This document shows positions 1 through 59,955 of a stretch of 59,955 bases of DNA, piece after piece (the first letter of the stretch is position 1; each line of letters opens with the position of its first letter). Under the pieces are notes generated by a model. It did not search any database. It was not told the DNA's origin and saw only the letters and a list, made by a program, of their open reading frames with translations. A program made the position numbers and the translations under genes. The stretch is from a virus, in IMG/VR virus record IMGVR_UViG_3300047409_000695, positions 1-59,955 of that record; one strand, written 5' to 3'.

Positions 1-127
1 GACGGCCGTAACGTTCGCCAGCGACAGCGACGGGTCCGTGCCGACCCGCTGCAGGTCTCGAATCTTGCACCGGAGCTCGAGCCACTGCAGGTTGCCGAGT
101 GCCAGCATCTTCGAGCCGGCTTGCGCG
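1..127. repeat. 127-bp terminal direct repeat (left copy)
   Basis: These bases are identical to 59829-59955. An exact overlap of 127 bp at the two contig ends is what a de Bruijn assembler using k=127 leaves on a circular graph, so this more likely marks closure than a physical terminal repeat. The circular unit is 59828 bp. The repeat lies inside a gene that reads through the join in frame, which supports closure. Confidence 0.95.
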
Positions 128-1698
128 GCCGTCCCTGGCCCGAGCCCGCCGGCCGTTGCCGCCCCGGTCACGCCGTTGACGTCGACGACCAGGTCTTGAT
201 TGATCTGCGCGTTGCCGACGGCGAGAAACCGCGTGTCCTGTAACGATTCGATGACGGCCGCGTTCTGCGACTGGATCGCCGCCTGAATGTCGTTCGCCCG
301 CCATTCGAAGAAGTAGTAGTTATTCAGGAAGTCGGCATCGGATGGCGCCGAGCCGCCGGTCGGGTTCAGCGACAGATAGATCCGGAGCGTTTGAATCTGT
401 GAGACCAGCGACACTCGGCACGACAGGTTGAGGTCGTCGTCCGGCAACGTCGCCCGGTTGTAGATCCTCGAGAGGTCACGCGCCGCCCAGCCGGCCCCCG
501 TCCGAATCCCGCCGACGATATCCGTGCCGCCTGGCAGGATGTGCTCGAGCGCGGAATCCTGAAAGGTCTCGCCAGCGACGTGCGCGACCGTCAGGAATGC
601 CCGGACGGCCGGAATGCCCTGAATCGACTCCCCGGTGAAGTGCTGGATCGTTGTAAAGCAACGGAAGGACTGAATCCCATCCGGGCCGAGCGCAACCGAT
701 TCGATGCGAACGATCTCGCCGCCGTTCAGGGCGACCAGGCAGTTCACCGGAAAGTCGACCTGCCGCGTCCGAGCGTTGGCCGCGTTCAACGGGTCAGGCT
801 CCGGCGGCACGTCCCCGGGCGTCGGAATGAACCGAGCGGCGTAGTCCTGCTGAGAAGGGGCCTCGATCTGCCCGGTCCCCAGCGACGCGAGCGGCTGGAT
901 CGTGCAGTACCCCGTGACGCCGGCGTCGTAGATGATGGCCGCGATGACGGTCGTCGCGACCGCCAGGTTGACGTCAGTAATGAACACCGTTTCGGACGCG
1001 TCGAGGCCGACCATCATGCCCGCGTTGATCCCGTTGATCGACGTCGGGATGATCGACGCGTACGACGGCGCCGTGAACACCGTGCCGTGGTTGTTGTCGT
1101 AGAGCAACTGAAAGATCGTCGTGTTTGTGCGCGGGACCGTGGCGATCGGCCCCGTCGCCGCTCCGACCAGGTTCCACGGGATGAACGCCCCGCTGAAGAT
1201 GTCGATGACGTTGATCCCGATCTGCTGCAGAACCGCGGTCGGCTCGTTGACCGGCGGCGCGATGCCCACCTTGAAGACGTGCCCGTTCGCGTCGGCCTTG
1301 CGCGCCTTCGCCGTGTCGAAGACATAGAGCCACGGTTGCGCGGCCTGCGGGGGCGACGACGCGACCATCGACAACGGGTCGCCCGAGTAGCCGGCGTCGA
1401 TGTTCGTGAAGACCCCGCTGCCGACGACGCTCGAGAACAGGTTATTGCCGGCACCGACAAAGTACAGATGCGGGTTCGTGGCGAAGGACGTCGGATCGTC
1501 GAAGCGCTGAATCGCGTTGATTTGGGCGCCGAGGTTGCCGACCAGGGTCAGGCCAGGCCGAGCCGTGATCTGGTCGATCTCGTACGACCGGACGTTCTCG
1601 GCGAACCCGTACTTCCCTGGCGGCATGTCATCGATCGCCGTCGTCAGCTTCACGCCGGCCCAGAACATCCGACGCTGTTCTCGAGTAAAAGCACTCAT
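1..1698 (-). CDS. tail nozzle / tail tubular protein B-like protein, N-terminal part (continues at the other end)
   Basis: The gene starts with ATG at 1698, in an ATGA overlap with the stop of the 599-aa gene upstream. It stays open to base 1 and continues in frame through 59828 down to a stop at 57861. The full product is 1221 aa. The N-terminus (MSAFTREQRRMF...) leads into a stretch with 'MPPGKYGFAEN' and 'ARPGL', like the beta-rich start of T7 gp12 or P22 gp10-type nozzle proteins. No signal peptide or membrane segment is seen. Size, position between head-completion genes and fibres, and beta-strand-rich composition support a tail tube or nozzle role. The exact homology is inference. Confidence 0.72.
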   Translation of the reverse strand, partial: MSAFTREQRRMFWAGVKLTTAIDDMPPGKYGFAENVRSYEIDQITARPGLTLVGNLGAQINAIQRFDDPTSFATNPHLYFVGAGNNLFSSVVGSGVFTNIDAGYSGDPLSMVASSPPQAAQPWLYVFDTAKARKADANGHVFKVGIAPPVNEPTAVLQQIGINVIDIFSGAFIPWNLVGAATGPIATVPRTNTTIFQLLYDNNHGTVFTAPSYASIIPTSINGINAGMMVGLDASETVFITDVNLAVATTVIAAIIYDAGVTGYCTIQPLASLGTGQIEAPSQQDYAARFIPTPGDVPPEPDPLNAANARTRQVDFPVNCLVALNGGEIVRIESVALGPDGIQSFRCFTTIQHFTGESIQGIPAVRAFLTVAHVAGETFQDSALEHILPGGTDIVGGIRTGAGWAARDLSRIYNRATLPDDDLNLSCRVSLVSQIQTLRIYLSLNPTGGSAPSDADFLNNYYFFEWRANDIQAAIQSQNAAVIESLQDTRFLAVGNAQINQDLVVDVNGVTGAATAGGLGPGTAAQAGSKMLALGNLQWLELRCKIRDLQRVGTDPSLSLANVTAV

Positions 1699-3494
1699 GG
1701 CGTCTCGGTCGCTTCTGGCGTATCAAGGTACGAGTTGACACGCATCTCCTGGACGGTCTGCTGCAGCATCGGGCCGCGGTTCGGCACGTCAGCCTGATCC
1801 AGCTTCATCGTCACGCCGCACGCCCCGAAGAACCGTTGTAGTAACTGGACGGCCTCATTCAACTGGCCGGCGCCTTCCTTCACCATCGCGAGGTACTCGG
1901 CGTAGTCGTACAGGGAGTCCAGCACGGAATCGTCAATCCCGAGGTTGATGCAATCCGTCGGGTTCACCGGGACCGGCATGTTCGCCACGACGTCGACCGT
2001 CACCACATAGCCGGCGCCGCCGTTCGTATCAGGCGGGGGCGCACACCCGACGATGTTCTGAGCGGTCGTCAGGAGCCTCGCCGGCGCACCGAGGGTCGTC
2101 TGCCAGGTGCGTTGGTACATGTCGACGTCGGTCACGCTGTTGACCTGCGTCACGGCCCCAGCAATGAAGCCGTCGAGCAGGACCGAGGCCTGCGTCGCGA
2201 GCTCGATCCCCTGCGTCCACCGGTCCTGGCAGTGCTTGGCGCGCGCCGGGTCGTTGGCGACCCCTTCCATCCCGAATAGGTCGGCGAGCGCTCCAAACTT
2301 GACCACCCAGGTCCAGTCGTCAGGCACGCCGAGCAGGGTCGCCGATACGGCCGGGTTGAACGTCGGCGACAGCACGACGGCCAGGAGCTCGAGCGTCCCC
2401 GCGACACTCGGGGGCGGCGCCAACTGCACCGACAACGGCGGGTTGACGCTGACCGAGTAGACCGTCGGCCAGCTATCCGTCGGCGGCGCGGCCGTTTGCC
2501 ACGCGCGGTTGTACTTCTGCAGGGACCACGAATCGTCGCGGACCAGAGGAATGACCGTGCCGTTCGCCATGATCCACGCGGCACGCCGGATCGAGATGAC
2601 ATTCGACGGGATCACGACGCGGCCGTTCGCGTCAGGCGTCAGGCCAGTGACAGCGCGCGTCACGACGGCGCCGGTCTCTCGGATGAACTGATCGGTCCGA
2701 CGCTGAATAGCCCCGACGACCTCGTTGAAGTTGAACATCGACGTGCCCGACCACCCGCTCGAGTTCGGCGGCTCCATGACCGAGTACTGGATATCGAGCA
2801 CGAGATCCCGGTCCGTGACGTTGTACGCCCGCAGGGCCGGAATGACCGTCGGCATGTCGTAGAACGCCGCGGCCGGCGCGGTCGTGAACGTGGCGCGGTT
2901 CCGGTACGTCTGCGTCAGGGCGTTGTACGTGCGGAGCGCCTCGACGAGATACCGCTGGATCTCGGCCGAGGTCCAATGCACCAGGTTCAGGTCACTGAGC
3001 CTCGAGGCCACGTCCAGAATCGCCTGCGAGAGCGGATAGCAGACCGACTGCCCGGGCACACCGCACTCACCGGTCGGCGGCGCCCAGCCGTCGCACACCG
3101 GGCTGTTGCCGAACTGCAAGTCGTAGTCGAGCAGAAATTCGGCGAGGACTTGATCGGCTTGCGCCGGAATACTGGCGCCGTTGACGAGAAAGACTCTCCC
3201 GGTCCACGTCGTCCCCGGTCCGATGATGACGTTGTTCAGGGACGTGATGAACGGCGCGTTACAAACGACCCGGTTCCGAGAGACTAACTGTAGGGCTGGA
3301 TTGATCGGGGGACACCCGTAGGTGTTCCCAAAGGCCGTGACGGTGGTGTTGTCGTCGAACAGACCGTTGCCGAAGAAGTCGTTCGAATCGAACTGAAAAA
3401 ATGCCGTCGAGAGGCCCGCGTTGCCGATGATGAAGTTACTGAACGTGAACGGCGGCGTCAGTGGACCGACAAGGGGCGGTGTGCCGCACGACAT
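1695..3494 (-). CDS. putative tail/connector structural protein (599 aa)
   Basis: The protein has a Gly/Asn/Phe-rich N-terminal ~170 residues and a Cys-containing segment around residue 140-150. A helical block follows (about residues 155-260, with 'SRLSDLNLVHWTSAEIQRY'), then a beta-rich C-terminal half. It lies between a LamG-like protein and the large tail protein and overlaps the latter by an ATGA. No catalytic motif is visible. Position and composition suggest a virion component such as a tail accessory or adaptor protein. No specific family is recognised. Confidence 0.6.
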   Translation of the reverse strand: MSCGTPPLVGPLTPPFTFSNFIIGNAGLSTAFFQFDSNDFFGNGLFDDNTTVTAFGNTYGCPPINPALQLVSRNRVVCNAPFITSLNNVIIGPGTTWTGRVFLVNGASIPAQADQVLAEFLLDYDLQFGNSPVCDGWAPPTGECGVPGQSVCYPLSQAILDVASRLSDLNLVHWTSAEIQRYLVEALRTYNALTQTYRNRATFTTAPAAAFYDMPTVIPALRAYNVTDRDLVLDIQYSVMEPPNSSGWSGTSMFNFNEVVGAIQRRTDQFIRETGAVVTRAVTGLTPDANGRVVIPSNVISIRRAAWIMANGTVIPLVRDDSWSLQKYNRAWQTAAPPTDSWPTVYSVSVNPPLSVQLAPPPSVAGTLELLAVVLSPTFNPAVSATLLGVPDDWTWVVKFGALADLFGMEGVANDPARAKHCQDRWTQGIELATQASVLLDGFIAGAVTQVNSVTDVDMYQRTWQTTLGAPARLLTTAQNIVGCAPPPDTNGGAGYVVTVDVVANMPVPVNPTDCINLGIDDSVLDSLYDYAEYLAMVKEGAGQLNEAVQLLQRFFGACGVTMKLDQADVPNRGPMLQQTVQEMRVNSYLDTPEATETP

Positions 3495-3496
3495 CG

Positions 3497-4690
3497 CTAC
3501 ACCTTCACCACGCCGAACTCGACGTTGCCGGCGGTCGTCGGGTCAGGCAGTAAGGACACATTCGCGAAGTTCCACGGCGCGTTGCCGTTCGTCGGATCCC
3601 CGTTCAAGGCCTCGAGGTAGTAGAGCGTCGAGCCGTTCGTGGCGGGCACGTTCGCGCTTTGACTGAGCGTGTCGCCGGCAAAGGTGCCCGTCACAATCTT
3701 TCGGACCAACCGCCCGAGGTTCACGCCGGCCGCGTTCGCCTGCACGCGCGCCGCCCATTGCACGCCGTAGAGCGGCCAAGGCGTCCCGTTCGAGAAGTAT
3801 CCCCAGGCCGTCCCATCCGGCTGGACCGTGCCGGCTCGAGGATGCCGGAAGACGTACGAATCTCTCATGCCGGCCGTCGGTCCCAGGTTGAACGCGGACC
3901 CGCTCGAGTCGTTCGCTTGCCTCGAATTGATCTGCGTGTAGTTTGTCGGCTGCCCGAGCGCCGTCGACCACTTCGTATTCCCGACGGTCAGGTTCGGGCC
4001 GTCGGCCGTCGCCAACATCGCCTGAATACTCATGTTGCCGAGGAAGTCGGCCAGGTGCGTGACGGTGCCATCCCGACGGGCGATCCCGCCGACCGGTAGC
4101 GTCGCGTTGCCGTCGAGCACGTATACGTCCGAGATATTGAACGTGCCGGCCTCGACACCCGACGCCCCGAACTGAAAACCCGTATACGTGTTGGCGACCG
4201 CAGGAAAGAGCGTCTGGGCGACCACCGACGTGTTGACGCGGACGATGACGGACCCGGCACCACTCCCGGCATTCGCGTTCCATTGAAATTCGACGTACGC
4301 CCCGACGGCCGCGCGCACCGTCGACGCCGGCGAGATCGCGATAGCCCCGACGACGCCGGACCGCAAGACCTGCAGTTGCCCGGTCGGCGTGACCTGTAGC
4401 GTCAGCGTGAGTCCGGCCGACAGCGTGAGCTTGAAGATCGTGAACGCGTTCGGCCCTGGAATCGTGAGCGGTCGTAGGGCGAAGCCGATCGTGAAGAGGT
4501 TCCCGCCGGCACCGAAGGCCGACGGCGTGACGGTTCTGGTGACGTTGGCGGTCAGGGCACCGTTGAAGAAGAGCGCGGCGCCCCCGAGTCGACCGGCCGC
4601 GGCCACGACGGTGACGTTATTCGCCGTGCTGTACTTCGTGGCGATTTGGGCCGTCGTGTAGTGGTTGGTCGAGTCGAGGAAAAGGATCAT
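3497..4690 (-). CDS. LamG/concanavalin-like structural protein (397 aa)
   Basis: The first ~210 residues are a run of short beta-strands with the pattern of a laminin-G/concanavalin jelly-roll: 'SAFGAGGNLFTIGFAL', then 'TLTLQVTPTGQL', 'AYVEFQWNANAG' and 'NISDVYVLDG'. Such domains are common in phage tail and decoration proteins, where they bind glycans. The C-terminal ~180 residues are less clear ('NDSSGSAFNLGPTAGMRDS'). The gene is 2 nt from the 599-aa gene and clearly in the same operon. A role in surface or carbohydrate contact is inference. Confidence 0.65.
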   Translation of the reverse strand: MILFLDSTNHYTTAQIATKYSTANNVTVVAAAGRLGGAALFFNGALTANVTRTVTPSAFGAGGNLFTIGFALRPLTIPGPNAFTIFKLTLSAGLTLTLQVTPTGQLQVLRSGVVGAIAISPASTVRAAVGAYVEFQWNANAGSGAGSVIVRVNTSVVAQTLFPAVANTYTGFQFGASGVEAGTFNISDVYVLDGNATLPVGGIARRDGTVTHLADFLGNMSIQAMLATADGPNLTVGNTKWSTALGQPTNYTQINSRQANDSSGSAFNLGPTAGMRDSYVFRHPRAGTVQPDGTAWGYFSNGTPWPLYGVQWAARVQANAAGVNLGRLVRKIVTGTFAGDTLSQSANVPATNGSTLYYLEALNGDPTNGNAPWNFANVSLLPDPTTAGNVEFGVVKV

Positions 4691-4704
4691 GCCTGATCAG
4701 CCGT

Positions 4705-4920
4705 CTACGGCTTCGCAGGCGGCGTCATCGCTTTCTGTTGCTGTTGTTGCTGGGCCTGCTGGACCTGCAGGATGTACTCGTACGCCATCTGCCCATGAAG
4801 CGACCGGACATAGACAATCCACCCGCCGGCGACAAGAGCGCCGACTAGCACAAGCGCCAGCGTGAAGCCGGCGCCCTTCAGCATCCACTTCGTCTGTTCT
4901 GACAGGGTCGGGAGCTTCAT
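4705..4920 (-). CDS. small single-pass membrane protein, Gln-rich tail (71 aa)
   Basis: A short N-terminal region is followed by one strong transmembrane helix at about residues 17-37 (GFTLALVLVGALVAGGWIVY). The C-terminus contains a run of glutamines (residues 55-62). It sits inside the virion operon next to a small soluble protein. Topology is compatible with a holin- or spannin-like membrane peptide or a membrane-anchored assembly factor, but nothing specific supports one of these. Confidence 0.55.
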   Translation of the reverse strand: MKLPTLSEQTKWMLKGAGFTLALVLVGALVAGGWIVYVRSLHGQMAYEYILQVQQAQQQQQQKAMTPPAKP

Positions 4921-5175
4921 CTACGTGTCGGACTTGCCGTACCCGCGTTGTGTCGTCCCTGGCCGCGGCGATCGTGACTCCATGCCGGCCGTCTGCGTCG
5001 GCGTCGGCATCCGGCCAGGCTTCAGCGTGTCGTCCATGATCTTCAACGGCACGACGCCCCTCGAGGCCGGCTGCGTGAACGGCGCGTTCGGGTAGTGGTC
5101 GCACGCCGACGATCCGCCGCTCTTCGACAACGTCTTCGAATCCATCTGCGTGTTGACCGTTTTTCCTCGAGCCAT
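4921..5175 (-). CDS. small Pro/Thr/Gly-rich protein (84 aa), unknown
   Basis: This is a hydrophilic protein of low predicted order, with several PT and RPG segments and no membrane segment. It directly abuts the 71-aa membrane protein gene (no gap) and follows the candidate head-tail adaptor gene. It may be a minor virion or chaperone-type component. No family is recognised. Confidence 0.5.
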   Translation of the reverse strand: MARGKTVNTQMDSKTLSKSGGSSACDHYPNAPFTQPASRGVVPLKIMDDTLKPGRMPTPTQTAGMESRSPRPGTTQRGYGKSDT

Positions 5176-5184
5176 CGTGCACTC

Positions 5185-6207
5185 CTACAGGTTGACCAAG
5201 TGACTCTGAATGAAGTTCGCGTCGACCGGGTACGGGAACGTCGGCGGCTGTCGCAAGCCATGCCCGCGGTTCCAGACCGATTGTGTGGCCTGATTATCGT
5301 CCTGCCGGATAGCGTCCTGCAAGAGCCCGACGTACCGCCCGCGAACCCCGTGAATCTGTTCCATCGCCTGATTGATGGCGGACGACCAGTTCACTTTCGC
5401 GAGCGCGGGAAAGTGCCCGACGTTGATGCGTGCCCACGGGTACGCGTAGTACGCCAGCGTCCACTGCACGATCAACTGGTCCGGGATGAGCAACGGTTGC
5501 GTGTCTGTCGGCGCTGAAAAGTCGAGACCCTGGCGCCGGTACCGGACGTAGAACGACTGCCCGTCGGTCGGACCCGGCCAGGCTTCATAGATCGGAATCG
5601 GCGGACTATCGAGCGACCCCTTGTAGAACCCCCAGTTGTACGCCTGGCCCAAACTCTGACGCTGCGGGTCGACCTTGTCGAAGTCGACGCTGGTGTAGTC
5701 CTGATTCATCTTCCAGCCGTTGACCATGTCGACGATCGAGATCCACCGTAGGAAGTCCGGAATCGGCGCCTGAATGTACGGGCGGTAGCACTGGTACTGC
5801 GAGGCCGCGGCCGTCGCTTCCACGATCGCCCGGTCCAGCGTGATGACGATGGCAGCCGGATTCGTGGTCGTGTCGACGCTGACGATGTTGTAGATCTCGG
5901 ACGTCGTCCCTGGCCCGCCGACCCGAATCGACAGCGCCTGAAACGGCGTCTCGATCAGCGTCCCGACGGCGATCAGCGCCGCCGAGGCCGTCGCGTCCGC
6001 CGTGACGACGTTGCTGTACTGCGTGATGTTGAGAGTGCCGGCCGTGATCAGGGCCGGACAGACGATCGAATCGTCGACGACCAGAAACGACCAGAGTCGT
6101 TTGTCTCGGATGGCTCGCCAGGCGCGTTTGACCCAGGTCTCGACGAGAATGGGCGACGCGCCTGGCAGGTTGCCGCTGACTTCTGCCGCGAGGTCTGCGA
6201 AAGCCAC
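5185..6207 (-). CDS. putative head-tail adaptor / connector protein (340 aa)
   Basis: The start is GTG at 6207, preceded on its strand by an AGGAGG ribosome site 11 nt upstream. The first 45 residues form a helical segment with a W-x3-AWRxIRDKRLWSFL pattern. A beta-rich middle and a C-terminal helical region follow. Phage adaptor and gatekeeper proteins of the T7 gp11 class commonly start with a helix recognising the portal. Location after the capsid genes and before the large tail proteins fits. The assignment is by context and pattern, not an exact motif. Confidence 0.55.
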   Translation of the reverse strand: MAFADLAAEVSGNLPGASPILVETWVKRAWRAIRDKRLWSFLVVDDSIVCPALITAGTLNITQYSNVVTADATASAALIAVGTLIETPFQALSIRVGGPGTTSEIYNIVSVDTTTNPAAIVITLDRAIVEATAAASQYQCYRPYIQAPIPDFLRWISIVDMVNGWKMNQDYTSVDFDKVDPQRQSLGQAYNWGFYKGSLDSPPIPIYEAWPGPTDGQSFYVRYRRQGLDFSAPTDTQPLLIPDQLIVQWTLAYYAYPWARINVGHFPALAKVNWSSAINQAMEQIHGVRGRYVGLLQDAIRQDDNQATQSVWNRGHGLRQPPTFPYPVDANFIQSHLVNL

Positions 6208-6249
6208 GAGTCCGTGATCCTCCTATCCGGAGAACCGCTCCGGACCCGC

Positions 6250-6660
6250 CTACTTGGAAACGCCGAAGCCCTGCAGCCGCACGGTTTCGGTCGAGAGGTT
6301 CGTCGCCGCGATGGCTTCCGTATTGACGACCTGGGCCTGACCGCCGAACGCCCCGGTGAACGTGGCGATCCAGCGCAGTCTGTAGGTTGTCGCCGGAATC
6401 CCCGACAGTGAACTCGAGTTCTGACCGGTGACAGACGACGTGACCGGAATCGCCTCGACGCGGAACCGACCGCTATCGGTCACACCGTCCGACAGCAGGT
6501 CGAAGTTTTTCATCCCCGCTTCGGCAGCCGTCACCACGTCGCCGCCGACAACAGGCGGCGTGCCGTTCGTGACCTGCGTGTAACTGGCCGGGCCGGAGTG
6601 CGGGAAGATCGAAACGGGCTTCGAGCCCCACGCGTCGGGATAGCCGTTGAACGGTCGCAT
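6250..6660 (-). CDS. small structural protein (136 aa)
   Basis: This is a beta-rich soluble protein starting MRPFNGYPDAWGS, with many Ser/Thr/Val strands and no signal peptide. It lies between the adaptor candidate and the 262-aa exported-type protein in the head-completion cluster. A head decoration, stopper or tail-completion role is plausible from position only. Confidence 0.5.
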   Translation of the reverse strand: MRPFNGYPDAWGSKPVSIFPHSGPASYTQVTNGTPPVVGGDVVTAAEAGMKNFDLLSDGVTDSGRFRVEAIPVTSSVTGQNSSSLSGIPATTYRLRWIATFTGAFGGQAQVVNTEAIAATNLSTETVRLQGFGVSK

Positions 6661-6669
6661 CGGTGACTC

Positions 6670-7458
6670 CTACTGGCTCTGATACCGAACCAGAACGCCT
6701 GGCGTGTTCGTGATGGTCGCCGATGTCGTCGTATTCAGCAAGGCCACGGTCAGCAGCAACTGCTTCAGGTCGGTGGCAAACGGCAGCGTGCCGGTCGCCG
6801 GCGTGAACCGCTGGCTGACGAACGCGCCGGCGGTCGTCGTCGTGATGTTCGCAGACCCGCACACCGGCAAGTTTGTTGCCGTGCCTGAATCCGCCCTGAC
6901 AGGTGTGACAGTCGACGGTGTTTCGCCGGCTACCGGCGTCGGATACGTGATCGTCGAGAAGACGATGGCGCCGTTCCACGTTCCGGACGCGGGCACACAC
7001 GCCTGCGTGCCAAGGTTCGTGGTCTGAATGCCATACATGAAGTCGGCGCTCAGTACCTGTAACCCCGTGCCGGACGTCACGATGACGGACGGCGGCGTGA
7101 TGTTACAGACGAAGGTGTGCGTGTTCGGACCGCCCGCTGCGGTCGTCGACACCTGGCTGACGGCGGTCAAGGATGCACCGGCGGTCGTCAGACCGTTCGT
7201 GCCGCCCAGTGTGCCGGCCGTGCTGCCCTGGCACGCGCCAGGCGGTACCCAGTAGTTGTACGGGTTCGCGTTGCTCAGCCCCTGCGCGTGCAGGATGCCC
7301 ATGACCCGATCGAGCAGATGCACTCGAGGACTGAGGTCGACCGACTGGGCGACCGGAAACGGCGTCGGCTTTGGCGGCGCCGGAACGGGCCAGCAGACGA
7401 ACGCGACCGCCGCGAGCACTGCGGCCACCGACAGAACCTTCAACCTTGTGAAACGCAT
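6670..7458 (-). CDS. beta-rich virion protein with N-terminal hydrophobic signal-like segment (262 aa)
   Basis: Residues 1-25 form a basic start plus a hydrophobic stretch (VLSVAAVLAAVAFVCWP), resembling a Sec signal peptide or membrane anchor. Pro-rich sequence follows (PAPPKPTPFP), then a Gly/Thr-rich beta domain with four or more cysteines. Being between capsid and tail genes suggests a virion or assembly protein, yet the N-terminus suggests export or membrane tethering. The cleavage site is not obvious. No specific family is recognised. Confidence 0.55.
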   Translation of the reverse strand: MRFTRLKVLSVAAVLAAVAFVCWPVPAPPKPTPFPVAQSVDLSPRVHLLDRVMGILHAQGLSNANPYNYWVPPGACQGSTAGTLGGTNGLTTAGASLTAVSQVSTTAAGGPNTHTFVCNITPPSVIVTSGTGLQVLSADFMYGIQTTNLGTQACVPASGTWNGAIVFSTITYPTPVAGETPSTVTPVRADSGTATNLPVCGSANITTTTAGAFVSQRFTPATGTLPFATDLKQLLLTVALLNTTTSATITNTPGVLVRYQSQ

Positions 7459-7485
7459 GTCTACTTCTCCCTTTTCGGTCAGCGA

Positions 7486-8133
7486 CTAACCGCGCTCGTT
7501 CAGCCGTCGCAGGCTGACAAGTTTCAGACCGCCGTTCGTCGCCAACTGCTCGGTCGGTCCGAGGTAGCGGTTGGCGAAGAGCGAGTTATCCGACCACGTC
7601 GTCGGGTTCGCGTTCGCCACGGTGTCCGCGAAGCCGTTGTCCGCGCCGGCGCCTGCCGCCGCACAGAACGCCGCCTCGCCGATGCCCGTCGGCGCGTGCG
7701 TGAGAACGGCCCGGAACTTGACGAAGGTGGGCCCCCAGCACTGGATAAACGAGAAGTTGCCGACGCCCCAGGTCGACGACAGGACAATGCCGGCTGGGTA
7801 CTGCGCGCCTGGCACCGTGCCGCTCTCAAGGGTCGTCACGACGAACAGGCTGTCCGTCGAGCTCGCGAAGGCATCCCAGAACACGATCTGGCCAACCACG
7901 GGATTCGCCGTCGATCCGGCCGACAACTGGACGTACCGGAAGCCGCCCCCGAAGACGGTGCCGACCGCCGAGTTGAAAATCAGTTCGCTGTCGTCGAGCT
8001 CGAGGATCTTGCCCAACTGCCCGGGCGCCAACCCGACCTGCGGGCCGATGTTGCCACCGCCGCCGCCGGCAATCGAGTCGTTGACCTGGTTGATGTTGCC
8101 GGACGCGATCCGCTGAATCAGTTCCATCGACAT
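7486..8133 (-). CDS. putative capsid decoration / minor head protein (215 aa)
   Basis: The gene lies directly downstream of the major capsid gene. It has a Gly-rich N-terminal segment (SIAGGGGGNIG), then a beta-rich body with 'GQIVFWDAF' and 'PAGIVLSS' strands. This arrangement of small beta proteins is typical of head decoration proteins encoded next to the capsid gene. No sequence signature is diagnostic. Confidence 0.5.
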   Translation of the reverse strand: MSMELIQRIASGNINQVNDSIAGGGGGNIGPQVGLAPGQLGKILELDDSELIFNSAVGTVFGGGFRYVQLSAGSTANPVVGQIVFWDAFASSTDSLFVVTTLESGTVPGAQYPAGIVLSSTWGVGNFSFIQCWGPTFVKFRAVLTHAPTGIGEAAFCAAAGAGADNGFADTVANANPTTWSDNSLFANRYLGPTEQLATNGGLKLVSLRRLNERG

Positions 8134-8172
8134 GATGAGTGTCCTTTACGTCTTGAGCAACCGTTCTTCTGA

Positions 8173-9366
8173 CTACCCGCCGATGCCGAGGAATTGCTTT
8201 TGCGTGCGCGGCGAGAGGCACTCGACGTTCACCATCGCCTTGACCTGGCCGACGACGCGCGTGTTGTTCTGCGCGGGCACAAACCCGGAGAACCCGAATC
8301 CGAACTGCTCGGTATCGCTGACTCGGAAGAGCCAGTCGAAGGTGTTGTACATGTTCAGAACTTCGCCGATCGTGCAGACCGTGTTCGCAGGGAAGTTTGA
8401 GGCCGCGGCAGGCGCGAGACCCGTCGTGTTGACGGTGCCGGTCAGGTAGTTGCCGAGGACCGGGTCGTTCTTCCCGTACTTCGCGGACGGGAAGTAGTCG
8501 GACTTCAGGACCATCGCGTTGTTGAAACGGAAGCCCATGACGCCCCAGACCGGATCCCGTTCCTGCTGGAACCGCTGTTGGACCTGCATCTTCTCTTTCA
8601 CGTACGCGATGCCGGCCTTGTTGCTGACCATCAGGTTCGGCTCTTTCTTGCCGATCGACGCGTCCTGGTAGCCTTCCTCGAGCGTCGAGTACTGCACGAC
8701 GCCCGTGCCGCCCGTCGGCGTGCCGCACCACACCGGAACCGAGTTCAGCGCCGAACCGACAGCGCCGTTCCGGGTCTGCCCGCCGTAGCTGGCGTAGACG
8801 CTGCCATCCCAGCCAGGCGTCACACCGTCGTTGATGGCCTCGACCCAGCCGTTAATCGCGAGCGACCGCGTGCCGACGCCGGAGTTCGCGAAGCCGACCG
8901 CCGTGATGGCGTTCGCTGTGTCGATGCCGTTCTGCATGTCGGCGTCGAGAATCGAGACCACCGCGTTCGGTCCCTTGTTCTGCACCGACAGTTCCTCGAG
9001 GTACTCGGGGATGCTGACATACAGATACTTGGGCTGGAACTGCAGGGCCGCGAGGGTCGTGCGCTTCGTGATGTTGAAGCTGGCGCCCGGTGCGTAGAAT
9101 CCGCCGATCATCGGCGCGTAGCGGAACACCGCCTGCATGAACGACCCGCCCCCGAACGGCACGAGGCAGTGGTCTCGGAAATACGCGAGCTCTGGAACGG
9201 CGAGAAAGAAGTTGTCCTCGACGGTCTGCGGATAGATCTCGAAGAGCGTCGTGGCGTTCAATTCGTCGACGTTCGGATCCGCGTGGTAGACGCCGCCCGG
9301 CGTCTCGGCGAGCAGGTTCGCAATAACGTTGAACCCGACCAGTGACTTGATGCCTGTACGGAACAT
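8173..9366 (-). CDS. major capsid protein (HK97-fold expected)
   Basis: This 397-aa protein lies just downstream of a charged, coiled-coil scaffold-like gene and downstream of portal and terminase, the classic position of the capsid gene. The sequence has a helical N-terminus. A beta/aromatic region at about residues 60-140 includes 'PFGGGSFMQAVFRYAP' and 'QPKYLYVSIPEYLEEL', which fits an E-loop/P-domain pattern. The C-terminus contains 'VGQVKAMVNVECLSPRTQKQ', resembling the last A-domain strands. No N-terminal protease or cleavage site is obvious. The fold is inferred. Confidence 0.82.
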   Translation of the reverse strand: MFRTGIKSLVGFNVIANLLAETPGGVYHADPNVDELNATTLFEIYPQTVEDNFFLAVPELAYFRDHCLVPFGGGSFMQAVFRYAPMIGGFYAPGASFNITKRTTLAALQFQPKYLYVSIPEYLEELSVQNKGPNAVVSILDADMQNGIDTANAITAVGFANSGVGTRSLAINGWVEAINDGVTPGWDGSVYASYGGQTRNGAVGSALNSVPVWCGTPTGGTGVVQYSTLEEGYQDASIGKKEPNLMVSNKAGIAYVKEKMQVQQRFQQERDPVWGVMGFRFNNAMVLKSDYFPSAKYGKNDPVLGNYLTGTVNTTGLAPAAASNFPANTVCTIGEVLNMYNTFDWLFRVSDTEQFGFGFSGFVPAQNNTRVVGQVKAMVNVECLSPRTQKQFLGIGG

Positions 9367-9408
9367 AGTGAGTCCTCTTGGCTACTCGCCGTTTTCAGTC
9401 TGCGGCCA

Positions 9409-10299
9409 CTACGCCGCGGGTTTCCGATACTTGCCGGTCGTCAGCGCCGACACCGCGCCCGACAGACGCTGGCTCGGTTGCGGACGCTGCATGACACTGC
9501 CCTTGACGACGTTCGACGTTTTGAAGACCGGCGACTCGTGGCCCTGCTGCGACTGGTGCCCGCCAGGGAGTGCGGCTTCGGACAAGCCGGCGACCCGGCC
9601 TTCCTCACGCGCGTTCTTGATGGCGGTCTCCCGCTCGAGCGTCGACGCCGCGATCCGCTTCTCGGGAATCCCGAACTGCGACTCCCAGCGCTTGACCGGA
9701 TCGAGGTTTTCGGTCTTGTTCGCCGCGATGTCTTTTTTGATGCCGTCGATGAATGCGCGACGGTTGAACTTCTCGCCGGTCAGTCGCTGATGCTCTTCGG
9801 CGATGTCGTCAATGGACGCGTTCAAATCGAGCATGTAGCTCGCGACGCCGCCGACCATCAGGTTCAGGTCTTTTCGCAGGGTCTTGTCATCGAACGCCAC
9901 GGCAGCCACCTTCTTCGGCTCGGGCGCTGGCTCGACATCGCCCAGCACAGTTTTCGGATCGACGCCGTGCTCTTCGGCCAGCCGCGTCAGCTTCTGCGTC
10001 AGGCGGAACGATCGGCTCTCTTCGGCTTCGATGCGCTCTTTCAGCTTCGTCGCGTTGCCCTGTTCGTCGGCGGTTAACGTCGCGAACTCGGCGAGGTCGG
10101 CATTCAGCCGCTCGTTCGCTTCGGCGAGCTCGTCTTTCGTTTTCTTGATTTTGTCCATCTCGCGGCTGTAGTCGGCCTGCATGAGTACGGACTTTTCGAG
10201 CTTGTCCGAGAACGGGGTCAGCTTCTCGAGGACGATGGCGATATCGGCATCGGCCATTCCCAGTTCACTTTTCAGGTACTTCTGTACGTCCAGTGCCAT
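9409..10299 (-). CDS. scaffolding protein (296 aa)
   Basis: The protein is highly charged and helical. A coiled-coil runs over about residues 30-115, rich in Lys/Glu/Ala ('IKKTKDELAEANERL', 'LKERIEAEESRSF'). An acidic/Pro linker follows, then a basic, disordered C-terminal tail. This is the usual build of a capsid assembly scaffold, whose basic C-terminus contacts the coat protein. It is encoded immediately before the capsid gene with a 42-nt gap. No protease domain is visible. Confidence 0.75.
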   Translation of the reverse strand: MALDVQKYLKSELGMADADIAIVLEKLTPFSDKLEKSVLMQADYSREMDKIKKTKDELAEANERLNADLAEFATLTADEQGNATKLKERIEAEESRSFRLTQKLTRLAEEHGVDPKTVLGDVEPAPEPKKVAAVAFDDKTLRKDLNLMVGGVASYMLDLNASIDDIAEEHQRLTGEKFNRRAFIDGIKKDIAANKTENLDPVKRWESQFGIPEKRIAASTLERETAIKNAREEGRVAGLSEAALPGGHQSQQGHESPVFKTSNVVKGSVMQRPQPSQRLSGAVSALTTGKYRKPAA

Positions 10300-10351
10300 G
10301 GTCTTTCTACCTCCCCACCTTCCCGCGATGCTCTGCGGGGTCCAGTAGGAG

Positions 10352-10645
10352 TTATGGGAGTTCGTCTGCTGATGGCGTCTGTTTTGGCGCCTTCGCGGCG
10401 ATCCCGGTGATGACTTCCTGAATCAGCTTTCTGAACTTCTCTTGCTGGGGCTTGAGGAAGGGCAAGCCGGCCAGCAACTGATTGAACGACTCGCTCGCCG
10501 ACCGCACCTGACCGATCATCGCGTTCAGGTCCGGTCCACCGCCTTGCGGTGCGCCGGCCGGTGCGCCGGCTGCGGCCGGAGCGCCCCCGCCCGCGTTGGC
10601 GTCCATGCCCGTCGTCGGGCCGGCGCCTGGCACCATGGGCGGCAT
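10352..10645 (-). CDS. small Ala/Gly/Pro-rich protein (97 aa)
   Basis: Residues 1-40 are low complexity (Gly, Ala, Pro). Residues 40-85 form an amphipathic helix pair (DLNAMIGQVRSASESFNQLL...), and the tail is acidic. It lies between the tiny basic gene and the scaffold gene. The design resembles small head-assembly or portal-accessory proteins, but no family is recognised. Confidence 0.5.
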   Translation of the reverse strand: MPPMVPGAGPTTGMDANAGGGAPAAAGAPAGAPQGGGPDLNAMIGQVRSASESFNQLLAGLPFLKPQQEKFRKLIQEVITGIAAKAPKQTPSADELP

Positions 10646-10648
10646 CGA

Positions 10649-10774
10649 CTATCTCCGCGACTTGCCGCCGCGGCCTTTCATGCCTCGACCGAACGGGTTG
10701 TGCATCTGCGTCACGATGGACGCCTTCCGCCCGCCCTTTCGGCCTTTGCGGCCTTTGCTTCGTCGTCGCGCCAT
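10649..10774 (-). CDS. tiny Arg/Lys/Gly-rich basic protein (41 aa)
   Basis: The ATG at 10774 opens a 41-codon frame that ends 3 nt before the next gene. The N-terminal half reads MARRRSKGRKGRKGGRKAS, and the C-terminus is also basic (GRGMKGRGGKSRR). With about 20 Arg+Lys it must bind nucleic acid or acidic protein. The block KGRKGGRK recurs in the 19-aa gene just upstream, so the two look related. A DNA-binding virion protein is one possibility. Confidence 0.55.
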   Translation of the reverse strand: MARRRSKGRKGRKGGRKASIVTQMHNPFGRGMKGRGGKSRR

Positions 10775-10847
10775 GGAAACCTCTGTGGAGAAAATGAATG
10801 ACTGCCCGGATCCGAGCGTGGGACGACGGTCAACACCGCCGTCCCCG

Positions 10848-10881
10848 CTCGCCGCAAACCCTGTTTCGCCGAGGGGACCAA
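10848..10881. other. imperfect hairpin in intergenic gap 10775-10919
   Basis: The gap between two tiny basic genes contains an imperfect inverted repeat: CCCC, CTCG and AAAC pair with GTTT, CGAG and GGGG around a CCT loop, with bulges. It has no T-tract. It could be a weak terminator or an mRNA stability element. I see no other coding potential on either strand in this gap. Confidence 0.3.
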
Positions 10882-10919
10882 CCGCCTATCCGCGGCTGCT
10901 CGTTTTCGGCGAGCGAGGT

Positions 10920-10979
10920 CTAGCGGTGCTTCTTGCGTCCGCCCTTGCGACCCTTGCGCCGGTCTCGAATCATGTCCAT
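10920..10979 (-). CDS. tiny basic peptide (19 aa)
   Basis: The frame reads MDMIRDRRKGRKGGRKKHR. The start ATG at 10979 is preceded by a GGAGG ribosome site about 6 nt upstream, which is the main support for so short a gene. Twelve of 19 residues are Arg, Lys or His. It shares KGRKGGRK with the 41-aa gene downstream. An alternative ATG two codons in is possible. If expressed, it is likely a nucleic-acid-binding peptide. Confidence 0.45.
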   Translation of the reverse strand: MDMIRDRRKGRKGGRKKHR

Positions 10980-11060
10980 GTGGACCTCCACTTTCAGTCA
11001 CCCGAGGATCGGGCACTGCACGCCGGAAGAATGCGACAGGACGTCGCTGATTGGAAGAGG

Positions 11061-11297
11061 TTACGAGACGTTGTCGTGCAGTGGTTGCACGGATGCCGAC
11101 AAACCGGGCGGTGTTCGGCACGTCAATCGGACGCGCACCGATTCGATATCGACCCGCACGCCGCGATCGGGAGACTCGACGCCGATCAGAATCCGGTCAC
11201 GAATCCAGTAGTAGATCGTGCGTCGCGACACGCCGAAGATCTCCATGCACTCTTCGATCAACAGCGTCGTGCGTGTGGTCCGCGAGATATCGATCAT
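11061..11297 (-). CDS. helix-turn-helix DNA-binding protein, excisionase/MerR-like (78 aa)
   Basis: Residues 12-45 (LLIEECMEIFGVSRRTIYYW then IRDRILIGVE) match the winged HTH of excisionase/MerR-type proteins, in which a recognition helix with 'SRRTIYYWI' is followed by a wing. The C-terminal 30 residues are unstructured. The start overlaps the portal stop (ATGA), so it is made with the packaging genes. It could regulate late genes or bind DNA during packaging. Without an integrase in sight, an excisionase role is unlikely. Confidence 0.65.
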   Translation of the reverse strand: MIDISRTTRTTLLIEECMEIFGVSRRTIYYWIRDRILIGVESPDRGVRVDIESVRVRLTCRTPPGLSASVQPLHDNVS

Positions 11298-13303
11298 GAC
11301 GTCGTGATGGTCTGACGACTGCCGCCGTCTTTCCCTTTCAACTGCGGCGCCTTTTTATTCGTCGGCGGACGTCCTGGCCCCTGGCCGGCCGGACCGCCCT
11401 GTAGTTCTTCGGCGAGCTCTCGTGTGATGTGCTGCTCGGCGACCCAGCGCTCGAACATATTGTGCGTGCCCTCCGGCTCCGGCCCGAGGTTCGAGAGCTT
11501 GAACGACTTCCCGATCGTCCACCAATCGATCGGCAGCCCGGCTTTCCGCAACTGCAGCAGGGCCAGCCGGTTCACCATCCGATACATCTCGTGCACGCCG
11601 GATTCGGTGATGACGTACTTGAACTCGTTGAAGTACCGGCGTGCGCGCTCGATCTTGGCGTCTGGTTGCTCGCCTTCGATCGGCGGCACGAGTTGATCGG
11701 GGTTGAAGACTTCGTCGTGCATTCCTCTCGGGTCATCCGGCCCGAACTCCATGGCGTCGGTCTCGTCCTCCGATGGCCCGGCGACCTGAATGACCTTCGA
11801 GCGGCTGTAGAACTGGAAGTAGTACGCCAGGCGCCACGTCCCCAGTTGCCACAACGGCCGCTCGAGTTGACGCATGAGATCCTGCACCAACGGCCCGGCC
11901 ATCTCGATCAGCTTCTCGAGCGTGCCTTCACCCGGTACCTGTTTCGCCTTCGCAACAGCGACCAGGTCCGGCGTGCCCATCTGATTATCAAGGCGAGCCT
12001 CTTGTTGTTTGATCCACTCTGGAATAACGGCCGGCACGTCGTACAACTGATACGGCACCGGGAACTTGATCAGGTCGCCGGCGTCGAGGTTCGCACCGGC
12101 TCGAGACCCCGCCTTGCGCGGATCGAACGACTTCGCGAACCCTTCCGACGCTTTCTGGTCGTCGTAGATGTACGGCGGGTCCAGCCGAGCGGCACACGAG
12201 TCTTCGATATACCGCATCAGCGCGACGATGCCCTCTTGTAGCTTGTTCGGCGCCGCCAGCATCGATCGGCCGAGCGCTTCCCAGGCCAGGTCGTTGAACA
12301 GCGTGCGCGCGAGCGGCACCTGGCCGTGCCACCACGGCGAGCTCCCGTCGTAGATCGTGAACGTGCGCGTGAAGACCGTGTAGCGCCGGTACGGGAACAG
12401 CCGGCAGTCCTTCGCCGTCGCCGAGCGGGTCTCCGGCGTCTGCGTGCCTGGGACCATCCGTCCGGTCGGAATCGCCGACCCGAGGACCGGCACCTTGTAC
12501 GACCAGTTCGTGCCGTGCGTGCCCATCGTGACCGGCACCGGTTTCTCGTTCACGGCGTTGTCGAGCGTGTACATCTTGAAGATGTCGACGGTCGGAAACG
12601 ATCCGGTCTGCTTGCGGCCCGAATTTCCGGCGACGCGGAGCGCCGGCGACCCGCCCATCAGCCGTTGCAGCTTCCGGAGACCCTTCATCAGCCAGCCCGG
12701 GGCGTCACGATCGGCGACAAACCGGCTCGCGAAGAACGGGTATTCCCGTCGGGCCAGGTTGATCGGAACTTCTTCCTTGATGATGACGGCGTACGCCTTC
12801 TGGATATCGTGGTCGGCCGGCAACTGCAGAAACGTGACGTTGGCCGGGTTGACCGCCGTCAGTCGAATCTCCTGCTCGTCACGGTCGTAGTCTTCGTAGA
12901 GATAGCCCGTGCCGAGTGCGGCCGCGTACTGCAGGTTGGCGCGTTGCTTGTCGTGAGCGTTGGACTCGCGGTACCAGTGGCGGTCTAACTTCGTGAGGAT
13001 GTGGGCGCGGTCGTAGAGCTCTTTATTCCATCGCGCCTTGTACTCGCCGTCGTGTCGGAAATTGGCCAGCGACGCGACGATGTCCCTGAAATTTCGTTCG
13101 ACCTTGTCGTATCCAACGTTGCTGAGACCGTCGACCGGCATCGCGGCCATGTCCGGCCCGAGGCTGTCGAGCACCTTGTCCCATTCAGTTGTCGGACGCT
13201 GGGCGCCGAGCCAGGCTTCCCCCTCTGAGACGGCCTCGAGCAGCCACGGCAGCAGAATGTCGTTGGACGATCCGTAGCTTGGGATCTCGTGGGAGCCGGC
13301 CAT
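11294..13303 (-). CDS. portal protein (669 aa)
   Basis: The length, helical pattern and position fit podoviral portal proteins that form the dodecameric DNA channel at one capsid vertex. It follows the large terminase and a zinc ribbon and precedes scaffold and capsid. Typical features include an N-terminal acidic region, a mixed clip/wing domain with 'NPANVTFLQLPADHDI', a helical stem and crown around residues 380-560 ('GEGTLEKLIEMAGPLVQDL'), and a Gly/Pro/Lys-rich tail. The gene overlaps both neighbours by a few nt. Confidence 0.85.
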   Translation of the reverse strand: MAGSHEIPSYGSSNDILLPWLLEAVSEGEAWLGAQRPTTEWDKVLDSLGPDMAAMPVDGLSNVGYDKVERNFRDIVASLANFRHDGEYKARWNKELYDRAHILTKLDRHWYRESNAHDKQRANLQYAAALGTGYLYEDYDRDEQEIRLTAVNPANVTFLQLPADHDIQKAYAVIIKEEVPINLARREYPFFASRFVADRDAPGWLMKGLRKLQRLMGGSPALRVAGNSGRKQTGSFPTVDIFKMYTLDNAVNEKPVPVTMGTHGTNWSYKVPVLGSAIPTGRMVPGTQTPETRSATAKDCRLFPYRRYTVFTRTFTIYDGSSPWWHGQVPLARTLFNDLAWEALGRSMLAAPNKLQEGIVALMRYIEDSCAARLDPPYIYDDQKASEGFAKSFDPRKAGSRAGANLDAGDLIKFPVPYQLYDVPAVIPEWIKQQEARLDNQMGTPDLVAVAKAKQVPGEGTLEKLIEMAGPLVQDLMRQLERPLWQLGTWRLAYYFQFYSRSKVIQVAGPSEDETDAMEFGPDDPRGMHDEVFNPDQLVPPIEGEQPDAKIERARRYFNEFKYVITESGVHEMYRMVNRLALLQLRKAGLPIDWWTIGKSFKLSNLGPEPEGTHNMFERWVAEQHITRELAEELQGGPAGQGPGRPPTNKKAPQLKGKDGGSRQTITTS

Positions 13304-13944
13304 CAGTCGCGGAACCTGCGACCGTCAGAACCGCGCGAGTCGTCGCGATTCGATCGATCGTTCGAGTAGACCTCGACGAAGATCCCGCCTTCATAGGCCC
13401 GTGGCCGAGGCCGTTCGTAGTTCTGAGCTTGGGCTGCCTGCATGATCGCGATGCCGCGCTCGGACATCTTAACGGATTTCATCCGTCCGGTCCGCCGACC
13501 CTTCTCGTCCACTTCGGGAATCTGAAACGAGTTCCGCAAGCCGTGCGTGATCTCGGACCGACGACGCTTTTCCGCCATCTCTCGCATCTCGAGCCGACGT
13601 TCTACCTTGCGCGCGATCTCCGAGGCCTCGCGGGTGTTGACGTCCCGCTCGAACTTTCGGACTTCGGCGAACCCGCGGAGCTCCACACGCTGATAGCCCA
13701 GACGCTCGTAGTTGTCGACCGACCGGCCGCTCGTGGCGCCAGGGAACCGATACGATCCGTCCGGCGCCTTGAAGACGACGACGGCCGCGGCTGACGACCG
13801 GGACGAGATCAGCGAGTACTCCCGAATCGTTTCTGTGCCGCACTTCGGACACGGCGGCAGGACGTCCGACTGAGACATCGCCCGCATGTCGTTGAAGATG
13901 GCCTCGCACTCGGCGTTCGTGCACTTCTGCCCGTAAATCGGCAT
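13303..13944 (-). CDS. zinc-ribbon protein, FmdB-like N-terminus (213 aa)
   Basis: The start ATG at 13944 overlaps the terminase stop (TGATG). The first 40 residues are a zinc ribbon with Cys8, Cys13, Cys32 and Cys35 in the FmdB-type order (MPIYGQKC...CPKCG). A long charged helical region follows at about residues 90-150 (KVERRLEMREMAEKRRR), then an Arg/Asn/Asp-rich tail. Zinc ribbons between terminase and portal occur in some phages, but their role is unclear. It may help packaging or head assembly. Confidence 0.7.
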   Translation of the reverse strand: MPIYGQKCTNAECEAIFNDMRAMSQSDVLPPCPKCGTETIREYSLISSRSSAAAVVVFKAPDGSYRFPGATSGRSVDNYERLGYQRVELRGFAEVRKFERDVNTREASEIARKVERRLEMREMAEKRRRSEITHGLRNSFQIPEVDEKGRRTGRMKSVKMSERGIAIMQAAQAQNYERPRPRAYEGGIFVEVYSNDRSNRDDSRGSDGRRFRD

Positions 13945-16166
13945 CACTGTCTCCCGTACGGCCGACGGAGCGGCCCCAGCGTCGCTTTCCCTCGCGGCGT
14001 GCGCTCTACTTGCAGCGCCAGCGCGTTCCCCGTGTCGACCGCCTGTAGGCCGGGCGACCACGTTGCGTAGTGGCCAACGCCCTGCAGCATGTGCGCCGTG
14101 TCCTCGCGGGCTTCCGGCATGTACTGCGGCAGGTTCCGCCGATAGCTCGTGCTCCGACGTGCGTCCGGGGGGTCGAGACTGAAGATGATAAACCCCAGCG
14201 CCATCACGCGGTCGTCTTTCGTGTTGTACGCGGCGCGCGCCGACACTTCTTCGGGATCGCGCTCGAGCGTCGCGAGCTCGCCGACCAGCCAGTAAGACCC
14301 GATGTCGAGGCACTCTTCGTCGATCAGCGTCAGGAACTTGTCCATCATCATCGAACGGAACCAGACGTTCGTGAACACTCCGAATTTGTGCACCTTGCCG
14401 TCGGGAATCTGCCGCTTGTTGTCGTACTTTTTCCACGGATGGAAATTCGTCCAGCCGCGGGACTGCATCTGTGACTGGACGATCTCGCCGTTGCCCTTGC
14501 ACTCGACGGCGACTCGGCACTGCGTCCGTCGACCGACCTTCGGGTTGAACACCGAATAGAAGCACGCTAGCGCCAGGGCCATCGGCCACAACTGATCGGC
14601 CTTCACGTACGGGCTCGCGAACTCGGCGCACTGCCCGAACGGTCGATCGGCTGAGAACTTTCGCGCGACCTCGAGTACCGACCAGTCCTCGCCGATGCCG
14701 TCCGACGTGTCGACGCCGAGGCCGTACGTTTCCCCGTCTTCTGGGAACTCGTAGATGAACAGCTTGAACATCGGGTCGTAGCCGGCGTAGCCGTCGAATT
14801 TCAGTGGGATGAACTGATAGACCTCAGTCGATCGGATGACGCCGGCGACGCGGACCGTGATGATCGGCGGGGCGTCCGGGCCGATCCACCACTGATTCTG
14901 GGGCGGAATCAGCGACCGATGAATCCCGGAGCCGATGATCGCATACACCCCGAGCGGTGGTCGGACCTGCTCCCGGTAGTTCAGGATCACGTCCTGATCG
15001 ACGACCGAGACCCCGGTGTTCTGGAAGGCTTCCTGATCGTCCGCCGGCATCTCGGCCAGGAACTTGTTCAGGGTCTTCTTCCGGATCGCCATGTCGCGCT
15101 CGAGCTCGTAGAACCACATCTGCTCCCGGGGCATCTGCCAATCGCGGTCGCCTTTCGCCAAGTGTTTCAGCAACGAAGGACGCGAGAGCACGTAAGCCCT
15201 CGCACGTTCGGCATGGTGAATCGTCCGGTCGCTGGGCACCCAGTCGCGCGGAATCGGCCGGGCGCGCAGGTCGGTCGGCGTCGGGTAGATGTCGATGCCC
15301 ACAAACCACGGCAAAAACTCGCCGCGGAGCCTCGATCGTCCTCGAGGCCATTCCGTCTTGACGATCTCCCAGGAGTCCGCCCACCAGTTGTCGCGGCCGA
15401 GCGCCGTCGACTCGAGCGACACGAAGACGTCCGGCGTTTCGTGGACGGCGCGAATGAATGACGAGTCGATGTCCTCTTCCGCGTTGTCCCATGACGAGAC
15501 CTCCGACAACTGGCCGACGTTCGGCGTGGCGCCTCGAGCGACCCCATGGAACTGGTTGCCGGCCTGAATCGACAACCGGGTGTTGATGGCGCCGAACTCG
15601 ACGATCATGTTCTTCTCGAACTTGTCCTTCGCCGAGCTCGGGAGCAACCACCACGGTTGTTCCTCGAGACAGAACTTGATCATCTGGCCCATCTCGACGG
15701 TCTTCTTCGGGTCGGCGGACGCCACGATCGCGTTGGTGCGCTGCCAGAACTGGAATCGGTGCGTGACGGCCATCTGATTGACCGTCGTGATCCCTAACTG
15801 CCGGGCCTTCAACTGCTGCAGCATGATGGCCAGGGCGAGCTCTTCGTGCTCGGCCCAGATATCCATCACGATCGACTGGGCGACGTTCGGCCGAAACGGC
15901 ACCACGTTCTTTTCCCAGTCGATGATGCGGGCGTAGTTCGAGGACCAGTACCGGAAATCGAGCGCACAGATCTTCCGCTCGTTCCGGATGAACTGCACTT
16001 CCTTTTCGTCCAGCCGGCGGATCAGCCGGCCGGTCTCTTTGTCGCGCAGGTCTTCGAAGTGCGAGATCGCGTCTTCGATTTGGCTTTCGGAGTGGTACTG
16101 CAGTTGCCAACCGACCTCGCGGCTGGCTTCCTCGATCATCTGGGCCGTGACGATCGGGCTATACAT
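13944..16166 (-). CDS. terL: terminase large subunit
   Basis: This 740-aa protein has the two-domain build of large terminases. An ATPase occupies the first ~430 residues, with a variant Walker A 'KARQLGITT' (residues 120-128) and 'SADPKKTVEMGQ' after it. An RNase H-like nuclease domain starts near residue 490 with 'LGVDTSDGIGEDWS' carrying the expected acidic residues, and a late 'KDDRVMALG' supplies a further Asp. It packages DNA into proheads through the portal. It overlaps the candidate small subunit upstream by 8 nt. Confidence 0.93.
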   Translation of the reverse strand: MYSPIVTAQMIEEASREVGWQLQYHSESQIEDAISHFEDLRDKETGRLIRRLDEKEVQFIRNERKICALDFRYWSSNYARIIDWEKNVVPFRPNVAQSIVMDIWAEHEELALAIMLQQLKARQLGITTVNQMAVTHRFQFWQRTNAIVASADPKKTVEMGQMIKFCLEEQPWWLLPSSAKDKFEKNMIVEFGAINTRLSIQAGNQFHGVARGATPNVGQLSEVSSWDNAEEDIDSSFIRAVHETPDVFVSLESTALGRDNWWADSWEIVKTEWPRGRSRLRGEFLPWFVGIDIYPTPTDLRARPIPRDWVPSDRTIHHAERARAYVLSRPSLLKHLAKGDRDWQMPREQMWFYELERDMAIRKKTLNKFLAEMPADDQEAFQNTGVSVVDQDVILNYREQVRPPLGVYAIIGSGIHRSLIPPQNQWWIGPDAPPIITVRVAGVIRSTEVYQFIPLKFDGYAGYDPMFKLFIYEFPEDGETYGLGVDTSDGIGEDWSVLEVARKFSADRPFGQCAEFASPYVKADQLWPMALALACFYSVFNPKVGRRTQCRVAVECKGNGEIVQSQMQSRGWTNFHPWKKYDNKRQIPDGKVHKFGVFTNVWFRSMMMDKFLTLIDEECLDIGSYWLVGELATLERDPEEVSARAAYNTKDDRVMALGFIIFSLDPPDARRSTSYRRNLPQYMPEAREDTAHMLQGVGHYATWSPGLQAVDTGNALALQVERTPRGKATLGPLRRPYGRQ

Positions 16167-16767
16167 CAGCGTCCACGTCGACGGACCGCTCGGGCGGCGT
16201 GCGCTCGAGTAATCGACGCTGGACGCGGTCCTTTGCCGGATGCAGGTCTTCCATGTCGTCCAGAAAGCTCGGGACGGACGCGTCAGAACTAGTCACGGCT
16301 GCGGCTGCGGCTTTCGATTCGGCGTTGGCGTTCGCGTTGACGTTGATCGTCTGCCCGTGCGGCGATGGCAGGAACCCGCCGTGCTGCAAGACCTTGTGTC
16401 GATCAAGCATCGCGATCTGGGCGTGCGGTCCGCCAATCCGCGTCGCCGACTTCATCATCTGGCGAACGACCCTCGGCGCGAACGCGGCGTAGACCATCTC
16501 ACTGGTCTGACTGTTGATCAGCATCGCGGCGCTGACGGCCGCGGCCATGAGCTCGTTCGGATGCACGCCGGCGACCATGGCGACCTCATCGAACGGCACG
16601 ACGTTCTGCTCACGGTCGCTCAGCGTCTGCCAGATCTGCCAGAACGCGACGCCGACCGGATCTTGGCTTTGCGCGGAGAGATAGACGGCCTCAATGAACT
16701 TCTTCCGGCCGATGAATTTCGTGGCTTCCGACAACGGCCGCATCCCTTTGACGGTCTGCAGCGTCAT
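16159..16767 (-). CDS. candidate terminase small subunit (202 aa)
   Basis: I place the start at the ATG at 16767 (MTLQTVKGMRPL...), because an upstream extension would overlap a coiled-coil gene in another frame. Residues 5-130 are helical and include 'VPFDEVAMVAGVHPNELMAAA', compatible with a helix-turn-helix. An Ala/Asn low-complexity region (NVNANANAESKAAAAA) and an acidic tail follow. Its position directly before terL with an 8-nt overlap is the main support. Confidence 0.5.
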   Translation of the reverse strand: MTLQTVKGMRPLSEATKFIGRKKFIEAVYLSAQSQDPVGVAFWQIWQTLSDREQNVVPFDEVAMVAGVHPNELMAAAVSAAMLINSQTSEMVYAAFAPRVVRQMMKSATRIGGPHAQIAMLDRHKVLQHGGFLPSPHGQTINVNANANAESKAAAAAVTSSDASVPSFLDDMEDLHPAKDRVQRRLLERTPPERSVDVDADV

Positions 16768-16781
16768 CTTCTGCTTGCGGG

Positions 16782-17057
16782 CTACACGTTGGAGTTTTCG
16801 TTGGGTACGATCGTAGCCGGTACTTCGTTCGAGTCCGACCGCTTCCGGCGCGCGTCCTCCTGAATCCGCGTTTCCCGGGTGGCCCGGTACACGTTTTTCT
16901 CCGTCACCTTGTCCGTCGACCGCCTCGCTGAAAAAGCACGTATCGGGGAATCGTCGAGTACGACTCCGCATTTCGATAACAGGGCTCGGAGCGCGGCGTT
17001 CTCCCGTTTCAGGCTTTCGATCAGGCCGTCCTTCAGTTGACCCTTGGTCTTCCACAC
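16782..17057 (-). CDS. small coiled-coil protein (91 aa)
   Basis: The N-terminal 28 residues form a heptad-patterned helix (LKDGLIESLKRENAALRALL). A charged, disordered region rich in Arg/Asp/Glu follows. It ends 14 nt before the candidate small terminase start and follows a basic protein gene by 12 nt. A regulatory or packaging-accessory role is conceivable. No family is recognised. Confidence 0.5.
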   Translation of the reverse strand: MWKTKGQLKDGLIESLKRENAALRALLSKCGVVLDDSPIRAFSARRSTDKVTEKNVYRATRETRIQEDARRKRSDSNEVPATIVPNENSNV

Positions 17058-17069
17058 CGTCCACCTGTC

Positions 17070-17333
17070 CTATCGGCGCTTGCCGCCGCGTCGACGGGCG
17101 CGGCCACGACGCCCGCGGCCTGATTTCGGATCACGACCCGCCATCGACCGCCCGACGCGAGACAGCGCGTCCATCTGCTCGCCGTGGGCACGCGTCGCGC
17201 CCTGCATCCGGCCTTTGTCGCCGCGGATCTCTTCGGCGCGCGTGAGCGTCCGGAGATCGTCTTCGGCCCGGTACTTGTCGTGTTCTTTCGACTGGACCGG
17301 ACTCGCCAGGTTCTTGCCTTTGTCTTTTTTCAT
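17070..17333 (-). CDS. basic protein with Arg/Gly-rich C-terminus (87 aa)
   Basis: The protein starts MKKDKGKNLASPV, has a charged helical middle, and ends in a dense Arg/Gly tail (GRGRRGRARRRGGKRR). Its start overlaps the stop of the 60-aa basic gene upstream (ATGA), so both are translated together. The tail resembles a protamine- or histone-like nucleic-acid-binding end. It joins three other small basic proteins in the packaging/head cluster. Confidence 0.55.
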   Translation of the reverse strand: MKKDKGKNLASPVQSKEHDKYRAEDDLRTLTRAEEIRGDKGRMQGATRAHGEQMDALSRVGRSMAGRDPKSGRGRRGRARRRGGKRR

Positions 17334-17512
17334 CGACGGCCTCGACGGCTGCGTTTACGACCTTTTTTCCGGCCCACGCGTTCCGGCAGTTTCTTGCCCT
17401 TCGACGCTCGAGCGCGGCCGACCGCGTCTTCCATCGAAACCTCGCCGCGGTTGGCCTTCGCGAACATCAGCCGTTGCTGGGCCTTGCTCTTGTTCTGGCT
17501 GAACGGCGGCAT
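17330..17512 (-). CDS. basic protein with Lys/Arg-rich C-terminus (60 aa)
   Basis: The N-terminal part (MPPFSQNKSKAQQRLMFAK...) resembles a short motif often seen in small phage and bacterial proteins beginning 'SK.QRRLMF.a'. The C-terminus is strongly basic (ERVGRKKGRKRSRRGRR). It is the first gene after a 165-nt gap containing a perfect hairpin, so it may start the packaging transcription unit. A nucleic-acid-binding role is inferred from charge. Confidence 0.55.
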   Translation of the reverse strand: MPPFSQNKSKAQQRLMFAKANRGEVSMEDAVGRARASKGKKLPERVGRKKGRKRSRRGRR

Positions 17513-17530
17513 CGGTTCCTTCTGGCCTTG

Positions 17531-17560
17531 GCCCGGTGAACGATGGTCTGTTCACCGGGC
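17531..17560. terminator. perfect 11-bp stem-loop in the 17513-17677 gap
   Basis: GCCCGGTGAAC at 17531-17541 is the exact reverse complement of GTTCACCGGGC at 17550-17560, with an 8-nt loop. It lies between the stop of the 286-aa gene and the start of the 60-aa basic gene. No T-run follows on either strand, so it is either a rho-independent-like attenuator of weak type or a 5'-UTR structure. A possible -10 (TACAAA on the minus strand) lies just upstream. Confidence 0.45.
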
Positions 17561-17677
17561 TTCGGCTCTTTGTAATGGCGCCAGCGGGTACGTTGCCACG
17601 AACTCAGTTACGGACGATCCCGCCTTTTTCTACACATCCCGGTTTCCCGGAGTGCGCCTGCTCGTTGGGGTATAGCG

Positions 17678-18538
17678 CTACAGCCCCAGTGGCGGCAGGT
17701 CCGCCATCAACGGGCCGAATTTTCCTTGTGTCACGATCCGTCGGCCCGGTACCTCGAGGCCTAGTTGCTCGCGGAGCGCGTCCGGCGGCGTCTCGACCTC
17801 GCCGGTTTCGTCAAACTCTCGACGTTCCCGCTTCAGCACGAACACGACCTTGTCGCAGTACTGCTCGGCGATCTCTTCGGGCAGCGCTTCCTTCTGGCGG
17901 ATCATCGTGATGTCGAAGCTCTGATCGCCGGCTTCAGCCTCGACGGTCACAACCAGTTTCACGGCGTACCGCGGATACGACGCGGCGACGCCGAACCGCA
18001 GGTCCGACGTCAACTGGGGCGCGAGTTCGTCCATCAGTTGTTTGATCGTCTCGGCGATCTCCGTACCGTCCAGCGCGAAGTACTCGCCGGCGCCGCCGCC
18101 GAAACCGCCCGTGACCTCGAGCGGGTTCTTACTGCGGTGCGCTGAGTACGCCGTGCCTGGTATCCCGCGGGCCGGACCGGCGTTCACCGGATCTTCCTCG
18201 AGGGACGCGGCCGGACGTGTGAGATCGGCGGGTCGCTGATGTGGGGGAGCGCTGGCGGCGATGACGCTGGGCGGCGTCTGGACGGTGTGGGCCGCGGCGA
18301 CGACGCCGTTACCCGATCCCGGGGCGCCGGTCGCCTTCAGCGGTTCAAGCTGGCGTTCGTTCTGTCGGGCCATCTCGGCCGGCGTCCGCACGACGCCCGT
18401 CGGTAGACCGGTCTCGCGAGAGAACTCGTGGATCGCGCCGGCATCATGCTGCAACGGCTGCGTCGGCTGCATCGGCGCGTCTGGGGGCGGTACGGCACCG
18501 ATCGTGCCTGTCGGCGGAAGTGGTTCAGTCGTTCGCAT
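17678..18538 (-). CDS. Pro/Ala-rich protein with folded C-terminal domain (286 aa)
   Basis: The ATG at 18538 (MRTTEPLPPTGT) is preferred, because upstream codons lie inside the HNH gene. The first ~130 residues are disordered (Pro, Ala, Thr). The C-terminal ~150 are alpha/beta, including 'YPRYAVKLVVTVEAEAGDQS' and acidic stretches. It overlaps the HNH gene by 14 nt. The function is unknown. It heads the late cluster, so an assembly or regulatory role is possible. Confidence 0.55.
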   Translation of the reverse strand: MRTTEPLPPTGTIGAVPPPDAPMQPTQPLQHDAGAIHEFSRETGLPTGVVRTPAEMARQNERQLEPLKATGAPGSGNGVVAAAHTVQTPPSVIAASAPPHQRPADLTRPAASLEEDPVNAGPARGIPGTAYSAHRSKNPLEVTGGFGGGAGEYFALDGTEIAETIKQLMDELAPQLTSDLRFGVAASYPRYAVKLVVTVEAEAGDQSFDITMIRQKEALPEEIAEQYCDKVVFVLKRERREFDETGEVETPPDALREQLGLEVPGRRIVTQGKFGPLMADLPPLGL

Positions 18539-18992
18539 CGCACGTCCTCTCGGGTCGACGGGCAGTATCGGTCTCAACCGGAGCCGGGGTCAAGTCCGGA
18601 AACAACTCGCCGTTTGATTTCTTCAGCCGGCGGGTCGCCGCGGCCGTCTCTTGATGATGCTCGCTGTCGTACCGCAAGTGGTGTAGCTGACAGCCGGCCT
18701 TCAGGTTTTCGTCCCGACAATCCGTCGGGTCGTGATTCAGGTGCGCGATCGTTAGAACCACCTTCACCGGGTACCACAACGTCGTTTCCATGTAGTTCAG
18801 CGCCGTCTCGAAGGGCCACCACTGCTCGCGGTCCTCGAACGACCGGCCGATCAGGTCGCCGTTGTGGGCGTTGCAGCGTGACCCGTCGGCCCGTTCGAAC
18901 TCACACCGGTAGTCGGCGCGCACCAGAATCCGGTCTCGAACCGCGTTCCAGTCCGGCGGGTATTTCGCTGCGTTTTCTGGCTTGATCGGCAT
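18525..18992 (-). CDS. HNH-family endonuclease-like protein (155 aa)
   Basis: The start at 18992 gives MPIKPENAAKYPPDW. Paired cysteines early on (RADYRCEFE, GSRCNAHNG) and the C-terminal 'LTIAHLNHDPTD...ENLKAGCQLHHLRYD' make a recognisable HNH/beta-beta-alpha metal site (His, Asn, His-His). HNH proteins near terminase genes often support DNA packaging in long-tailed phages. Here it may do so or act as a free-standing nuclease. The upstream gap to a plus-strand mini-gene is only 41 nt. Confidence 0.7.
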   Translation of the reverse strand: MPIKPENAAKYPPDWNAVRDRILVRADYRCEFERADGSRCNAHNGDLIGRSFEDREQWWPFETALNYMETTLWYPVKVVLTIAHLNHDPTDCRDENLKAGCQLHHLRYDSEHHQETAAATRRLKKSNGELFPDLTPAPVETDTARRPERTCDAND

Positions 18993-19033
18993 CCTGGCTC
19001 TGCTATAGTGCCCGCATACTGCTGAGTTCACCG

Positions 19034-19138
19034 ATGCGAACCTTCTCGCTCGATCTGACGGTCGCGATCCTGATCTTCCTGTTCGGACTCGTGTGCGGGT
19101 TCGGCGCGTGCGTCGCCGTTATCTTGTGGCAACTGTAG
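19034..19138 (+). CDS. 34-aa membrane peptide, opposite strand
   Basis: The frame (MRTFSLDLTVAILIFLFGLV, then CGFGACVAVILWQL) is almost wholly one transmembrane helix. It fills the gap between two minus-strand genes, divergent from the HNH gene and ending 1 nt before the J-domain gene's stop. The ribosome site is weak. The clean membrane pattern in a short gap is unlikely by chance, but expression is unproven. A regulatory or superinfection-type peptide is possible. Confidence 0.4.
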   Translation: MRTFSLDLTVAILIFLFGLVCGFGACVAVILWQL

Positions 19139-19139
19139 T

Positions 19140-19793
19140 TCACCCGTTCAACTCGGCGAGCGCAATGTCTCGAGCGGCGTTCAGCCGGGCCATTTCATCC
19201 ACCGATCCGCCTGCGTCCGGATGCGCGCGCTTCGCCCGATCGCGAAACCGTGCCTCGACGACGTTCGGACTCACCATCTCGTTGGTTCCAAAGCCGAGCG
19301 TCTGACGCCAGTCGTGCCCGACGGCCGGCGGTAAGGCCGTGTAGCCCGCAAACGCTTGCTCGAGGAATCCGACACCGTACCGATCGACCGCGCGTAACGC
19401 TTCGATGTGCTTGCCGACGGCCATCAGGTTGTCAGCGACCGAGTTCCACTTGTCGCACGCCAGCACGCGCGACGCCCCGCGCAACCGGAAGTAGACCGCG
19501 ACGCCCGGATCCTCGAGCATCCGTTTCTGGTCGGCGTACGGCGTGCCGGTGTCCTTGAGTCGCAGGTTCGAGCTCACGACGATCCGCGACGCCCCGAGCC
19601 GACGGAGCTCGCCGCGCAGAAATTCATTCGAATCGCCGACGGTCAGGGACCGCTTCGTCGTCCAGTTCGTTGTCTCGCCGTACTGACGCTGGCGTTTGTG
19701 GAACGCGGCCGGGCGGCGCGCGTGATACGGCGTCCGTTTCCACGCGGCCGGCCAGGTCAACGGAAACGCCGGGATGGTATCGACCGGATTCAT
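19140..19793 (-). CDS. J-domain-like protein (217 aa)
   Basis: The C-terminal ~45 residues contain 'FRDRAKRAHPDAGGSVDEMARLNAARDIALAELN', which matches the HPD loop and following helix of DnaJ domains that stimulate Hsp70 ATPase. The first ~150 residues form an alpha/beta domain (NWTTKRSLTVGDSNEF, ASRIVVSSNLRLK, SRVLACDKWNSV) seen in other phage proteins of this build, possibly nucleic-acid related. It could recruit host DnaK. It overlaps the upstream gene by an ATGA. Confidence 0.65.
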   Translation of the reverse strand: MNPVDTIPAFPLTWPAAWKRTPYHARRPAAFHKRQRQYGETTNWTTKRSLTVGDSNEFLRGELRRLGASRIVVSSNLRLKDTGTPYADQKRMLEDPGVAVYFRLRGASRVLACDKWNSVADNLMAVGKHIEALRAVDRYGVGFLEQAFAGYTALPPAVGHDWRQTLGFGTNEMVSPNVVEARFRDRAKRAHPDAGGSVDEMARLNAARDIALAELNG

Positions 19794-20029
19794 GCCCGAA
19801 CGACCTCTCGAGCTCGATCCCAGAACCGATCTGCAGCCTCTTCGGTTTGGAACGTGATCCCTTTGATGTAGAGCAGGCCTTCGACGTTCTCGAGTAGCAC
19901 TTGGGACGGTGTTTCGTCGACGTCGATCAGGAGACCGAACACGCGCAACTGCCGGCAGATCCGATCGTAGAGCTCGGGCACGTCGACGACGCGCTCGGCG
20001 AGCAACTTCAGTTCATCGATCCTGGCCAC
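19790..20029 (-). CDS. small alpha/beta protein (79 aa; longer start at 20164 possible)
   Basis: The conserved-looking part is VARIDELKLLAERVVDVPEL and the downstream 'LYIKGITFQTEEAADRFWDR'. A GTG at 20029 gives a 17-nt overlap with the preceding gene. An ATG at 20164 has a better GGGAAAGG ribosome site. It would add a Lys/Ser/Thr-rich N-terminus overlapping the neighbour by 152 nt, which I consider less likely. The function is unknown. Confidence 0.5.
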   Translation of the reverse strand: MARIDELKLLAERVVDVPELYDRICRQLRVFGLLIDVDETPSQVLLENVEGLLYIKGITFQTEEAADRFWDRAREVVRA

Positions 20030-20258
20030 GAGCACGGTTGTGGGCAAGTCGTCGCCGCTCAGCTTTGCGTTCGGCGGGACTGAACCCGTACATGTCGTAC
20101 TCGCCGGCTTCGTAGAGCCGCCACGCTTCTTTGATGCTCGCTTCGCACGCTTGTCGACAGCCATCACAGCCTTTCCCGGTGCCAATGGGGGGTTGAAAGT
20201 GATCCAGCCAGGGCGTCCCCGACGAACACGTCAACGGCGCGTCAGACTTGTCGTCCAC
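20013..20258 (-). CDS. small Cys-containing protein (81 aa), GTG start
   Basis: A GTG at 20258 inside the end of the upstream gene begins a frame with 'GKGCDGCRQACEASIKEAWR', a possible zinc knuckle. A charged helix follows (AERKAERRRLAHNRA). Good amino-acid composition and length favour a real gene, although its ribosome site is weak. It competes for the same DNA with an N-terminal extension of the downstream gene. Confidence 0.5.
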   Translation of the reverse strand: MDDKSDAPLTCSSGTPWLDHFQPPIGTGKGCDGCRQACEASIKEAWRLYEAGEYDMYGFSPAERKAERRRLAHNRARGQDR

Positions 20259-20538
20259 CGAGGTCTCGCATGAACGCGTGAATTTCGGCGAGCGCCGACA
20301 GCGGGTAAACGGACTCGCCGTACTCGCCGGCCGCGCGGAACATCCACGCCCGCCACTGCGGCGACCACTCAATCCGCCCCATCGCGAACGCGCCGCGTCT
20401 CGAGATCACGGCGTACGACGTTTGGTGGGCGATGATCGGTCCGTCGATGAACCGCAGATAGCGCCCTTCGCGACGCGTCGGCGGAACGTGCCCGACCGGT
20501 CGACGACGGATCCATGCGATCAAAGCCTTTGGCGTCAT
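20242..20538 (-). CDS. small basic alpha/beta protein (98 aa)
   Basis: The ATG at 20538 overlaps the stop of the upstream frame (TGATG). The product has a Lys/Arg-rich start, then short strands (YAVISRRGAFAMGRIEWSPQ) and a C-terminal helix. No motif is recognised. It is part of the tightly coupled accessory operon. Confidence 0.55.
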   Translation of the reverse strand: MTPKALIAWIRRRPVGHVPPTRREGRYLRFIDGPIIAHQTSYAVISRRGAFAMGRIEWSPQWRAWMFRAAGEYGESVYPLSALAEIHAFMRDLGGRQV

Positions 20539-21092
20539 CAGAACCCCAGATCCGGATCGACGCCGGTATCGACGCCTTTGACTACGACTGGCCGTTCAGC
20601 GCGATCGACGCGTTCGCCGTCATCACGCACTCCCGGAGCTTCCGGAGCGCTGCCGTCTGGTCCGCGCTCGGCGGTGTGTGCTCGAGCAGGATCTTGGCGA
20701 AGTCCTTCGCCGCCGTTCGAATCGCTTCGTACGACTGGGGCTGATCCCCCGTGGGCGGGTGATACGTGAACAGATTCTCGAGTCGCTCGGTCTCGGCCTG
20801 GCTCAGCACTCTGATCATTCGGCCCTCCTATGGGCTCGTACGTGAGTTCTCGGACGACGCGTTCGACGGGCGGCGTCACCACGATCGGAATTTCTCCGGT
20901 TGCAAGGACCGCGCGTTCGCCGGCGTCGTCGAGGTTGAGGTACGCCATGATCGCCTGGTCGACGACCCACGAACACGGCTTGTTCTGCTTCTTCGCGCAC
21001 GCCTTAACGGCCGGCCAGAACCGTTTCGCCACGCGGACGTTCACGTCTCCGGTCCGATCGACCGGCGCACTCTTCTTCCGGACCCGCTTCAT
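20538..21092 (-). CDS. ribbon-helix-helix-like protein with long tail overlapping the Acb2-like gene (184 aa)
   Basis: The start ATG at 21092 overlaps the upstream stop (ATGA). Residues 14-52 (VNVRVAKRFWPAVKACAKK, then SWVVDQAIMAYL) resemble an Arc/CopG-type ribbon-helix-helix fold. From about residue 92 the frame runs through the whole Acb2-like gene in another register with low-complexity sequence and stops at the next gene's ATG. Either the tail is translated or the true product is shorter. A regulator role is plausible. Confidence 0.5.
   Translation of the reverse strand: MKRVRKKSAPVDRTGDVNVRVAKRFWPAVKACAKKQNKPCSWVVDQAIMAYLNLDDAGERAVLATGEIPIVVTPPVERVVRELTYEPIGGPNDQSAEPGRDRATRESVHVSPAHGGSAPVVRSDSNGGEGLRQDPARAHTAERGPDGSAPEAPGVRDDGERVDRAERPVVVKGVDTGVDPDLGF
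20582..20818 (-). CDS. acb2-like: Acb2-like anti-CBASS protein (cyclic nucleotide sponge), 78 aa
   Basis: The start at 20818 has a strong AGGAGG ribosome site 6 nt upstream. The protein carries the hallmarks of the Acb2/Vs.4 family: 'FTYHPPTGDQPQSYEAIR' (residues 17-34), a helix 'FAKILLEHTPPSADQTAALRKL' (shown here in part) and the C-terminal signature 'CVMTANASIALNG' (residues 64-76). Acb2 proteins form hexamers that bind CBASS cyclic oligonucleotides, blocking effector activation. Length is typical (family about 65-95 aa). The gene lies wholly inside a longer frame in another register. Family membership is from motif recall, not a search. Confidence 0.8.
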   Translation of the reverse strand: MIRVLSQAETERLENLFTYHPPTGDQPQSYEAIRTAAKDFAKILLEHTPPSADQTAALRKLRECVMTANASIALNGQS

Positions 21093-21520
21093 GAGTTCAG
21101 TGCTCCGAGAATGTCTTCGAGGTCCGACGTGACCAACTCGGCCATCTTGACCATCAGATCTGGTTCGCGCAGACCGGGCACGTAGACGAACAGCCGCTTG
21201 CCAGCGCCACACGCGTAGCCCGCCTCGAGGCTCGCCGACACACCGCACGGCATGACGTACACGCAGATCTCCGCGGCCTTCAGCGCGTCCATGTCGAATT
21301 TGAAACCGCGTTCGGCTGTCGGATGCTGCAGCCCCTCGAGGTACTTCGGGATATCGTCCGGCCAGGATTGCCAGTCCGGATGGACCTCTCGCCAGCTAAA
21401 ACCGTGCTGGCCCGGTGCCGGGTTCCTGAAGTCGTACACCTCGTGTCCGTCTTGACGCAGGCGCTCGACGACCATCGGTTGAAACTCGTTCCTCCATGAA
21501 CTCGCCACGTAAATCTTCAC
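21089..21520 (-). CDS. nucleoside 2-deoxyribosyltransferase-like protein (143 aa)
   Basis: A GTG start at 21520 overlaps the upstream stop (GTGA) and follows AAGGAG. The product begins KIYVASSWRN, a typical first strand of this fold. It has 'DMDALKAAEICVYVMPCGVS' in the middle and 'ASLEAGYACGAGKRLFVYVP' with the expected catalytic Glu (residue 99). Family members cleave N-glycosidic bonds of nucleosides or nucleotides. The same fold is shared with TIR-type NADases and SLOG proteins. Next to an Acb2-like gene it may act in anti-defence or nucleotide metabolism. Confidence 0.7.
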   Translation of the reverse strand: MKIYVASSWRNEFQPMVVERLRQDGHEVYDFRNPAPGQHGFSWREVHPDWQSWPDDIPKYLEGLQHPTAERGFKFDMDALKAAEICVYVMPCGVSASLEAGYACGAGKRLFVYVPGLREPDLMVKMAELVTSDLEDILGALNS

Positions 21521-21894
21521 GCCGTCTCCTTCGGAATGAGCGCTTTCAATTTGTCGATGTACGGCTGCCAGATCGCCTCGAGTTCCGCGTTCGGCGATGG
21601 CCCGATGCAAAAGTGTTCGAGCGCTTCGATCAGCACTTCGACGTCGGCGACCGACAGCGCCTGTACCGGCAACGGCGGACGCTGCTGCCACACTTCCTCG
21701 ACGTAGAAGGCGACCAGCATCGGGATCGGGTCGACGAAGTCGTAGCCGTCCTTCGTCCGGATGAACGCGCGCCGCGTCATCTCGATCAGGCGGACGTTCG
21801 AGCCTTCGCGGGCCTCGAACACGCGCCCGGGCACGAATACGACGTCACCGACCTGGGCACCGTGGTCGTCAAGCTCGATCCGTTTGGCGGTCAT
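21517..21894 (-). CDS. conserved-looking accessory protein (125 aa), unknown
   Basis: The first 60 residues form a small beta domain (GAQVGDVVFVPGRVFEAREG), resembling an SH3/KOW-type barrel. The C-terminal half is helical with a Trp/Gln-rich turn. It sits between a zinc-ribbon gene and the deoxyribosyltransferase-like gene with 1-4 nt overlaps. No catalytic motif is seen. Confidence 0.55.
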   Translation of the reverse strand: MTAKRIELDDHGAQVGDVVFVPGRVFEAREGSNVRLIEMTRRAFIRTKDGYDFVDPIPMLVAFYVEEVWQQRPPLPVQALSVADVEVLIEALEHFCIGPSPNAELEAIWQPYIDKLKALIPKETA

Positions 21895-22211
21895 CAGTGC
21901 ACCAGTTCTTTCGCGGGGACTTCGATCAGCCCGCCGAGGTCAACGTGCTCACGGATCGCGCGATGGAACCGCGGGCTCTGCTTTCGGAGAAAGTTCGCGA
22001 GCTCCTGGGGCGTCGGCTTGATCCACATCAGGTCCGGCGTCAGGGTCTGGTCGACGCGGTAACACGCCGACTGCATCGACCCCTTACACCGCGGCGTCGC
22101 GCGACACGAGATCATGAACGGCGTCGTGCCTTCGTCGCGGTTCTTCGTGACCGTGGCCTTACCGCACACGTCGCATCGGTAGACGTTGATCAGGTTCGCT
22201 TGCTCGCTCAC
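21894..22211 (-). CDS. zinc-ribbon protein (105 aa)
   Basis: The sequence starts MSEQANLINVYRCDVCGKAT and has CxxC at residues 13-16 plus Cys36, Cys42 and Cys50, which together can bind zinc. The C-terminal half contains 'TPQELANFLRKQSPRFHRAI'. Short proteins of this build are common in phage accessory regions. Start and stop overlap neighbours by 1-4 nt. Confidence 0.6.
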   Translation of the reverse strand: MSEQANLINVYRCDVCGKATVTKNRDEGTTPFMISCRATPRCKGSMQSACYRVDQTLTPDLMWIKPTPQELANFLRKQSPRFHRAIREHVDLGGLIEVPAKELVH

Positions 22212-22420
22212 TTGAACTCCGGCACGTTCTCGCCGACCGCGCGCCGCGTCTTCGATGCCCGCGGCGCCAGGCCCTTTCGTGCGGCCTTAGCATCGGCTTC
22301 GGTCTGGAACGGCTGCAGCGTGATGTCGTAGTCGTGTTGATGCTCGACGCGCGACACGCGGTCACTCGTGCATTCAATCGCGGCGCACACCGGACAGAGC
22401 CAGTAGACGATGCCGCTCAT
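22208..22420 (-). CDS. small protein with N-terminal CxxC (70 aa)
   Basis: The start at 22420 (MSGIVYWLCPVCAAIECTSD) overlaps the upstream stop (ATGA). Two closely spaced cysteines plus a third form a partial zinc site, and the C-terminal half is Ala/Lys/Arg-rich. The function is unknown. Confidence 0.5.
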   Translation of the reverse strand: MSGIVYWLCPVCAAIECTSDRVSRVEHQHDYDITLQPFQTEADAKAARKGLAPRASKTRRAVGENVPEFK

Positions 22421-22590
22421 GACTTCAGCTTCGGCCGCGTCCGGCGCCAGGGCTTCACGCGCGGTCCTTCGATCGCCTGGCCGCGGAACCGCCGTTGACA
22501 CGCGAGCAACTGACACTGTGGCGAACAGTATTTGGCGCCGCGACGCACGCGCGTTTCCGGAACATCAGCCGGACAGACCGCGCACGTCAT
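22417..22590 (-). CDS. very small zinc-finger-like protein (57 aa)
   Basis: The start at 22590 gives MTCAVCPADVPETRVRRGAK followed by 'YCSPQCQLLACQRR', a CxxC...CxxxC arrangement typical of one zinc finger. The C-terminus is basic. It overlaps the upstream gene by an ATGA. It is likely a nucleic-acid- or protein-binding adaptor. Confidence 0.55.
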   Translation of the reverse strand: MTCAVCPADVPETRVRRGAKYCSPQCQLLACQRRFRGQAIEGPRVKPWRRTRPKLKS

Positions 22591-22829
22591 GAGACCCGCT
22601 CGAGTGCCGTCAATACGCGCTGACGATGGAACTGCTTGCGCTTCTCGGCCGACGCGCGCACACCGGGCGGCGCAGTCAACCGTTGCCCCGTCACCGTCGA
22701 GTGCCCGCCGGCCCACGTCACCAGCACCTGCTTCCGCGGCACCGACCGCGAGTCCGTCGGCCCGAACGCCGACGCCGTCGAACGCTCAATCACCAGCGCC
22801 AGTTCGTCGGCGACTTCCTGCTCGGTCAT
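22587..22829 (-). CDS. small basic protein (80 aa), unknown
   Basis: The start at 22829 (MTEQEVADELALVIERSTAS) overlaps the preceding stop (ATGA). An amphipathic N-terminal helix is followed by 'KQVLVTWAGGHSTVTGQRL' and a basic C-terminal helix. No family is recognised. Confidence 0.5.
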   Translation of the reverse strand: MTEQEVADELALVIERSTASAFGPTDSRSVPRKQVLVTWAGGHSTVTGQRLTAPPGVRASAEKRKQFHRQRVLTALERVS

Positions 22830-23038
22830 GACACGCGCTCGCAGTCCGGCGGATCCGTGACGGTCTGCATGGCCGTGAAGCCTGGCGACGCGATCCGCTC
22901 GACGTGGGCGCCTTCTTCCCAGCCGTTCAGGGCCGGCTGTCCCTCTGGCACCATCGAATGCCGGTGGTCCGTCAACACGACGTCGCATCGGGTGCACCGT
23001 TGCACCAGGTCGATATACGGCCCGGCTAGATGAATCAC
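22826..23038 (-). CDS. small protein with CxxC (70 aa), GTG start
   Basis: A GTG at 23038 overlaps the upstream stop (GTGA). The protein (VIHLAGPYIDLVQRCTRCDV...) has CTRC plus a histidine-rich turn 'TDHRHS' and a late cysteine, suggesting a zinc ribbon. The function is unknown. Confidence 0.5.
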   Translation of the reverse strand: MIHLAGPYIDLVQRCTRCDVVLTDHRHSMVPEGQPALNGWEEGAHVERIASPGFTAMQTVTDPPDCERVS

Positions 23039-23250
23039 GCGCGCCCCCGTTGCAGCATCTCGAGTGCGTCGGCAAACGACGCGCACGGCGTCGCCGCCCC
23101 GTTCAGGAGATCCCCGTCGCGGCGCACCGGCGTCAACAGGAACCACTGCGTCTGAGACCCCCGCGTGACGCCGACATGGAGCTTCCGGACCGCCGGCTTC
23201 CGCAACGGCCGCGCCAGCGCTTCCCGCAACGTCTGACACTCAGTCGGCAT
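23035..23250 (-). CDS. small protein (71 aa), unknown
   Basis: The start at 23250 (MPTECQTLREALARPLRKPA) gives an 11-nt overlap with the preceding membrane peptide gene. The product has a basic helix, then strands 'KLHVGVTRGSQTQWFLLTPV' and a C-terminal helix. No motif is recognised. Confidence 0.5.
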   Translation of the reverse strand: MPTECQTLREALARPLRKPAVRKLHVGVTRGSQTQWFLLTPVRRDGDLLNGAATPCASFADALEMLQRGRA

Positions 23251-23347
23251 CCGACCCGCCGCCCTTCCCGTCGTCCAGCATCCCCGCCACCAACAGCACA
23301 ATCAGAAAGACCACGACGACCGCCAGCGCGACCTGCAGGACCGTCAT
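23240..23347 (-). CDS. 35-aa membrane peptide
   Basis: The frame reads MTVLQVALAVVVVFLIVLLV, then AGMLDDGKGGGSDAD. It is a single transmembrane helix with a short acidic/Gly tail. It overlaps the upstream ribbon-helix-helix gene by an ATGA and the downstream gene by 11 nt, so coupling supports reality. A small membrane effector is possible. Confidence 0.55.
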   Translation of the reverse strand: MTVLQVALAVVVVFLIVLLVAGMLDDGKGGGSDAD

Positions 23348-23574
23348 TCCTGACTCGGCCGCTCGGCGCTGCGCGCGTCTTTTCCCGGCTCAGCCACCGA
23401 CGCCGGCTGCTCACCCGACCGATCCCTCAACGGCGACGCCATCCACGCCCGTTGCGCCAGATACCACCGCAACGCCGAGTCCACCAGGCCGGGCAACAGC
23501 ACCCCATCGCTCGCCGCCTGGCTCTTCATCTGCTGCCACACGACCTCATCCACCATCACGCTGACCGTTTTCAT
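23344..23574 (-). CDS. ribbon-helix-helix DNA-binding protein (76 aa)
   Basis: The start at 23574 gives MKTVSVMVDEVVWQQMKSQA. A short beta strand is followed by two helices ('GLVDSALRWYLAQRA'), the Arc/MetJ-type pattern of dimeric repressors. The disordered C-terminus is Ser/Ala/Glu-rich. It is the first gene of the leftward operon next to a repeat-rich divergent region, so it is a good candidate for autoregulating that region. Confidence 0.6.
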   Translation of the reverse strand: MKTVSVMVDEVVWQQMKSQAASDGVLLPGLVDSALRWYLAQRAWMASPLRDRSGEQPASVAEPGKDARSAERPSQE

Positions 23575-23585
23575 GACCGCCGTGC

Positions 23586-23614
23586 ACTCTATTTGAACTT
23601 TCTTAAAAAGGCAA
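23586..23614 (-). promoter_or_regulatory. candidate leftward sigma70-type promoter
   Basis: On the minus strand a -35-like TTGCCT (23614-23609) is separated by 17 nt from a -10-like TAGAGT (23591-23586). This lies in a locally A/T-rich patch directly upstream of the ribbon-helix-helix gene at 23574. It is the only A/T-rich patch nearby and the natural start of the 23.6-to-19 kb operon. The match is imperfect. Confidence 0.45.
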
Positions 23615-23735
23615 GGCTCAGTCTGGAAAACCCCAGAAAAACACATGCGACTCCTGATAGCGCTCACGACCGCTGCCTTGGCCGGCCCCCGCAGACAATG
23701 CCCGCGGCTGCCTACCGTTGCGCACTTTTGCTCGA

Positions 23736-23753
23736 GCCTGCACGCCGGTGCAC
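23736..23753. repeat. 18-bp direct repeat, copy 1
   Basis: GCCTGCACGCCGGTGCAC occurs here and again at 23846-23863, 110 bp away, with no mismatch. The core TGCACGCCGGTGCA is nearly palindromic. The pair may be binding sites for a phage DNA-binding protein. Confidence 0.75.
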
Positions 23754-23845
23754 CGTTTGGCCCACGGTTGCACGGTTCGGCGCGTGGCTGCTCGAGGGTG
23801 CCCGCGGCGACCCGTCGCTGCGACATTCCGCCGACTATTGCCCAG

Positions 23846-23863
23846 GCCTGCACGCCGGTGCAC
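23846..23863. repeat. 18-bp direct repeat, copy 2
   Basis: This copy is identical to 23736-23753. The unit contains GCACGCCGG, a motif that recurs throughout the rightward operon. Confidence 0.75.
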
Positions 23864-23918
23864 ACCCCGGCACACCGGCCGATCCGTGCGTGGCTATTCG
23901 GCCACACCGCACACCGGC

Positions 23919-24166
23919 CGAGCCGAGCTCGAGGCCTCGAGCCCCGAGCCGAGCCCCCCAGGCCTCGAGGCCGGCAAGCACGCGCGATCTTTGGCTACGG
24001 TGCGGTCCGACGTGCGGTCGGTCGGTCTCGAGGCCTGACGCGTCGACGGTGCGGTGTGCGAGCTCGAGGCCTCGAGGCCGGCCGCGTCGACGGTCCGACG
24101 TGCGGTCGTTCGAGCTCGAGGCCGGCCGCGGTTCGAGCTCGAGGCCTCGAGGCCGGCCGCGGTCGT
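23919..24166. repeat. cluster of GAGCTCGAGGCC / CTCGAGGCCGGCC palindromic repeats
   Basis: Within about 250 bp, CTCGAG occurs nine times, mostly as GAGCTCGAGGCC or GCCTCGAGGCCGGC. The stretch GGTCCGACGTGCGGTCG also occurs twice (about 24004 and 24092). The spacing is irregular, so it is not a CRISPR array. The units are overlapping self-complementary blocks that could form cruciform DNA or bind a dimeric protein. Similar blocks occur inside genes at 27.35 kb. Confidence 0.75.
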
Positions 24167-24171
24167 TGCGC

Positions 24172-24211
24172 GTGTTCCGATTTGTCATCTCGCGACACGA
24201 AAACGGAACAC
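24172..24211. promoter_or_regulatory. 40-bp operator-like inverted element, copy A
   Basis: The 40-bp element starts GTGTTCCGATTTGTC and ends CGAAAACGGAACAC, so its ends are inverted copies of GTGTTCCG. It matches 34 of 40 positions with a second copy at 26925-26964. There is no T-run after it, which argues against a terminator. It lies upstream of the rightward operon and fits an operator for one of the phage's small DNA-binding proteins. Confidence 0.6.
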
Positions 24212-24337
24212 GGCCGCGGCGAGCCGGCGCCACGCCTGCCCGCGGTTGCACACCGCGGCGCACGACGACACCGCGGCACGGCCTCTGCTCTGTATGTGGC
24301 CATGGCGACGACGACACGGCATAGCGGGGATTGTCGG

Positions 24338-24523
24338 ATGGCATTCGGCCGGCTTGATCCTGCGCACTGCGATCGTTGTCTCGAGCTCGCGAACGGTGCG
24401 AGGCCTCGCGAATGGGCGTCGACGCGTCGCAATCGCGACGATGCACGCCGGCTCGCCGAGATCCGCGCGCATAAGTGCACGTCGGCCGGTTGCGGTCCGG
24501 TGTGCACGTTTGGAGACTGGTAA
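24338..24523 (+). CDS. small Cys-containing protein, first gene of rightward operon (61 aa)
   Basis: The ATG at 24338 follows GGGGA at a spacing of about 8 nt. The product begins MAFGRLDPAHCDRCLELANG, with CDRC near the N-terminus and 'HKCTSAGCGPVC' near the end, four or more cysteines able to hold zinc. The C-terminus TFGDW resembles TFGDS of the 109-aa protein, and the DNA around both stops is nearly identical. The function is unknown. Confidence 0.6.
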   Translation: MAFGRLDPAHCDRCLELANGARPREWASTRRNRDDARRLAEIRAHKCTSAGCGPVCTFGDW

Positions 24524-24525
24524 AC

Positions 24526-24678
24526 ATGAGCGAATACGTTCAAGTGACACTCGCGACGATCGCACTACTGCAGAAGTGCAACGGCGGTACGGTCGGCACT
24601 GGCGACATGATCGTGTTCCGGATGGTACGCCGGCTCGAACGTGAGCTAGACGCGTATCTGACAGGCGGTTCGGAATGA
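24526..24678 (+). CDS. small protein (50 aa), unknown
   Basis: The start at 24526 (MSEYVQVTLATIALLQKCNG) follows the ribosome site TTTGGAGAC in the end of the upstream gene. The sequence is amphipathic helical with a basic stretch 'FRMVRRLERELDAYL'. It overlaps the next gene by an ATGA. No family is recognised. Confidence 0.55.
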   Translation: MSEYVQVTLATIALLQKCNGGTVGTGDMIVFRMVRRLERELDAYLTGGSE

Positions 24679-24827
24679 TCCGCGCGTTGTCTCTTCTGCT
24701 CGGCCTGATCTGCATCGGCTTTGCTGGCTTGTTCGCGTACAACGGCCTGGCTGATTTCGCTCGAGCGGCGCTAGTCGAGGCCTTTTGTGTGGTGGTTATG
24801 GGCCAAGTGCTGAGGTACCCGAAGTGA
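24675..24827 (+). CDS. small membrane protein (50 aa)
   Basis: The frame begins MIRALSLLLGLICIGFAGLF and ends VVVMGQVLRYPK, with one strong N-terminal hydrophobic helix and a second weaker one. It overlaps both neighbours by 4 nt, supporting coupled translation. It may be a small inner-membrane effector. No family is recognised. Confidence 0.55.
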   Translation: MIRALSLLLGLICIGFAGLFAYNGLADFARAALVEAFCVVVMGQVLRYPK

Positions 24828-25162
24828 GCTCACAAGCCGACCGGAACACCGCACACCGCGAAGAGCTCGAGACCGCAGGTATTACGATTACTGCACTCGA
24901 GCGATCGGAATGGTCCCGACTGGCGATCGACGCGTACCGGCTCGGCCTGACAGCCGTCGGCCATCGGTTCTCAGTAGCCGCGGCGACCGGCGTGCATATG
25001 CCGATCGCGCAATTCGACGCGTTACAGACGGAGTACCGCAGTTGGTTAACAGCCGGTTTCCCAGGCCTCGAGGCCGAAACCTTGCGAGCTCGGGAGACCC
25101 GCGGCGACGACACAAGTAAAGAGCTCGCACACTACCGCGCGAACCACGACACGAAAGGCTAA
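24824..25162 (+). CDS. alpha-helical accessory protein (112 aa), GTG start
   Basis: A GTG at 24824 overlaps the upstream stop (GTGA) and gives VSSQADRNTAHREELETAG. The body is helical and Ala-rich, with 'MPIAQFDALQTEYRSWLTAG' and a charged tail. No motif is recognised. It is in the early accessory operon. Confidence 0.55.
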   Translation: MSSQADRNTAHREELETAGITITALERSEWSRLAIDAYRLGLTAVGHRFSVAAATGVHMPIAQFDALQTEYRSWLTAGFPGLEAETLRARETRGDDTSKELAHYRANHDTKG

Positions 25163-25165
25163 CCG

Positions 25166-25495
25166 ATGGCCGAGCCGATTAGACACAAGGTATCCGGTTG
25201 GACACGCACGCCGGCCGGTTGGGGGAATTGGACGATCCGGCCGACCGATGGCACTGGCGATCGTGTCGTCGCGTTTCTGTCGGCCGGTACCTGGCAGAAC
25301 CTGCCAGGCGACGATCGCGCAAAGGCCGAGACCGATCGCGTAGTGCTGATCTCGGGAGACCCGTTACCCGACTGGGCCGTTACCTGGCTCGAGACCGCGA
25401 ACCGCAAGCAATGCACGCGAGCTCGCGAAGCCTTTCGCTCGGCTTTGGACGATGCAGACTGGGCCGACGATCGGCGTACGTTTGGAGACTCGTAA
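25166..25495 (+). CDS. small accessory protein (109 aa), unknown
   Basis: The product begins MAEPIRHKVSGWTRTPAGWG, has short beta strands ('NWTIRPTDGTGDRVVAFLSA'), then a helical C-terminus ending TFGDS. The terminal DNA ACGTTTGGAGACTCGTAA doubles as the next gene's ribosome site. The function is unknown. Confidence 0.55.
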   Translation: MAEPIRHKVSGWTRTPAGWGNWTIRPTDGTGDRVVAFLSAGTWQNLPGDDRAKAETDRVVLISGDPLPDWAVTWLETANRKQCTRAREAFRSALDDADWADDRRTFGDS

Positions 25496-25496
25496 C

Positions 25497-25818
25497 ATGC
25501 TGAAACGCGAAGAGCTTGCGATCTTGGACCGCGCGATCGGCGAGCCTCGGTTCTCAGTCGTATCTCGGCCCATGGTTAACCGAGGTACGCGCCGAAGTGG
25601 CGGCAATGATTACCTCAGATCTCGAGCCGGCTTTGATGCCGTCGGCCGCGGTCGCACAAGCACGCGCAACCGTCGACGAAGCCAAACGACTGGCCGAGCT
25701 CTTTCGAGCCGAGGCCGACAAGCACGCCGAACAGACCGCGGCAAACATGCGTAAACGCGTCGACGAATTTAGGACGCGTGCACGTCATGAGCTCGAGCGG
25801 GTAGCCGGTCAAATCTAA
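25497..25818 (+). CDS. small helical protein with apparent +1 frameshift
   Basis: The ATG at 25497 has a good TTTGGAGAC ribosome site and starts MLKREELAILDRAIGEPRFS. That frame then becomes Arg/Ser-rich nonsense. From about 25575 the +1 frame carries the plausible protein 'WLTEVRAEVAAMITSDLEPA' and a long charged helix to the stop at 25818. The TTG-started open frame 25516-25818 is a possible independent gene. A shift near CGGCCCATGG (about 25566-25575) would join both parts. This is natural mutation, programmed shift or sequence error. Confidence 0.5.
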
Positions 25819-25829
25819 CGGGAGATCTC

Positions 25830-26072
25830 ATGCTGATCATTGCTACTCGAGGTAAGCCGATCGTGATCCGTCGGACCGTCAAGCGACTGACGAAAGCGTT
25901 AGCCGGCCGGCGTGCACTCTTTCACGGGTACGACGGGAAAGAGTACGACTGCACGATCATGTCTGTTTTTCGCGGTACCGCCACGATTCACTACTACGTA
26001 CCAGGCCGGCCGGAAATTGTGACCGGCTACACAAGTGATCCGGCTCGGCTCGAGCTCGAGACACACGGTTAA
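25830..26072 (+). CDS. small basic beta-rich protein (80 aa)
   Basis: The sequence starts MLIIATRGKPIVIRRTVKRL. A second half with 'CTIMSVFRGTATIHYYVPGR' suggests a small beta barrel. The start is preceded by GGGAGATCTC. No family is recognised. The C-terminal end RLELETHG is encoded by a CTCGAGCTCGAG block. Confidence 0.55.
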   Translation: MLIIATRGKPIVIRRTVKRLTKALAGRRALFHGYDGKEYDCTIMSVFRGTATIHYYVPGRPEIVTGYTSDPARLELETHG

Positions 26073-26077
26073 CCGCC

Positions 26078-26410
26078 ATGCCGATCGTTATCCTGCACAC
26101 CGCAGAACCGCGGCCGGACGATCCGCCGTTCGATTTCGAGGCCTGGCAAGCACGCCGGCTCGAGCAACGACAAGCACGCCGGCTCGAGCTCGAGACCGCA
26201 CTAGCGGCCGGCAAGGTGGTATCCCAGGCGGGTACGTTCTGGACTGTCGACGCGGTTATTTCTACGCGGTTCGGTCCGGCCTCGAGCTTTCGGCCGTTCG
26301 TCGATCGGTGTATGCACGCCGGCTATCTGGCCGAGCACTTAGAGAACCGCGAAAACGGTTTCGGCTTCGACACGTTCATTCTGTCAACCAAGGGAGACCG
26401 CACACCATGA
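26078..26410 (+). CDS. small accessory protein with duplicated ARRLE block (110 aa)
   Basis: Residues 23-42 contain two copies of QARRLE, encoded by two copies of CAAGCACGCCGGCTCGAG in DNA. The C-terminal half (STRFGPASSFRPFVDRCMHA) looks folded. It overlaps the next gene by an ATGA. The duplicated DNA block suggests that repeat spread has lengthened the protein. The function is unknown. Confidence 0.55.
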   Translation: MPIVILHTAEPRPDDPPFDFEAWQARRLEQRQARRLELETALAAGKVVSQAGTFWTVDAVISTRFGPASSFRPFVDRCMHAGYLAEHLENRENGFGFDTFILSTKGDRTP

Positions 26411-26721
26411 AGATCAAGATCACGCTAAACGATCGTGGTAATCCGCCCGGCAAGGTAGCCGAGGCCGAACTACATTTCACGGACGGACCGTTAGCCGGCC
26501 TGAAACTGATCGGCTTTTCCATCTGGGAAACTCGCCAGTCGTCCGGCCTGAATGTCACGTACCCGGCTCGAACCTACAGCGTAAACGGCGAGCGGCGATC
26601 GTTTGCCTTGCTCCGTCCGACTGGCGACGCAACCGAGCAAAACCGTATCCGTAACCTGATCTGCGACGCGTACCGCGAAGAGCTCGAGCGGGTAAGCACG
26701 CCGGCCGCGGTGTCAGCATGA
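26407..26721 (+). CDS. SpoVG-like small protein (104 aa), tentative
   Basis: The product begins MKIKITLNDRGNPPGKVAEA and continues with 'LKLIGFSIWETRQ' and 'TYSVNGERRSFALLRPTGD'. It is a compact beta-beta-alpha pattern reminiscent of SpoVG-type regulators and of a recurring phage family. The C-terminal STPAAVSA is encoded by the GCACGCCGGCCGCGG repeat. A small nucleic-acid-binding protein is likely. The family call is tentative. Confidence 0.55.
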   Translation: MKIKITLNDRGNPPGKVAEAELHFTDGPLAGLKLIGFSIWETRQSSGLNVTYPARTYSVNGERRSFALLRPTGDATEQNRIRNLICDAYREELERVSTPAAVSA

Positions 26722-26921
26722 CACGACAAGCGGCGATCGACTGGGCGCGCAAACGTGCACGCCGGATTAACGCCGAAGTTTTCGTCATTTGGTCGGCCGA
26801 AGAGACCGATCCGCCTGGCGAGCACTACCAGACCGCAACCGACGAAGATCTAGCCGGCTTTTATCACGGTTGCGGCGAGCCGATCGCAGTCGTCCAACCG
26901 GACGGCACAATCGAGGCCTGA
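26718..26921 (+). CDS. small protein (67 aa), unknown
   Basis: The product starts MTRQAAIDWARKRARRINAE, a basic helix, followed by short strands and acidic turns ('FVIWSAEETDPPGEHYQ'). The start overlaps the upstream stop (ATGA). It ends 3 nt before the second copy of the 40-bp inverted element. No family is recognised. Confidence 0.55.
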   Translation: MTRQAAIDWARKRARRINAEVFVIWSAEETDPPGEHYQTATDEDLAGFYHGCGEPIAVVQPDGTIEA

Positions 26922-26924
26922 TCC

Positions 26925-26964
26925 GTGTTCCGTTTTGTCAAAACGGGACACCAAAACGGAACAC
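26925..26964. promoter_or_regulatory. 40-bp operator-like inverted element, copy B
   Basis: GTGTTCCGTTTTG at 26925-26937 is the exact reverse complement of CAAAACGGAACAC at 26952-26964. A third, related GTGTCCCGTTTTG half-site lies between them on the minus strand. It shares 34 of 40 bases with 24172-24211. It sits in a 121-bp gap between genes and is followed by GGCGTGCACCGGCGTGCAG repeats. It could repress or terminate within the rightward operon. Confidence 0.65.
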
Positions 26965-27042
26965 AACCGAGCTCGAGGCCTGGTACCGGCGTGCACCGGC
27001 GTGCAGTTGTGAGCCGGCACACCGAATGCAATTACCTCGAGC

Positions 27043-27249
27043 ATGAAGCCGACCTATGAGATCACCGACCGCAACCACTTCGCGGCGATCGTTCGGACCG
27101 CTCGAGCGGCGCGTACGTTGATCTCTTACGGTCGACTGCCGAATTTCGGCCGGTCGATCATTACGACCGACTACCGCGCGATCTTCCCGTATTGGAACCC
27201 CAGACCGCCGATGAACATTCACCGTACCACCGGAGATCAGAACCGATGA
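27043..27249 (+). CDS. small protein (68 aa), unknown
   Basis: The sequence starts MKPTYEITDRNHFAAIVRTA, with a helix and a turn-rich C-terminus. It is the first gene after the gap holding the inverted element, so it may have its own regulation. It overlaps the next gene by an ATGA. No family is recognised. Confidence 0.5.
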   Translation: MKPTYEITDRNHFAAIVRTARAARTLISYGRLPNFGRSIITTDYRAIFPYWNPRPPMNIHRTTGDQNR

Positions 27250-27731
27250 AACCGACAAGCACGCCGGCGCCAGGCCTCGAGCCGATCCATTGCCCAAAAT
27301 GCCGGCATACCTGGACACCGCGGCCGGCTCGAGTTCGCAGGTTCCGAGTACCTAAGGCCTCGAGCTCGAGGCCGGCCGCGGTAAGCACGCCGGCCGCGGT
27401 CGACACGGCCGCTATGTCGACCGCCGATCTTTTAAAGCACTTCAAGCAAACGGCGCCGCTTGAAGATGTTCGGTTCATGCTGAAACACGCGCGTATGTCG
27501 GCCGGCTTGCGGTTCGCGTTCGAAGTACTCGAGGCCTCAATTCTCGAGCTCAGAATACGCAACCGAGCGGACATCTACCGCGAGTACTCGAGCCTGCAGC
27601 AGATTTGGCGCCATGAGTCCAACCGGTACCACTGGGCGATCGGTTTCCTGGCGCAATTCGTCCCGACCATGCCGGCCGATCGGTTGCTGCCGGCCGCACC
27701 GGCCGAGCTCGAGGCCGAGGCCGCGGCGTGA
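27246..27731 (+). CDS. zinc-ribbon plus helical domain protein with repeat-encoded linker (161 aa)
   Basis: Residues 16-20 (CPKCR) and a nearby His form a small zinc motif. Residues 38-60 (KASSSRPAAVSTPAAVDTA) are encoded by the same GGCCTCGAGCTCGAGGCCGG-type palindromes seen in the divergent region. The remainder is helical ('MSTADLLKHFKQTAPLEDV', 'IYREYSSLQQIWRHESNRY'). The repeat has apparently inserted between two domains in frame. The function is unknown. Confidence 0.55.
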   Translation: MKPTSTPAPGLEPIHCPKCRHTWTPRPARVRRFRVPKASSSRPAAVSTPAAVDTAAMSTADLLKHFKQTAPLEDVRFMLKHARMSAGLRFAFEVLEASILELRIRNRADIYREYSSLQQIWRHESNRYHWAIGFLAQFVPTMPADRLLPAAPAELEAEAAA

Positions 27732-27829
27732 GTGCACGCCGGCCGGCCTCGAGACCCCACGATCCGCACTGCACTTGTAAAGGCCGCTCGAGCCGTACGC
27801 CAGGCGATCGGCTACACGTACGCCGATGA
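27728..27829 (+). CDS. 33-aa basic peptide with CxC, GTG start
   Basis: A GTG at 27728 overlaps the upstream stop and gives VSARRPASRPHDPHCTCKGR, ending in an ATGA overlap with the next gene. Perfect coupling on both sides supports expression. Much of the N-terminus is encoded by the GCACGCCGGCCGGCC repeat. No function can be assigned. Confidence 0.4.
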   Translation: MSARRPASRPHDPHCTCKGRSSRTPGDRLHVRR

Positions 27830-28050
27830 CAAGATCACGTTCTAATCGAGGCCGGCTCTTACGGTTTCCGCCCGTCGGCGGTACGCACTGGGCGCCAGGC
27901 CGTACGCTTTGCAGGCAATGCGGCGATCGGTTTACCCGGCTCGGAACGTGCCCGGACTGCGAACGCGGCCGGCTTGCCGATCTTCGAGCTCGAGGCCAAC
28001 TAGACCCGCTACCACTTCCGAAGCTCAAACGACGGAGATCCGCCCGATGA
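27826..28050 (+). CDS. zinc-ribbon protein (74 aa)
   Basis: The protein starts MTRSRSNRGRLLRFPPVGG. It has 'CRQCGDRFTRLGTCPDCERG', a four-Cys zinc ribbon, and a basic C-terminal tail. It overlaps both neighbours (ATGA). It is probably a nucleic-acid- or protein-binding adaptor. Confidence 0.6.
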   Translation: MTRSRSNRGRLLRFPPVGGTHWAPGRTLCRQCGDRFTRLGTCPDCERGRLADLRARGQLDPLPLPKLKRRRSAR

Positions 28051-28154
28051 CGGCCGAAACGATCGCCTATCTGCTGATTCTGTTCGGCCTGGGGGGCGGT
28101 CTCGCACTGCTCGAGACCGAACCGCCAGCCCGCAAACGGAGATCGAAACGATGA
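28047..28154 (+). CDS. 35-aa membrane peptide
   Basis: The frame MTAETIAYLLILFGLGGGLA continues to a basic tail (RKRRSKR). It has one transmembrane helix with positively charged C-terminus, and 4-nt overlaps on both sides. A small membrane protein of unknown role. Confidence 0.55.
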   Translation: MTAETIAYLLILFGLGGGLALLETEPPARKRRSKR

Positions 28155-30124
28155 CGTCTTCCGCTACGTATTCGCCTGATGACAACAAATTGCGGTTGTA
28201 CGCCAGTCAGCGCTTAGACGCCGAGGACTACGCCCGCGTCAAGGCTGCCGGCTTCAAATGGGCGCCACAACAAAAGATCTTCGTGGCTCCGATGTGGACT
28301 CCGGACCGCGCCGATCTTTTGCTCGAGCTCGCCGGTGAGATCGGCGACGAAGATACAAGCCTGTTAGACCGCGCCGAGGAACGGGCCGATCGTTTCGGCG
28401 ACTACAGCCAAAGCCGAAAGGCCGACGCGGTGTCAGCCGAAAACGCCGTTGATCGGATTGCTGGCGGTATTCCGTTCGGGCAACCGATCCTAGTCGGCCA
28501 TCATTCCGAACGGCACGCCAGGCGCGACGCCGAGAAGATCGAAAACGGTACCCGCCGAGCGATCAAGATGTGGGAAACCGCGAAGTACTGGCAGGACCGA
28601 GCGGCCGGCGCCATTCGGCACGCCAAGTACAAAGAGCGGCCGGACGTTCGGCACCGTCGGATCAAGGGTATCGAGGCCGATCGGCGGAAGTCTGACAAGT
28701 ACGTGACTGAGGCCCGCGGTTGGATCAAGGCCTGGGCTCAGTTGAATCACCCGTACAAAGACGGCCGGCCGGCTGACGATGACCTGCGGCAAAAGCGCGC
28801 GGAGTACATCGCGAACTATTCCCACATACATCTAGCGGCCGGCCCTGATCGACCGTTCGGCGACTCGCTATGGTCGGCCCTGGACAAGCGCACGATCACG
28901 CCTCGAGCGGCCATGCTGATCGCGCTGAAGTGTCACGGCCGGACGATCAAAGCGAACCGCCGATGGCTCGAGCACTACGACAACCGGTTAGCGTACGAAC
29001 GCGCGATGCTCGCCGAGGCCGGCGGACTGGTGACCGACCGAACCGCGTACCCGATCGTTCCTGGCGGACGCGTCCTTATCCGCGGTCAATGGCTGATGGT
29101 TTACAAAGTGAACCGCTCGAACGGCGCGATCTCGAGCGTCACAACGCAGCCGACGAAAGACGGCGGATACAGTCGGCGAGCCATCTGGCAGATCGAAAAC
29201 ATCAAGGACTATCAGCCGCCGACCGACGCGGCCGACATCAAGACGGCGAAGGCCTCGACGAAGCAACCGCCGATCGTGAATTACCCGGGCGACGGCTTCC
29301 GACCGATGACCGCGGCCGAGTTCAAGGATGCACAGAAATTCCAGTCGACCGGCTACACCGTGATCAAGGCGACCGCGACGCACGCCGCACACCGGCAGCG
29401 CTACCGAATCCGCGGCGGCGAGTACATCTACCTGTTCATTACCGACGCCAAGGTCGTAGAGCGGCCGTTACTGGACGACACACCGACACCGCCCGATCCG
29501 CCTAAACGGGTCTACGCCGAGACTCCCGAGCCGGCGCCGCGGCCGTACGTGCCAGCACCCGAGACCACTCGAGCCGAAGAGCTCCGGAACAGCATCAAGG
29601 GGGGCGTGCAAGTGGTCTCGGCCCCGCAACTGTTCCCGACGCCGGCGCCAGTCGCTGAGAAGATGGCCGAGCTCGCCGACCTGCAAGACGGCTTGTGCGT
29701 GCTCGAGCCGTCGGCCGGCACGGGCAACCTCGTTGCCGCAGTCCTCGATCGGGTCGATACCGAGGTACTCGCGTACGAGATCAATTCCGAGCTCTGCAAA
29801 CAGCTTGCGAAGAAGTGGCCATCGTTCAAGCTGCAGGTTCGGCGAGCCGATTTCCTCGAGGTCACGGATTACCAAGGGTGTTACCCGCGGATCCTGATGA
29901 ATCCGCCCTTTGTGAACGGGTCCGACATCAAGCACATACAGCACGCGCGTACGTTCCTGGCGCCTGGCGGTGTGCTGGTCTCGGTCTGCGCGGACGGACC
30001 GCGCCAGCGTGAACAACTGATGCCCGAGGCCGAGGCCTGGATCCCGTTGCCGGCCGGCTCATTCGCCGACCAGGGCACCAACGTCAACACCGCGATCGTG
30101 ATCTTCACACGTCCAAAGGAGTAG
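28151..30124 (+). CDS. DUF3560-type protein fused to a class I SAM-dependent methyltransferase (657 aa)
   Basis: The N-terminal ~200 residues match the DUF3560 pattern: 'SQRLDAEDYARVKAAGFKWA', 'APMWTPDRADLL', then 'GHHSERHARRDAEKI'. A middle region with short strands follows. The C-terminal ~170 residues are a methyltransferase with motif I 'LEPSAGTGNL' (about 517-526) and 'MNPPF' (about 582-586), the amino-methyltransferase signature for adenine-N6 or cytosine-N4. It is the largest early gene. It could modify phage DNA against restriction, though the target is unknown. Confidence 0.8.
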   Translation: MTSSATYSPDDNKLRLYASQRLDAEDYARVKAAGFKWAPQQKIFVAPMWTPDRADLLLELAGEIGDEDTSLLDRAEERADRFGDYSQSRKADAVSAENAVDRIAGGIPFGQPILVGHHSERHARRDAEKIENGTRRAIKMWETAKYWQDRAAGAIRHAKYKERPDVRHRRIKGIEADRRKSDKYVTEARGWIKAWAQLNHPYKDGRPADDDLRQKRAEYIANYSHIHLAAGPDRPFGDSLWSALDKRTITPRAAMLIALKCHGRTIKANRRWLEHYDNRLAYERAMLAEAGGLVTDRTAYPIVPGGRVLIRGQWLMVYKVNRSNGAISSVTTQPTKDGGYSRRAIWQIENIKDYQPPTDAADIKTAKASTKQPPIVNYPGDGFRPMTAAEFKDAQKFQSTGYTVIKATATHAAHRQRYRIRGGEYIYLFITDAKVVERPLLDDTPTPPDPPKRVYAETPEPAPRPYVPAPETTRAEELRNSIKGGVQVVSAPQLFPTPAPVAEKMAELADLQDGLCVLEPSAGTGNLVAAVLDRVDTEVLAYEINSELCKQLAKKWPSFKLQVRRADFLEVTDYQGCYPRILMNPPFVNGSDIKHIQHARTFLAPGGVLVSVCADGPRQREQLMPEAEAWIPLPAGSFADQGTNVNTAIVIFTRPKE

Positions 30125-30127
30125 ACC

Positions 30128-30355
30128 ATGAGACCGAATCGATCCCGCATTGCCCTGGCTGCCGTCCTGCTCGCCGTCCTGGCCTCGAGCGCCGTTGCTC
30201 AGTCGAAGGTGTACGTGTCGGCGAGCGGGAAGAAGTACCACACGCACGCCGACTGCCGAGCGCTGAAGTCCTCGACGGTCAAAACGATCGACCTGAAAGA
30301 CATCGGCGATCGGACGCTTTGCGCGATCTGCGCACACCGGAAAGCCGGCAAGTGA
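30128..30355 (+). CDS. small exported Cys protein (75 aa)
   Basis: Residues 1-24 are a Sec signal peptide (NRSRIALAAVLLAVLASSAV, cut after AVA before Gln). The mature part is about 50 residues and has 'GKKYHTHADCRALK' and 'LCAICAHRK', a His/Cys set resembling a small metal site. It would act in the periplasm or outside. A role in superinfection exclusion or host surface change is possible but unsupported. Confidence 0.6.
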   Translation: MRPNRSRIALAAVLLAVLASSAVAQSKVYVSASGKKYHTHADCRALKSSTVKTIDLKDIGDRTLCAICAHRKAGK

Positions 30356-30558
30356 TCCGCCGACTCCGTATCGGCTCGAGGGACTCAACACACGTCGTCG
30401 ACCTGTCGTGGGCGGGCTGGATTTCCTGCCAGGAACTTGACCGCGTCAAGGCCCTGGCCGTCGACGAAACCGCGATCAATGTCACGTTTCGATCGGGAGC
30501 CGGCAAAACGAACATGGACGTAACACGACTGGCCGACGACGCCGAGCTCTCCCGGTGA
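30352..30558 (+). CDS. small protein (68 aa), GTG start
   Basis: A GTG at 30352 overlaps the upstream stop (GTGA). The product VIRRLRIGSRDSTHVVDLSW continues with 'FRSGAGKTNMDVTRL'. It is a small alpha/beta domain. 'GAGKT' is too isolated to be read as a P-loop. No family is recognised. Confidence 0.5.
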   Translation: MIRRLRIGSRDSTHVVDLSWAGWISCQELDRVKALAVDETAINVTFRSGAGKTNMDVTRLADDAELSR

Positions 30559-30704
30559 ACGACACGATCCGAATCGAGTACGACCGCGGCCGGCAGCTTG
30601 TGAACCTGATGATGGGGAACTACTGCATTGATCAGATGACGATCCGGCAGTACGAAGGCATCTTCGGGCTGATGGCCGCGGTCGACCTGGCGAGGGACCG
30701 ATGA
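30555..30704 (+). CDS. small protein (49 aa), GTG start
   Basis: A GTG at 30555 overlaps the upstream stop and the frame ends in an ATGA overlap with the next gene. It reads VNDTIRIEYDRGRQLVNLMM and is mainly helical after residue 12. Coupling on both sides supports it. The function is unknown. Confidence 0.5.
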   Translation: MNDTIRIEYDRGRQLVNLMMGNYCIDQMTIRQYEGIFGLMAAVDLARDR

Positions 30705-30901
30705 ATCTCGACGAAGTGATCCGACTGATTACCGAGGCTTGGCCACAACGGTACACTCGAGGCCGGTTGACGCACATTCACCGGAACGCCGTGAAAACCT
30801 CGAGCGGCGCGACGGTGCACTTGCGGGTCATGATCCAAACGATCGACGAAAGCCCGAACCCTGAGCCGACTCCCCCAAGGAAGATCGTGACTGAGCTATG
30901 A
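30701..30901 (+). CDS. small protein (66 aa), unknown
   Basis: The product starts MNLDEVIRLITEAWPQRYTR, a helix followed by 'HRNAVKTSSGATVHLRVMIQ' strands and a Pro-rich tail. The start and stop overlap neighbours by 4 nt. No family is recognised. Confidence 0.5.
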   Translation: MNLDEVIRLITEAWPQRYTRGRLTHIHRNAVKTSSGATVHLRVMIQTIDESPNPEPTPPRKIVTEL

Positions 30902-31173
30902 AGACCCTATTTGTCGCCTTAGCGCTGGCTCGAGCTCTCGACGCGGCGAGTACGTGCGATGCGCTGAGTCGCGGCGCGACGGAACGTAACCCCTTGGTCG
31001 CCGGCGGTTCGTGTAAGGCCTCGATCGTCTTCGAGGCCGGCGTGACAACCGGGCAAACGATCGCCCTGCACTCGTTGAACAAGACGCACCCGAAGATTGC
31101 GAAAACCCTGGCGATCGTGTCCATCGCCGTCGAAGGCTGGATGATCGCGCACAATTCCCAGGTCAACCGATGA
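30898..31173 (+). CDS. small membrane protein, DUF5658-like (91 aa)
   Basis: The sequence starts MKTLFVALALARALDAASTC. The arrangement of 'ALDAASTCDALSRGATERNP' with later hydrophobic helices ('TLAIVSIAVEGWMIAHNS') is characteristic of the small DUF5658-type membrane proteins. Two or three membrane helices are predicted by eye. The cellular role of this family is unknown. Confidence 0.55.
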   Translation: MKTLFVALALARALDAASTCDALSRGATERNPLVAGGSCKASIVFEAGVTTGQTIALHSLNKTHPKIAKTLAIVSIAVEGWMIAHNSQVNR

Positions 31174-31409
31174 ATCCACTACTCGAGACGCCGGCTCTTC
31201 GCGACATGCGTCAGATTGCCTCTGATATCGGGCTGTCGGGCCGCGTGCGAGCCATTCTCGAGTGTCAACGCCATCACACCGGCCGGTGCGATCTGTGTAT
31301 CCACCGCGCCGAAGAAGCCTTGATCCTTCTGGGCGTACCGCCCGAACAGACTCGGCTGATCGGCCGGCTCGAACAACTCGAGCCGGGCGACGTCGATCCA
31401 CGCGACTAA
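31170..31409 (+). CDS. small helical protein with CDLC (79 aa)
   Basis: The sequence starts MNPLLETPALRDMRQIASDI. 'ILECQRHHTGRCDLCIHRAE' gives a Cys/His set that could bind one zinc. The C-terminus is acidic. It overlaps the upstream gene by an ATGA. The function is unknown. Confidence 0.5.
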   Translation: MNPLLETPALRDMRQIASDIGLSGRVRAILECQRHHTGRCDLCIHRAEEALILLGVPPEQTRLIGRLEQLEPGDVDPRD

Positions 31410-31431
31410 CAACCGAAAGGGGGTGACAACA

Positions 31432-31509
31432 ATGGACTTCACAATCTACGCCGTGCTGGTCTGGGGCGCGTTCTGCGACGGCCTTGACTCCGTCATCTGG
31501 GACAACTAA
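31432..31509 (+). CDS. 25-aa hydrophobic peptide
   Basis: The ATG at 31432 is preceded by AAAGGGGGTGACAACA, a strong ribosome site. The frame reads MDFTIYAVLVWGAFCDGLDSV and four more residues (IWDN). It is the last open frame before the operon terminator. Being short and hydrophobic, it may act in the membrane. Confidence 0.45.
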   Translation: MDFTIYAVLVWGAFCDGLDSVIWDN

Positions 31510-31517
31510 CGACCAAG

Positions 31518-31548
31518 GGGCGGGAACGGCTGGTACCCGTTTCCGCCC
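31518..31548. terminator. bidirectional hairpin terminator between convergent operons
   Basis: GGGCGGGAACGG (31518-31529) pairs with CCGTTTCCGCCC (31537-31548) across a 7-nt loop, a 12-bp stem with one G-U pair. The flanks add short A/T pairing (AAG...CTT). It lies exactly in the 44-bp gap between the stop of the rightward operon and the stop of the leftward helicase gene, so it can serve both. Confidence 0.7.
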
Positions 31549-31553
31549 TTCGA

Positions 31554-32906
31554 CTATAACGCCAGGTTCTCGAATTTCGTAATCTCTTTCCGAAACAACA
31601 CCCGGACCGATCCCGTCGACAGGCCGCGGTTCTTCGCCACAATCAGTTCAACGACGCCTTTCTGGATTTCCTCTTCCACGATTTGATCCGTTCGCTTTTT
31701 GGCGCGTACCTTCCGCTTGGGCGCCTTCGACGGGTCGAAAATCAGGATGACCGAATCGGCGTCTTGCTCGAGCGAGCCCGAGCCTCGCAGGTCGCTGAGT
31801 AGCGGCCGGCCGTCTTGCCGAGCATCCGGCGCGCGGTTCAACTGGCAGCAGATGATGATCGGCACGCCGAGGTCTTTCGACAAGACTTTCAGGGACCGAG
31901 AGATCCCGGTCAGCTTCTCGTTTTCGTTCTCGTTTTTCCTCGAGGTCGGAAGGCCGTTCATCAACTGGACGTAGTCGACCACGACCAGGGCTAACCCGTG
32001 TTCCAACTGCATTCGGCGAGCCTTGGCCCGCAACGTGATCGGCGTCAGGTCCGTTGTGTCGTCGATGTACAACGGAATCGTTTCGAACATCTCGACGGCG
32101 CGGTTGATGCGGTTCCAGTCGTCCGGCGTGCACTTTTCGTCGGCGAGGTCTTCGATGTTCACCCGAGACTCGCTCGAGACCAACTGCAGCCGGAGCTCTT
32201 CCCGCGATTGCTCGAGCGCGAACACCGCAACCGGGTCGCCCCCCTTCGCGACGGCCGTGGCGAGGTTCAGGACCAGGCTTGTCTTGCCGTCCCCGGGCCG
32301 TCCTGCGACGACCAGGAGCTTACCCGGCCGCAACCCCCTGATCTTCCGGTCGAGCGCCTGTAGGCCCGTTCTGTGGCCCCAGGCCGTGCTTGACGGGTCG
32401 GCCAGGGCCAACAGTTGCGTCATGGTTTCGGAGAGGCCGTCTTGGACCGGCACGAGGCCGACGCCGGTCGCTTGCTGCGACAACAGCAGGAGATCGGTAA
32501 AGGCGACGTCGACGATCGCCCCGGCCGGTTCCTTGGCTTCGTACGCCTGGCTGACGGCCTTCGTGCCGGCGGCGATGATCCCGCGGAGTATCGCCAGGTC
32601 TCGGACGATCGTCGCGTAGTGGTCGACGTTGGTCGACCGCGGCACGCCATCGGTCAACGACGCCACGTACGCCGGCCCGCCTACCTTCTCGAGCTCGCCG
32701 GCTTTCAACAACCCGTCGACCATGAGGACGGTATCGACGGCCGGCATCTTGAGAATCAGGCGGAAGATGACCGAGTGCGCCATCCGGAAGAAGTCTTCCG
32801 GCTTCAGGATGCTGGCCGCGGTCGGAATGAGGTCGCCGTATAGAAGGCAAGCGCCGAGCACGGCTTTCTCGGCCTCGAGGTTATGAGGGGCGACGCGGTC
32901 CGACAT
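31554..32906 (-). CDS. dnaB-like: replicative DNA helicase, DnaB family (450 aa)
   Basis: The start at 32906 (MSDRVAPHNLEAEKAVLGAC) is the typical DnaB N-terminal domain start, and overlaps the initiator stop (TAATG). The RecA-type domain has Walker A 'GRPGDGKTS' (202-210), 'FALEQSREEL', Walker B 'LVVVDYVQLM' and a late 'NRGLSTGSVRVLF' arginine-finger region. It unwinds DNA at the replication fork. No phage primase or polymerase is seen, so host enzymes are presumably recruited. Confidence 0.92.
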   Translation of the reverse strand: MSDRVAPHNLEAEKAVLGACLLYGDLIPTAASILKPEDFFRMAHSVIFRLILKMPAVDTVLMVDGLLKAGELEKVGGPAYVASLTDGVPRSTNVDHYATIVRDLAILRGIIAAGTKAVSQAYEAKEPAGAIVDVAFTDLLLLSQQATGVGLVPVQDGLSETMTQLLALADPSSTAWGHRTGLQALDRKIRGLRPGKLLVVAGRPGDGKTSLVLNLATAVAKGGDPVAVFALEQSREELRLQLVSSESRVNIEDLADEKCTPDDWNRINRAVEMFETIPLYIDDTTDLTPITLRAKARRMQLEHGLALVVVDYVQLMNGLPTSRKNENENEKLTGISRSLKVLSKDLGVPIIICCQLNRAPDARQDGRPLLSDLRGSGSLEQDADSVILIFDPSKAPKRKVRAKKRTDQIVEEEIQKGVVELIVAKNRGLSTGSVRVLFRKEITKFENLAL

Positions 32907-33688
32907 TATGCCCGAGCCGCCGACGCGCCGCCGAACTCGTCCTTGAGCATCTCCGCAAAGCACTTCTCGAGGTACAACGCCGGATGATCGGTGCCTGAGA
33001 ACTCGGCATCCCAGTCGTGGTACATGCCGGTCCGGTCAGGGTCGGAGATCAGTAGGTAGTTCCCAGGCTCCCCCCCAGCCGCCTGAATCCTGGCCTCGAA
33101 CCGCAGGTGCTTGTCGAGGTCGACGCAGAAGTGCGACCCGCAGAACACATGCCCGTCGTGCCGGCTCCGTCTCTTCCGGCGTGCAGTCACCGGTACCGGC
33201 TTCAAATCCGGTCGGCGGTTGTGTAGTTCTTCGGTTGCGTTTCGAGGGACGCCTGTACTGGGTATGGGTACTTGGGTATGGATCTCCTTATTGCTACCGC
33301 AGATCTGCGGCTGGGTAGCCGCAGGATTGCGTCTTAGGGGGTCGCCCTGAACCGCAGGATTGCGGTTTAGGGTTGGGTCGACTTGAACCAGGTGGTACTT
33401 GAGCCGTTCAAGGTGCCCTGACTCCCCAGAGACCCGCTCGGTCAGAATCGCCCCGACATCTCGCAACGCTTTGAGGTCACGTTGGATACGGTCAACGGAA
33501 CACGACAGATCGTCGGCCAGTGCGGTCTGTAGCGGCCAACACTCGAGGTCGTGCCCTGCACAGTATTTCGCGGCCAACCAGGCGTACAGCCGCAAGGCGC
33601 CAGGACTTTTACATCGAAGAATCAACCAGAGGGGAACGATCGCGAACGGACCGATCTGTAACGTGATAGGACGTGGACTAGCGGCCAA
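32906..33688 (-). CDS. replication initiator-like protein with winged helix (260 aa)
   Basis: A TTG start at 33688 follows GGGGTGAAGA. The N-terminal ~110 residues match a helix-turn-helix/winged-helix fold: 'GALRLYAWLAAKYCAGHDLE', 'ALADDLSCSVDRIQRDLKAL', then a wing 'VGAILTERVSGESG'. A disordered middle and a C-terminal region with 'KHLRFEARIQAAGG' follow. Directly upstream of the helicase, it resembles the lambda O / DnaD-type arrangement for origin binding and helicase loading. Confidence 0.75.
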   Translation of the reverse strand: MAASPRPITLQIGPFAIVPLWLILRCKSPGALRLYAWLAAKYCAGHDLECWPLQTALADDLSCSVDRIQRDLKALRDVGAILTERVSGESGHLERLKYHLVQVDPTLNRNPAVQGDPLRRNPAATQPQICGSNKEIHTQVPIPSTGVPRNATEELHNRRPDLKPVPVTARRKRRSRHDGHVFCGSHFCVDLDKHLRFEARIQAAGGEPGNYLLISDPDRTGMYHDWDAEFSGTDHPALYLEKCFAEMLKDEFGGASAARA

Positions 33689-33735
33689 TCTTCACCCCAG
33701 GACTGAAAGTTAAGCCGGGCCGCTCCGTCATTACC

Positions 33736-33822
33736 GACAGATCCTGGGCTGTCGATTCTGACAGAGCGCGCGGGCGCTGGCGCACCACCCGGCGCCGCAG
33801 AGCTTACTACAGGTTTCGACAG
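33736..33822. promoter_or_regulatory. CGACAG repeat cluster upstream of the replication initiator
   Basis: In the 140-bp gap 33689-33828, CGACAG occurs at 33736-33741 and 33817-33822, its inverse CTGTCG at 33750-33755, and GACAG at 33761-33765. The first two form an inverted repeat (CGACAG-N8-CTGTCG). The cluster precedes the initiator/helicase operon, so it could be an operator or part of an origin. No gene is seen in the gap. Confidence 0.4.
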
Positions 33823-33828
33823 GTCAGA

Positions 33829-34275
33829 TCAAGCGATTCGAACAGGCTCGGCGACGTTCGCCACTTCCATCGTCATCGGTTCCTTAGCTAAGGAAGCCGC
33901 GGCGACCAGAGCGACGAAGGCCTCGAGCGCGGCGCGGGAATCGATCAGGCCGGCGCCGTTCCGTGTGCCCGTGGCGACACACCCGAGTAGTTGCATGGCC
34001 CGGTTCGCGGCGTGCACGCGGATCCCGACGCGCGGGTCTTCCGTGATCAGGTGATGGTCGGGCACGATGATTTCCGGTAGCCGGTACTGCGGGTCCGGCG
34101 TCCAGAGCTCGCCTTTCGCGGCGCGCGCAGAGACCGTGAACAACATCGCGAAGACGCCGAGCGGAATCCGTTTCGAGGTCCGCTCGAGGCACGCGCAGAA
34201 CTTCCGGTCGTTCACGTACAGATCCCCAGGCAACGACTCGCCGTCGGCCGGCAACCTCTCGACTCTGACGATCAT
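33829..34275 (-). CDS. DUF5675-like protein (148 aa)
   Basis: The start at 34275 (MIVRVERLPADGESLPGDLY) overlaps the beta-propeller gene stop (ATGA). The order matches this family: 'VNDRKFCACLERTSKRIPLG', 'PEIIVPDHHLI', then 'IRVHAANRAMQLLGCVATG'. DUF5675 proteins are found in many phages and prophages, often near lysis or tail genes, but their biochemical role is unknown. The length is normal for the family. Confidence 0.7.
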   Translation of the reverse strand: MIVRVERLPADGESLPGDLYVNDRKFCACLERTSKRIPLGVFAMLFTVSARAAKGELWTPDPQYRLPEIIVPDHHLITEDPRVGIRVHAANRAMQLLGCVATGTRNGAGLIDSRAALEAFVALVAAASLAKEPMTMEVANVAEPVRIA

Positions 34276-35681
34276 GTGAGCTCCACAAGGAAAGCGTCTT
34301 GCCGGAACGAGTTCCCTTCCCAGGCCGCGGCGCCGGCGTCCGCCCCCAAGGTCTTTTCCCAGTTCGACGTGAACAGGCACCACTTGCCGTCAGGCGACAC
34401 CTGGGGTTTCGGCAGGTACCAGTAGCCGTAATTCCCGTTCGGGTTGACGTCGGACGCGATGTTCGAGCGGTGATGACAGAACCGATACACGACGGTCGGA
34501 CCGACGCGGGTCTCGATCGCCACGATCTCATCGTCCCATTCCCGCCAGGCGATCAGGTTGTTCCCGTAGTACCGGTAGTTCCCGACGAACACCGGCAGCA
34601 AGGCGCCCGGCTTCGCGTTCCACCAGGACATATGGTTGCTGATTTGGAAATTCGTCGGCTTCGGGTACGGGGTAATCAGTTCCCGCACGCTGTTGACCGT
34701 GAGGTAGTCCCGGAACAGGGTTTCCGCGCCGTCGTTGTCGTCCGGGCTGTTGATCCCGCACGCAAAGCCCGCGGCCCCATGCCCGCCGTTTTCCGTCGTC
34801 ACGGGCGTAATCGTGCCGGCCTGGGTATCCCAGAGGTACGCCGGAATGACTTTCGGGTTCGCGGCCATGCTCGCCGACGACGGGCCGAGCCACACGTACC
34901 GGCCGGTGAGGTCGATCCCGGCAAAATGCAGCTTCGTCGACGGAATCCGCGCGTCGTTCAACGTGTCGAGCACTCGGATCTTGTTCTGGTCGAGTGAGAG
35001 TCCATCAGCCGACAACCCCGCGCAGAGCACGTAATGGTCGTCATCCTGCGACTGCCCGCCGAAGAGCGCGATCAGGACGTTGTTCCGGACGGCGATCCCC
35101 CGCGCGTACGTCCGCGGGTTCAACAGGTTGACGCTCGAGGGAAGCAACGTCTGCAGTTGCACCACGTCCTTGACGGTGCCGGCCACGGCTTCCCAGGCGG
35201 CAACGGTGGGCGCCGGATTCGCCCCGCCGACGTTCCGACTGACACGGCCGTACGCCAGTACGCCGGCGTCCCCGAAGTCCGGCTCGGTCTCGAGCGGCGC
35301 GTCGATCAACATCGACGCCTGCATCGAATCCGGGTTGAGCTTGAACGATCGGTTCGTCCCGCCCGTGGTCGTCAGGACGAATGTTCTCGAGTCCGCGGCC
35401 CAGCATCGGCCCGTCGACGGCGTCCGGAACGACGACCCGCCCATGCTCTTGTCGTCGGTCACTCGCAAGATCCGCTGACCGAACGTCGGGTCGGGAAAGA
35501 TGAACCCGGCCGGCCCGAGCGACGGCCGAGCCGGCTTCGGACGAACGATCCGATCCGTGATGGCTTTCGGATACGGCACGACCGGTGCAGATGGCAGCAT
35601 CAGCGCGATCGTTTCGGCATCGGCCTGGATAGTCAGGGCGTTTGTTTGAATGCGGGCAAGCAGCGTCTGGGGGGTATCCAT
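34272..35681 (-). CDS. beta-propeller-like protein (469 aa), possible receptor-binding or virion protein
   Basis: The start at 35681 (MDTPQTLLARIQTNALTIQA) begins a short helix, then repeated four-strand blocks with 'SRTFVLTTTGGTNRSF', 'VLIALFGGQSQDDDHYVL' and 'SPDGKWCLFTSN'. These resemble WD40/TolB-like blades. There is no signal peptide. It is separated from the main tail genes, lying between the replication and recombination modules. A host-binding or enzymatic surface protein is plausible. Confidence 0.6.
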   Translation of the reverse strand: MDTPQTLLARIQTNALTIQADAETIALMLPSAPVVPYPKAITDRIVRPKPARPSLGPAGFIFPDPTFGQRILRVTDDKSMGGSSFRTPSTGRCWAADSRTFVLTTTGGTNRSFKLNPDSMQASMLIDAPLETEPDFGDAGVLAYGRVSRNVGGANPAPTVAAWEAVAGTVKDVVQLQTLLPSSVNLLNPRTYARGIAVRNNVLIALFGGQSQDDDHYVLCAGLSADGLSLDQNKIRVLDTLNDARIPSTKLHFAGIDLTGRYVWLGPSSASMAANPKVIPAYLWDTQAGTITPVTTENGGHGAAGFACGINSPDDNDGAETLFRDYLTVNSVRELITPYPKPTNFQISNHMSWWNAKPGALLPVFVGNYRYYGNNLIAWREWDDEIVAIETRVGPTVVYRFCHHRSNIASDVNPNGNYGYWYLPKPQVSPDGKWCLFTSNWEKTLGADAGAAAWEGNSFRQDAFLVELT

Positions 35682-35723
35682 GGCGGTGGATCTTACGCCC
35701 GCCGGTCTTGAAAGGACAACGTG

Positions 35724-35879
35724 ATGCCAGTCACCGTGGTCGCCCTGTTCGTTCTGATAGCGCTCTTCTGCACGATCGCGCACTTATGTGGATACCGACC
35801 GATGCAGTCGCTGGGCGTCGCCGTCCTTCTGCTCTGTGTCGTAGAACTGCTGAAGTTCTATCCCGCCGGCGGGCACTGA
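35724..35879 (+). CDS. 51-aa two-helix membrane protein, opposite strand
   Basis: The ATG at 35724 is preceded by AAAGGA. The frame reads MPVTVVALFVLIALFCTIAH and then 'MQSLGVAVLLLCVVELLKFY', two clear membrane helices with a short loop. It is divergent from the beta-propeller gene (42 nt apart). Size and topology resemble small holins, but there is no endolysin next to it. Bases 35880-36027 hold no convincing gene, only a weak plus-strand frame from 35938. Confidence 0.5.
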   Translation: MPVTVVALFVLIALFCTIAHLCGYRPMQSLGVAVLLLCVVELLKFYPAGGH

Positions 35880-36027
35880 CCTGTCGCAAACCGAACAGAT
35901 TTCGATCCGCTCGGGTCGCTAGACTTGCTCTTTCCGCATGGCGATCGAGCGAGACCATGCCGCCGAACGGGCGGCACGTATTGATGCTTTCCTACAGGCC
36001 GTCAGGCGACAGCGCCCGATGACGGCG

Positions 36028-36264
36028 TCAGGACGACTCCCCTGTGTCCCCTTTTCCATTCGCGGAGTCCGTCCCCCCGAACGCCCATTGCGCGAACCCG
36101 CCCGACAGCGTCGCCAGAGCGACGATTAACGGCATCAGGCCGTAGCTCGATTGCTCTTCGACCTTGCCGAGCGCGATGGCCGCGGCGAGCCCCGCCAGGA
36201 TGACCAGCAACATGAACCCGTAGATCATCTTCAGCCGGGTGAGTGGATGTGAGCTTGTATCCAT
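36028..36264 (-). CDS. small membrane protein, holin-like topology (78 aa)
   Basis: The start at 36264 (MDTSSHPLTRLKMIYGFMLL) leads to two membrane helices (about residues 13-35 and 45-65) and a charged Gly/Asp tail. This two-helix pattern with a hydrophilic end is compatible with a class II holin. It ends the leftward recombination operon, separated by 58 nt from the DUF551-like gene. The assignment is tentative. Confidence 0.5.
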   Translation of the reverse strand: MDTSSHPLTRLKMIYGFMLLVILAGLAAAIALGKVEEQSSYGLMPLIVALATLSGGFAQWAFGGTDSANGKGDTGESS

Positions 36265-36322
36265 CCCAGCGACTGTAAACGCGAAAAGTCTTTTTCTTCG
36301 TGCGTCGTGTGTCGGCTCATGG

Positions 36323-36601
36323 CTAGGACGTCTGCGCAGGCGGGGCCGACGGGAGCGGCATCCACGCAATTGGCGTGACAGTCAACCCGTGCAGTCGAAG
36401 GCCCGCTTGTGGACGCCACGCGCCATCGAGCCAGTAGCAGTTGTTGACGCGACCCTGCCAGAGTTTTTCGTCCTTCACCCCGCAGAACTCAGGGCAATAG
36501 AACTCAATCGACTCACGATCCCCGACGCACCACAGATCGACAACCTTGCGGCGGCCATGCTCCGGGCGGGGCGCAGTTTCCATTGGCTGCCATTCACTCA
36601 T
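36323..36601 (-). CDS. DUF551-like protein (92 aa)
   Basis: The protein begins MSEWQPMETAPRPEHGRRKV and ends with 'TPIAWMPLPSAPPA', the start and end marks of the DUF551 family (WQPxETAP...WMPLP). Such proteins are widespread in phages and have no known function. Length is within the family range. Confidence 0.75.
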   Translation of the reverse strand: MSEWQPMETAPRPEHGRRKVVDLWCVGDRESIEFYCPEFCGVKDEKLWQGRVNNCYWLDGAWRPQAGLRLHGLTVTPIAWMPLPSAPPAQTS

Positions 36602-36603
36602 GT

Positions 36604-37113
36604 CTACGTCTCCTCCTGCGGGGCGGGCGGCTCCGTCGCCTGCTTACCGTCGATGACTTGCTGAAACGACATGCGGAACCCTTTGATGATGTCGGCGGTC
36701 TCATGGTCGGCTCGATTGCCGTTCGTCTCTGGATCGCGCAAATCGGCTTCGGTCCTTCGCATGTCGTTGAGGATCAACGCCAACGCGCGATCTTTGGCGG
36801 TGAATGCAGTGTCAGGCCAAGTTCGCGAGGGCGGCTCCGTCGCTCGGCGGCGCCCCGCGGCGAGTTCTGGGATGTGACGGCGCATCTTCCGCAGAAGGTA
36901 GGTCGCGATGTAGCGATAGGCGACGTCCGAAGTGTTCTCGCCGTTAAACCCGACGGAGTACGCGCCCCCTACGTATTTGCGGATGATCGCCTCGATCCGT
37001 TCTTCGAGGGTGAAGGACGGCAGAATCGCCTCGAGTTCCTTATCCGTCGGCACCTTGGCGGCGAACAGGTCGTCCACTCGGCCGCCTTTCGGCGGTTGCC
37101 AGCCCACACTCAT
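36604..37113 (-). CDS. accessory protein (169 aa), unknown
   Basis: The sequence starts MSVGWQPPKGGRVDDLFAAK. It is mostly helical: 'LEAILPSFTLEERIEAIIRK', 'YIATYLLRKMRRHIPELAAG', 'DRALALILNDMRRTEADLRD'. The tail is Pro/Glu-rich. It overlaps the upstream mini-gene by an ATGA. No family is recognised. Confidence 0.55.
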   Translation of the reverse strand: MSVGWQPPKGGRVDDLFAAKVPTDKELEAILPSFTLEERIEAIIRKYVGGAYSVGFNGENTSDVAYRYIATYLLRKMRRHIPELAAGRRRATEPPSRTWPDTAFTAKDRALALILNDMRRTEADLRDPETNGNRADHETADIIKGFRMSFQQVIDGKQATEPPAPQEET

Positions 37114-37199
37114 CTCGTCTCCTCACAGAACGCGATCTGCTCCGCGATCGATCGCTTGGCCAACGCGACCTCACTACCGGTTAGTTCGATTGTGACCAT
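37110..37199 (-). CDS. 29-aa peptide
   Basis: The frame reads MVTIELTGSEVALAKRSIAE and nine more residues (QIAFCEETR). It fills the gap between the HNH gene and the 169-aa gene, overlapping the latter's start by an ATGA. Composition is that of a real short protein, a strand plus one helix. The function is unknown. Confidence 0.5.
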   Translation of the reverse strand: MVTIELTGSEVALAKRSIAEQIAFCEETR

Positions 37200-37615
37200 C
37201 GTCGGCTATGGAACTCCCGCCACTTGACGTCACCGGCAAATCCGTTATCTCCGAGGTCGGCTATCAGCGTCCCGCGTTCGTACATGCCGTGATGCTTCCG
37301 ACACTGCATACACGACGCCTTCGTCGTGTGTCGACGTTCGGGCGCCTGCCCGCGAGTCCTCGACCGCTTGTGATCCGTGGCGTGCGACCATTCCGACGGC
37401 CCCGAACACTTTCCAAAATCGTTGATGTCGCGTCCGTACCGGCAGTACCCATCTCGTACGACGCAGTGTGATCGGACAATGCCTTTGATGACACGTTCGG
37501 CGGCGTCTTCTTCATCCTTGATCTGACGGCGGGTCTTCCCGATCCCCAGGGGCTGACGTTGCTTGAACCGGAGCAGAGCGCGTTGTCGAGCGGTCCGCTT
37601 TCTTTTTCGAAACAC
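37181..37615 (-). CDS. HNH-like endonuclease (144 aa)
   Basis: A GTG at 37615 preceded by AGGGGG is my choice; an ATG at 37645 is the alternative. 'HCVVRDGYCRYG' and 'SEWSHATDHKRSRTRGQ', followed by 'KASCMQCRKHHGMYERG', give the paired-Cys zinc site and His residues of phage HNH nucleases. A DNA-processing or homing-type function is possible. The start overlaps the upstream gene by about 100 nt, which is unusual here. Confidence 0.65.
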   Translation of the reverse strand: MFRKRKRTARQRALLRFKQRQPLGIGKTRRQIKDEEDAAERVIKGIVRSHCVVRDGYCRYGRDINDFGKCSGPSEWSHATDHKRSRTRGQAPERRHTTKASCMQCRKHHGMYERGTLIADLGDNGFAGDVKWREFHSRRWSQSN

Positions 37616-37802
37616 GGTACCCCCTGAGCGCCGCTCGAGCCTCATCCTGAATGTTGTCGTACGCGTACTCGAGAGCTTCGGATGCCTCGAGTCCGTGCTG
37701 ACCGGCGTGCGCCATGACGCGACGCGACGAACCGTAACCGTTCGCGATGCGGTTCAGTGACTCGTAGAACCGCGCTTCCCAGTCAATCCGTGGACGACTC
37801 AT
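37512..37802 (-). CDS. small protein (96 aa), unknown
   Basis: The protein starts MSRPRIDWEARFYESLNRIA, with a helical region to about residue 60 and a Ser/Pro/Asp-rich end that overlaps the HNH gene. Its start overlaps the upstream stop by 1 nt. No family is recognised. Confidence 0.5.
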   Translation of the reverse strand: MSRPRIDWEARFYESLNRIANGYGSSRRVMAHAGQHGLEASEALEYAYDNIQDEARAALRGYRVSKKKADRSTTRSAPVQATSAPGDREDPPSDQG

Positions 37803-38215
37803 TACGTCGGCGGTTCGTCGGCCGGCGGCACTACCGACAGATTCGGGCGGGATTCTGACGCGCCATCTGACGCCGGATCCGCGGGCTGCCCATTGCTCCC
37901 GGGCGGTTCCGCCGACAGCGCCTGCCGGCCGTAGATGTGCGCTTGCCGGTACGGGATGCCGCCCTGTGTCTTGAGCTCGAACGTCGCCGTCAGTTTGACG
38001 TTCATCAGGCCGGGCGGTCCGTTCCGATCAAGCGACGGGCCGACCTCGAGGACCGTAAACAGTAGGTCGACGTCGGTCCGGAGCATCAGCAGATCCCCCG
38101 GCTCGATCTTCTTCCCGAACCGGTCCAGCGCGTTCACGTTGCCGGCTGCAACCTGCTGACGAAAGACGTTATGCGCGCGGTTCAACTGCTCCCGTTGCTT
38201 CTCGAGTTCGTTCAT
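37802..38215 (-). CDS. accessory protein (137 aa)
   Basis: The start at 38215 (MNELEKQREQLNRAHNVFRQ) overlaps the upstream stop (ATGA). A helical N-terminus is followed by an OB/SH3-like beta region ('KKIEPGDLLMLRTDVDLLFT') and a disordered Pro/Ser tail. No function can be assigned. Confidence 0.55.
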   Translation of the reverse strand: MNELEKQREQLNRAHNVFRQQVAAGNVNALDRFGKKIEPGDLLMLRTDVDLLFTVLEVGPSLDRNGPPGLMNVKLTATFELKTQGGIPYRQAHIYGRQALSAEPPGSNGQPADPASDGASESRPNLSVVPPADEPPT

Positions 38216-38445
38216 TTCCCTGTCTCCCGCATTGTGAGGATTCGAGCGCCGCACGGACAGATCAGCCAGTACGCCGGATAGCCTTCAGGCGCGTGCTCTA
38301 GCGGAGCTTCGGTGTAGCCGCTCCCGTGGCCGATGTGCCCGTTGTGATGGTTTTCCCACGACTCGAGCGTCATGGTCCGCGACTTCATCCGGTTGCAGAA
38401 GACACACCCGCAACCGCCTTCGTGTTTCAGCCCCGAGTCCGTCAC
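38212..38445 (-). CDS. small Cys/His-rich protein (77 aa), GTG start
   Basis: A GTG at 38445 overlaps the SMC-like gene stop (GTGA). The protein has 'GGCGCVFCNRMK' near its start and 'LICPCGARILT' near its end, plus 'ENHHNGHIGHGSGY'. It can bind zinc at two Cys pairs. It may be a nucleic-acid or protein cofactor of the recombination operon. Confidence 0.55.
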   Translation of the reverse strand: MTDSGLKHEGGCGCVFCNRMKSRTMTLESWENHHNGHIGHGSGYTEAPLEHAPEGYPAYWLICPCGARILTMRETGK

Positions 38446-40301
38446 GCGGCAACCCCCTGCGAGTGCTCGAGCACGACGGACCGCCCCGTTACCCCTTTCC
38501 CGAGCCGGACGCAGATCATGCCGGCAATCTTCGACGCGTCCGGCAACGGCTGATTCACTTCTCGCGTGCTCAGCAGAATGACCTGGTCGAGCGTCGAGCC
38601 ATACAGGGCGCGCGCCATCAGTTCCCGGTTCTGCACGTCCAGCATGTCGAGTTCGTCGACGATCGCGAACTTCAGGCCGGACTTCTCGGCAATCGCCAAC
38701 TGCAAGGCCACGCCGATCCGATGCTGCTCGGACCTCGAGTAAGTGTCGACCAGCCGGCCGTTGATCAACACCGCCCACGGGTCGACCTGAAAACCGACCG
38801 TCCATCCAAACGGTTGGAGATAGCTATTGATGACGGCTTCGAACGGGCCGAGTGCCTTCGCTAAGGCCTGCACACGGGCGCCATTTGGCCCCAGGACGTC
38901 GACCAGCGCTTCCAGACGTGTGACGTCCGCCTCGAGCGTCGTTCGATGCGCTATGGCGTCGGCATGGGCCTGCAACCCGGCATAAAACGCAATCGCCGCC
39001 TTCTCGATCGCCTGGCCGTTGTTGACCCGTTCGGTCAGCACCCCGAGGTCGGTTTCGAGCGCCGACGTGTCGGGCACGGCCGCGATCTCGGCCTCGAGCT
39101 CCCGGACCAGCCGCTGATCCTGCTCGGCAGCCTGGGCATACGCCACAAACGCGGCCTTCTTGGCCTGCAGGTCGGCGAGCTCGGCGACCAGGGGATTCTT
39201 CGGCTTCGGTGCAACCGGTTCGGCCGGAGCCGGCGGCGCCAGCTTCTCGATCGCGTCCTCGATATCCCGCGCCCGGCTGAAGAACTTCACCTTGGCGACC
39301 GGGCACGGCGTCCGGCTGTCGAGCACACACCCGCCTTTCGGGTCGAACGTCCGGAGCGCCGCGGCCTTCTTCCGTTGCGTGTCGATGTCGACGTTGTCGG
39401 CTGGACGCTGGACCGGAGCCGGCTCTTCGGTCTGGGCCTCTTCCATCATCCCCAGCCGTTCCTCGACGTCGACGATCTTCGCGACGACGTCTTCGTACAG
39501 GCCTTCAGGCTTGACAGGAATCGGCGACGTGAGCCAACCGGTCGCCTTCAGCCGTTCCTGCTTGGCGACGAGATCCTTTCGTTGCGCGACGGACCCGCCG
39601 ATCTTTTGCTGCAGGTCGCCGACGGCTAACCGGAGATCGACCAGGAGCTTGGCAATGCCGGCGAGATGCGCGTCCTTGTCGGCCAGGGTCTTGTTCTGCA
39701 GCGATGGCAGCGTCGACGTCGCCACCGGCGGCACGAACGCCCCCTTCACCTTGTCCTTGGCCGACTTCCGGTCCTTGAACGCCTTCTGGTACGCCGCCTC
39801 GAGGCCGTCCAACGTGTATTCCGTGTCGCCGACCGGCACCTTGACGTCGAGCAGGGCCAGCATCAGGGCCTTCGCGTCCGCGTGATGCAGGTTCCGGAAC
39901 ACCGTCGTGTCGAGCGCTGCGTCGACGTACGCTTCGTCACAGTGCAACAGGTCCGCGTAGATCGCGCGCTGTTGTTCGGTCGCCGAGCCGGCGAACCCCT
40001 CGACCTCGAGGCTCGAGCCGTTCGGTGCCCACGACCGCTCGATCCCGACCACGTCGTTGACCCGCAGGGCGACGTCGACGGTCTGCGACCCGGGCGAATA
40101 ACTGGGAATCAACTTATCCCCGCCGGCGCCTTTCCCGTCGAGACCCTGACAGCGACCGGTCAGCGCCCACTTGATCGCCTCGCGGATCGTGCTCTTGCCG
40201 GACCCGTTCAGGCCGGCCAGGAACACCCGCGGCGCGTTCAACAGGATCTCCGTGTCGCTGAACGACCGAAAACTCTTCAACTGCAGACTCGTGATCATCA
40301 T
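38442..40301 (-). CDS. SMC/Rad50/RecF-like ATPase (619 aa)
   Basis: The start at 40301 (MMITSLQLKSFRSFSDTEIL) overlaps the ASCH gene stop. Walker A is 'GLNGSGKST' (30-38). A long coiled-coil runs from ~210 to ~450 and is interrupted near residue 325 by 'GGCVLDSRTPCP', which may act as a zinc hook-like turn. The C-terminal part has 'RSEQHRIGVALQLA' (signature-like) and Walker B 'FAIVDELDML'. It is likely a DNA end-processing ATPase working with the Cas4-like nucleases. Confidence 0.78.
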   Translation of the reverse strand: MMITSLQLKSFRSFSDTEILLNAPRVFLAGLNGSGKSTIREAIKWALTGRCQGLDGKGAGGDKLIPSYSPGSQTVDVALRVNDVVGIERSWAPNGSSLEVEGFAGSATEQQRAIYADLLHCDEAYVDAALDTTVFRNLHHADAKALMLALLDVKVPVGDTEYTLDGLEAAYQKAFKDRKSAKDKVKGAFVPPVATSTLPSLQNKTLADKDAHLAGIAKLLVDLRLAVGDLQQKIGGSVAQRKDLVAKQERLKATGWLTSPIPVKPEGLYEDVVAKIVDVEERLGMMEEAQTEEPAPVQRPADNVDIDTQRKKAAALRTFDPKGGCVLDSRTPCPVAKVKFFSRARDIEDAIEKLAPPAPAEPVAPKPKNPLVAELADLQAKKAAFVAYAQAAEQDQRLVRELEAEIAAVPDTSALETDLGVLTERVNNGQAIEKAAIAFYAGLQAHADAIAHRTTLEADVTRLEALVDVLGPNGARVQALAKALGPFEAVINSYLQPFGWTVGFQVDPWAVLINGRLVDTYSRSEQHRIGVALQLAIAEKSGLKFAIVDELDMLDVQNRELMARALYGSTLDQVILLSTREVNQPLPDASKIAGMICVRLGKGVTGRSVVLEHSQGVAA

Positions 40302-40747
40302 GATCTGGCTCTCTCCCGTTCGATGTCGCCCAGTAATGACGCCGGCACGTCCCACAATCCCGGCATCCCTCGAGCCAATATCGGCTTTTCGAAGATGCAG
40401 AGGTCGACGAAGATCCACGCCCAGCGCCCCATCTCGTAGTTCCCGAACGCGGCTTCCTTGTCGTCGATAGACTTCCGCACGTCCATCGCCGGCCGCACGT
40501 CCTCGAGCGATCCGACGCCGAGAATAGCTCCGACAGGCAGGCCCGCCGGCTCGTCAAACCCGAGTCGAATCAGGGCCGACGAAAACGACTGCGTGTAACA
40601 CAACCGGTAGTCGGCTTCGTGGAACGCCTTCGACGCGTGAATCGCGATCCGGCCACGCTCCTGCGTCTTCCACGACCGCGTCTCGATTCGCTTCTCCCCG
40701 CCGGCGAGCAGCGAGGCCCACGGTTGCAGCAGTGACAGTGCCTTCAT
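40298..40747 (-). CDS. ASCH-domain protein (149 aa)
   Basis: The protein starts MKALSLLQPWASLLAGGEKR, followed by 'IETRSWKTQERGRIAIHASK' and 'GAILGVGSLEDVRP', the core of ASCH/PUA-like domains that bind RNA or modified nucleotides. It overlaps the SMC-like gene. In phages, ASCH proteins are common and may process or sense modified nucleic acids. Length is typical. Confidence 0.75.
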   Translation of the reverse strand: MKALSLLQPWASLLAGGEKRIETRSWKTQERGRIAIHASKAFHEADYRLCYTQSFSSALIRLGFDEPAGLPVGAILGVGSLEDVRPAMDVRKSIDDKEAAFGNYEMGRWAWIFVDLCIFEKPILARGMPGLWDVPASLLGDIERERARS

Positions 40748-40959
40748 GTCTTCACCTTCGGATCGAGCTCTTGGAACCGAGCGATCGCCGCACTGATAGC
40801 GGCCGAGACTTCAGACTTTTCATTGCCGACCGCCTTCAGCGCGATCCGCGACATGATCAGCCGGTCGACCACGGCCTGCGTGTGTCGCGTGTTCTCGACC
40901 GTCCATTGCGCCTTCCGAATCTTCTCGATCGGTTCCGGCGTCTGGTGCGGGCTATACAT
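40744..40959 (-). CDS. small helical protein (71 aa)
   Basis: The sequence starts MYSPHQTPEPIEKIRKAQWT and is helical throughout ('AAISAAIARFQELDPKVKT'). It overlaps both neighbours by a few nt. No family is recognised. Confidence 0.5.
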   Translation of the reverse strand: MYSPHQTPEPIEKIRKAQWTVENTRHTQAVVDRLIMSRIALKAVGNEKSEVSAAISAAIARFQELDPKVKT

Positions 40960-41146
40960 CCTTCTTCACCGGCTTTCCGCGGTACGTGTTCGTCACGATC
41001 GCCCCCTTGAACTGACGTCGCAGGTCGGCCGCGATCCGGAACAACTGCGCGCGCGTCGTCGTGTGCTCCGGTTGCGTGTTCGCCATCCCCTCGAGCTCGG
41101 CGATCGTCGCGAGGATGGCATCCCGCTCGAGGTCACTTATGACCAC
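40952..41146 (-). CDS. small helical protein (64 aa), GTG start
   Basis: A GTG at 41146 following AAGGA gives VVISDLERDAILATIAELEG. The protein is a helical hairpin with a basic tail (NTYRGKPVKKDV). It overlaps the upstream gene by 14 nt. The function is unknown. Confidence 0.5.
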   Translation of the reverse strand: MVISDLERDAILATIAELEGMANTQPEHTTTRAQLFRIAADLRRQFKGAIVTNTYRGKPVKKDV

Positions 41147-41432
41147 TGGCCCAGTCCTTGAAATCCTTGAACGTCTTACAGGTCTCGACGTTGTCGACCA
41201 GGGCACAAATCAGCGACCGATCCGGATAGCCGGCCTCGAAGATGACCCGGCTCGGCACCTTGTCGTTGCAGTGCTTCAGGTCGTCGCACGGCCACGACAG
41301 CCATACCTTCGACTGCACGACCAGGGCGTTCTCGGAGAACTTCAACGTCGGCTTCTGCGGCTTCTGCTGCGCGGCAAGCCCGGCGAGCCACAACGCCAGC
41401 ACCACGACCCCGGCCACGATCCAGTCTTTCAT
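41133..41432 (-). CDS. exported or membrane-anchored Cys protein (99 aa)
   Basis: The protein begins MKDWIVAGVVVLALWLAGLA, a signal peptide or anchor ending AAQQ. The mature region has four cysteines ('WPCDDLKHCND', 'LICALVDNVETCK') that could form disulfides in the periplasm. It lies between the Cas4-like nuclease and small helical genes. A periplasmic role such as exclusion of other phages is possible but not shown. Confidence 0.55.
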   Translation of the reverse strand: MKDWIVAGVVVLALWLAGLAAQQKPQKPTLKFSENALVVQSKVWLSWPCDDLKHCNDKVPSRVIFEAGYPDRSLICALVDNVETCKTFKDFKDWASGHK

Positions 41433-42547
41433 TCCTCACCATCCCCGTCGCCGAACGGCTTTTCGTTCGGGTCGATCTTCTTCAGGCCAAACCGGTACGT
41501 GGTCTTTTCCTGCAGCACTTCGGCGAGGTCGTCGACCAACGCGGGGAACTGCTTGAATAGCTTCGCCAGGGCCGAGTGCGACACCGTCAGGCCTTCCTTC
41601 TCGAACGCGCCCATGATGTTCCGCTGCCCGAGCACCCGCAGAACGACGTCGAGCGGATACTTGCGCTCCGTCACCGGCCAGTTGCCCCAGACCGTGTCTT
41701 TGCCGACCTTCACCGGCCCGTTGGCGACACAGTGCTGCTTGAACGCCTTTTTGATGGCCTTCATCTTCTTCTCGGCCGGCACCAGCAACGTCCCGACCTG
41801 TAGGGCCGTCGCCGTATCGAACCGGACCGGTAAGACCATCTCCCGATCGGCCAGGGGACACTTGAGCTCGCAGTACCGACACGCCGGCCCGACGTGCGCC
41901 GGATACGTGTTCGTCTCCTGGGCGTACCGGATCCGGGCGACGTCCGCCTGCACTTCGATCTCCATCTGTTCGAGCTCGGCGACCGTGAACTTGACCGACG
42001 TCGCTTTGTTGAACCGGACGAAGACGAACGTGATCCGATACGACGGGAAATTCGGCCAGCGCTTCATCGCCTGCCAGCCGTAGAACCGGGCCTGATACGT
42101 GTCCTTGATCTCGGCTTCGGTCAGCACGACCCAGTACGTCTTGTCGTCCTTGATCTCGAGCTCGCCAGGGTGTGCGTAGACCAGGTCCGGCGCGAACGAC
42201 ACGCCGTCGCCGACCTGCCGCTCTTCCGACGTGACGTAGCGCTCGAGGTCCAGCGCGAAGAACTCGGCATGGCGGACCCAGAGCTCGCGGAGCTCCGGAA
42301 TCAACCGCTGCGGCGTCTGATGCTCGGCGATCCCCTGCACGAACGCCCGCATCGCGAGATCCTGATCCTGCGGCGTGCCGGCGGCGACCAGAGCCAGGAT
42401 GTACAGATGCTTGATGTGGGCGAACGCCTGGCCACGCAACGCGTAGTCGCTCGAGTCGTCGACGCCCTTCTGATGAACCTCGTTGAACCGATAGAGGCAG
42501 TCGGCGTCCTCGAGCGCGGACCGACGGAAGACCTGCAGTTGTGTCAT
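41429..42547 (-). CDS. PD-(D/E)XK nuclease, Cas4/AddB-like, with Fe-S cysteines (372 aa)
   Basis: Catalytic-type residues are Asp121 in 'FAPDLVYAH' and Glu131-x-Lys133 in 'ELEIKDDKTYW'. Three cysteines in 'ACRYCELKC' (223, 226, 230) plus Cys17 match the 4Fe-4S arrangement of Cas4/AddB nucleases. The C-terminal ~140 residues form an additional helical domain. It probably resects DNA ends for the RecT annealing protein encoded upstream. Confidence 0.78.
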   Translation of the reverse strand: MTQLQVFRRSALEDADCLYRFNEVHQKGVDDSSDYALRGQAFAHIKHLYILALVAAGTPQDQDLAMRAFVQGIAEHQTPQRLIPELRELWVRHAEFFALDLERYVTSEERQVGDGVSFAPDLVYAHPGELEIKDDKTYWVVLTEAEIKDTYQARFYGWQAMKRWPNFPSYRITFVFVRFNKATSVKFTVAELEQMEIEVQADVARIRYAQETNTYPAHVGPACRYCELKCPLADREMVLPVRFDTATALQVGTLLVPAEKKMKAIKKAFKQHCVANGPVKVGKDTVWGNWPVTERKYPLDVVLRVLGQRNIMGAFEKEGLTVSHSALAKLFKQFPALVDDLAEVLQEKTTYRFGLKKIDPNEKPFGDGDGEE

Positions 42548-42873
42548 TCGGAGAGCCCCATCGGATGTTTCAGCCGACGCACGACGTCGACGTTCCCTCG
42601 CTCTTGATAGGCCGTCACCCCGCGCGCCCCGACAGCCATCGCGAACCGCACAATGTCGGCCGTCAGCGCCTTCGACTGGCTTGTGTGTATCAGTTCCACA
42701 AGCGGACTCACGTTGTCTTCGATGCCGAGCTCGCGACAGAGGTCGGCAGGCGTCTTCATGTCTTCAGTCACTCGCCGATCCTCCGGTTTGATCTTCGTCA
42801 TCGTCGTCCTTCGAAACCCAAACCACAGATCGTCGACCGTGGCTCGAGTAAAAACCTCTTCAGGAATCGGCAT
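42544..42873 (-). CDS. accessory protein (109 aa), unknown
   Basis: The protein starts MPIPEEVFTRATVDDLWFGF and has a middle 'MKTPADLCRELGIEDNVSPL'. The helical C-terminal end includes 'ALTADIVRFAMAVGARGVTA'. It lies between RecT and a nuclease and overlaps the latter (ATGA). It may be a partner protein. No family is recognised. Confidence 0.5.
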   Translation of the reverse strand: MPIPEEVFTRATVDDLWFGFRRTTMTKIKPEDRRVTEDMKTPADLCRELGIEDNVSPLVELIHTSQSKALTADIVRFAMAVGARGVTAYQERGNVDVVRRLKHPMGLSE

Positions 42874-42875
42874 CG

Positions 42876-43895
42876 TCAGAACCCGAACTGAATATCCGTC
42901 GCTTTGAGCGGCGCCGTCACTCCGGCCGGCGCCACCGTGCTCGCTTCAGGCCCGGCAGCCCTATCACCCGAATCTCCCCGGCTCGGATCCCCGCCGGTGG
43001 TCGCTGCGGGCGCCGTCGACGTCGCGGCCGGCGTCGGCGTGCTCACAACGGGAGCTTGCACCTTACTGTTCTGCGGTCCCTTGACGCGTTCGCGGCCCTG
43101 GCGCGCGGCGTACTCATCCCGACACCAGTCAAGTAGGGCCTTCGCCCCGAGCTCCGGGTCGACGTCCGCGGACCCCAGGAACTCGTTCAGCTTCGTCAAC
43201 CGCAGGCCTCGAGGCAGGTCGAGCATCGCGAACGCCTTTTCGACGTTGTCGCGCATCGGCTCGGGAATCTTGTTGAAGACGTCCGGCACGGCCTCGACGC
43301 TGACCACCGTACCTTCGATCGCCGGCGCGTAGTCCTGCGCTTCCTCGACCAGCACGAGCCCCATCAGGCAGTCGGCCGCGGCATCGCGCAACGCGAACGA
43401 CCGGGCGCGCATTTGGAGCATCCGATCCGGATAGGTCTGCCAAGTGCCGGCCTTCGTCCAGAGCCCGGCTTTCTTCGCGTCGCCGACCGAGAACTTGCGA
43501 ACGATCGCGTCCGGCCAGCCCTTGCGCTTGACCTCGCAGACCGCCGTCCAGTCGTCCGTGCCCTTCTTTCCCTCGAACGTCTCTTTCACGTACTCGATCA
43601 GGTCGGAGTTCTGCACCAGGGCCAGCGCGGCGTCTCCCCAGATCGACGGTCGGCCGTTGATGACCGCGATGTTCTGCAGGGCCTGCATCGGCTTGAGACC
43701 GATGTCGAGTCCCATCTGGATGGCCACAAGCACGTTGCCCGGTTTGTTGACGTAGTCTTTCGGCGCGAAGTCCGATTTGGCGATCATCTCGGCCATTCGC
43801 ATGGCGTCGCTCAGCGTGTCCGGCACCAGCGAAAACGTCCGGCGACGCGCGATGGCCGCTTCGACAACCGGCTCGAGCTTTTGCTGTTCACTCAT
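42876..43895 (-). CDS. recT-like: RecT-family single-strand annealing protein (339 aa)
   Basis: Residues 35-130 show the family core: 'AEMIAKSDFAPKDYVNKPGN', 'IQMGLDIGLKPMQALQNIAV' and 'INGRPSIWGDAALALV'. The C-terminal ~80 residues are a disordered Ala/Pro/Thr linker ending in DIQFGF, similar to the acidic-hydrophobic tip of single-strand binding proteins. It pairs complementary DNA strands during recombination. The two flanking Cas4-like nucleases are likely partners. Confidence 0.88.
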   Translation of the reverse strand: MSEQQKLEPVVEAAIARRRTFSLVPDTLSDAMRMAEMIAKSDFAPKDYVNKPGNVLVAIQMGLDIGLKPMQALQNIAVINGRPSIWGDAALALVQNSDLIEYVKETFEGKKGTDDWTAVCEVKRKGWPDAIVRKFSVGDAKKAGLWTKAGTWQTYPDRMLQMRARSFALRDAAADCLMGLVLVEEAQDYAPAIEGTVVSVEAVPDVFNKIPEPMRDNVEKAFAMLDLPRGLRLTKLNEFLGSADVDPELGAKALLDWCRDEYAARQGRERVKGPQNSKVQAPVVSTPTPAATSTAPAATTGGDPSRGDSGDRAAGPEASTVAPAGVTAPLKATDIQFGF

Positions 43896-43897
43896 AA

Positions 43898-44569
43898 TCA
43901 GAACTCCGACGTCATGACGTCCACTTTGTCGCCCTCACCGAACCGCATCGGGCAATCGTTTTTCGTCACTTCGCAAAAACTACACTCGTTGAAGCTGGGC
44001 ACCGGTTCCGGCGCCACGTCCGCGGTCGCTAGTTCTTTGATCAACTGAAACAACGGCGTTCGAATCGTCTCGGCGTCCGCCCACGTCACCGGCAGAATCG
44101 CCGACTTGTACACGACCTCGCCGGTCGGCTTCAGGTCCGGCTGACCCAGATACATCGGCAAGATCAGCATGTAGATGGCGACCTGAATCGTGTTCGAATC
44201 CCGCACAACTCCGCTCTTCGCGTCCGAGACCAGAAACTCGCCAGGCTTCCGGCCGACGATATCCGGCTTGCCCGACACGATCGCCGTGTTCCCTTTCAGC
44301 TTGAACGCGTTCTGTCCCTCGAGCGCGACCTGGTAGCCGGCCGCTTTGAGCTCGAGATGTCGCGTGCTCAACAGGGCCGAGTGCTCGATCCGCCACTTCA
44401 CGAAATCGAAGGAGCTCGGTTCCTTGTCGATCGTGTACCGGCTCCGGAGCCAGGGACTGAACCGACACGAGTTCTCGCCGGCCAGGAGTCCCGCCAGCCA
44501 CTTCGCGCTGAAGTACGGCAGGCCGTCTTTCTTGATCGGCGGCGTGTGCACGGTCGTTCGTGGCGGCAT
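43898..44569 (-). CDS. Cas4-like PD-(D/E)XK nuclease with Fe-S cysteines (223 aa)
   Basis: The core 'IVSGKPDIVGRKPGEFLVSD' holds Asp103, followed by Asp116-Ala-Lys118. Cys35 and 'ECSFCEVTKNDCPMR' (Cys196, 199, 206) match the 4Fe-4S set of Cas4. No CRISPR array or cas1/cas2 is nearby, so it is a recombination nuclease. It ends 2 nt before the RecT start and begins next to a KOW-like gene. Confidence 0.8.
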   Translation of the reverse strand: MPPRTTVHTPPIKKDGLPYFSAKWLAGLLAGENSCRFSPWLRSRYTIDKEPSSFDFVKWRIEHSALLSTRHLELKAAGYQVALEGQNAFKLKGNTAIVSGKPDIVGRKPGEFLVSDAKSGVVRDSNTIQVAIYMLILPMYLGQPDLKPTGEVVYKSAILPVTWADAETIRTPLFQLIKELATADVAPEPVPSFNECSFCEVTKNDCPMRFGEGDKVDVMTSEF

Positions 44570-44755
44570 CTACTTGGCCTCGTGCTCGAGATTGGCGGCG
44601 ATGACGTTCCGTGGCCAGTCGTGGCCGTCGAGTTTCACGCGAAAGCCGGCAACCGTCGTGTTCACGATGACCCCAGGCAGACGGACCGGCGTCGGCCGGC
44701 GCCCCTTCTGTGTCGGGAGCACATACACGATCCGGTCGCCGACCTTGAACGCCAT
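44570..44755 (-). CDS. small KOW/SH3-like barrel protein (61 aa)
   Basis: The protein MAFKVGDRIVYVLPTQKGRR, with later 'LPGVIVNTTVAGFRVKLDGH', has the spacing of a KOW or SH3-like beta barrel. It is probably a nucleic-acid- or protein-binding factor. It overlaps the upstream gene by 1 nt. Confidence 0.6.
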   Translation of the reverse strand: MAFKVGDRIVYVLPTQKGRRPTPVRLPGVIVNTTVAGFRVKLDGHDWPRNVIAANLEHEAK

Positions 44756-45213
44756 CAGCCTTCGGTCCCTGTCGAGTCCGCCGGCGTCTCCGTGACGGCC
44801 TCGCTGACCTTGCCGCCCGCGTCCAACATGCTGCGCTGATCGGTCTCCCGTTGCGCCGCGTCGAAGAGCGGCAACGACTTCGGATGTGTGAACCCGCGGA
44901 CCTTCTCCATGAACAGGTTCACCTTGGATTCGTACGTCGACTTCGCGGTCTTGGCGGCTTCGGCCTTTTCGTCGGCGACGCCCTTGGCCTTGGCCACTTC
45001 TTCGAGCAACTCGCCGAGCTCTTCCATCTGGTCGGCCGCGGCGACCTTGTCGATCTTCATCGCCCCGAGGTTCACGGCGAAATTCTTCACCGCTTTAGCG
45101 ACCGCCCCACCGATGACGGCCGCGGTCTTCGCGACCTTGGCGACGACCTTCTTACCGGCCCGCTTTCGCTTACTGCCCGCCGACTTCTTTTGCTGTCGCG
45201 ACTTCTTCGCCAT
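44755..45213 (-). CDS. basic-to-acidic helical protein (152 aa)
   Basis: The start at 45213 gives a very basic head (MAKKSRQQKKSAGSKRKRAG), then a long helical region ('ADQMEELGELLEEVAKAKGV') and an acidic/Thr-rich tail. It could bind DNA with its head and other proteins with its coiled coil, in the manner of nucleoid-associated proteins. No family is recognised. Confidence 0.55.
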   Translation of the reverse strand: MAKKSRQQKKSAGSKRKRAGKKVVAKVAKTAAVIGGAVAKAVKNFAVNLGAMKIDKVAAADQMEELGELLEEVAKAKGVADEKAEAAKTAKSTYESKVNLFMEKVRGFTHPKSLPLFDAAQRETDQRSMLDAGGKVSEAVTETPADSTGTEG

Positions 45214-45397
45214 CTGCGTCCCCCCATTCCTCAATGTTGACTTTCACGACGACGTCGACCCTGGCTCCGATCCGCAGGTTCCTCGCCTCGACCACCGGCA
45301 CCGGCACCGTCACGCTCGCGGCCCGGTAGTCGTCGAGCTTCACGGACAAGCTGATGAACGTCGGATACTCCATCAGGCCGAACACCGTGCCTTTCAC
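45170..45397 (-). CDS. small beta-barrel-like protein (75 aa), GTG start
   Basis: A GTG at 45397 overlaps the upstream stop (GTGA). The protein VKGTVFGLMEYPTFISLSVK has an OB/SH3-like strand pattern and an acidic end. Its end overlaps the next gene by 44 nt. A single-strand-DNA-binding role is possible but unsupported. Confidence 0.5.
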   Translation of the reverse strand: MKGTVFGLMEYPTFISLSVKLDDYRAASVTVPVPVVEARNLRIGARVDVVVKVNIEEWGDADGEEVATAKEVGGQ

Positions 45398-45588
45398 GAC
45401 TGCACCGGCTTCGTCTTGCCGCGGCCGATGCCGCCGGCGAGCCCGCCCTTGCGACCCGCGGCCTTCGCCTGCTCTCGCGTCCACTCGTGTGCTGTGCCCT
45501 TCTCGTGCGCGGCCTTCCCGCCCTTGCTCGCGATCCGAGCCCGCTTGACCGGGTCCATGCCGGCGAACCCTCGATTGGCTGTGCTCAT
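45394..45588 (-). CDS. KGG-motif protein (64 aa)
   Basis: The sequence MSTANRGFAGMDPVKRARIA continues 'SKGGKAAHEKGTAHEWTREQ' and 'AKAAGRKGGLAGG'. The repeated xxxGGxAAHxKG pattern is that of the KGG/con-10-like stress-protein motif. Such proteins are small, hydrophilic and of unclear function. In this phage it is inside the recombination operon. Confidence 0.6.
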   Translation of the reverse strand: MSTANRGFAGMDPVKRARIASKGGKAAHEKGTAHEWTREQAKAAGRKGGLAGGIGRGKTKPVQS

Positions 45589-45589
45589 C

Positions 45590-45784
45590 TCAATCCTCTG
45601 CTTCCCATTTGGCGTGTTCCGCGGGGAACCGCTTTTGAAACACCGTCTGGGCCACGACCAGCTTGTTCAACAACCCGTCGCAGAAGAGCCGAAGCTGCTC
45701 CGGGCCGAACTGCGCGCTCTCGAGCGTCTCTTTCAACTGCATCAGCGCGTCGTCTTCGCGATCCTGGCGATTCAGTCTCGGCAT
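45590..45784 (-). CDS. small helical protein (64 aa)
   Basis: The start at 45784 (MPRLNRQDREDDALMQLKET) overlaps the RuvC-like gene stop (TGATG). It is predicted fully helical with an acidic end. No family is recognised. Confidence 0.5.
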   Translation of the reverse strand: MPRLNRQDREDDALMQLKETLESAQFGPEQLRLFCDGLLNKLVVAQTVFQKRFPAEHAKWEAED

Positions 45785-46311
45785 CAGAACTCCGGTACGA
45801 AGACCCCTGGTCGCACTTCCTGGGGCTTGTGCCCGTTCACGTCGTACCAGACCACCGCGATAGCCAGGGCACTCCACTCGTGCGACTTCACGCCGAACAA
45901 CGGGCCGGGCGTTTTCTTCAACCCGATCGCCTGTTCCTTGTACGGCCCGAACCGCTCGATCAGCGCTTGCCGGACCGCCGCGTCGCCGCCACGAATCGCG
46001 CCCAGATGCCCGCGGACCTTCGACCTCAGAATCCGATCCCAGCGTCGAGGCTTCCAGGCCTGCGTAAACATGCCGGCCCAGAAGACGCTGTCGAAGACCT
46101 CGACGCCGACCCCGTGCGCGGTCGCAAACATCTGCATCTGTTCCGTGACGAGCACAACGTCGCCGTCATAGTGCCGGGCCGACTCCTTCGCCTGATCCAG
46201 CCGGACCAGCATCTCTTCGTTGTCGAGAATGTCTTTGTTCACAATCGACGTGCCGTTGAAGCTGACGAACGCGCTTTCCTTATGGCCAGGATCGATGGCA
46301 ATGACGATCAC
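45784..46311 (-). CDS. ruvC-like: RuvC-like Holliday junction resolvase (175 aa)
   Basis: A GTG at 46311 overlaps the upstream stop (GTGA). The product starts VIVIAIDPGHKESAFVSFNG, the first RuvC strand with its catalytic Asp (residue 7). 'VVLVTEQMQMFATAHG' provides the Glu of the second motif. The C-terminal 'GVKSHEWSALAIAVVW' has the expected acidic site. It resolves branched DNA before packaging. Length is typical of RuvC. Confidence 0.75.
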   Translation of the reverse strand: MIVIAIDPGHKESAFVSFNGTSIVNKDILDNEEMLVRLDQAKESARHYDGDVVLVTEQMQMFATAHGVGVEVFDSVFWAGMFTQAWKPRRWDRILRSKVRGHLGAIRGGDAAVRQALIERFGPYKEQAIGLKKTPGPLFGVKSHEWSALAIAVVWYDVNGHKPQEVRPGVFVPEF

Positions 46312-46580
46312 AGGACGATCCGTTCTTCGTGGGGCGGCATGGCCTGCGGCACGCGTTCCCAGTAGAGCCGGCGCGGCGACTTGCCGATCTGGATGTTCGT
46401 CCGAACGATCAGGCCGTCCTTCTGCAGCCGCGTCCACAACCCCTGACCCGCCGACATGCGAAACCCCAACTGCACGGCGACGTTGAAAATGTCGTTCGCG
46501 CGGAACAACGGCGTCGGCAGCAACGCTAGTGCTCTCGAGAGATCGCCGTCGGAGTAGCGGTGCCCCTTCACTTCAACCAC
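46308..46580 (-). CDS. small winged-helix-like protein (90 aa)
   Basis: The sequence starts MVEVKGHRYSDGDLSRALAL. A middle part, 'ANDIFNVAVQLGFRMSAGQG' and 'LWTRLQKDGLIVRTNIQIGK', follows a winged-helix pattern (helix, turn, recognition helix, wing). It overlaps the RuvC-like gene. It is a candidate regulator. Confidence 0.55.
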   Translation of the reverse strand: MVEVKGHRYSDGDLSRALALLPTPLFRANDIFNVAVQLGFRMSAGQGLWTRLQKDGLIVRTNIQIGKSPRRLYWERVPQAMPPHEERIVL

Positions 46581-46777
46581 CTGGCGTGACGTTCCGCCTC
46601 TTCGCGCTCGGCCCAGATCTGCTCGAGTCGCTCTTCAACTAACACCTGAATCGTGTTGGCCTTCGACCGATGCGTCTCTTTCATCAGGAACTCGACCTGC
46701 TCCATCTGGGTTTTCGCCAGCCGAAACGAGACCCGCTCGGTGCCAGGTTTCCACTGACCTCTCGGCAGCCCAGGCAC
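46568..46777 (-). CDS. ribbon-helix-helix-like protein (69 aa), GTG start
   Basis: A GTG at 46777 follows AAAGGAACG inside the previous gene's end. The protein has 'GTERVSFRLAKTQMEQVEFL' and a second helix 'KANTIQVLVEERLEQIWAER', the strand-helix-helix arrangement of Arc/MetJ-type DNA-binding proteins. It is probably an operon regulator. Confidence 0.55.
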   Translation of the reverse strand: MPGLPRGQWKPGTERVSFRLAKTQMEQVEFLMKETHRSKANTIQVLVEERLEQIWAEREEAERHARWLK

Positions 46778-46917
46778 TACTTCGTTCCTTTCGGGACGTT
46801 CCACTTCGGCGACTTACAGTTCGGGCAGACGTAGACGGGCGCCTTTCGCGGAATCCACGAATGGTCGCAGCGTTTGCAGTGCATCGTCGGAATGATCGGC
46901 GTGTCCGACTTACTCAT
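46777..46917 (-). CDS. zinc-ribbon protein (46 aa), first gene of recombination operon
   Basis: The protein MSKSDTPIIPTMHCKRCDHS, with later 'YVCPNCKSPKW', is a four-Cys zinc ribbon of the type common in phages. The ATG at 46917 is only 7 nt downstream of a TATAGT -10 box, so transcripts may begin at or next to the start codon. It has no clear ribosome site, consistent with leaderless translation. Confidence 0.65.
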   Translation of the reverse strand: MSKSDTPIIPTMHCKRCDHSWIPRKAPVYVCPNCKSPKWNVPKGTK

Positions 46918-46924
46918 GCGGAAG

Positions 46925-46954
46925 ACTATACGGATGATGATACGGAAGTGTCAA
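46925..46954 (-). promoter_or_regulatory. near-consensus sigma70 promoter for the recombination operon
   Basis: On the minus strand a perfect -35 TTGACA (46954-46949) is separated by 18 nt from -10 TATAGT (46930-46925). It is the strongest promoter match I see in the window. The expected start point is about 46918, adjacent to the ATG at 46917. It would drive the genes from 46917 down to 36028. Confidence 0.75.
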
Positions 46955-46988
46955 GAGCGGGTGAACGATTCAGTGCGGAAGTGTGAAC

Positions 46989-47063
46989 TGGCTGGCCAGG
47001 GTGGATTCGAACCACCGACTTTCCGGTTAACAGCCGGACGTTCTGCCGCTGAACTACCGGCCA
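46989..47063 (-). tRNA. tRNA-Asn (anticodon GTT)
   Basis: On the minus strand the cloverleaf is complete. It has an acceptor stem TGGCCGG/CTGGCCA with one G-T pair, D arm GTTC/GAAC, anticodon arm TCCGG-CTGTTAA-CCGGA with GTT, T arm GGTGG-TTCGAAT-CCACC, discriminator G and an encoded CCA. It is 75 nt long including CCA. It lies between the last ejection-module gene and the recombination promoter. It is the only tRNA I see. Confidence 0.92.
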
Positions 47064-47069
47064 GTAGAG

Positions 47070-47135
47070 CACGCACGGTCGGAGTACCCGGACACCGGGG
47101 CGGCGTCCGTTTCCCAGTACCCGCGACCGTGCGTG
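47070..47135. other. long structured inverted repeat flanking the tRNA
   Basis: CACGCACGGTCG (47070-47081) is the exact reverse complement of CGACCGTGCGTG (47124-47135). The 42-nt loop contains an inner GGAC...GTCC pairing. It lies between the stop of the 164-aa gene (47146) and the tRNA 5' end (47063), so in the minus transcript it precedes the tRNA. A terminator, processing signal or small structured RNA are possible. Confidence 0.55.
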
Positions 47136-47145
47136 GGAGCTCGAG

Positions 47146-47640
47146 TTACTTCGAGAGACCCGTCGTCGGGTGCACGTCGGGGGAAAGCCCGGCACCTTCC
47201 GTCGCGTCCGTGACCGGCGCGTCGATCGCCGGCTCGGCAATCGGAGCCACGGGCACCGTACCCGTCGGGGCCACCGGCGGCTCGCCAATCGGCGTCGGAG
47301 CCGGGGTCGGCGGCTGGAACGGCGCCACGGCCGCGGCGAGGCCGTCCGCGATGTCCTGCGCTTCGGATGCCAGTGCGTCCAACTGGGTCTGCGTGACCGG
47401 AGCGCCGGCCGCAAGCTGGGCCTGCAGATCCGCGATCGTCTTCGCCTGGGCGTCTGCCTTGGCCGACAGGTCGGTGACGACAACGATGATCTGGCCCGTC
47501 TCGGTCTTGATCGTGTCGAGGGTGTCCTGTAGGTTCTGTTCGCTCTTCATGATGCGATCCGCCTTTTCGTGCAGCGCCTTGAGTGAATGACGGTTGCCCA
47601 GTAGTAGCGCTCTCAACACTGAGAACCAACGGTACTCCAC
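47146..47640 (-). CDS. helical protein with Pro-rich acidic tail (164 aa)
   Basis: A GTG at 47640 (VEYRWFSVLRALLLGNRHSL) is chosen because the helix continues smoothly into 'KADRIMKSEQNLQDTLDTIK'. An ATG at 47550 is possible. A coiled-coil region 'LSAKADAQAKTIADLQAQLA' is followed by a Pro/Ala/Val tail. It may be a structural spacer or membrane-associated protein. No family is recognised. Confidence 0.5.
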   Translation of the reverse strand: MEYRWFSVLRALLLGNRHSLKALHEKADRIMKSEQNLQDTLDTIKTETGQIIVVVTDLSAKADAQAKTIADLQAQLAAGAPVTQTQLDALASEAQDIADGLAAAVAPFQPPTPAPTPIGEPPVAPTGTVPVAPIAEPAIDAPVTDATEGAGLSPDVHPTTGLSK

Positions 47641-47644
47641 CGCC

Positions 47645-48049
47645 TTACGCCTTCTTGTCCGTCGTGTCGACCTTGTCCTCGAGGGACGACAGAATATCGG
47701 CGACACCGCCCGTGATCTTCTCGACGCCGGCCTTGAACTTCACCGGGTCGCTGATCTTGTGCTTTGCCAGCAGGTCGGACGACAGAATGATCTGCTCCAC
47801 CAACGGCGCGGCCATGACGAGTTTCTGAGGCCCAGCGAGCGGCGTGCCGGCCGCGGTCGCCGCCGCCGCCGCAACCTCGATCGCCTGCACGATCCCGCTG
47901 ATCGAACTGAGGTCGTTGGCGACCTGCGTCACGACGCCGGCGTCCTTCGGGTCGATCATCTGGATGACCGGTGCCGCGAACGGCGCGATGCCCGTCGCGA
48001 TCTTCAACCCGGCGGCAGCAATCTGGCCGAGCTTCTTCAGGAATCCCAT
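47645..48049 (-). CDS. small protein with hydrophobic helices (134 aa)
   Basis: The protein starts MGFLKKLGQIAAAGLKIATG and continues with Ala-rich, mildly hydrophobic helices ('VVTQVANDLSSISGIVQAIE', 'AAAAATAAGTPLAG'). It lies between membrane protein genes at the end of the virion module. It might be a virion or lysis accessory protein. No family is recognised. Confidence 0.5.
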   Translation of the reverse strand: MGFLKKLGQIAAAGLKIATGIAPFAAPVIQMIDPKDAGVVTQVANDLSSISGIVQAIEVAAAAATAAGTPLAGPQKLVMAAPLVEQIILSSDLLAKHKISDPVKFKAGVEKITGGVADILSSLEDKVDTTDKKA

Positions 48050-48063
48050 CTCGAACGTCCTTT

Positions 48064-48384
48064 CTACGGTTTTGGATCTTCGGTGACTTTGACTTCAGTC
48101 GTGTGGGCCGTGGTCTCCGTGATCGTGCTTGTCGTGCCTGGCAGGAACGACCCCAACGGGCCGAGTAGTTGCTTGACGTCGACGCCCGCGGCGAACAGCG
48201 CACCGACGAGGCCGAAGACGCCGGCTCTCCATAGTTGAGAAATCAGCTTCGGCTTGTCCCAGTCGTTGAACGACGCGATATCCGCAATCGCCGACGACCC
48301 GTACCACCCTGACACGATCAGGAAGGCGATGAACGCGATGAACAGCGATCGGTTCGTGTTCGTGCTTGTCGGCATCATGGCCAT
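48064..48384 (-). CDS. membrane protein with two helices (106 aa), holin candidate
   Basis: Residues 14-35 (LFIAFIAFLIVSGWYGSSAI) and 52-68 (WRAGVFGLVGALFAAGV) form two membrane helices. A Thr-rich hydrophilic tail follows. The topology and size fit a class II holin. No endolysin is nearby. The call is tentative. Confidence 0.5.
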   Translation of the reverse strand: MAMMPTSTNTNRSLFIAFIAFLIVSGWYGSSAIADIASFNDWDKPKLISQLWRAGVFGLVGALFAAGVDVKQLLGPLGSFLPGTTSTITETTAHTTEVKVTEDPKP

Positions 48385-48442
48385 GACGGTTCCCCTCGCG
48401 ACTGTCGGGTTGTGCGGGGGATTCTACACCGAAACCGTCGGG

Positions 48443-48742
48443 CTATTGGTGGTCCCGGATGCGATTCACGTCGGCCCGGAGTTCGTCGAGCCGAGCATCG
48501 GTAAAACGGAAGTGTTCTTCCTGGCGGACCTTCGTCATCTCGAGGTTCCCGATCCCGTCTTGAATCTCTCCCCATTTCTCGCTGAACCGCGTCGAGGCTT
48601 CGACGAACCGCTTCTCGAGGGACGTTAGGCGGGCCTCGATCGACGGTTCACCCGTGACGCGGCGCACGAACTTTTCGGCCGTGAGCAGGACGACGCACAC
48701 GAAGTTTATAAGGACCGTGACGCCGACCAGCGCGGCAATCAT
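48443..48742 (-). CDS. membrane protein with coiled coil (99 aa)
   Basis: The first 22 residues are a membrane helix (MIAALVGVTVLINFVCVVLL). The rest is a charged coiled coil ('ARLTSLEKRFVEASTRFSEK', 'DARLDELRADVNRI'). This is the build of an i-spannin or a membrane-anchored accessory. It overlaps the next gene upstream by an ATGA. Confidence 0.5.
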   Translation of the reverse strand: MIAALVGVTVLINFVCVVLLTAEKFVRRVTGEPSIEARLTSLEKRFVEASTRFSEKWGEIQDGIGNLEMTKVRQEEHFRFTDARLDELRADVNRIRDHQ

Positions 48743-48912
48743 CGGGCACTAGCCACCAGGATTATCTCGAGCACCGTGGTCGCCACGAACAGAATCCAGA
48801 CGACCGGTTTCAGGTCCGGCATGTAGTACTTCCGGTGCACGTCGACGACCCAGCGCCCGAGCCAGTTGCGTCGACGGTAGTAGTACGCCCGCGATCGGAT
48901 GCGACGGTCCAT
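48739..48912 (-). CDS. small basic membrane protein (57 aa)
   Basis: The start at 48912 (MDRRIRSRAYYYRRRNWLGR) follows AGAGGACGAC. A basic N-terminus precedes one membrane helix near the C-terminus ('LKPVVWILFVATTVLEIILV'). The pattern suggests a C-terminal anchor. The function is unknown. Confidence 0.5.
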   Translation of the reverse strand: MDRRIRSRAYYYRRRNWLGRWVVDVHRKYYMPDLKPVVWILFVATTVLEIILVASAR

Positions 48913-48949
48913 GTCGTCCTCTTGCCAGAGAAGAAACGTGGACGAGGGT

Positions 48950-51235
48950 CTATTCGCCAAATAACAACGCCTTCACTTTCGACATCTCACTCGGGGTCGC
49001 CTTGATCTCTCGGCCCGCGGACTCGAACGCCTTCTTCTGGGCCGCGGACATCGTCGAGGACTCGGCCTCTTCCGCCATGGTCCCGCCGAACTTCTTCATC
49101 AGTTCATCGAACCGCGTCGACGACAACAACTGGGCGACCTTCGGGTTCTGCCTCGCCGACGCGATGATCTCCATCGCCGCTTCAGGACTCCGCTCGGCCA
49201 GCTTCAAGATCATCCGGCCCGCCGGCAGAATCGGCATCTCGGCGCGCGCTTGCGGGTCGACCTTGCCGAGCCCCCGTTTCTGGCGATCGTCGTTCAGGGC
49301 CGTGGTTGCGGCGTCGAGTCGTGTCGGCCCGATCCCGGTCGCCTTCGATGCCGCGGTCGCTACGCGCTGATCGAACGACGGCTTCGCGTTCGACGCACTC
49401 GGCTTCCCCTGCGGACCCGCGGCCGGCGTGCTGCCATCCCCTTGCTGCTGCGGCTGATTCGCACGCCGGTACAGTTCGCCCAGCCGGATGATAGCCCCCG
49501 TCGACACCGCGGGGTTGTCCGCTTTGACACCTTCGATGAACCACTTCGTCGCCTGGGGATCGTGGATGACCCAGGTGAAGAAATCCGGAAACCCTTCCCA
49601 GGTGATTGCTGCGGCTGTCGTGCCAACCGTCGGATGGCCCATGGCCGTGGCGCCTACTGTTGAGACAATGCGGCCGATCTCGAAGATCTTCCGCAGGTTG
49701 CCGGCCATCGGCTCAGTTCGCTTCTCGAGCAGGCTCGCGACGCGCGTCAGGTTCGTGATGACCTTCTGTCCAGTCGGGTCGTTGAAGTCCTTTCCGATCC
49801 GTCCGCTCTCGACCGCCTTGCGAAGCCGGCCGGCCATGCCCGTGAGAATGTCGTGGGCATCGGCCTCGCTCGTGGGCACCGGCTTGTGCCCGAGGATGAT
49901 GTTCTCTCGCAGGTAGTCCCCGCGGACCAGGTCTCGGTACTGCCCCATCGCCTGCGCGAACTGCGGTGCCGCGGCGTTCAACGACTCCCGGAGCTTCCCG
50001 CGGAACAGCGTCGCCAGCCGTTGCTTGTCGTCCTTCGCGTAGAGCTCGTCCGCCGGCGTCGACATCGCGCGCAACGACTTGAGCTCTTCCCAGAGGCCTC
50101 GAGCCTTGGTCTGGTCTTCCATGCCGACGACACGACGTAACAGTTGTAACGTCGGCGACTTGTGCTTCTCGAGGATGGCGTCGGCGACCAGCAACATCTG
50201 CGGCCGTGGCAACCGCTGAATCAGCGTCGGGTCGTTCCGTAGCTGCCGGATGATCGCCGCGACCTTCGGATTGGCGACGTCCGGAACCGCCTTCAGATGC
50301 TGGACGATGCCTTTGTTCAGTTCGTCGACAGCCAGTTGTTTCACCGCCGTGACGTCGACGGGCGGCGCCTTGTCGGCCGCGAAGTCCAGGAGCTTGCCGA
50401 CCTGTTCTCGAGCGGCCTGCGCGGACCCCTTCGAGGTCGCCGTCGGTCCGCCCTTGATGCCCGGATGCCCGAGCAGGCTCAGCGCGTCGTCGATAACCTT
50501 CGTGGCCGCGGCCGTGCCCTTCTCACGCGTGATCCGCTGAATCGGACCGCCGCCGAACGACCCGGCCGAATAGGACTGGATGGTCTTTGCGATGTCACCT
50601 GGGATCGACCCGCTCGCGATCTCCGGTCCGGAAAGTCTCGTGCCAAGTGCGCGATCTTCCCGCAACGTCGACATGACCTGACGGTTATTCTTGAGAAAAC
50701 CGCCCCGACGCACCCATCCGAGCGGCGCCGCGACGCCCTGACCGAGCATCTCGGTCTCCATCTGGGTCGTCGCTTCCCCGCCGGCCTGCTTTGCCGTCTT
50801 CTCGGTCTCCTTCACGATCGACGGGTCCGGTGGGGGGATGCCGAACACGTCCTGGCCGATCTTCGTTTTGCCGGCCGTCTCTCGCAGTAAGAACTGGATG
50901 TAACGACCGTACATCCCGCCCGTACCGGCACCGACGACCGCCCCGCCGGCGACGCCTGGGGGACCACCTGGCGCCCCTGCCGTGCCGCCGAGCATCCCGC
51001 CCGCCGACGCTGTCACCAACGGCACCGACTCGTACAGCACACCGCCAGCCGGCCCGATCGACGCCGGCTTGCGCGGGTCGCCGAGGATCCCTTTCGGTTC
51101 GGTCTTCTTCTTCGGTTCGTCGGCTTGAACTGGGAACGCGCCCGGATCGAGACCGCCCCCGGCTGGCGGCGTCGCTTTGGCCGACGTGCCTTGATCCGGG
51201 AACGCTTTCGGGTCGAGCGTCTGGGCTTGCGCCAT
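48950..51235 (-). CDS. putative internal virion / DNA ejection protein (761 aa)
   Basis: The protein is large and helical. Its disordered Pro/Gly N-terminus is followed by a glycine-zipper hydrophobic segment at about residues 75-110 ('ASAGGMLGGTAGAPGGPPGV', 'GGAVVGAGTGGMYGRYI'). A long helical body has many Lys/Asp/Leu repeats. With the two following genes it forms a trio like the podoviral internal proteins that leave the capsid to form a trans-envelope channel. No lytic transglycosylase motif was found. Confidence 0.6.
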   Translation of the reverse strand: MAQAQTLDPKAFPDQGTSAKATPPAGGGLDPGAFPVQADEPKKKTEPKGILGDPRKPASIGPAGGVLYESVPLVTASAGGMLGGTAGAPGGPPGVAGGAVVGAGTGGMYGRYIQFLLRETAGKTKIGQDVFGIPPPDPSIVKETEKTAKQAGGEATTQMETEMLGQGVAAPLGWVRRGGFLKNNRQVMSTLREDRALGTRLSGPEIASGSIPGDIAKTIQSYSAGSFGGGPIQRITREKGTAAATKVIDDALSLLGHPGIKGGPTATSKGSAQAAREQVGKLLDFAADKAPPVDVTAVKQLAVDELNKGIVQHLKAVPDVANPKVAAIIRQLRNDPTLIQRLPRPQMLLVADAILEKHKSPTLQLLRRVVGMEDQTKARGLWEELKSLRAMSTPADELYAKDDKQRLATLFRGKLRESLNAAAPQFAQAMGQYRDLVRGDYLRENIILGHKPVPTSEADAHDILTGMAGRLRKAVESGRIGKDFNDPTGQKVITNLTRVASLLEKRTEPMAGNLRKIFEIGRIVSTVGATAMGHPTVGTTAAAITWEGFPDFFTWVIHDPQATKWFIEGVKADNPAVSTGAIIRLGELYRRANQPQQQGDGSTPAAGPQGKPSASNAKPSFDQRVATAASKATGIGPTRLDAATTALNDDRQKRGLGKVDPQARAEMPILPAGRMILKLAERSPEAAMEIIASARQNPKVAQLLSSTRFDELMKKFGGTMAEEAESSTMSAAQKKAFESAGREIKATPSEMSKVKALLFGE

Positions 51236-51237
51236 GG

Positions 51238-52719
51238 CTACGGCGCTTCGGCCGCTGCTGGCGCCGCCTCAACCGGTGCCGTGACGAGGTAGTGCTTGAT
51301 GTTCGCTTCGTTGACCGGCAACCGGTTCTGTTGCAGGTACTGCCGGGCCGCGATGCGTCGACGTGGCGTGTCCTGGGTCTTCGTCGGCGTGTCGGACTGC
51401 CCGCCGCCGCCCCCCGCTTTCGGACCACCCTTGTTGTCGCTGCTCCCGCCTTTGTCGTCGGCCGGCGACACGGCCAGCCGGGCCTGCATCTCGACGACGT
51501 CCGGATCCTCGCCGCCCGACATCTCTTGAATCAGGTTCCGTCGAATCGCCTTTTCGTCGTCCTCGAGGCCGAGCGCTTTCAGGATCGTGCTTTCCTTGCC
51601 GGCGAGTGCTGCGGCTTGTTTGGTCGCCGCCTGGACGATCTTCGACGCCGCGGCCGAGGCCTTCGCCGCGTTCGCGCCCGGGCCGAGCGTCGCCGCCTTG
51701 TACTCCGTGATGGCCGCGCGATAGTTCGCCGTGTCGGACCCGGACATGCGGGTCGCCAGCAGGTACGGAAACGACTCCTGCATCTCGGCCAGGCGTTCCT
51801 TGCTTGTCAACAGGGCCGCTCGAGAGGACTGTAGGTACGCGTCGAGCCGTGTCGCGCGATCCCGTTGCAACTGACCGCGCTCGGTCTCCATCTGCTTGGC
51901 GGCAACGGCCGGCGCGCGGTCAGGCGGAATCCCCTGCGCGACCAACTGTTTCACGCGTTCGGCGAGCGCACCGGTTTGCTTCGGCCCGTTCGACGGCTGC
52001 TCGTAGATGACGTTGCCTTCAGGGTCTCGGACCTTGATCGTCCACTTGCCGTCGGCGTTCTGCGTCGGTTCCTTGTCGGCCGTGCCTTTCTTCCCGGTCT
52101 GCTGCAGGGCCAGTTCTTCCATCCGACGCCGATGGTTCGCCGCGGCCTGGGGTTCCGTGATCTCCGACTGCTGACGCTTCTGGAACGCGATGTTCTGGTC
52201 GTCCCGTTGCGACTGTGACAGGAACCGTGGCGTGTTACCGCCCGGCTTGGCTGCCGCCGGACCTGGCTGACCCGGCGTCGCTGCGGCCGGCTTCGGTGCG
52301 ACCGGCGTGCCTGGCGACATGGACGAATCCTGTTCCGTCTGGGCCTGTTCGGCCGTCGGTGCCGGTGCGCCGGTAGGTTGCGGCTGGGTATTCTGCGGTC
52401 CGCCGGCGGGCGCTCCGGTCGGCTGCTGCTGCGTCGCACCCCCGCCCCCGAACAGATGCTTCGTCGAGCCGATCAGCGTCTTGAGCATCGGCGGCAGGTC
52501 TTTCGGCTTCTTCCCAGACTTGCCGCCGTTCACCAGGAACTGAAAGGCGTCGTTCGGATTCTCGATCGTGCCCGACTCGATCCCGGCCGACACCATCCGT
52601 GTCAGCATCTCGTGGTCGGACTTCTCTTTTTCGTACTTTTGGTCGTTCTTCTTCTGGATGGCGGCTGCGACCCCGCTGGCGAGGTTCCCGAGCGCTTCGT
52701 ATCGCTCTTGGCCGGCCAT
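51238..52719 (-). CDS. putative internal virion / ejection protein (493 aa)
   Basis: The N-terminal helix (MAGQERYEALGNLASGVAAA) leads into a disordered Pro/Gln/Ala/Thr region (about residues 95-165). Long charged coiled-coil helices follow ('TLGPGANAAKASAAASKIVQ', 'AATKQAAALAGKESTILKAL'), then a Gly/Ser-rich linker and a short C-terminal helix. It is 2 nt from the 761-aa gene and overlaps the 220-aa gene. The design matches internal proteins packaged with DNA. Confidence 0.58.
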   Translation of the reverse strand: MAGQERYEALGNLASGVAAAIQKKNDQKYEKEKSDHEMLTRMVSAGIESGTIENPNDAFQFLVNGGKSGKKPKDLPPMLKTLIGSTKHLFGGGGATQQQPTGAPAGGPQNTQPQPTGAPAPTAEQAQTEQDSSMSPGTPVAPKPAAATPGQPGPAAAKPGGNTPRFLSQSQRDDQNIAFQKRQQSEITEPQAAANHRRRMEELALQQTGKKGTADKEPTQNADGKWTIKVRDPEGNVIYEQPSNGPKQTGALAERVKQLVAQGIPPDRAPAVAAKQMETERGQLQRDRATRLDAYLQSSRAALLTSKERLAEMQESFPYLLATRMSGSDTANYRAAITEYKAATLGPGANAAKASAAASKIVQAATKQAAALAGKESTILKALGLEDDEKAIRRNLIQEMSGGEDPDVVEMQARLAVSPADDKGGSSDNKGGPKAGGGGGQSDTPTKTQDTPRRRIAARQYLQQNRLPVNEANIKHYLVTAPVEAAPAAAEAP

Positions 52720-53381
52720 TACAGTGCCCCCAGCGCGGCGCCGGCGAGCTCACCGAGCCCCTTCCAGAACCCCCCGGAGCTTTGATTCGCCTGCTTCTGC
52801 TGCTCGAGCAACGGCCCCAGCGTGTCGGCCAGCGCCTTGTTCGCCGACTCTTCCGCGCTGAGCCCGGTTTTCGTGACGTCCGACCCGAGCTCGGCGAGCT
52901 TCGACGCCCCTTCCGATCGCGCCTGCGACGTGATGTCAGCGAGTTGCCCGGCTTCCTTCGATCGGCTCTCGAGCTCGGACGACGCCTGTCCACCGCCTCG
53001 AGCTCCGAACTGGCCGGCCGACCGGCGTGCCGCGTCGTACTGGTCGATGACCCGGCCGCGTTGTGGCTGCGTCGCCGCGAGCGCTTGTGACGGATCCCCG
53101 CTCGCCAGCGCCTTGAAGTAGTTCATGGCTGGGCCGAGCGCGTCGGTTCCTGCGCTGAACAGGCTCGAGCCCTGCCCTTGTAACTGGGACGCGCCCGCGT
53201 TGACCTTGTTGATCTGCGGTGAGATCTTGTCTTCGTTGTGCGTGCCGAAGAGCGCTCCGAGTAGACCACCCGCGGCCGGCGCGACCTTGCCCAGCTTCTT
53301 CCAAATGCTGTCGCCGCCGCTGTCGGAATTGTCGCTTCCGCCGCCGCTGCCTGTATCTTCCGGATCAGATCCGCCTGGCAT
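52719..53381 (-). CDS. putative internal virion protein, smallest of three (220 aa)
   Basis: A Gly/Ser/Asp-rich N-terminus (MPGGSDPEDTGSGGGSDNSD) precedes an Ala/Gly-rich helical body ('LGKVAPAAGGLLGALFGTHN', 'SSGGFWKGLGELAGAALGAL'). Both ends contain glycine-spaced hydrophobic helices suited to membrane contact. Its stop overlaps the next gene's ATG (TAATG). The role is inferred from order and composition. Confidence 0.55.
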   Translation of the reverse strand: MPGGSDPEDTGSGGGSDNSDSGGDSIWKKLGKVAPAAGGLLGALFGTHNEDKISPQINKVNAGASQLQGQGSSLFSAGTDALGPAMNYFKALASGDPSQALAATQPQRGRVIDQYDAARRSAGQFGARGGGQASSELESRSKEAGQLADITSQARSEGASKLAELGSDVTKTGLSAEESANKALADTLGPLLEQQKQANQSSGGFWKGLGELAGAALGAL

Positions 53382-53406
53382 GGTTCGTGTCCTCGAAAGT
53401 ATACGA

Positions 53407-53643
53407 CTACGGCGGGGTCGGTTTGCCCGTCAGCCCCGTGATGTTCAACGGATGCGTCCCCGTCGCCGACAACGACTTCTGCACTTGCGCGAGTTGTGCC
53501 GGCGTAAACTGGTCGGCGCTCTTCCCGAATTTCTGTAACGCGACGATCGACTCTTCCAACTGGTTGATGTACCGCTGCGCTTTCTGCAGGGCATCCCGTG
53601 TCGTGCCGTCGACGCCGGAGAGCGATCCGAGGTCGAGTGGCAT
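53407..53643 (-). CDS. small coiled-coil protein (78 aa)
   Basis: The protein MPLDLGSLSGVDGTTRDALQ continues with a helix 'KAQRYINQLEESIVALQKFG' and a Thr/Pro tail. It shares a 1-nt overlap with the stop of the 618-aa fibre-like gene. It may be a fibre chaperone or trimerisation partner. No family is recognised. Confidence 0.5.
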   Translation of the reverse strand: MPLDLGSLSGVDGTTRDALQKAQRYINQLEESIVALQKFGKSADQFTPAQLAQVQKSLSATGTHPLNITGLTGKPTPP

Positions 53644-55499
53644 TACTGCAACGTCACGCCCGACGCATTGGCGTTCTGAAGTTCAGCGACCGTCATGACC
53701 GTGTGGTTGTTCGAGCCGCCGCCGCCCTTCGTGACCGTCACGTTCACAGTAAACGTCTGAGTGGCGCCAACGCCACCCGCAACCGCCGATACCGCGTAGG
53801 CCAGCGTTTCCGTCGTGGCACCCGCGACGCACGAGGTTGCGGTAATTGCCGCAGTCGCTGCAGTCGCCACAGTCGCCACACCTGTCGTCCGAGTAATGAC
53901 AATGTTGCCCTCGAGGATGTTCGTGCACTCGTTCGCACCGATGGCGCCCCCAGCGCCCAGCGAGCCGGCGACACGAACATGCAGGTTCGCCGACTGAGCC
54001 GCGTTCGGAATCGAGACCGTGAACGTCGGCGTCGACACCCCGTCGGCCAACCCGGTCGTCGCATACGTCTTCGTGGCCGTCGTCGTCGCCGCACCGGCGA
54101 CCGCCGTACCACCGACGACCGTCGACGTCGTCGCGCCCAAGGTCGTGATAAGCGGCGAGGCCGTGTACGCCGGCACCGTGCCGACACCGCCAGACGCGAG
54201 CACCTGGCCCACCGCGACGTCGGCCAGCGAGCCGATCGTGTTCGCCCCCGTGGCGACCATCAGATCGCCCTGCGTCGCCGCGTTCGGCAGGACCAGGGTC
54301 GAGCAGATCGGGTCCGCCCCCGTGGCGCCGCGGACGTACGTGCCGTTCGTGCAGACCGCCATCGGCGTGATGGCACCGGTCCCCTCGCCGAGCAGGATGC
54401 CGTGTGCGGTCAACGTCGTGGCGCCAGTGCCCCCAAACGGCACCGTGATGGCCGTTCCGTTCCAGACCCCGGTCGAGATCGTCCCGACCGTCGACAACGA
54501 CGCCAGGGCTGTGACCGTGGTCGTGACCAGTGTGCCCGCGGTCGGTAGTGTCAGGTTCGTGGGCGCCGTGACGGTCAGGACCGTCGCAAAGGCGCCGGAG
54601 AAGGTCAGGGCGCCGCCCAGCGACACCGCCTTACCGCCGATCTGTCCAACGGTCGTCGCCAGCGTCGCGCCCGCACTGGTGACGTCACCGGTCAGAGCAG
54701 GGAAGTTCGCCGCGAGGATCGTGCCGGTCAACTGAGCGGCCGGCAAAGCCGTCAGGTTCGCCCCTGACAGCGACGAAAAGAACGTGCCGGTCAGCGTCAA
54801 CTGCGGCGAGACCGTCGTCTTGACGGTCGCCCGACCTTTCGCGTCGAAGGTAATCTGCGGAATCGCCGTCGCCGATCCAACGGTTCCCGCGCCGACGCCG
54901 GTCGTGGCCAAGGTCGTGACGAGTGACGCGCCTGGCGTCGTGATGTCTCCGGTCAGCGCGGGGAAGTTTGCCGCCGGCAACTGGCCCGAGATCGTGGCCC
55001 CTGTAACCGACGCACACGTTGTCGTGCCCGTGGAACTGATGGTCGTGACGAACTGATTCACGCACGCCGACGATCCCGGGTAGATCGACAGCACGCCGGT
55101 ACCGGTCGTATTGAAGACCAGGCCCGAAGCCAGCACGCCGAGGATCTGGGCGTTCGCCGGCGCGTTCGTCGACGTCTGCACGATGTAGGTGCCGGCGCCG
55201 TTCGCGCCGCCCGCCGGCGCCGTCCACGCGCCGCCGTTGTTCTTGATCTCGATCGTGCCGTTGTTGTCTCGGACGCCGTAGCCGTTCACGCCGCGGAGCG
55301 TGCCGTACGACAGGTACCCGTTGGCGACGATCGCCGCGTTGTTGAACGCGTACGTGATCCCGCTCGAGGTCGAGCCGAACCGGAGCAGGTTCCAAAAGTT
55401 GTTGATCTGGGCCGTGACGACCGACTGGGCCTGCGGCGTCGCCGACACCACGCCCAGCAACAGGGCGACGACAGCGAGCGCTCGCAGGCGGTTGGTCAT
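53643..55499 (-). CDS. fibre-like repeat protein with signal peptide (618 aa)
   Basis: Residues 1-25 form a signal peptide (RLRALAVVALLLGVVSATPQ, cut near PQA-Q). Next comes 'VTAQINNFWNLLRFGSTSSG', a block shared with the 436-aa protein. The body is made of beta repeats, such as 'AANFPALTGDITTPGASLVT' and 'AANFPALTGDVTSAGATLAT', plus a Gly/Thr-rich shaft ('FGGTGATTLTAHGILLGEGT'), like trimeric tail fibres. The C-terminus is strand-rich. An exported fibre is unusual. Surface attachment is the likely role. Confidence 0.65.
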   Translation of the reverse strand: MTNRLRALAVVALLLGVVSATPQAQSVVTAQINNFWNLLRFGSTSSGITYAFNNAAIVANGYLSYGTLRGVNGYGVRDNNGTIEIKNNGGAWTAPAGGANGAGTYIVQTSTNAPANAQILGVLASGLVFNTTGTGVLSIYPGSSACVNQFVTTISSTGTTTCASVTGATISGQLPAANFPALTGDITTPGASLVTTLATTGVGAGTVGSATAIPQITFDAKGRATVKTTVSPQLTLTGTFFSSLSGANLTALPAAQLTGTILAANFPALTGDVTSAGATLATTVGQIGGKAVSLGGALTFSGAFATVLTVTAPTNLTLPTAGTLVTTTVTALASLSTVGTISTGVWNGTAITVPFGGTGATTLTAHGILLGEGTGAITPMAVCTNGTYVRGATGADPICSTLVLPNAATQGDLMVATGANTIGSLADVAVGQVLASGGVGTVPAYTASPLITTLGATTSTVVGGTAVAGAATTTATKTYATTGLADGVSTPTFTVSIPNAAQSANLHVRVAGSLGAGGAIGANECTNILEGNIVITRTTGVATVATAATAAITATSCVAGATTETLAYAVSAVAGGVGATQTFTVNVTVTKGGGGSNNHTVMTVAELQNANASGVTLQ

Positions 55500-55550
55500 A
55501 TCAGCATCCTGGCGGAATGGGCCGGTGCAGTACGAGATACAACATCTTGA

Positions 55551-56009
55551 TTAACGGCCAAAAAATCCCACCGGGGCAACCGGACCCGCCGGAACTGGAT
55601 TGACCGTCAAGGCGAAAGGGTTCGATTTCAGCGACTCCTTCGCGTTGCACGTCGGCCCCAGCACACAGTTCGCACCGGTCGCCGTGACCTGCAACGTGTG
55701 CGTGCCCGTCGTCGACGGCACGATCCACGGTCCCGTAAACTGCGACAGGTTCGTCACCGTCGACGTCGCGCCCTTCGTCATCGCGAGCGCGGTCGCCACG
55801 CCGTTGTCGTACACCGTCCAGCCCGTGATCACCACCAACGGCGTGCCATCCGTCGCGGTCGGTGCCAAACAGGCCGAGAACTGGATCGTCGAATTGACGA
55901 CGGCCGTACCGGTTGCCGGGGTCGTGTTCGGGTTGTCGCAGGGGTTCTGCGCGAACGCGCCCGTCGCGTAGAGCAGAGCAAGTAGTGTCAGTCCGAGTAG
56001 CCGTCGCAT
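55551..56009 (-). CDS. small exported Ig-like protein (152 aa)
   Basis: A clear signal peptide is present (MRRLLGLTLLALLYATGAFA, then QNPCD). The mature ~130 residues form a beta sandwich-like pattern with two Cys pairs ('STIQFSACLAPTATDGTPLV', 'GANCVLGPTCNAKESLKSNP'). Phage Ig-like proteins often decorate virions and bind surfaces weakly. It lies between two fibre-like genes. Small intergenic gaps (18-51 nt) surround it. Confidence 0.6.
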   Translation of the reverse strand: MRRLLGLTLLALLYATGAFAQNPCDNPNTTPATGTAVVNSTIQFSACLAPTATDGTPLVVITGWTVYDNGVATALAMTKGATSTVTNLSQFTGPWIVPSTTGTHTLQVTATGANCVLGPTCNAKESLKSNPFALTVNPVPAGPVAPVGFFGR

Positions 56010-56027
56010 CGTCGTCTCCTTGTCGCG

Positions 56028-57338
56028 TTACGAAATCTGCTGTATCGAACACTCGTGGTTGTAAACGGCCGTGCTCGGCGTCCCTGTCGTGGACACCGTG
56101 ATCGCCGTCGCCGCCTGGGCACGGATGACGATCGGGACGCCGTAGTAGCCGACCGTTCCCGCGGCCGTCAGCACGTTCGTCACCGTCCCGCCTGCCGCCA
56201 ACTGCCATACGACCGCCACTGACCGCGCCGTGCCTTCCTCTGTCTTGAACGCAATCGTGCCGTTCATGTTCGTGGCGGCGCCCGCGGTCGTGACAAGGAT
56301 GTAGTCCCAGACCTCAAACGTGCCGTCGGCGGCTGGGGTAAAGGTGCAACGGTTGGCGTCGAGTGAACTGGTGATGGCGACGCCGCGACCACTCTGTAGG
56401 ACGTACGGTACGCCGGAACCGGTCGTCGTCAGGTTGTTGTAGGCCGTGATCTTCGCGCCGATATCTAGGTTGCCGGTGCCCGCGGTCAACGCTCGGCCGC
56501 GGAGCTTCAGCGTGCTGTCTGTCGCTACATCGATCCCGATGCCGGCCGCGCCAGCCCCGTTCGACATGACGAGTTGGCCGTCAGTCGCGCCGTTGAGCGC
56601 CCACGTAAATTTATTCGTGCCGCCGCTCTGTAGATGCAACGTGGCGCTGTTGAACCAGACGTTCGACCCGTCCATCGCGATCGGCTGATTACCATTGACG
56701 CACAACCGCTGCGTCGTCCCATCCCACGACAGCCCACCGTTCAGGGCACCAATGAACGCGTAAGAGGTCGCCGCACAGTTACCGCTGGCGATGGCTTGGA
56801 CCTGACCGCTATTGGCCATGAGCAACCCGGTAGAGTTGATCCTGACCCGCTCGCCAGCGATGCCGTCCGTCGTGTTCGTGAAGAACCTTGTGCTACAGCC
56901 AGTTGGAGTCGCCGAGAAGCACGACACGATGTCCCAGCCAGGAGTACCGTTCGTACAGCCGACGCCGCAGTTGTCGTACAACGTCGCCCGTTGAGGCTCA
57001 GTAGTGACGTTGAGACCTTGAGCCGAGATACACCCAACCGAAGTGTCTGACCTGAAACACCCTTCCGCGGACGCCGCGTTGCCCGCGTTATTGTTCCACC
57101 ACAAAAACTGCACGTTGCTGTTCTGGTTGAAGACCGCGCTGAACGGGTGCCCAGCGTCCGGCGTGCCCGCCCCCATCTTGATAAAGGTGCCGACGTTCAA
57201 CGTCGTGAATGAGATCGAGCCCGTCCGGAGCAGGTTCCAAAACTGCTGAATCTGGGCCGTGAACGTCTGCGCGTGCAGGTCGACGCCGGCAACCAATAGA
57301 CCGATCAAGACCGCGAGTACGAATCGACGCTTCGTCAT
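56028..57338 (-). CDS. fibre-like protein with signal peptide (436 aa)
   Basis: The signal peptide is MTKRRFVLAVLIGLLVAGVD, cut near LHA-Q. 'FTAQIQQFWNLLRTGSISFT' follows, matching the N-terminal block of the 618-aa protein. The body is beta-rich with 'SGVPYVLQSGRGVAITSSLD' and several cysteines around residues 90-150. The C-terminal ~100 residues may form a receptor-binding head. The shared block after the signal peptide suggests a common anchor. Confidence 0.62.
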   Translation of the reverse strand: MTKRRFVLAVLIGLLVAGVDLHAQTFTAQIQQFWNLLRTGSISFTTLNVGTFIKMGAGTPDAGHPFSAVFNQNSNVQFLWWNNNAGNAASAEGCFRSDTSVGCISAQGLNVTTEPQRATLYDNCGVGCTNGTPGWDIVSCFSATPTGCSTRFFTNTTDGIAGERVRINSTGLLMANSGQVQAIASGNCAATSYAFIGALNGGLSWDGTTQRLCVNGNQPIAMDGSNVWFNSATLHLQSGGTNKFTWALNGATDGQLVMSNGAGAAGIGIDVATDSTLKLRGRALTAGTGNLDIGAKITAYNNLTTTGSGVPYVLQSGRGVAITSSLDANRCTFTPAADGTFEVWDYILVTTAGAATNMNGTIAFKTEEGTARSVAVVWQLAAGGTVTNVLTAAGTVGYYGVPIVIRAQAATAITVSTTGTPSTAVYNHECSIQQIS

Positions 57339-57347
57339 GCCTACTCC

Positions 57348-57854
57348 TTAGTACGACTGCATCGGCTCGAGCCAGAACGTCGCATTGACCGCCCCGCCCG
57401 CGCCGGCACTCTTCGCGACCGTGTCGACATTCTGGGCGGCGACGTGCAGCGTCGGCGGGTTGACCGTGTTGATCGTGTCGAGGTCGACGTACGGAATCGC
57501 CAGGCCGTCGATGTAGAACCGGAACAGTCCGCCGCCGAGCGCGACTGAGTTGAACTGCTGGCCCTGCACAGTCGCGAACTGAAAGCGGCTGATGAACCCG
57601 TCGGTGCCGATGACGTTCGTTAGTCCGGTCGCCGAGTTGAAGAAATCGAACTCTAGGCCGACCTGCTGCACACATAGATACTCGATCGCTCGAATGAGGA
57701 AGCGCCTCGAGGCAATCGCCGGCACGCCCGGAATATTGTTCATGGCCGTGCCGACAAAGGGCGGCGTGTTGAAGCCGGCCGCGGCACCCAGGGCCTCGAG
57801 GAAGTTGACCGTCGGCAGCGCGTTGACCGGATACAGGAAGCTCTGAGGCATCAT
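57348..57854 (-). CDS. tail-associated protein (168 aa)
   Basis: The protein starts MMPQSFLYPVNALPTVNFLE, with no cleavable signal. The middle is a beta region with 'QQVGLEFDFFNSATGLTNVI' and 'GGGLFRFYIDGLAIPYVDLD'. It lies between the large tail gene and the first fibre-like gene, so a fibre-connecting or tail-tip part is likely. No family is recognised. Confidence 0.5.
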   Translation of the reverse strand: MMPQSFLYPVNALPTVNFLEALGAAAGFNTPPFVGTAMNNIPGVPAIASRRFLIRAIEYLCVQQVGLEFDFFNSATGLTNVIGTDGFISRFQFATVQGQQFNSVALGGGLFRFYIDGLAIPYVDLDTINTVNPPTLHVAAQNVDTVAKSAGAGGAVNATFWLEPMQSY

Positions 57855-57860
57855 GCACTC

Positions 57861-59955
57861 CTAAAACGGACGGACGATCTGGTAGCCGCCAGGCTCACCC
57901 CACACGTTGACCCACGCTTCGAAGTCCTGATCGAACAACATGAACGGCGTCGCCGACTGAAAGCCGTACTGGAACGCCATCCCCTTCACTGACTGCAGGA
58001 TGACCGGTATTTTCGCATAGATGCCCCCGGACGACGGCAAGTTATACGTCAGCACGTTCCCGTCGACGATCAGACTGAAGACCACCGGACTGGTCGAGAG
58101 GTAAGCGACGACGATCTGCTTGCACTGCTGGAAGCTCCGTTGCCCGTGGGCGGTCGGACCACTCAACCAACTAGATGCGAGCTCCGGCGCCGTCTGGAAG
58201 GCCACATCCCAGGCGTACAGGATGGTCGGCGTCGCGGTCGGCGCCCATTGCACGACCGTCGTTAGGTTCGTGCCGAAGTTTCCGGTCTGCAGCGTCGCGT
58301 TGATGTCCTGCTGCGTGCGCGTCGGTCCCGCGCCGGCGAGCGCGACGGGCGCCAGGACGGCGGTGTTATTCGTGAACCCGATCGTGACCGAGACCGGATC
58401 GAGGTTCTGGCCGTCGAGCATCAGATCCCGATACAGCTTCTGCCGGCGGGTGTCCTTCTGGTTCTCTACCCATTGAAGCGTCGACGTGAACGCGACGCCG
58501 TTGTCGGTGATGCCCGCCGGCGTCGACAGTGCCCCGCTCGCCTGGCCGATCAGCATCTGGTGCACGGACTGGCCGACACCGGCCGCTCGAGCCGACACGC
58601 CCGACGCGTACGTGTCGTAGTGCCACGACCCATCGAGCTCTCGGTACCCGAGCGAATGAGCGACGCCGTTGATATCGCGGTAGTCGAAATACACCCAGCC
58701 GTCGATCGCGTTCAACTGCAGGATCGTCCCTGCCATGTTCGGCGGTTGGATCCCGTTGACGGCGACCCCGGCCTGGCCATCGTGCGGGAAGATCGGATAC
58801 AGGTCGTCGTCTGTCACCATGACGGCTCGGCTGCCGCCCTTCGTGACCGCGATGCCGTCTTTCGTGAGGAAGTACGTGCCTTTCAACCCGTGGCAGAAGG
58901 CCCAGCGCGTCCAGAACCCCCGTCCACAGTCCGTCACCAACGGCACGAACGTCGACACCTGCCCGAAGGTCGGCTCGAGACGATAGATGTCTTCCGTCGA
59001 TGCCACGTACGACACGCCGTCGTCCATGAATCCGGCCATGAGCGGTTCGTTCGCCGGCGTGACGTCGAGCGTGTTCTTGTCCGAGGCCGTTTCCGGGTCG
59101 TTGCCGTTCGTCCAGTGAACCTGGCCCGGGTTGATCGAGTCCGCACACCCGAAGAGGAACGTGGCGCCGGCGATCGGACCGCCCCAGGCGGACGCGATGA
59201 CCTGATTCAGCAACGTCGCGCCTTTGACCGTAAAGGCCTGCGCGTTCAGGTTCCCGATGTTCTCGTTCGTGAAGAGCAGGTTCGTCGACGGCGGTTGCGA
59301 GTACAGGGTGTACGTGTTCCCGTTGATGATGATCTCGGAACCCGGTGCCCAGTTGACGTTGAACGGATCGCCGCTGACCCGAACGACCGCGTTGCCCGCG
59401 TAGTTGCACACCCCGCTATGTGGCGCGTCCTGCGTCGGCCAGGGCGGGAAGTTGTTGTAGTCCGGAGTCTCCCCGCCGCTGATCGCCGAATCCGAATAGT
59501 CGTGGTTGTACGGTTGCCCGCTCGGCACCGTCCCGCCGTACGTCCAACGATTCAGCGTCGCGCCGAGGATGAACCAATCGACCAGGTCGGCCTGCGGGTC
59601 CGGCGAGACCGTGTGGTTGAAGACGATCCGCTGACGCTTGGCGGGCACGCCCCCGCGCAACGGCGGTGAGAAGTTACTACGCCCGCCGGTCAACGAGGAC
59701 CGGTACCGGTACATCCCGACGTACGGGATCGCCGTCACGCCCGAGTCCGGTCCGAAGCCGCCCGTGATCGACAGGCCATCCCAGTCGACTGAGATCGGAT
59801 TCGGGCCGGTCTGATGCACCAAGAGTTCGACGGCCGTAACGTTCGCCAGCGACAGCGACGGGTCCGTGCCGACCCGCTGCAGGTCTCGAATCTTGCACCG
59901 GAGCTCGAGCCACTGCAGGTTGCCGAGTGCCAGCATCTTCGAGCCGGCTTGCGCG
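57861..59955 (-). CDS. tail nozzle / tail tubular protein B-like protein, C-terminal part (continues from base 1698)
   Basis: This is the remaining ~690 codons of the 1221-aa tail protein whose start is at base 1698 after circularisation. An internal ATG at 59936 is in frame but is not the real start. The sequence is beta-rich with repeated aromatic-Gly turns, for example 'DGWVYFDYRDINGV' and 'RELDGSWHYDTY'. These suggest propeller-like blades, as in podoviral nozzle proteins. The stop is 6 nt before the next gene (168 aa), so they are probably cotranscribed. The product could also be a large receptor-binding or baseplate-like protein. Confidence 0.72.
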   Translation of the reverse strand, partial: AQAGSKMLALGNLQWLELRCKIRDLQRVGTDPSLSLANVTAVELLVHQTGPNPISVDWDGLSITGGFGPDSGVTAIPYVGMYRYRSSLTGGRSNFSPPLRGGVPAKRQRIVFNHTVSPDPQADLVDWFILGATLNRWTYGGTVPSGQPYNHDYSDSAISGGETPDYNNFPPWPTQDAPHSGVCNYAGNAVVRVSGDPFNVNWAPGSEIIINGNTYTLYSQPPSTNLLFTNENIGNLNAQAFTVKGATLLNQVIASAWGGPIAGATFLFGCADSINPGQVHWTNGNDPETASDKNTLDVTPANEPLMAGFMDDGVSYVASTEDIYRLEPTFGQVSTFVPLVTDCGRGFWTRWAFCHGLKGTYFLTKDGIAVTKGGSRAVMVTDDDLYPIFPHDGQAGVAVNGIQPPNMAGTILQLNAIDGWVYFDYRDINGVAHSLGYRELDGSWHYDTYASGVSARAAGVGQSVHQMLIGQASGALSTPAGITDNGVAFTSTLQWVENQKDTRRQKLYRDLMLDGQNLDPVSVTIGFTNNTAVLAPVALAGAGPTRTQQDINATLQTGNFGTNLTTVVQWAPTATPTILYAWDVAFQTAPELASSWLSGPTAHGQRSFQQCKQIVVAYLSTSPVVFSLIVDGNVLTYNLPSSGGIYAKIPVILQSVKGMAFQYGFQSATPFMLFDQDFEAWVNVWGEPGGYQIVRPF
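59829..59955. repeat. 127-bp terminal direct repeat (right copy)
   Basis: This is the second copy of the end overlap, identical to bases 1-127. It should be removed once when the genome is circularised. A genuine short direct terminal repeat cannot be excluded from sequence alone, but the exact 127-nt length argues for an assembly origin. Confidence 0.95.

Follow-up and report, generated by a model that had tools for sequence, protein, structure and literature searches.

An Acb2-type, hairpin-only member of the Acb2/Tad1 family in a phage genome keeps part of the known cyclic-nucleotide pocket

The window analyzed here is a full virus record of 59,955 bases. Its minus strand carries, at positions 20582 to 20818, a complete open reading frame (ORF) for a 78-amino-acid protein, MIRVLSQAETERLENLFTYHPPTGDQPQSYEAIRTAAKDFAKILLEHTPPSADQTAALRKLRECVMTANASIALNGQS*, which includes both of the sequence blocks (FTYHPP and VMTANASIA) that a preliminary description of this DNA had quoted. 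That description gave no strand, and reading the same interval on the plus strand yields an unrelated translation. The features considered are the following:

20582–20818, minus strand: acb2-family gene for the 78-amino-acid hairpin-only protein, with ATG at 20818 and the end of the stop codon at 20582 (translation, PF24729, AlphaFold, GC3)
20600–20767, minus strand: Acb2/Tad1 hairpin domain (Pfam six-frame match and alignment of 68 distinct sequences)
20824–20829, minus strand: ribosome-binding site AGGAGG, 5 nt before the acb2 ATG (minus-strand sequence ...AGGAGGGCCGAATG)
20538–21092, minus strand: 184-amino-acid ORF overlapping acb2, open out of frame through all of acb2, with its stop at the start of the next gene (TGATG)
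13944–16166, minus strand: terminase large subunit, located 4.4 kb downstream of acb2 (phrog_5989; 30% identical to its Tunturi_1 counterpart)

The start region of acb2 reads AGGAGG-GCCGA-ATG, bearing out the strong ribosome site described earlier. GC contents at codon positions 1, 2 and 3 are 0.61, 0.46 and 0.87 in acb2 and 0.60, 0.42 and 0.85 in the contig's terminase gene, a similarity that indicates that the acb2 frame is coding. Translation, GC3 signature and homologues confirm the ORF as real and as more than a chance frame. The contrary reading, that acb2 is the chance frame and the 184-amino-acid ORF the real gene, draws on the longer frame being open through all of acb2 and stopping where the next gene begins. 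However, near position 20820 the GC3 phase shifts from the 184-amino-acid ORF to acb2, which is also the frame in which the Pfam match and homologues are found, and 36% of the synonymously reshuffled acb2 sequences still leave the longer frame open. We consider this reading already refuted and give it virtually no credence. A gene overprinted on acb2 was likewise rejected based on the phase and reshuffling tests. We take the read-through over acb2 to be the result of chance or of a small lesion, possibly a frameshift, in the gene upstream.

The 78-amino-acid protein belongs to the Acb2/Tad1 family. Pfam-A returns a single match, PF24729 (Acb2_Tad1_hairpin; 54.5 bits, E 1.4e-14, cut-off 27), aligning residues 18–73 with profile positions 1–57, and the same match is found in a six-frame search. 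T4 Vs.4 (Acb2; sequence from NC_000866) scores 71.4 bits against this model with residues 7–83 covering profile positions 1–58, and the shared profile fixes a register in which Y19 corresponds to T4 Y8 and A73 to T4 F82. PHROGs assigns the protein to phrog_1454 (E 2e-18), which carries the function label unknown, and neither NCBIfam nor PADLOC contains a model for it. AlphaFold, supplied with 67 aligned sequences, predicts helices at residues 7–16, 26–47 and 52–73 and no strands (pLDDT 92.6, pTM 0.70). In the published Acb2 protomer, a short helix is combined with two long antiparallel ones, and there is no beta domain (PMC12043709, PMC10419184). As the predicted helices match this arrangement, the confident monomer model has the Acb2 protomer topology. 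Foldseek, proposed earlier as a check, lists Acb2/Tad1 hairpin proteins as its ten best matches among viral models, at probability 1.00 and with query TM-scores of 0.70–0.89, although only two of them pass E ≤ 0.001. In the PDB, the search, run without a positive control, yielded nothing at or below that threshold; its best 50 listed matches include no Acb2, and Tad1 (7UAW) is present at E 5.2. The structural support is thus indirect. We do not count the missing PDB match as a refutation, given that the query is a 78-residue helical hairpin and that the sequence-profile evidence does not depend on this search. Overall, the curated Pfam model, the match of T4 Vs.4 to that model, the AlphaFold topology and the Acb2/Tad1 structural neighbours support the Acb2-like identity originally suggested, and the protein is a hairpin-only, Acb2-type member of the family. 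Tad1 (PDB 7UAW, 8KBE) shares the C-terminal hairpin, including a recognisably similar second helix, but precedes it with an N-terminal antiparallel beta-sheet. A Tad1 identity was rejected because the AlphaFold model lacks a beta domain and only 17 residues lie ahead of the hairpin domain. Such an assignment is a routine observation in that Pfam and UniProt already label these proteins, and a comparable annotation in the actinobacteriophage Statler was published as a genome announcement (PMC13348362).

Solved sponges are reached from this protein through intermediate sequences. A phmmer search of the PDB with the 78-amino-acid protein and a search with its direct family profile (A2) produced chance hits only and found no sponge, and aligning A2 with the T4 sequence alone by hhalign gave no significant score. 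We therefore rely on a bridging alignment (A3) that includes sequences from phages Jenst, Halcyone, GiJojo, Racecar, 1706, prophi91-3, Myrna, RHph_N2_6 and T4. The match of the resulting profile to T4 is circular, as T4 Vs.4 is itself part of the alignment; the next PDB matches are Acb2 homolog 43 (9ptq, E 1e-4), Tad1 (E 0.02) and P26/Acb2 (E 0.05). A Mycobacterium prophage relative used as the lone query also finds 9ptq (E 2e-4) and Tad1 (E 0.025). Acb2 homolog 43 (PDB 9PTQ, 76 amino acids) is of the same length class but belongs to another sub-branch without the FTYHPP and VMTANASIA blocks. T4 Vs.4 (PDB 7UQ2) shares PF24729 and is of broadly similar size (88 compared to 78 amino acids), but is only 28% identical in A3 and has a longer inter-helix region. 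Similarity to Acb2/P26 of Pseudomonas phages (PDB 8H2J, 8IXZ) is detectable via the bridging profile only.

Relatives of the protein form a sub-branch found in a range of phages. Among viral contigs, 82 candidate stretches encoding a relative were identified, 80 of which were kept, with identities of up to 72%. A tblastn search matched 117 phage records, mostly from Paenibacillus, Mycobacterium and Gordonia phages, and the matches listed are annotated as hypothetical, apart from some in Paenibacillus and Brevibacillus phages that are named 'phosphomannomutase'. Two Acb2/Tad1 hairpin relatives from Brevibacillus and Paenibacillus phages (L085 589–795 and L092 301–516) carry the name 'putative phosphomannomutase' in their database records, apparently an annotation error that has spread from record to record. 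The closest cultured-phage relative is the hypothetical protein XJP11592 of Tunturiibacter phage Tunturi_1 (64% identical). At the nucleotide level, megablast of the first 25 kb of the record against phages gave no match. In genome contigs, the MTANASIA pattern was confirmed in only three, namely a Calditrichia MAG, Acidicapsa dinghuensis and an Acidobacteria MAG. An alignment of 68 distinct sequences shows conservation of F17-T-Y-H-x-P, R34 and a C-terminal helix of the form A57...R59..R62...MTANASIA, with F17 and H20 each present in 67 of the 68 sequences and N69, I72 and A73 in all of them. H20, R59, R62, N69 and S71 constitute the near-invariant residues specific to this sub-branch. The two blocks had been called diagnostic of the family. 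They are indeed conserved within their own sub-branch, but they are absent from the T4 and Pseudomonas-phage proteins, whose counterparts read GYKPHT / MWACRAVF (T4) and GYRDLS / MMAIIRAIA (P26). They thus characterise this sub-branch and are not diagnostic of Acb2 in general. Conservation across the 67 aligned sequences from widely different phages indicates a preserved function; our literature search found no functional study of the sub-branch.

Comparison with the known Acb2 pocket shows a mixture of retained and replaced residues. In T4 Vs.4, cGAMP is contacted by Y8, H11, K23 and R79, with Y8 and F82 providing stacking interactions, while L29, A66, A73 and A77 are hexamer residues (Jenson et al., PMC10097602). 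The Y8A exchange lowers cGAMP binding more than 5-fold (PMC10097602) and abolishes the effect of Acb2 on Panoptes (PMC12657218, PMC12657230). In the alignment, the pocket columns Y8, H11, K23, R79 and F82 are occupied here by Y19, P22, R34, A70 and A73, and in P26 by Y11, L14, K26, R85 and A88, the P26 contact numbering being derived from the T4 paper and the alignment. Checking for conserved binding residues in this way recovers the tyrosine and the basic residue, while the equivalents of H11, R79 and F82 are replaced. Y19 is kept in 62 and R34 in 64 of the 68 sequences, at a spacing identical to that of both characterised Acb2 proteins (Y-x14-K/R). Even these two proven proteins differ from each other at the H11 and F82 positions, P26 lacking both residues and carrying alanine at the F82 position like the protein described here. 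The arginine common to T4 Acb2 (R79), P26 (R85) and Tad1, in contrast, is alanine in 65 of the 68 sub-branch sequences, including A70 here. We treat the loss of H11, R79 and F82 as a difference in specificity and not as a family-defining feature. At the interface columns, T4 L29, A66, A73 and A77 correspond to F40, A57, C64 and A68, so that small residues occupy the same three positions as in T4. Our reading is that oligomerisation and part of the pocket are probably kept, and the pattern of replacements suggests that ligand preference may differ from that of the characterised sponges.

The acb2 gene lies within a minus-strand gene series leading to terL and the portal, major capsid and tail genes. 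The terminase (30% identity), portal (28%), capsid (28.5%) and a tail protein (36%) match those of the Acidobacteriota phage Tunturi_1 in the same order. XJP11592, the Tunturi_1 acb2 homologue, is also located just upstream of terL (ca. 1.7 kb on the circular map), and the order acb2-terL-portal recurs in two further viral contigs (L005 and L035). The resemblance to Tunturi_1 in structural genes and acb2 placement makes an Acidobacteriota host likely. Close upstream of acb2, a nucleoside deoxyribosyltransferase-like gene is encoded at 21089–21520 on the minus strand (phrog_12607, E 2e-50). A sparsely coding stretch separates the minus- and plus-strand gene blocks and contains two copies (24171–24216 and 26924–26969, 83% alike) of an operator-like 46-nt element with GTGTTCCG...CGGAACAC inverted ends. 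Degenerate direct repeats clustered around CTCGAGGCC, with spacings of 44, 44 and 31, are present at 23900–24165 in the same stretch. A plus-strand gene at 28196–30124 encodes a protein that has DUF3560 in its N-terminal part and, towards the C-terminus, a methyltransferase-like region resembling PADLOC mad2 (E 1e-20).

CBASS-type immunity in the host group had been predicted from the presence of acb2. In 200 genomes from the order of Acidicapsa (Acidobacteriota), a SMODS (CD-NTase) match above cut-off is present in 18 and an Acb2/Tad1 hairpin match in four, with both matches co-occurring in a single genome (G190). SMODS was not found in the three genomes carrying chromosomal homologues. Use of CBASS by the host group, itself assigned by inference, and CBASS as the target of the protein are plausible but unproven.

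The protein is probably a hairpin-only sponge of the Acb2/Tad1 family that would form a hexamer, bind cyclic oligonucleotides and keep CBASS-type effectors inactive. Cyclic-nucleotide sponging is likely in view of family, predicted fold and retained residues. Produced during infection, the three-helix protomers would assemble into a hexamer whose inter-protomer pockets would take up cyclic oligonucleotide second messengers and leave them intact, so that host effectors, whether of CBASS or of another cyclic-nucleotide defence related to it, would stay inactive. A special case of this explanation, and thus not exclusive of it, is a sponge whose rebuilt pocket would serve a different signal from the cGAMP-type ligands bound by T4 Acb2, such as a Thoeris gcADPR isomer or another cyclic oligonucleotide. 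The near-uniform alanine in the T4 R79 column and the branch-specific set H20, R59, R62, N69 and S71 point in this direction, as does Tad1, which shares the hairpin and binds both gcADPR and cyclic nucleotides (PMC12043709). The retention of Y19 and R34 at the Acb2 spacing and the absence of a Tad1-type N-terminal beta domain argue against it, and we regard it as possible but on the unlikely side.

Helical hairpins of this small size lend themselves to reuse, and the protein could serve a non-immune purpose, for example as a small structural or regulatory oligomer, and not be a sponge at all. The partial loss of the pocket, the unknown function of the PHROG and the occurrence of some homologues within longer open frames are consistent with such reuse. 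However, pocket and interface positions are strongly conserved across different phages and the family includes several solved sponges, making this alternative improbable. Sponging of a cyclic nucleotide is the function we favour.

With this analysis, the range of known sponges comes to include a large sub-branch carried by environmental phages, and the pocket residues that the sub-branch retains can be told apart from those it has exchanged. Panoptes systems detect Acb2 activity, which represents a cost of Acb2 (PMC12657218, PMC12657230); acb2-type genes may therefore face selection from two sides. More speculatively, and with a low likelihood in our estimation, the FTYH...MTANASIA sub-branch, common in environmental phages, might have rebuilt its pocket for a signal that no characterised Acb2 or Tad1 prefers, which would suggest that Acidobacteriota or other bacteria use a defence signal not yet described. 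If the ligand does differ, the sub-branch would offer a handle on defence signals in Acidobacteriota.

Follow-up and report, generated by a model that had tools for sequence, protein, structure and literature searches.

Tailed phages are taught to assemble entirely within the cytoplasm, a reducing space in which structural disulfides are avoided. The host Sec pathway is used by tailed phages for endolysins, with a signal that is either cleavable or retained (PMC6116005). In bacteria, exported proteins favour even numbers of cysteines, a preference tied to disulfide formation (PMC7678975). The closest phages with which the present locus can be compared are Tunturi 1-5 (PMC11924767): Tunturi 1, 2, 4, and 5 carry fibres or spikes with signal peptides (SPs), like the DNA described here, and the main text of the paper on these phages does not mention signal peptides.

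Signal peptide genes in the tail module

The virus record analysed (the window) is 59,955 bases long, and its ends, positions 1-127 and 59829-59955, form a 127-bp direct terminal repeat. This repeat, together with a virion gene that continues from one contig end to the other, shows that the podophage genome is complete. The late genes lie on the minus strand and encode terminase, a P22-like portal, capsid, adaptor, an SU10-adaptor-like protein, and a nozzle-like protein of ~1220 aa, after which come proteins of 168, 436, 152, 618, 78, 220, 493, and 761 aa (Table 1). The 168-, 436-, 152-, and 618-aa genes form a tight late operon with intergenic gaps of 9, 18, and 51 bases, and the adjacent C-terminal part of the nozzle-like gene places the SP genes within the tail module. 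Between the adaptor-region and SU10-adaptor-like genes lies a gene for a 397-aa protein (3497-4690, minus strand; 70% identical in the nearest relative) that has neither an SP nor any Cys and is a candidate for an ordinary receptor-binding protein. The window also contains a single tRNA gene, tRNA-Asn (GTT), at 46989-47063 (minus strand).

Table 1. Positions in the window of the SP genes, their parts, and neighbouring genes (a slash marks the predicted cut)
Feature	Position	Strand	Remark
Nozzle-like virion gene, ~1220 aa	59936-57861 joined to 1698-1	-	spans contig ends
C-terminal part of nozzle-like gene	57861..59936	-	691-aa ORF is this part only
168-aa gene, directly upstream of 436-aa gene	57348..57854	-	without SP; 68% identical in L003
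436-aa SP fibre-like gene	56028..57338	-	mature part: 10 Cys
Signal peptide, 436-aa protein, residues 1-23 (VDLHA/Q)	57270..57338	-	rule-based prediction
Block QTFTAQIQQFWNLLRTGS, 436-aa protein, residues 24-41	57216..57269	-	putative docking helix
C-terminal 140-residue domain, 436-aa protein	56031..56450	-	78% identical in G001 SP protein
152-aa SP protein	55551..56009	-	mature part: 4 Cys
Signal peptide, 152-aa protein, residues 1-20 (AFA/Q)	55950..56009	-	rule-based prediction
618-aa SP fibre gene	53643..55499	-	mature part: 6 Cys
Signal peptide, 618-aa protein, residues 1-24 (PQA/Q)	55428..55499	-	rule-based; site by analogy with 436-aa protein
Block QSVVTAQINNFWNLLRFGS, 618-aa protein, residues 25-43	55371..55427	-	aligned with 436-aa block

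The only cultured relatives found are Tunturi 1 and 2, podophages of Tunturiibacter (Acidobacteriota), which have terminase, portal, capsid, adaptor, and nozzle in common with the window and are 25-36% identical to it in core virion proteins. This distant kinship is the sole pointer to the host of the window phage and suggests a member of the Acidobacteriota. The nearest relative of the window is an uncultured phage, L003, whose nozzle is 79% identical. The portal and neighbouring genes of this lineage also occur on a 4.5-kb contig (JACTVF010000236.1) that is assigned to a Methanoregulaceae MAG but probably stems from a phage and was misbinned.

A first, sequence-only reading had placed three genes for signal-bearing proteins of 436, 152, and 618 aa on the minus strand, and all three are present there. 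Their SPs are borne out by a rule-based predictor: each contains an n-, h-, and c-region and a -3/-1 cleavage site, with scores of 5.5-5.6. This predictor is a purpose-written rule set, not SignalP; it recovered 10/10 known E. coli SPs, and its background is 2 of 217 unrelated viral genes (≥140 aa) with scores >4.8. The predicted cleavages are MTKRRFVLAVLIGLLVAGVDLHA/QTFTAQIQQFWNLLRTGS in the 436-aa protein, MRRLLGLTLLALLYATGAFA/QNPCDN in the 152-aa protein, and MTNRLRALAVVALLLGVVSATPQA/QSVVTAQINNFWNLLRFGS in the 618-aa protein. For the last of these the rule set itself prefers VSA/TP, four residues before PQA/QS; the latter site is taken because Q then comes first, as in the other two proteins. 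A strong Shine-Dalgarno sequence, AAGGAG, is present at the 436 and 152 starts and a weaker AGGA at the 618 start, so that, given the small intergenic gaps as well, wrong start calls are unlikely. A second product without the SP, starting near the sequence block behind it, was considered and rejected for both of the larger genes, since the 436-aa gene has no ATG, GTG, or TTG between codons 15 and 47, and the 618-aa gene has none between codons 18 and 70.

Searches of Pfam, PHROGs, and the PDB return no match for the 436- or 152-aa protein and, for the 618-aa protein, one weak match to a PHROG of unknown function. AlphaFold2 yields no usable fold for the mature 436-aa protein (pLDDT 40) or the 152-aa protein (pLDDT 41); thus, the label "Ig-like" previously attached to the latter is not confirmed. 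None of the Tunturi SP proteins is a homologue of the 436-aa protein. The 618-aa protein has one module of Tunturi 4 gp113, a fibre module at residues 155-231 that also occurs in IMG/VR contig proteins.

SPs are present on fibre- or spike-type tail genes in 6/6 podophages of the lineage in which the region is sequenced (the window, L003, two further uncultured phages, G008 and G010, and Tunturi 1 and 2). L003 has two SP genes, the tail modules of G008 and G010 have at least four and at least two, respectively, and Tunturi 1 and Tunturi 2 have five each. An 821-aa ORF of G010 with 22 Cys (15586-18051; contig L068:3586-6051) has a signal-like segment ~50 residues inside its called start, and may be a further SP spike whose start is miscalled. 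Outside the lineage, SPs are found on gp113 and gp114 of the siphovirus Tunturi 4 (genes at 83.6-87.3 kb) and on gp337, gp338, gp341, and gp342 of the jumbo myovirus Tunturi 5. SPs are absent from the portal, capsid, adaptor, and nozzle proteins of these phages. None were found among the late genes of Tunturi 3; as Tunturi 1 and Tunturi 3 share a host strain, the host cannot be what dictates the trait. When 50,697 phage records were queried with other Tunturi spike and fibre proteins, no SP fibre was seen outside the Tunturi phages among the matches checked.

The signal/mature boundary and the anchors behind it

The block TAQI(QQ/NN)FWNLLRxGS, which had been pointed out as common to the 436- and 618-aa proteins, is real: blastp aligns the two with 53% identity over 45 residues (E 4e-5 in a small set). 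L003 has the block unchanged in its two SP genes (L003_257 and L003_321). In the viral contigs searched it is absent outside the window and L003, the genome contigs searched contain no match, and neither collection provided a homologue of known function. AlphaFold2 models QTFTAQIQQFWNLLRTGS in the mature 436-aa protein as a helix with low confidence.

Comparison of the 436-aa gene with its L003 counterparts reveals an evolutionary border that coincides with the predicted A/Q site. Against L003_257, 15 of 22 codons of the signal are nonsynonymous, the signal having been exchanged for a different SP, and the next 18 codons contain 0 nonsynonymous and 6 synonymous changes. Against L003_321, the signal has a dN of 0.13 and a dS of 1.2, and is thus under purifying selection. 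The block has zero amino acid changes against either gene. Such a pattern is expected if the signal is constrained by its properties and the sequence after it by its contacts.

In several relatives the position behind the SP is occupied by a recognizable anchor. In Tunturi 1 gp12, G008_671, and G010_1573 the post-SP domain is homologous to the N-terminal anchor, ~70 residues long in the alignment, of conventional tailspikes from four enterobacterial phages (Serratia phage MTx, Klebsiella phage KA2-1, Erwinia phage Cronus, and Escherichia phage ECO1230-10), and the tail spike PDB 9vyg is a weaker match. Unlike the exported proteins, these four tailspikes have no SP, their anchor begins within the first ~15 residues, and they lack Cys at two positions that are invariant in the exported versions, one located in an added segment and one replacing Ala. 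A PDB profile search with the anchor domain returns tail spike N-termini only, weakly (9vyg, E 0.07). In Tunturi 5 gp337 and gp341 the post-SP motif is the opening motif of the SP-less Tunturi 4 gp112 (E 1e-4 and 2e-3; small set). In Tunturi 4 gp114 the spike module follows the SP directly, with no separate anchor. The tailspike anchor domain is absent from the mature N-termini of the window's proteins, where the unrelated FWNLLR block is found instead. Consequently, the term "anchor block" used in the sequence-only reading gains support by analogy, from the tailspike anchor or fibre N-terminal motif at the same place in relatives, and the window's block is probably a lineage-specific docking helix.

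Modules travel between phages, and the part behind the SP changes while the SP stays. The C-terminal domain of the 436-aa protein recurs in an SP protein of G001, an unrelated long-tailed phage, behind another mature N-terminal part. Similarly, Tunturi 4 gp114 has, immediately after its SP, a spike module 47% identical to that of Tunturi 1 gp17. The N-terminus is conserved and the C-terminus is variable and swapped between phages, as in receptor-binding proteins.

Cysteine signature

The number of Cys is even in 22/23 mature SP proteins (p = 3e-6), the exception having a single Cys, and their Cys content is 1.86% versus 0.48% in virion proteins without SPs (Mann-Whitney p 1e-10), although both p values overstate independence because the set was picked by hand and some of its members are homologous. 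The comparison set consists of 58 SP-less virion proteins from these phages and other Tunturi phages; among those with at least two Cys, the count is even in 25/40. SP-like proteins outside the Cys set are mostly small or of membrane type, and not all have even counts. A 262-aa protein encoded between the capsid and adaptor genes (6670-7458, minus strand) has a signal-like or membrane-anchor N-terminus, 5 Cys, and no family match. A 75-aa protein from outside the tail module (30128-30355, plus strand) has a clear SP followed by a short, Cys/His-rich mature part (YHTHADCRALK...CAIC) with 3 Cys.

By contrast, Tunturi 2 gp17, which is longer than Tunturi 1 gp17, has exactly two more Cys. In the fibre module of Tunturi 4 gp113 a Cys pair flanks a hairpin; no such Cys are present in SP-less relatives or in the 618-aa protein, whose near-neighbour Cys are at 146/162, 383/399, and 525/557. 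The earlier proposal that these fibre-like proteins are exported is thus well supported, also by Cys parity and content, on which that proposal did not draw, and we strongly infer Sec export with cleavage and disulfide formation from the sequence features.

Possible roles and known systems

In the explanation that we lean towards, with somewhat more confidence than doubt, the proteins would leave the cytoplasm by Sec, acquire disulfide bonds, and attach to virions at lysis as receptor-binding proteins. The two larger ones (436 and 618 aa) would be receptor-binding tail fibres, with the 152-aa protein as a small partner. All three would be made with cleavable Sec SPs and enter the periplasm, where signal peptidase I would cut the SP and folding with disulfide bonds would take place. 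Cleavage would expose QTFTAQIQQFWNLLRTGS at the mature N-terminus as a short docking helix, and the fibres would meet and dock on virions when lysis mixes the compartments. That they dock on the virion, and do so at or after lysis, is likely, and we hold it with moderate firmness: retention of the anchor sequences makes docking the most probable use, and the cytoplasmic assembly of capsid and tail makes lysis the most probable time. The data favour, without being decisive, virion docking at lysis over the options raised in the sequence-only reading, namely periplasmic assembly, decoration of the cell, or another function. More generally, some tailed phages, among all three tail types, may build their virions in two compartments, with capsid and tail made in the cytoplasm, receptor-binding fibres and spikes matured in the periplasm by SP removal and disulfide formation, and the two brought together at lysis by a docking sequence that signal peptidase exposes; we regard the chances of this as evenly balanced.

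The main rival to virion docking is a secreted, non-virion adhesin. Such adhesins, or proteins that bind or degrade polysaccharide, could coat the infected cell or its surroundings and there block further phage adsorption, keep progeny off debris, or loosen the matrix before release. The same export evidence, both the Cys signature and the evolutionary boundary, fits this alternative, as do the chitobiase C-terminal and beta-helix domains of Tunturi 1 gp17, the missing anchor of Tunturi 4 gp114, and the presence in the window of the SP-less 397-aa candidate. However, an anchor domain or fibre motif behind the SP would be purposeless in a free protein, unless it serves only for trimerisation, and the late genes of Tunturi 1 show no large spike candidate without an SP. 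We therefore consider secretion without docking unlikely, if far from negligible.

It is improbable that the SPs are leftovers of captured host secreted proteins with little present role. The cellular-type domains of Tunturi 1 gp17 and the differences in SP proteins among members of the lineage would agree with such an origin, but the purifying selection seen against L003_321, the exchange of the SP for another that is predicted to work rather than its loss, the position of the SPs before phage-type anchors, and the absence of the block from the genome contigs searched all speak against it. Least credible is that the N-termini stay uncleaved and serve either to attach the fibre to the tail or to insert into the host membrane during infection. 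Virion proteins with hydrophobic N-termini are known, and docking by such a segment had been named in advance as the finding that would overturn export. It fits poorly with AxA/Q-type sites in unrelated proteins, with Cys parity and enrichment, and with conservation that starts after the cleavage site: the signal turns over in sequence, whereas the block behind it does not.

If the preferred reading of export and docking is true, exported and oxidised fibres would mean that there is a second assembly compartment, phage adhesins could be present in the periplasm or at the surface of infected cells before lysis, and such phages would have a simple genomic mark, an SP plus even cysteines before an anchor. 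The readings are directly testable on the cultured phages Tunturi 1, 2, 4, and 5. No earlier report of SP tail fibres was found in open-access papers, which is weak evidence of novelty. Ordinary fibres and spikes have the same modular layout as the SP fibres, and to our knowledge no described tailed-phage fibre combines this layout with use of Sec. Sec is used, as here, by exported endolysins such as fOg44 Lys44 and the SAR endolysins of P1 and phage 21, but these are lysis enzymes rather than fibres or spikes. Exported bacterial proteins of the DsbA-substrate type likewise have an SP and an even number of Cys (PMC7678975); unlike them, the SP proteins described here are encoded in a phage tail module and, in relatives of the window phage, have a fibre or spike anchor.
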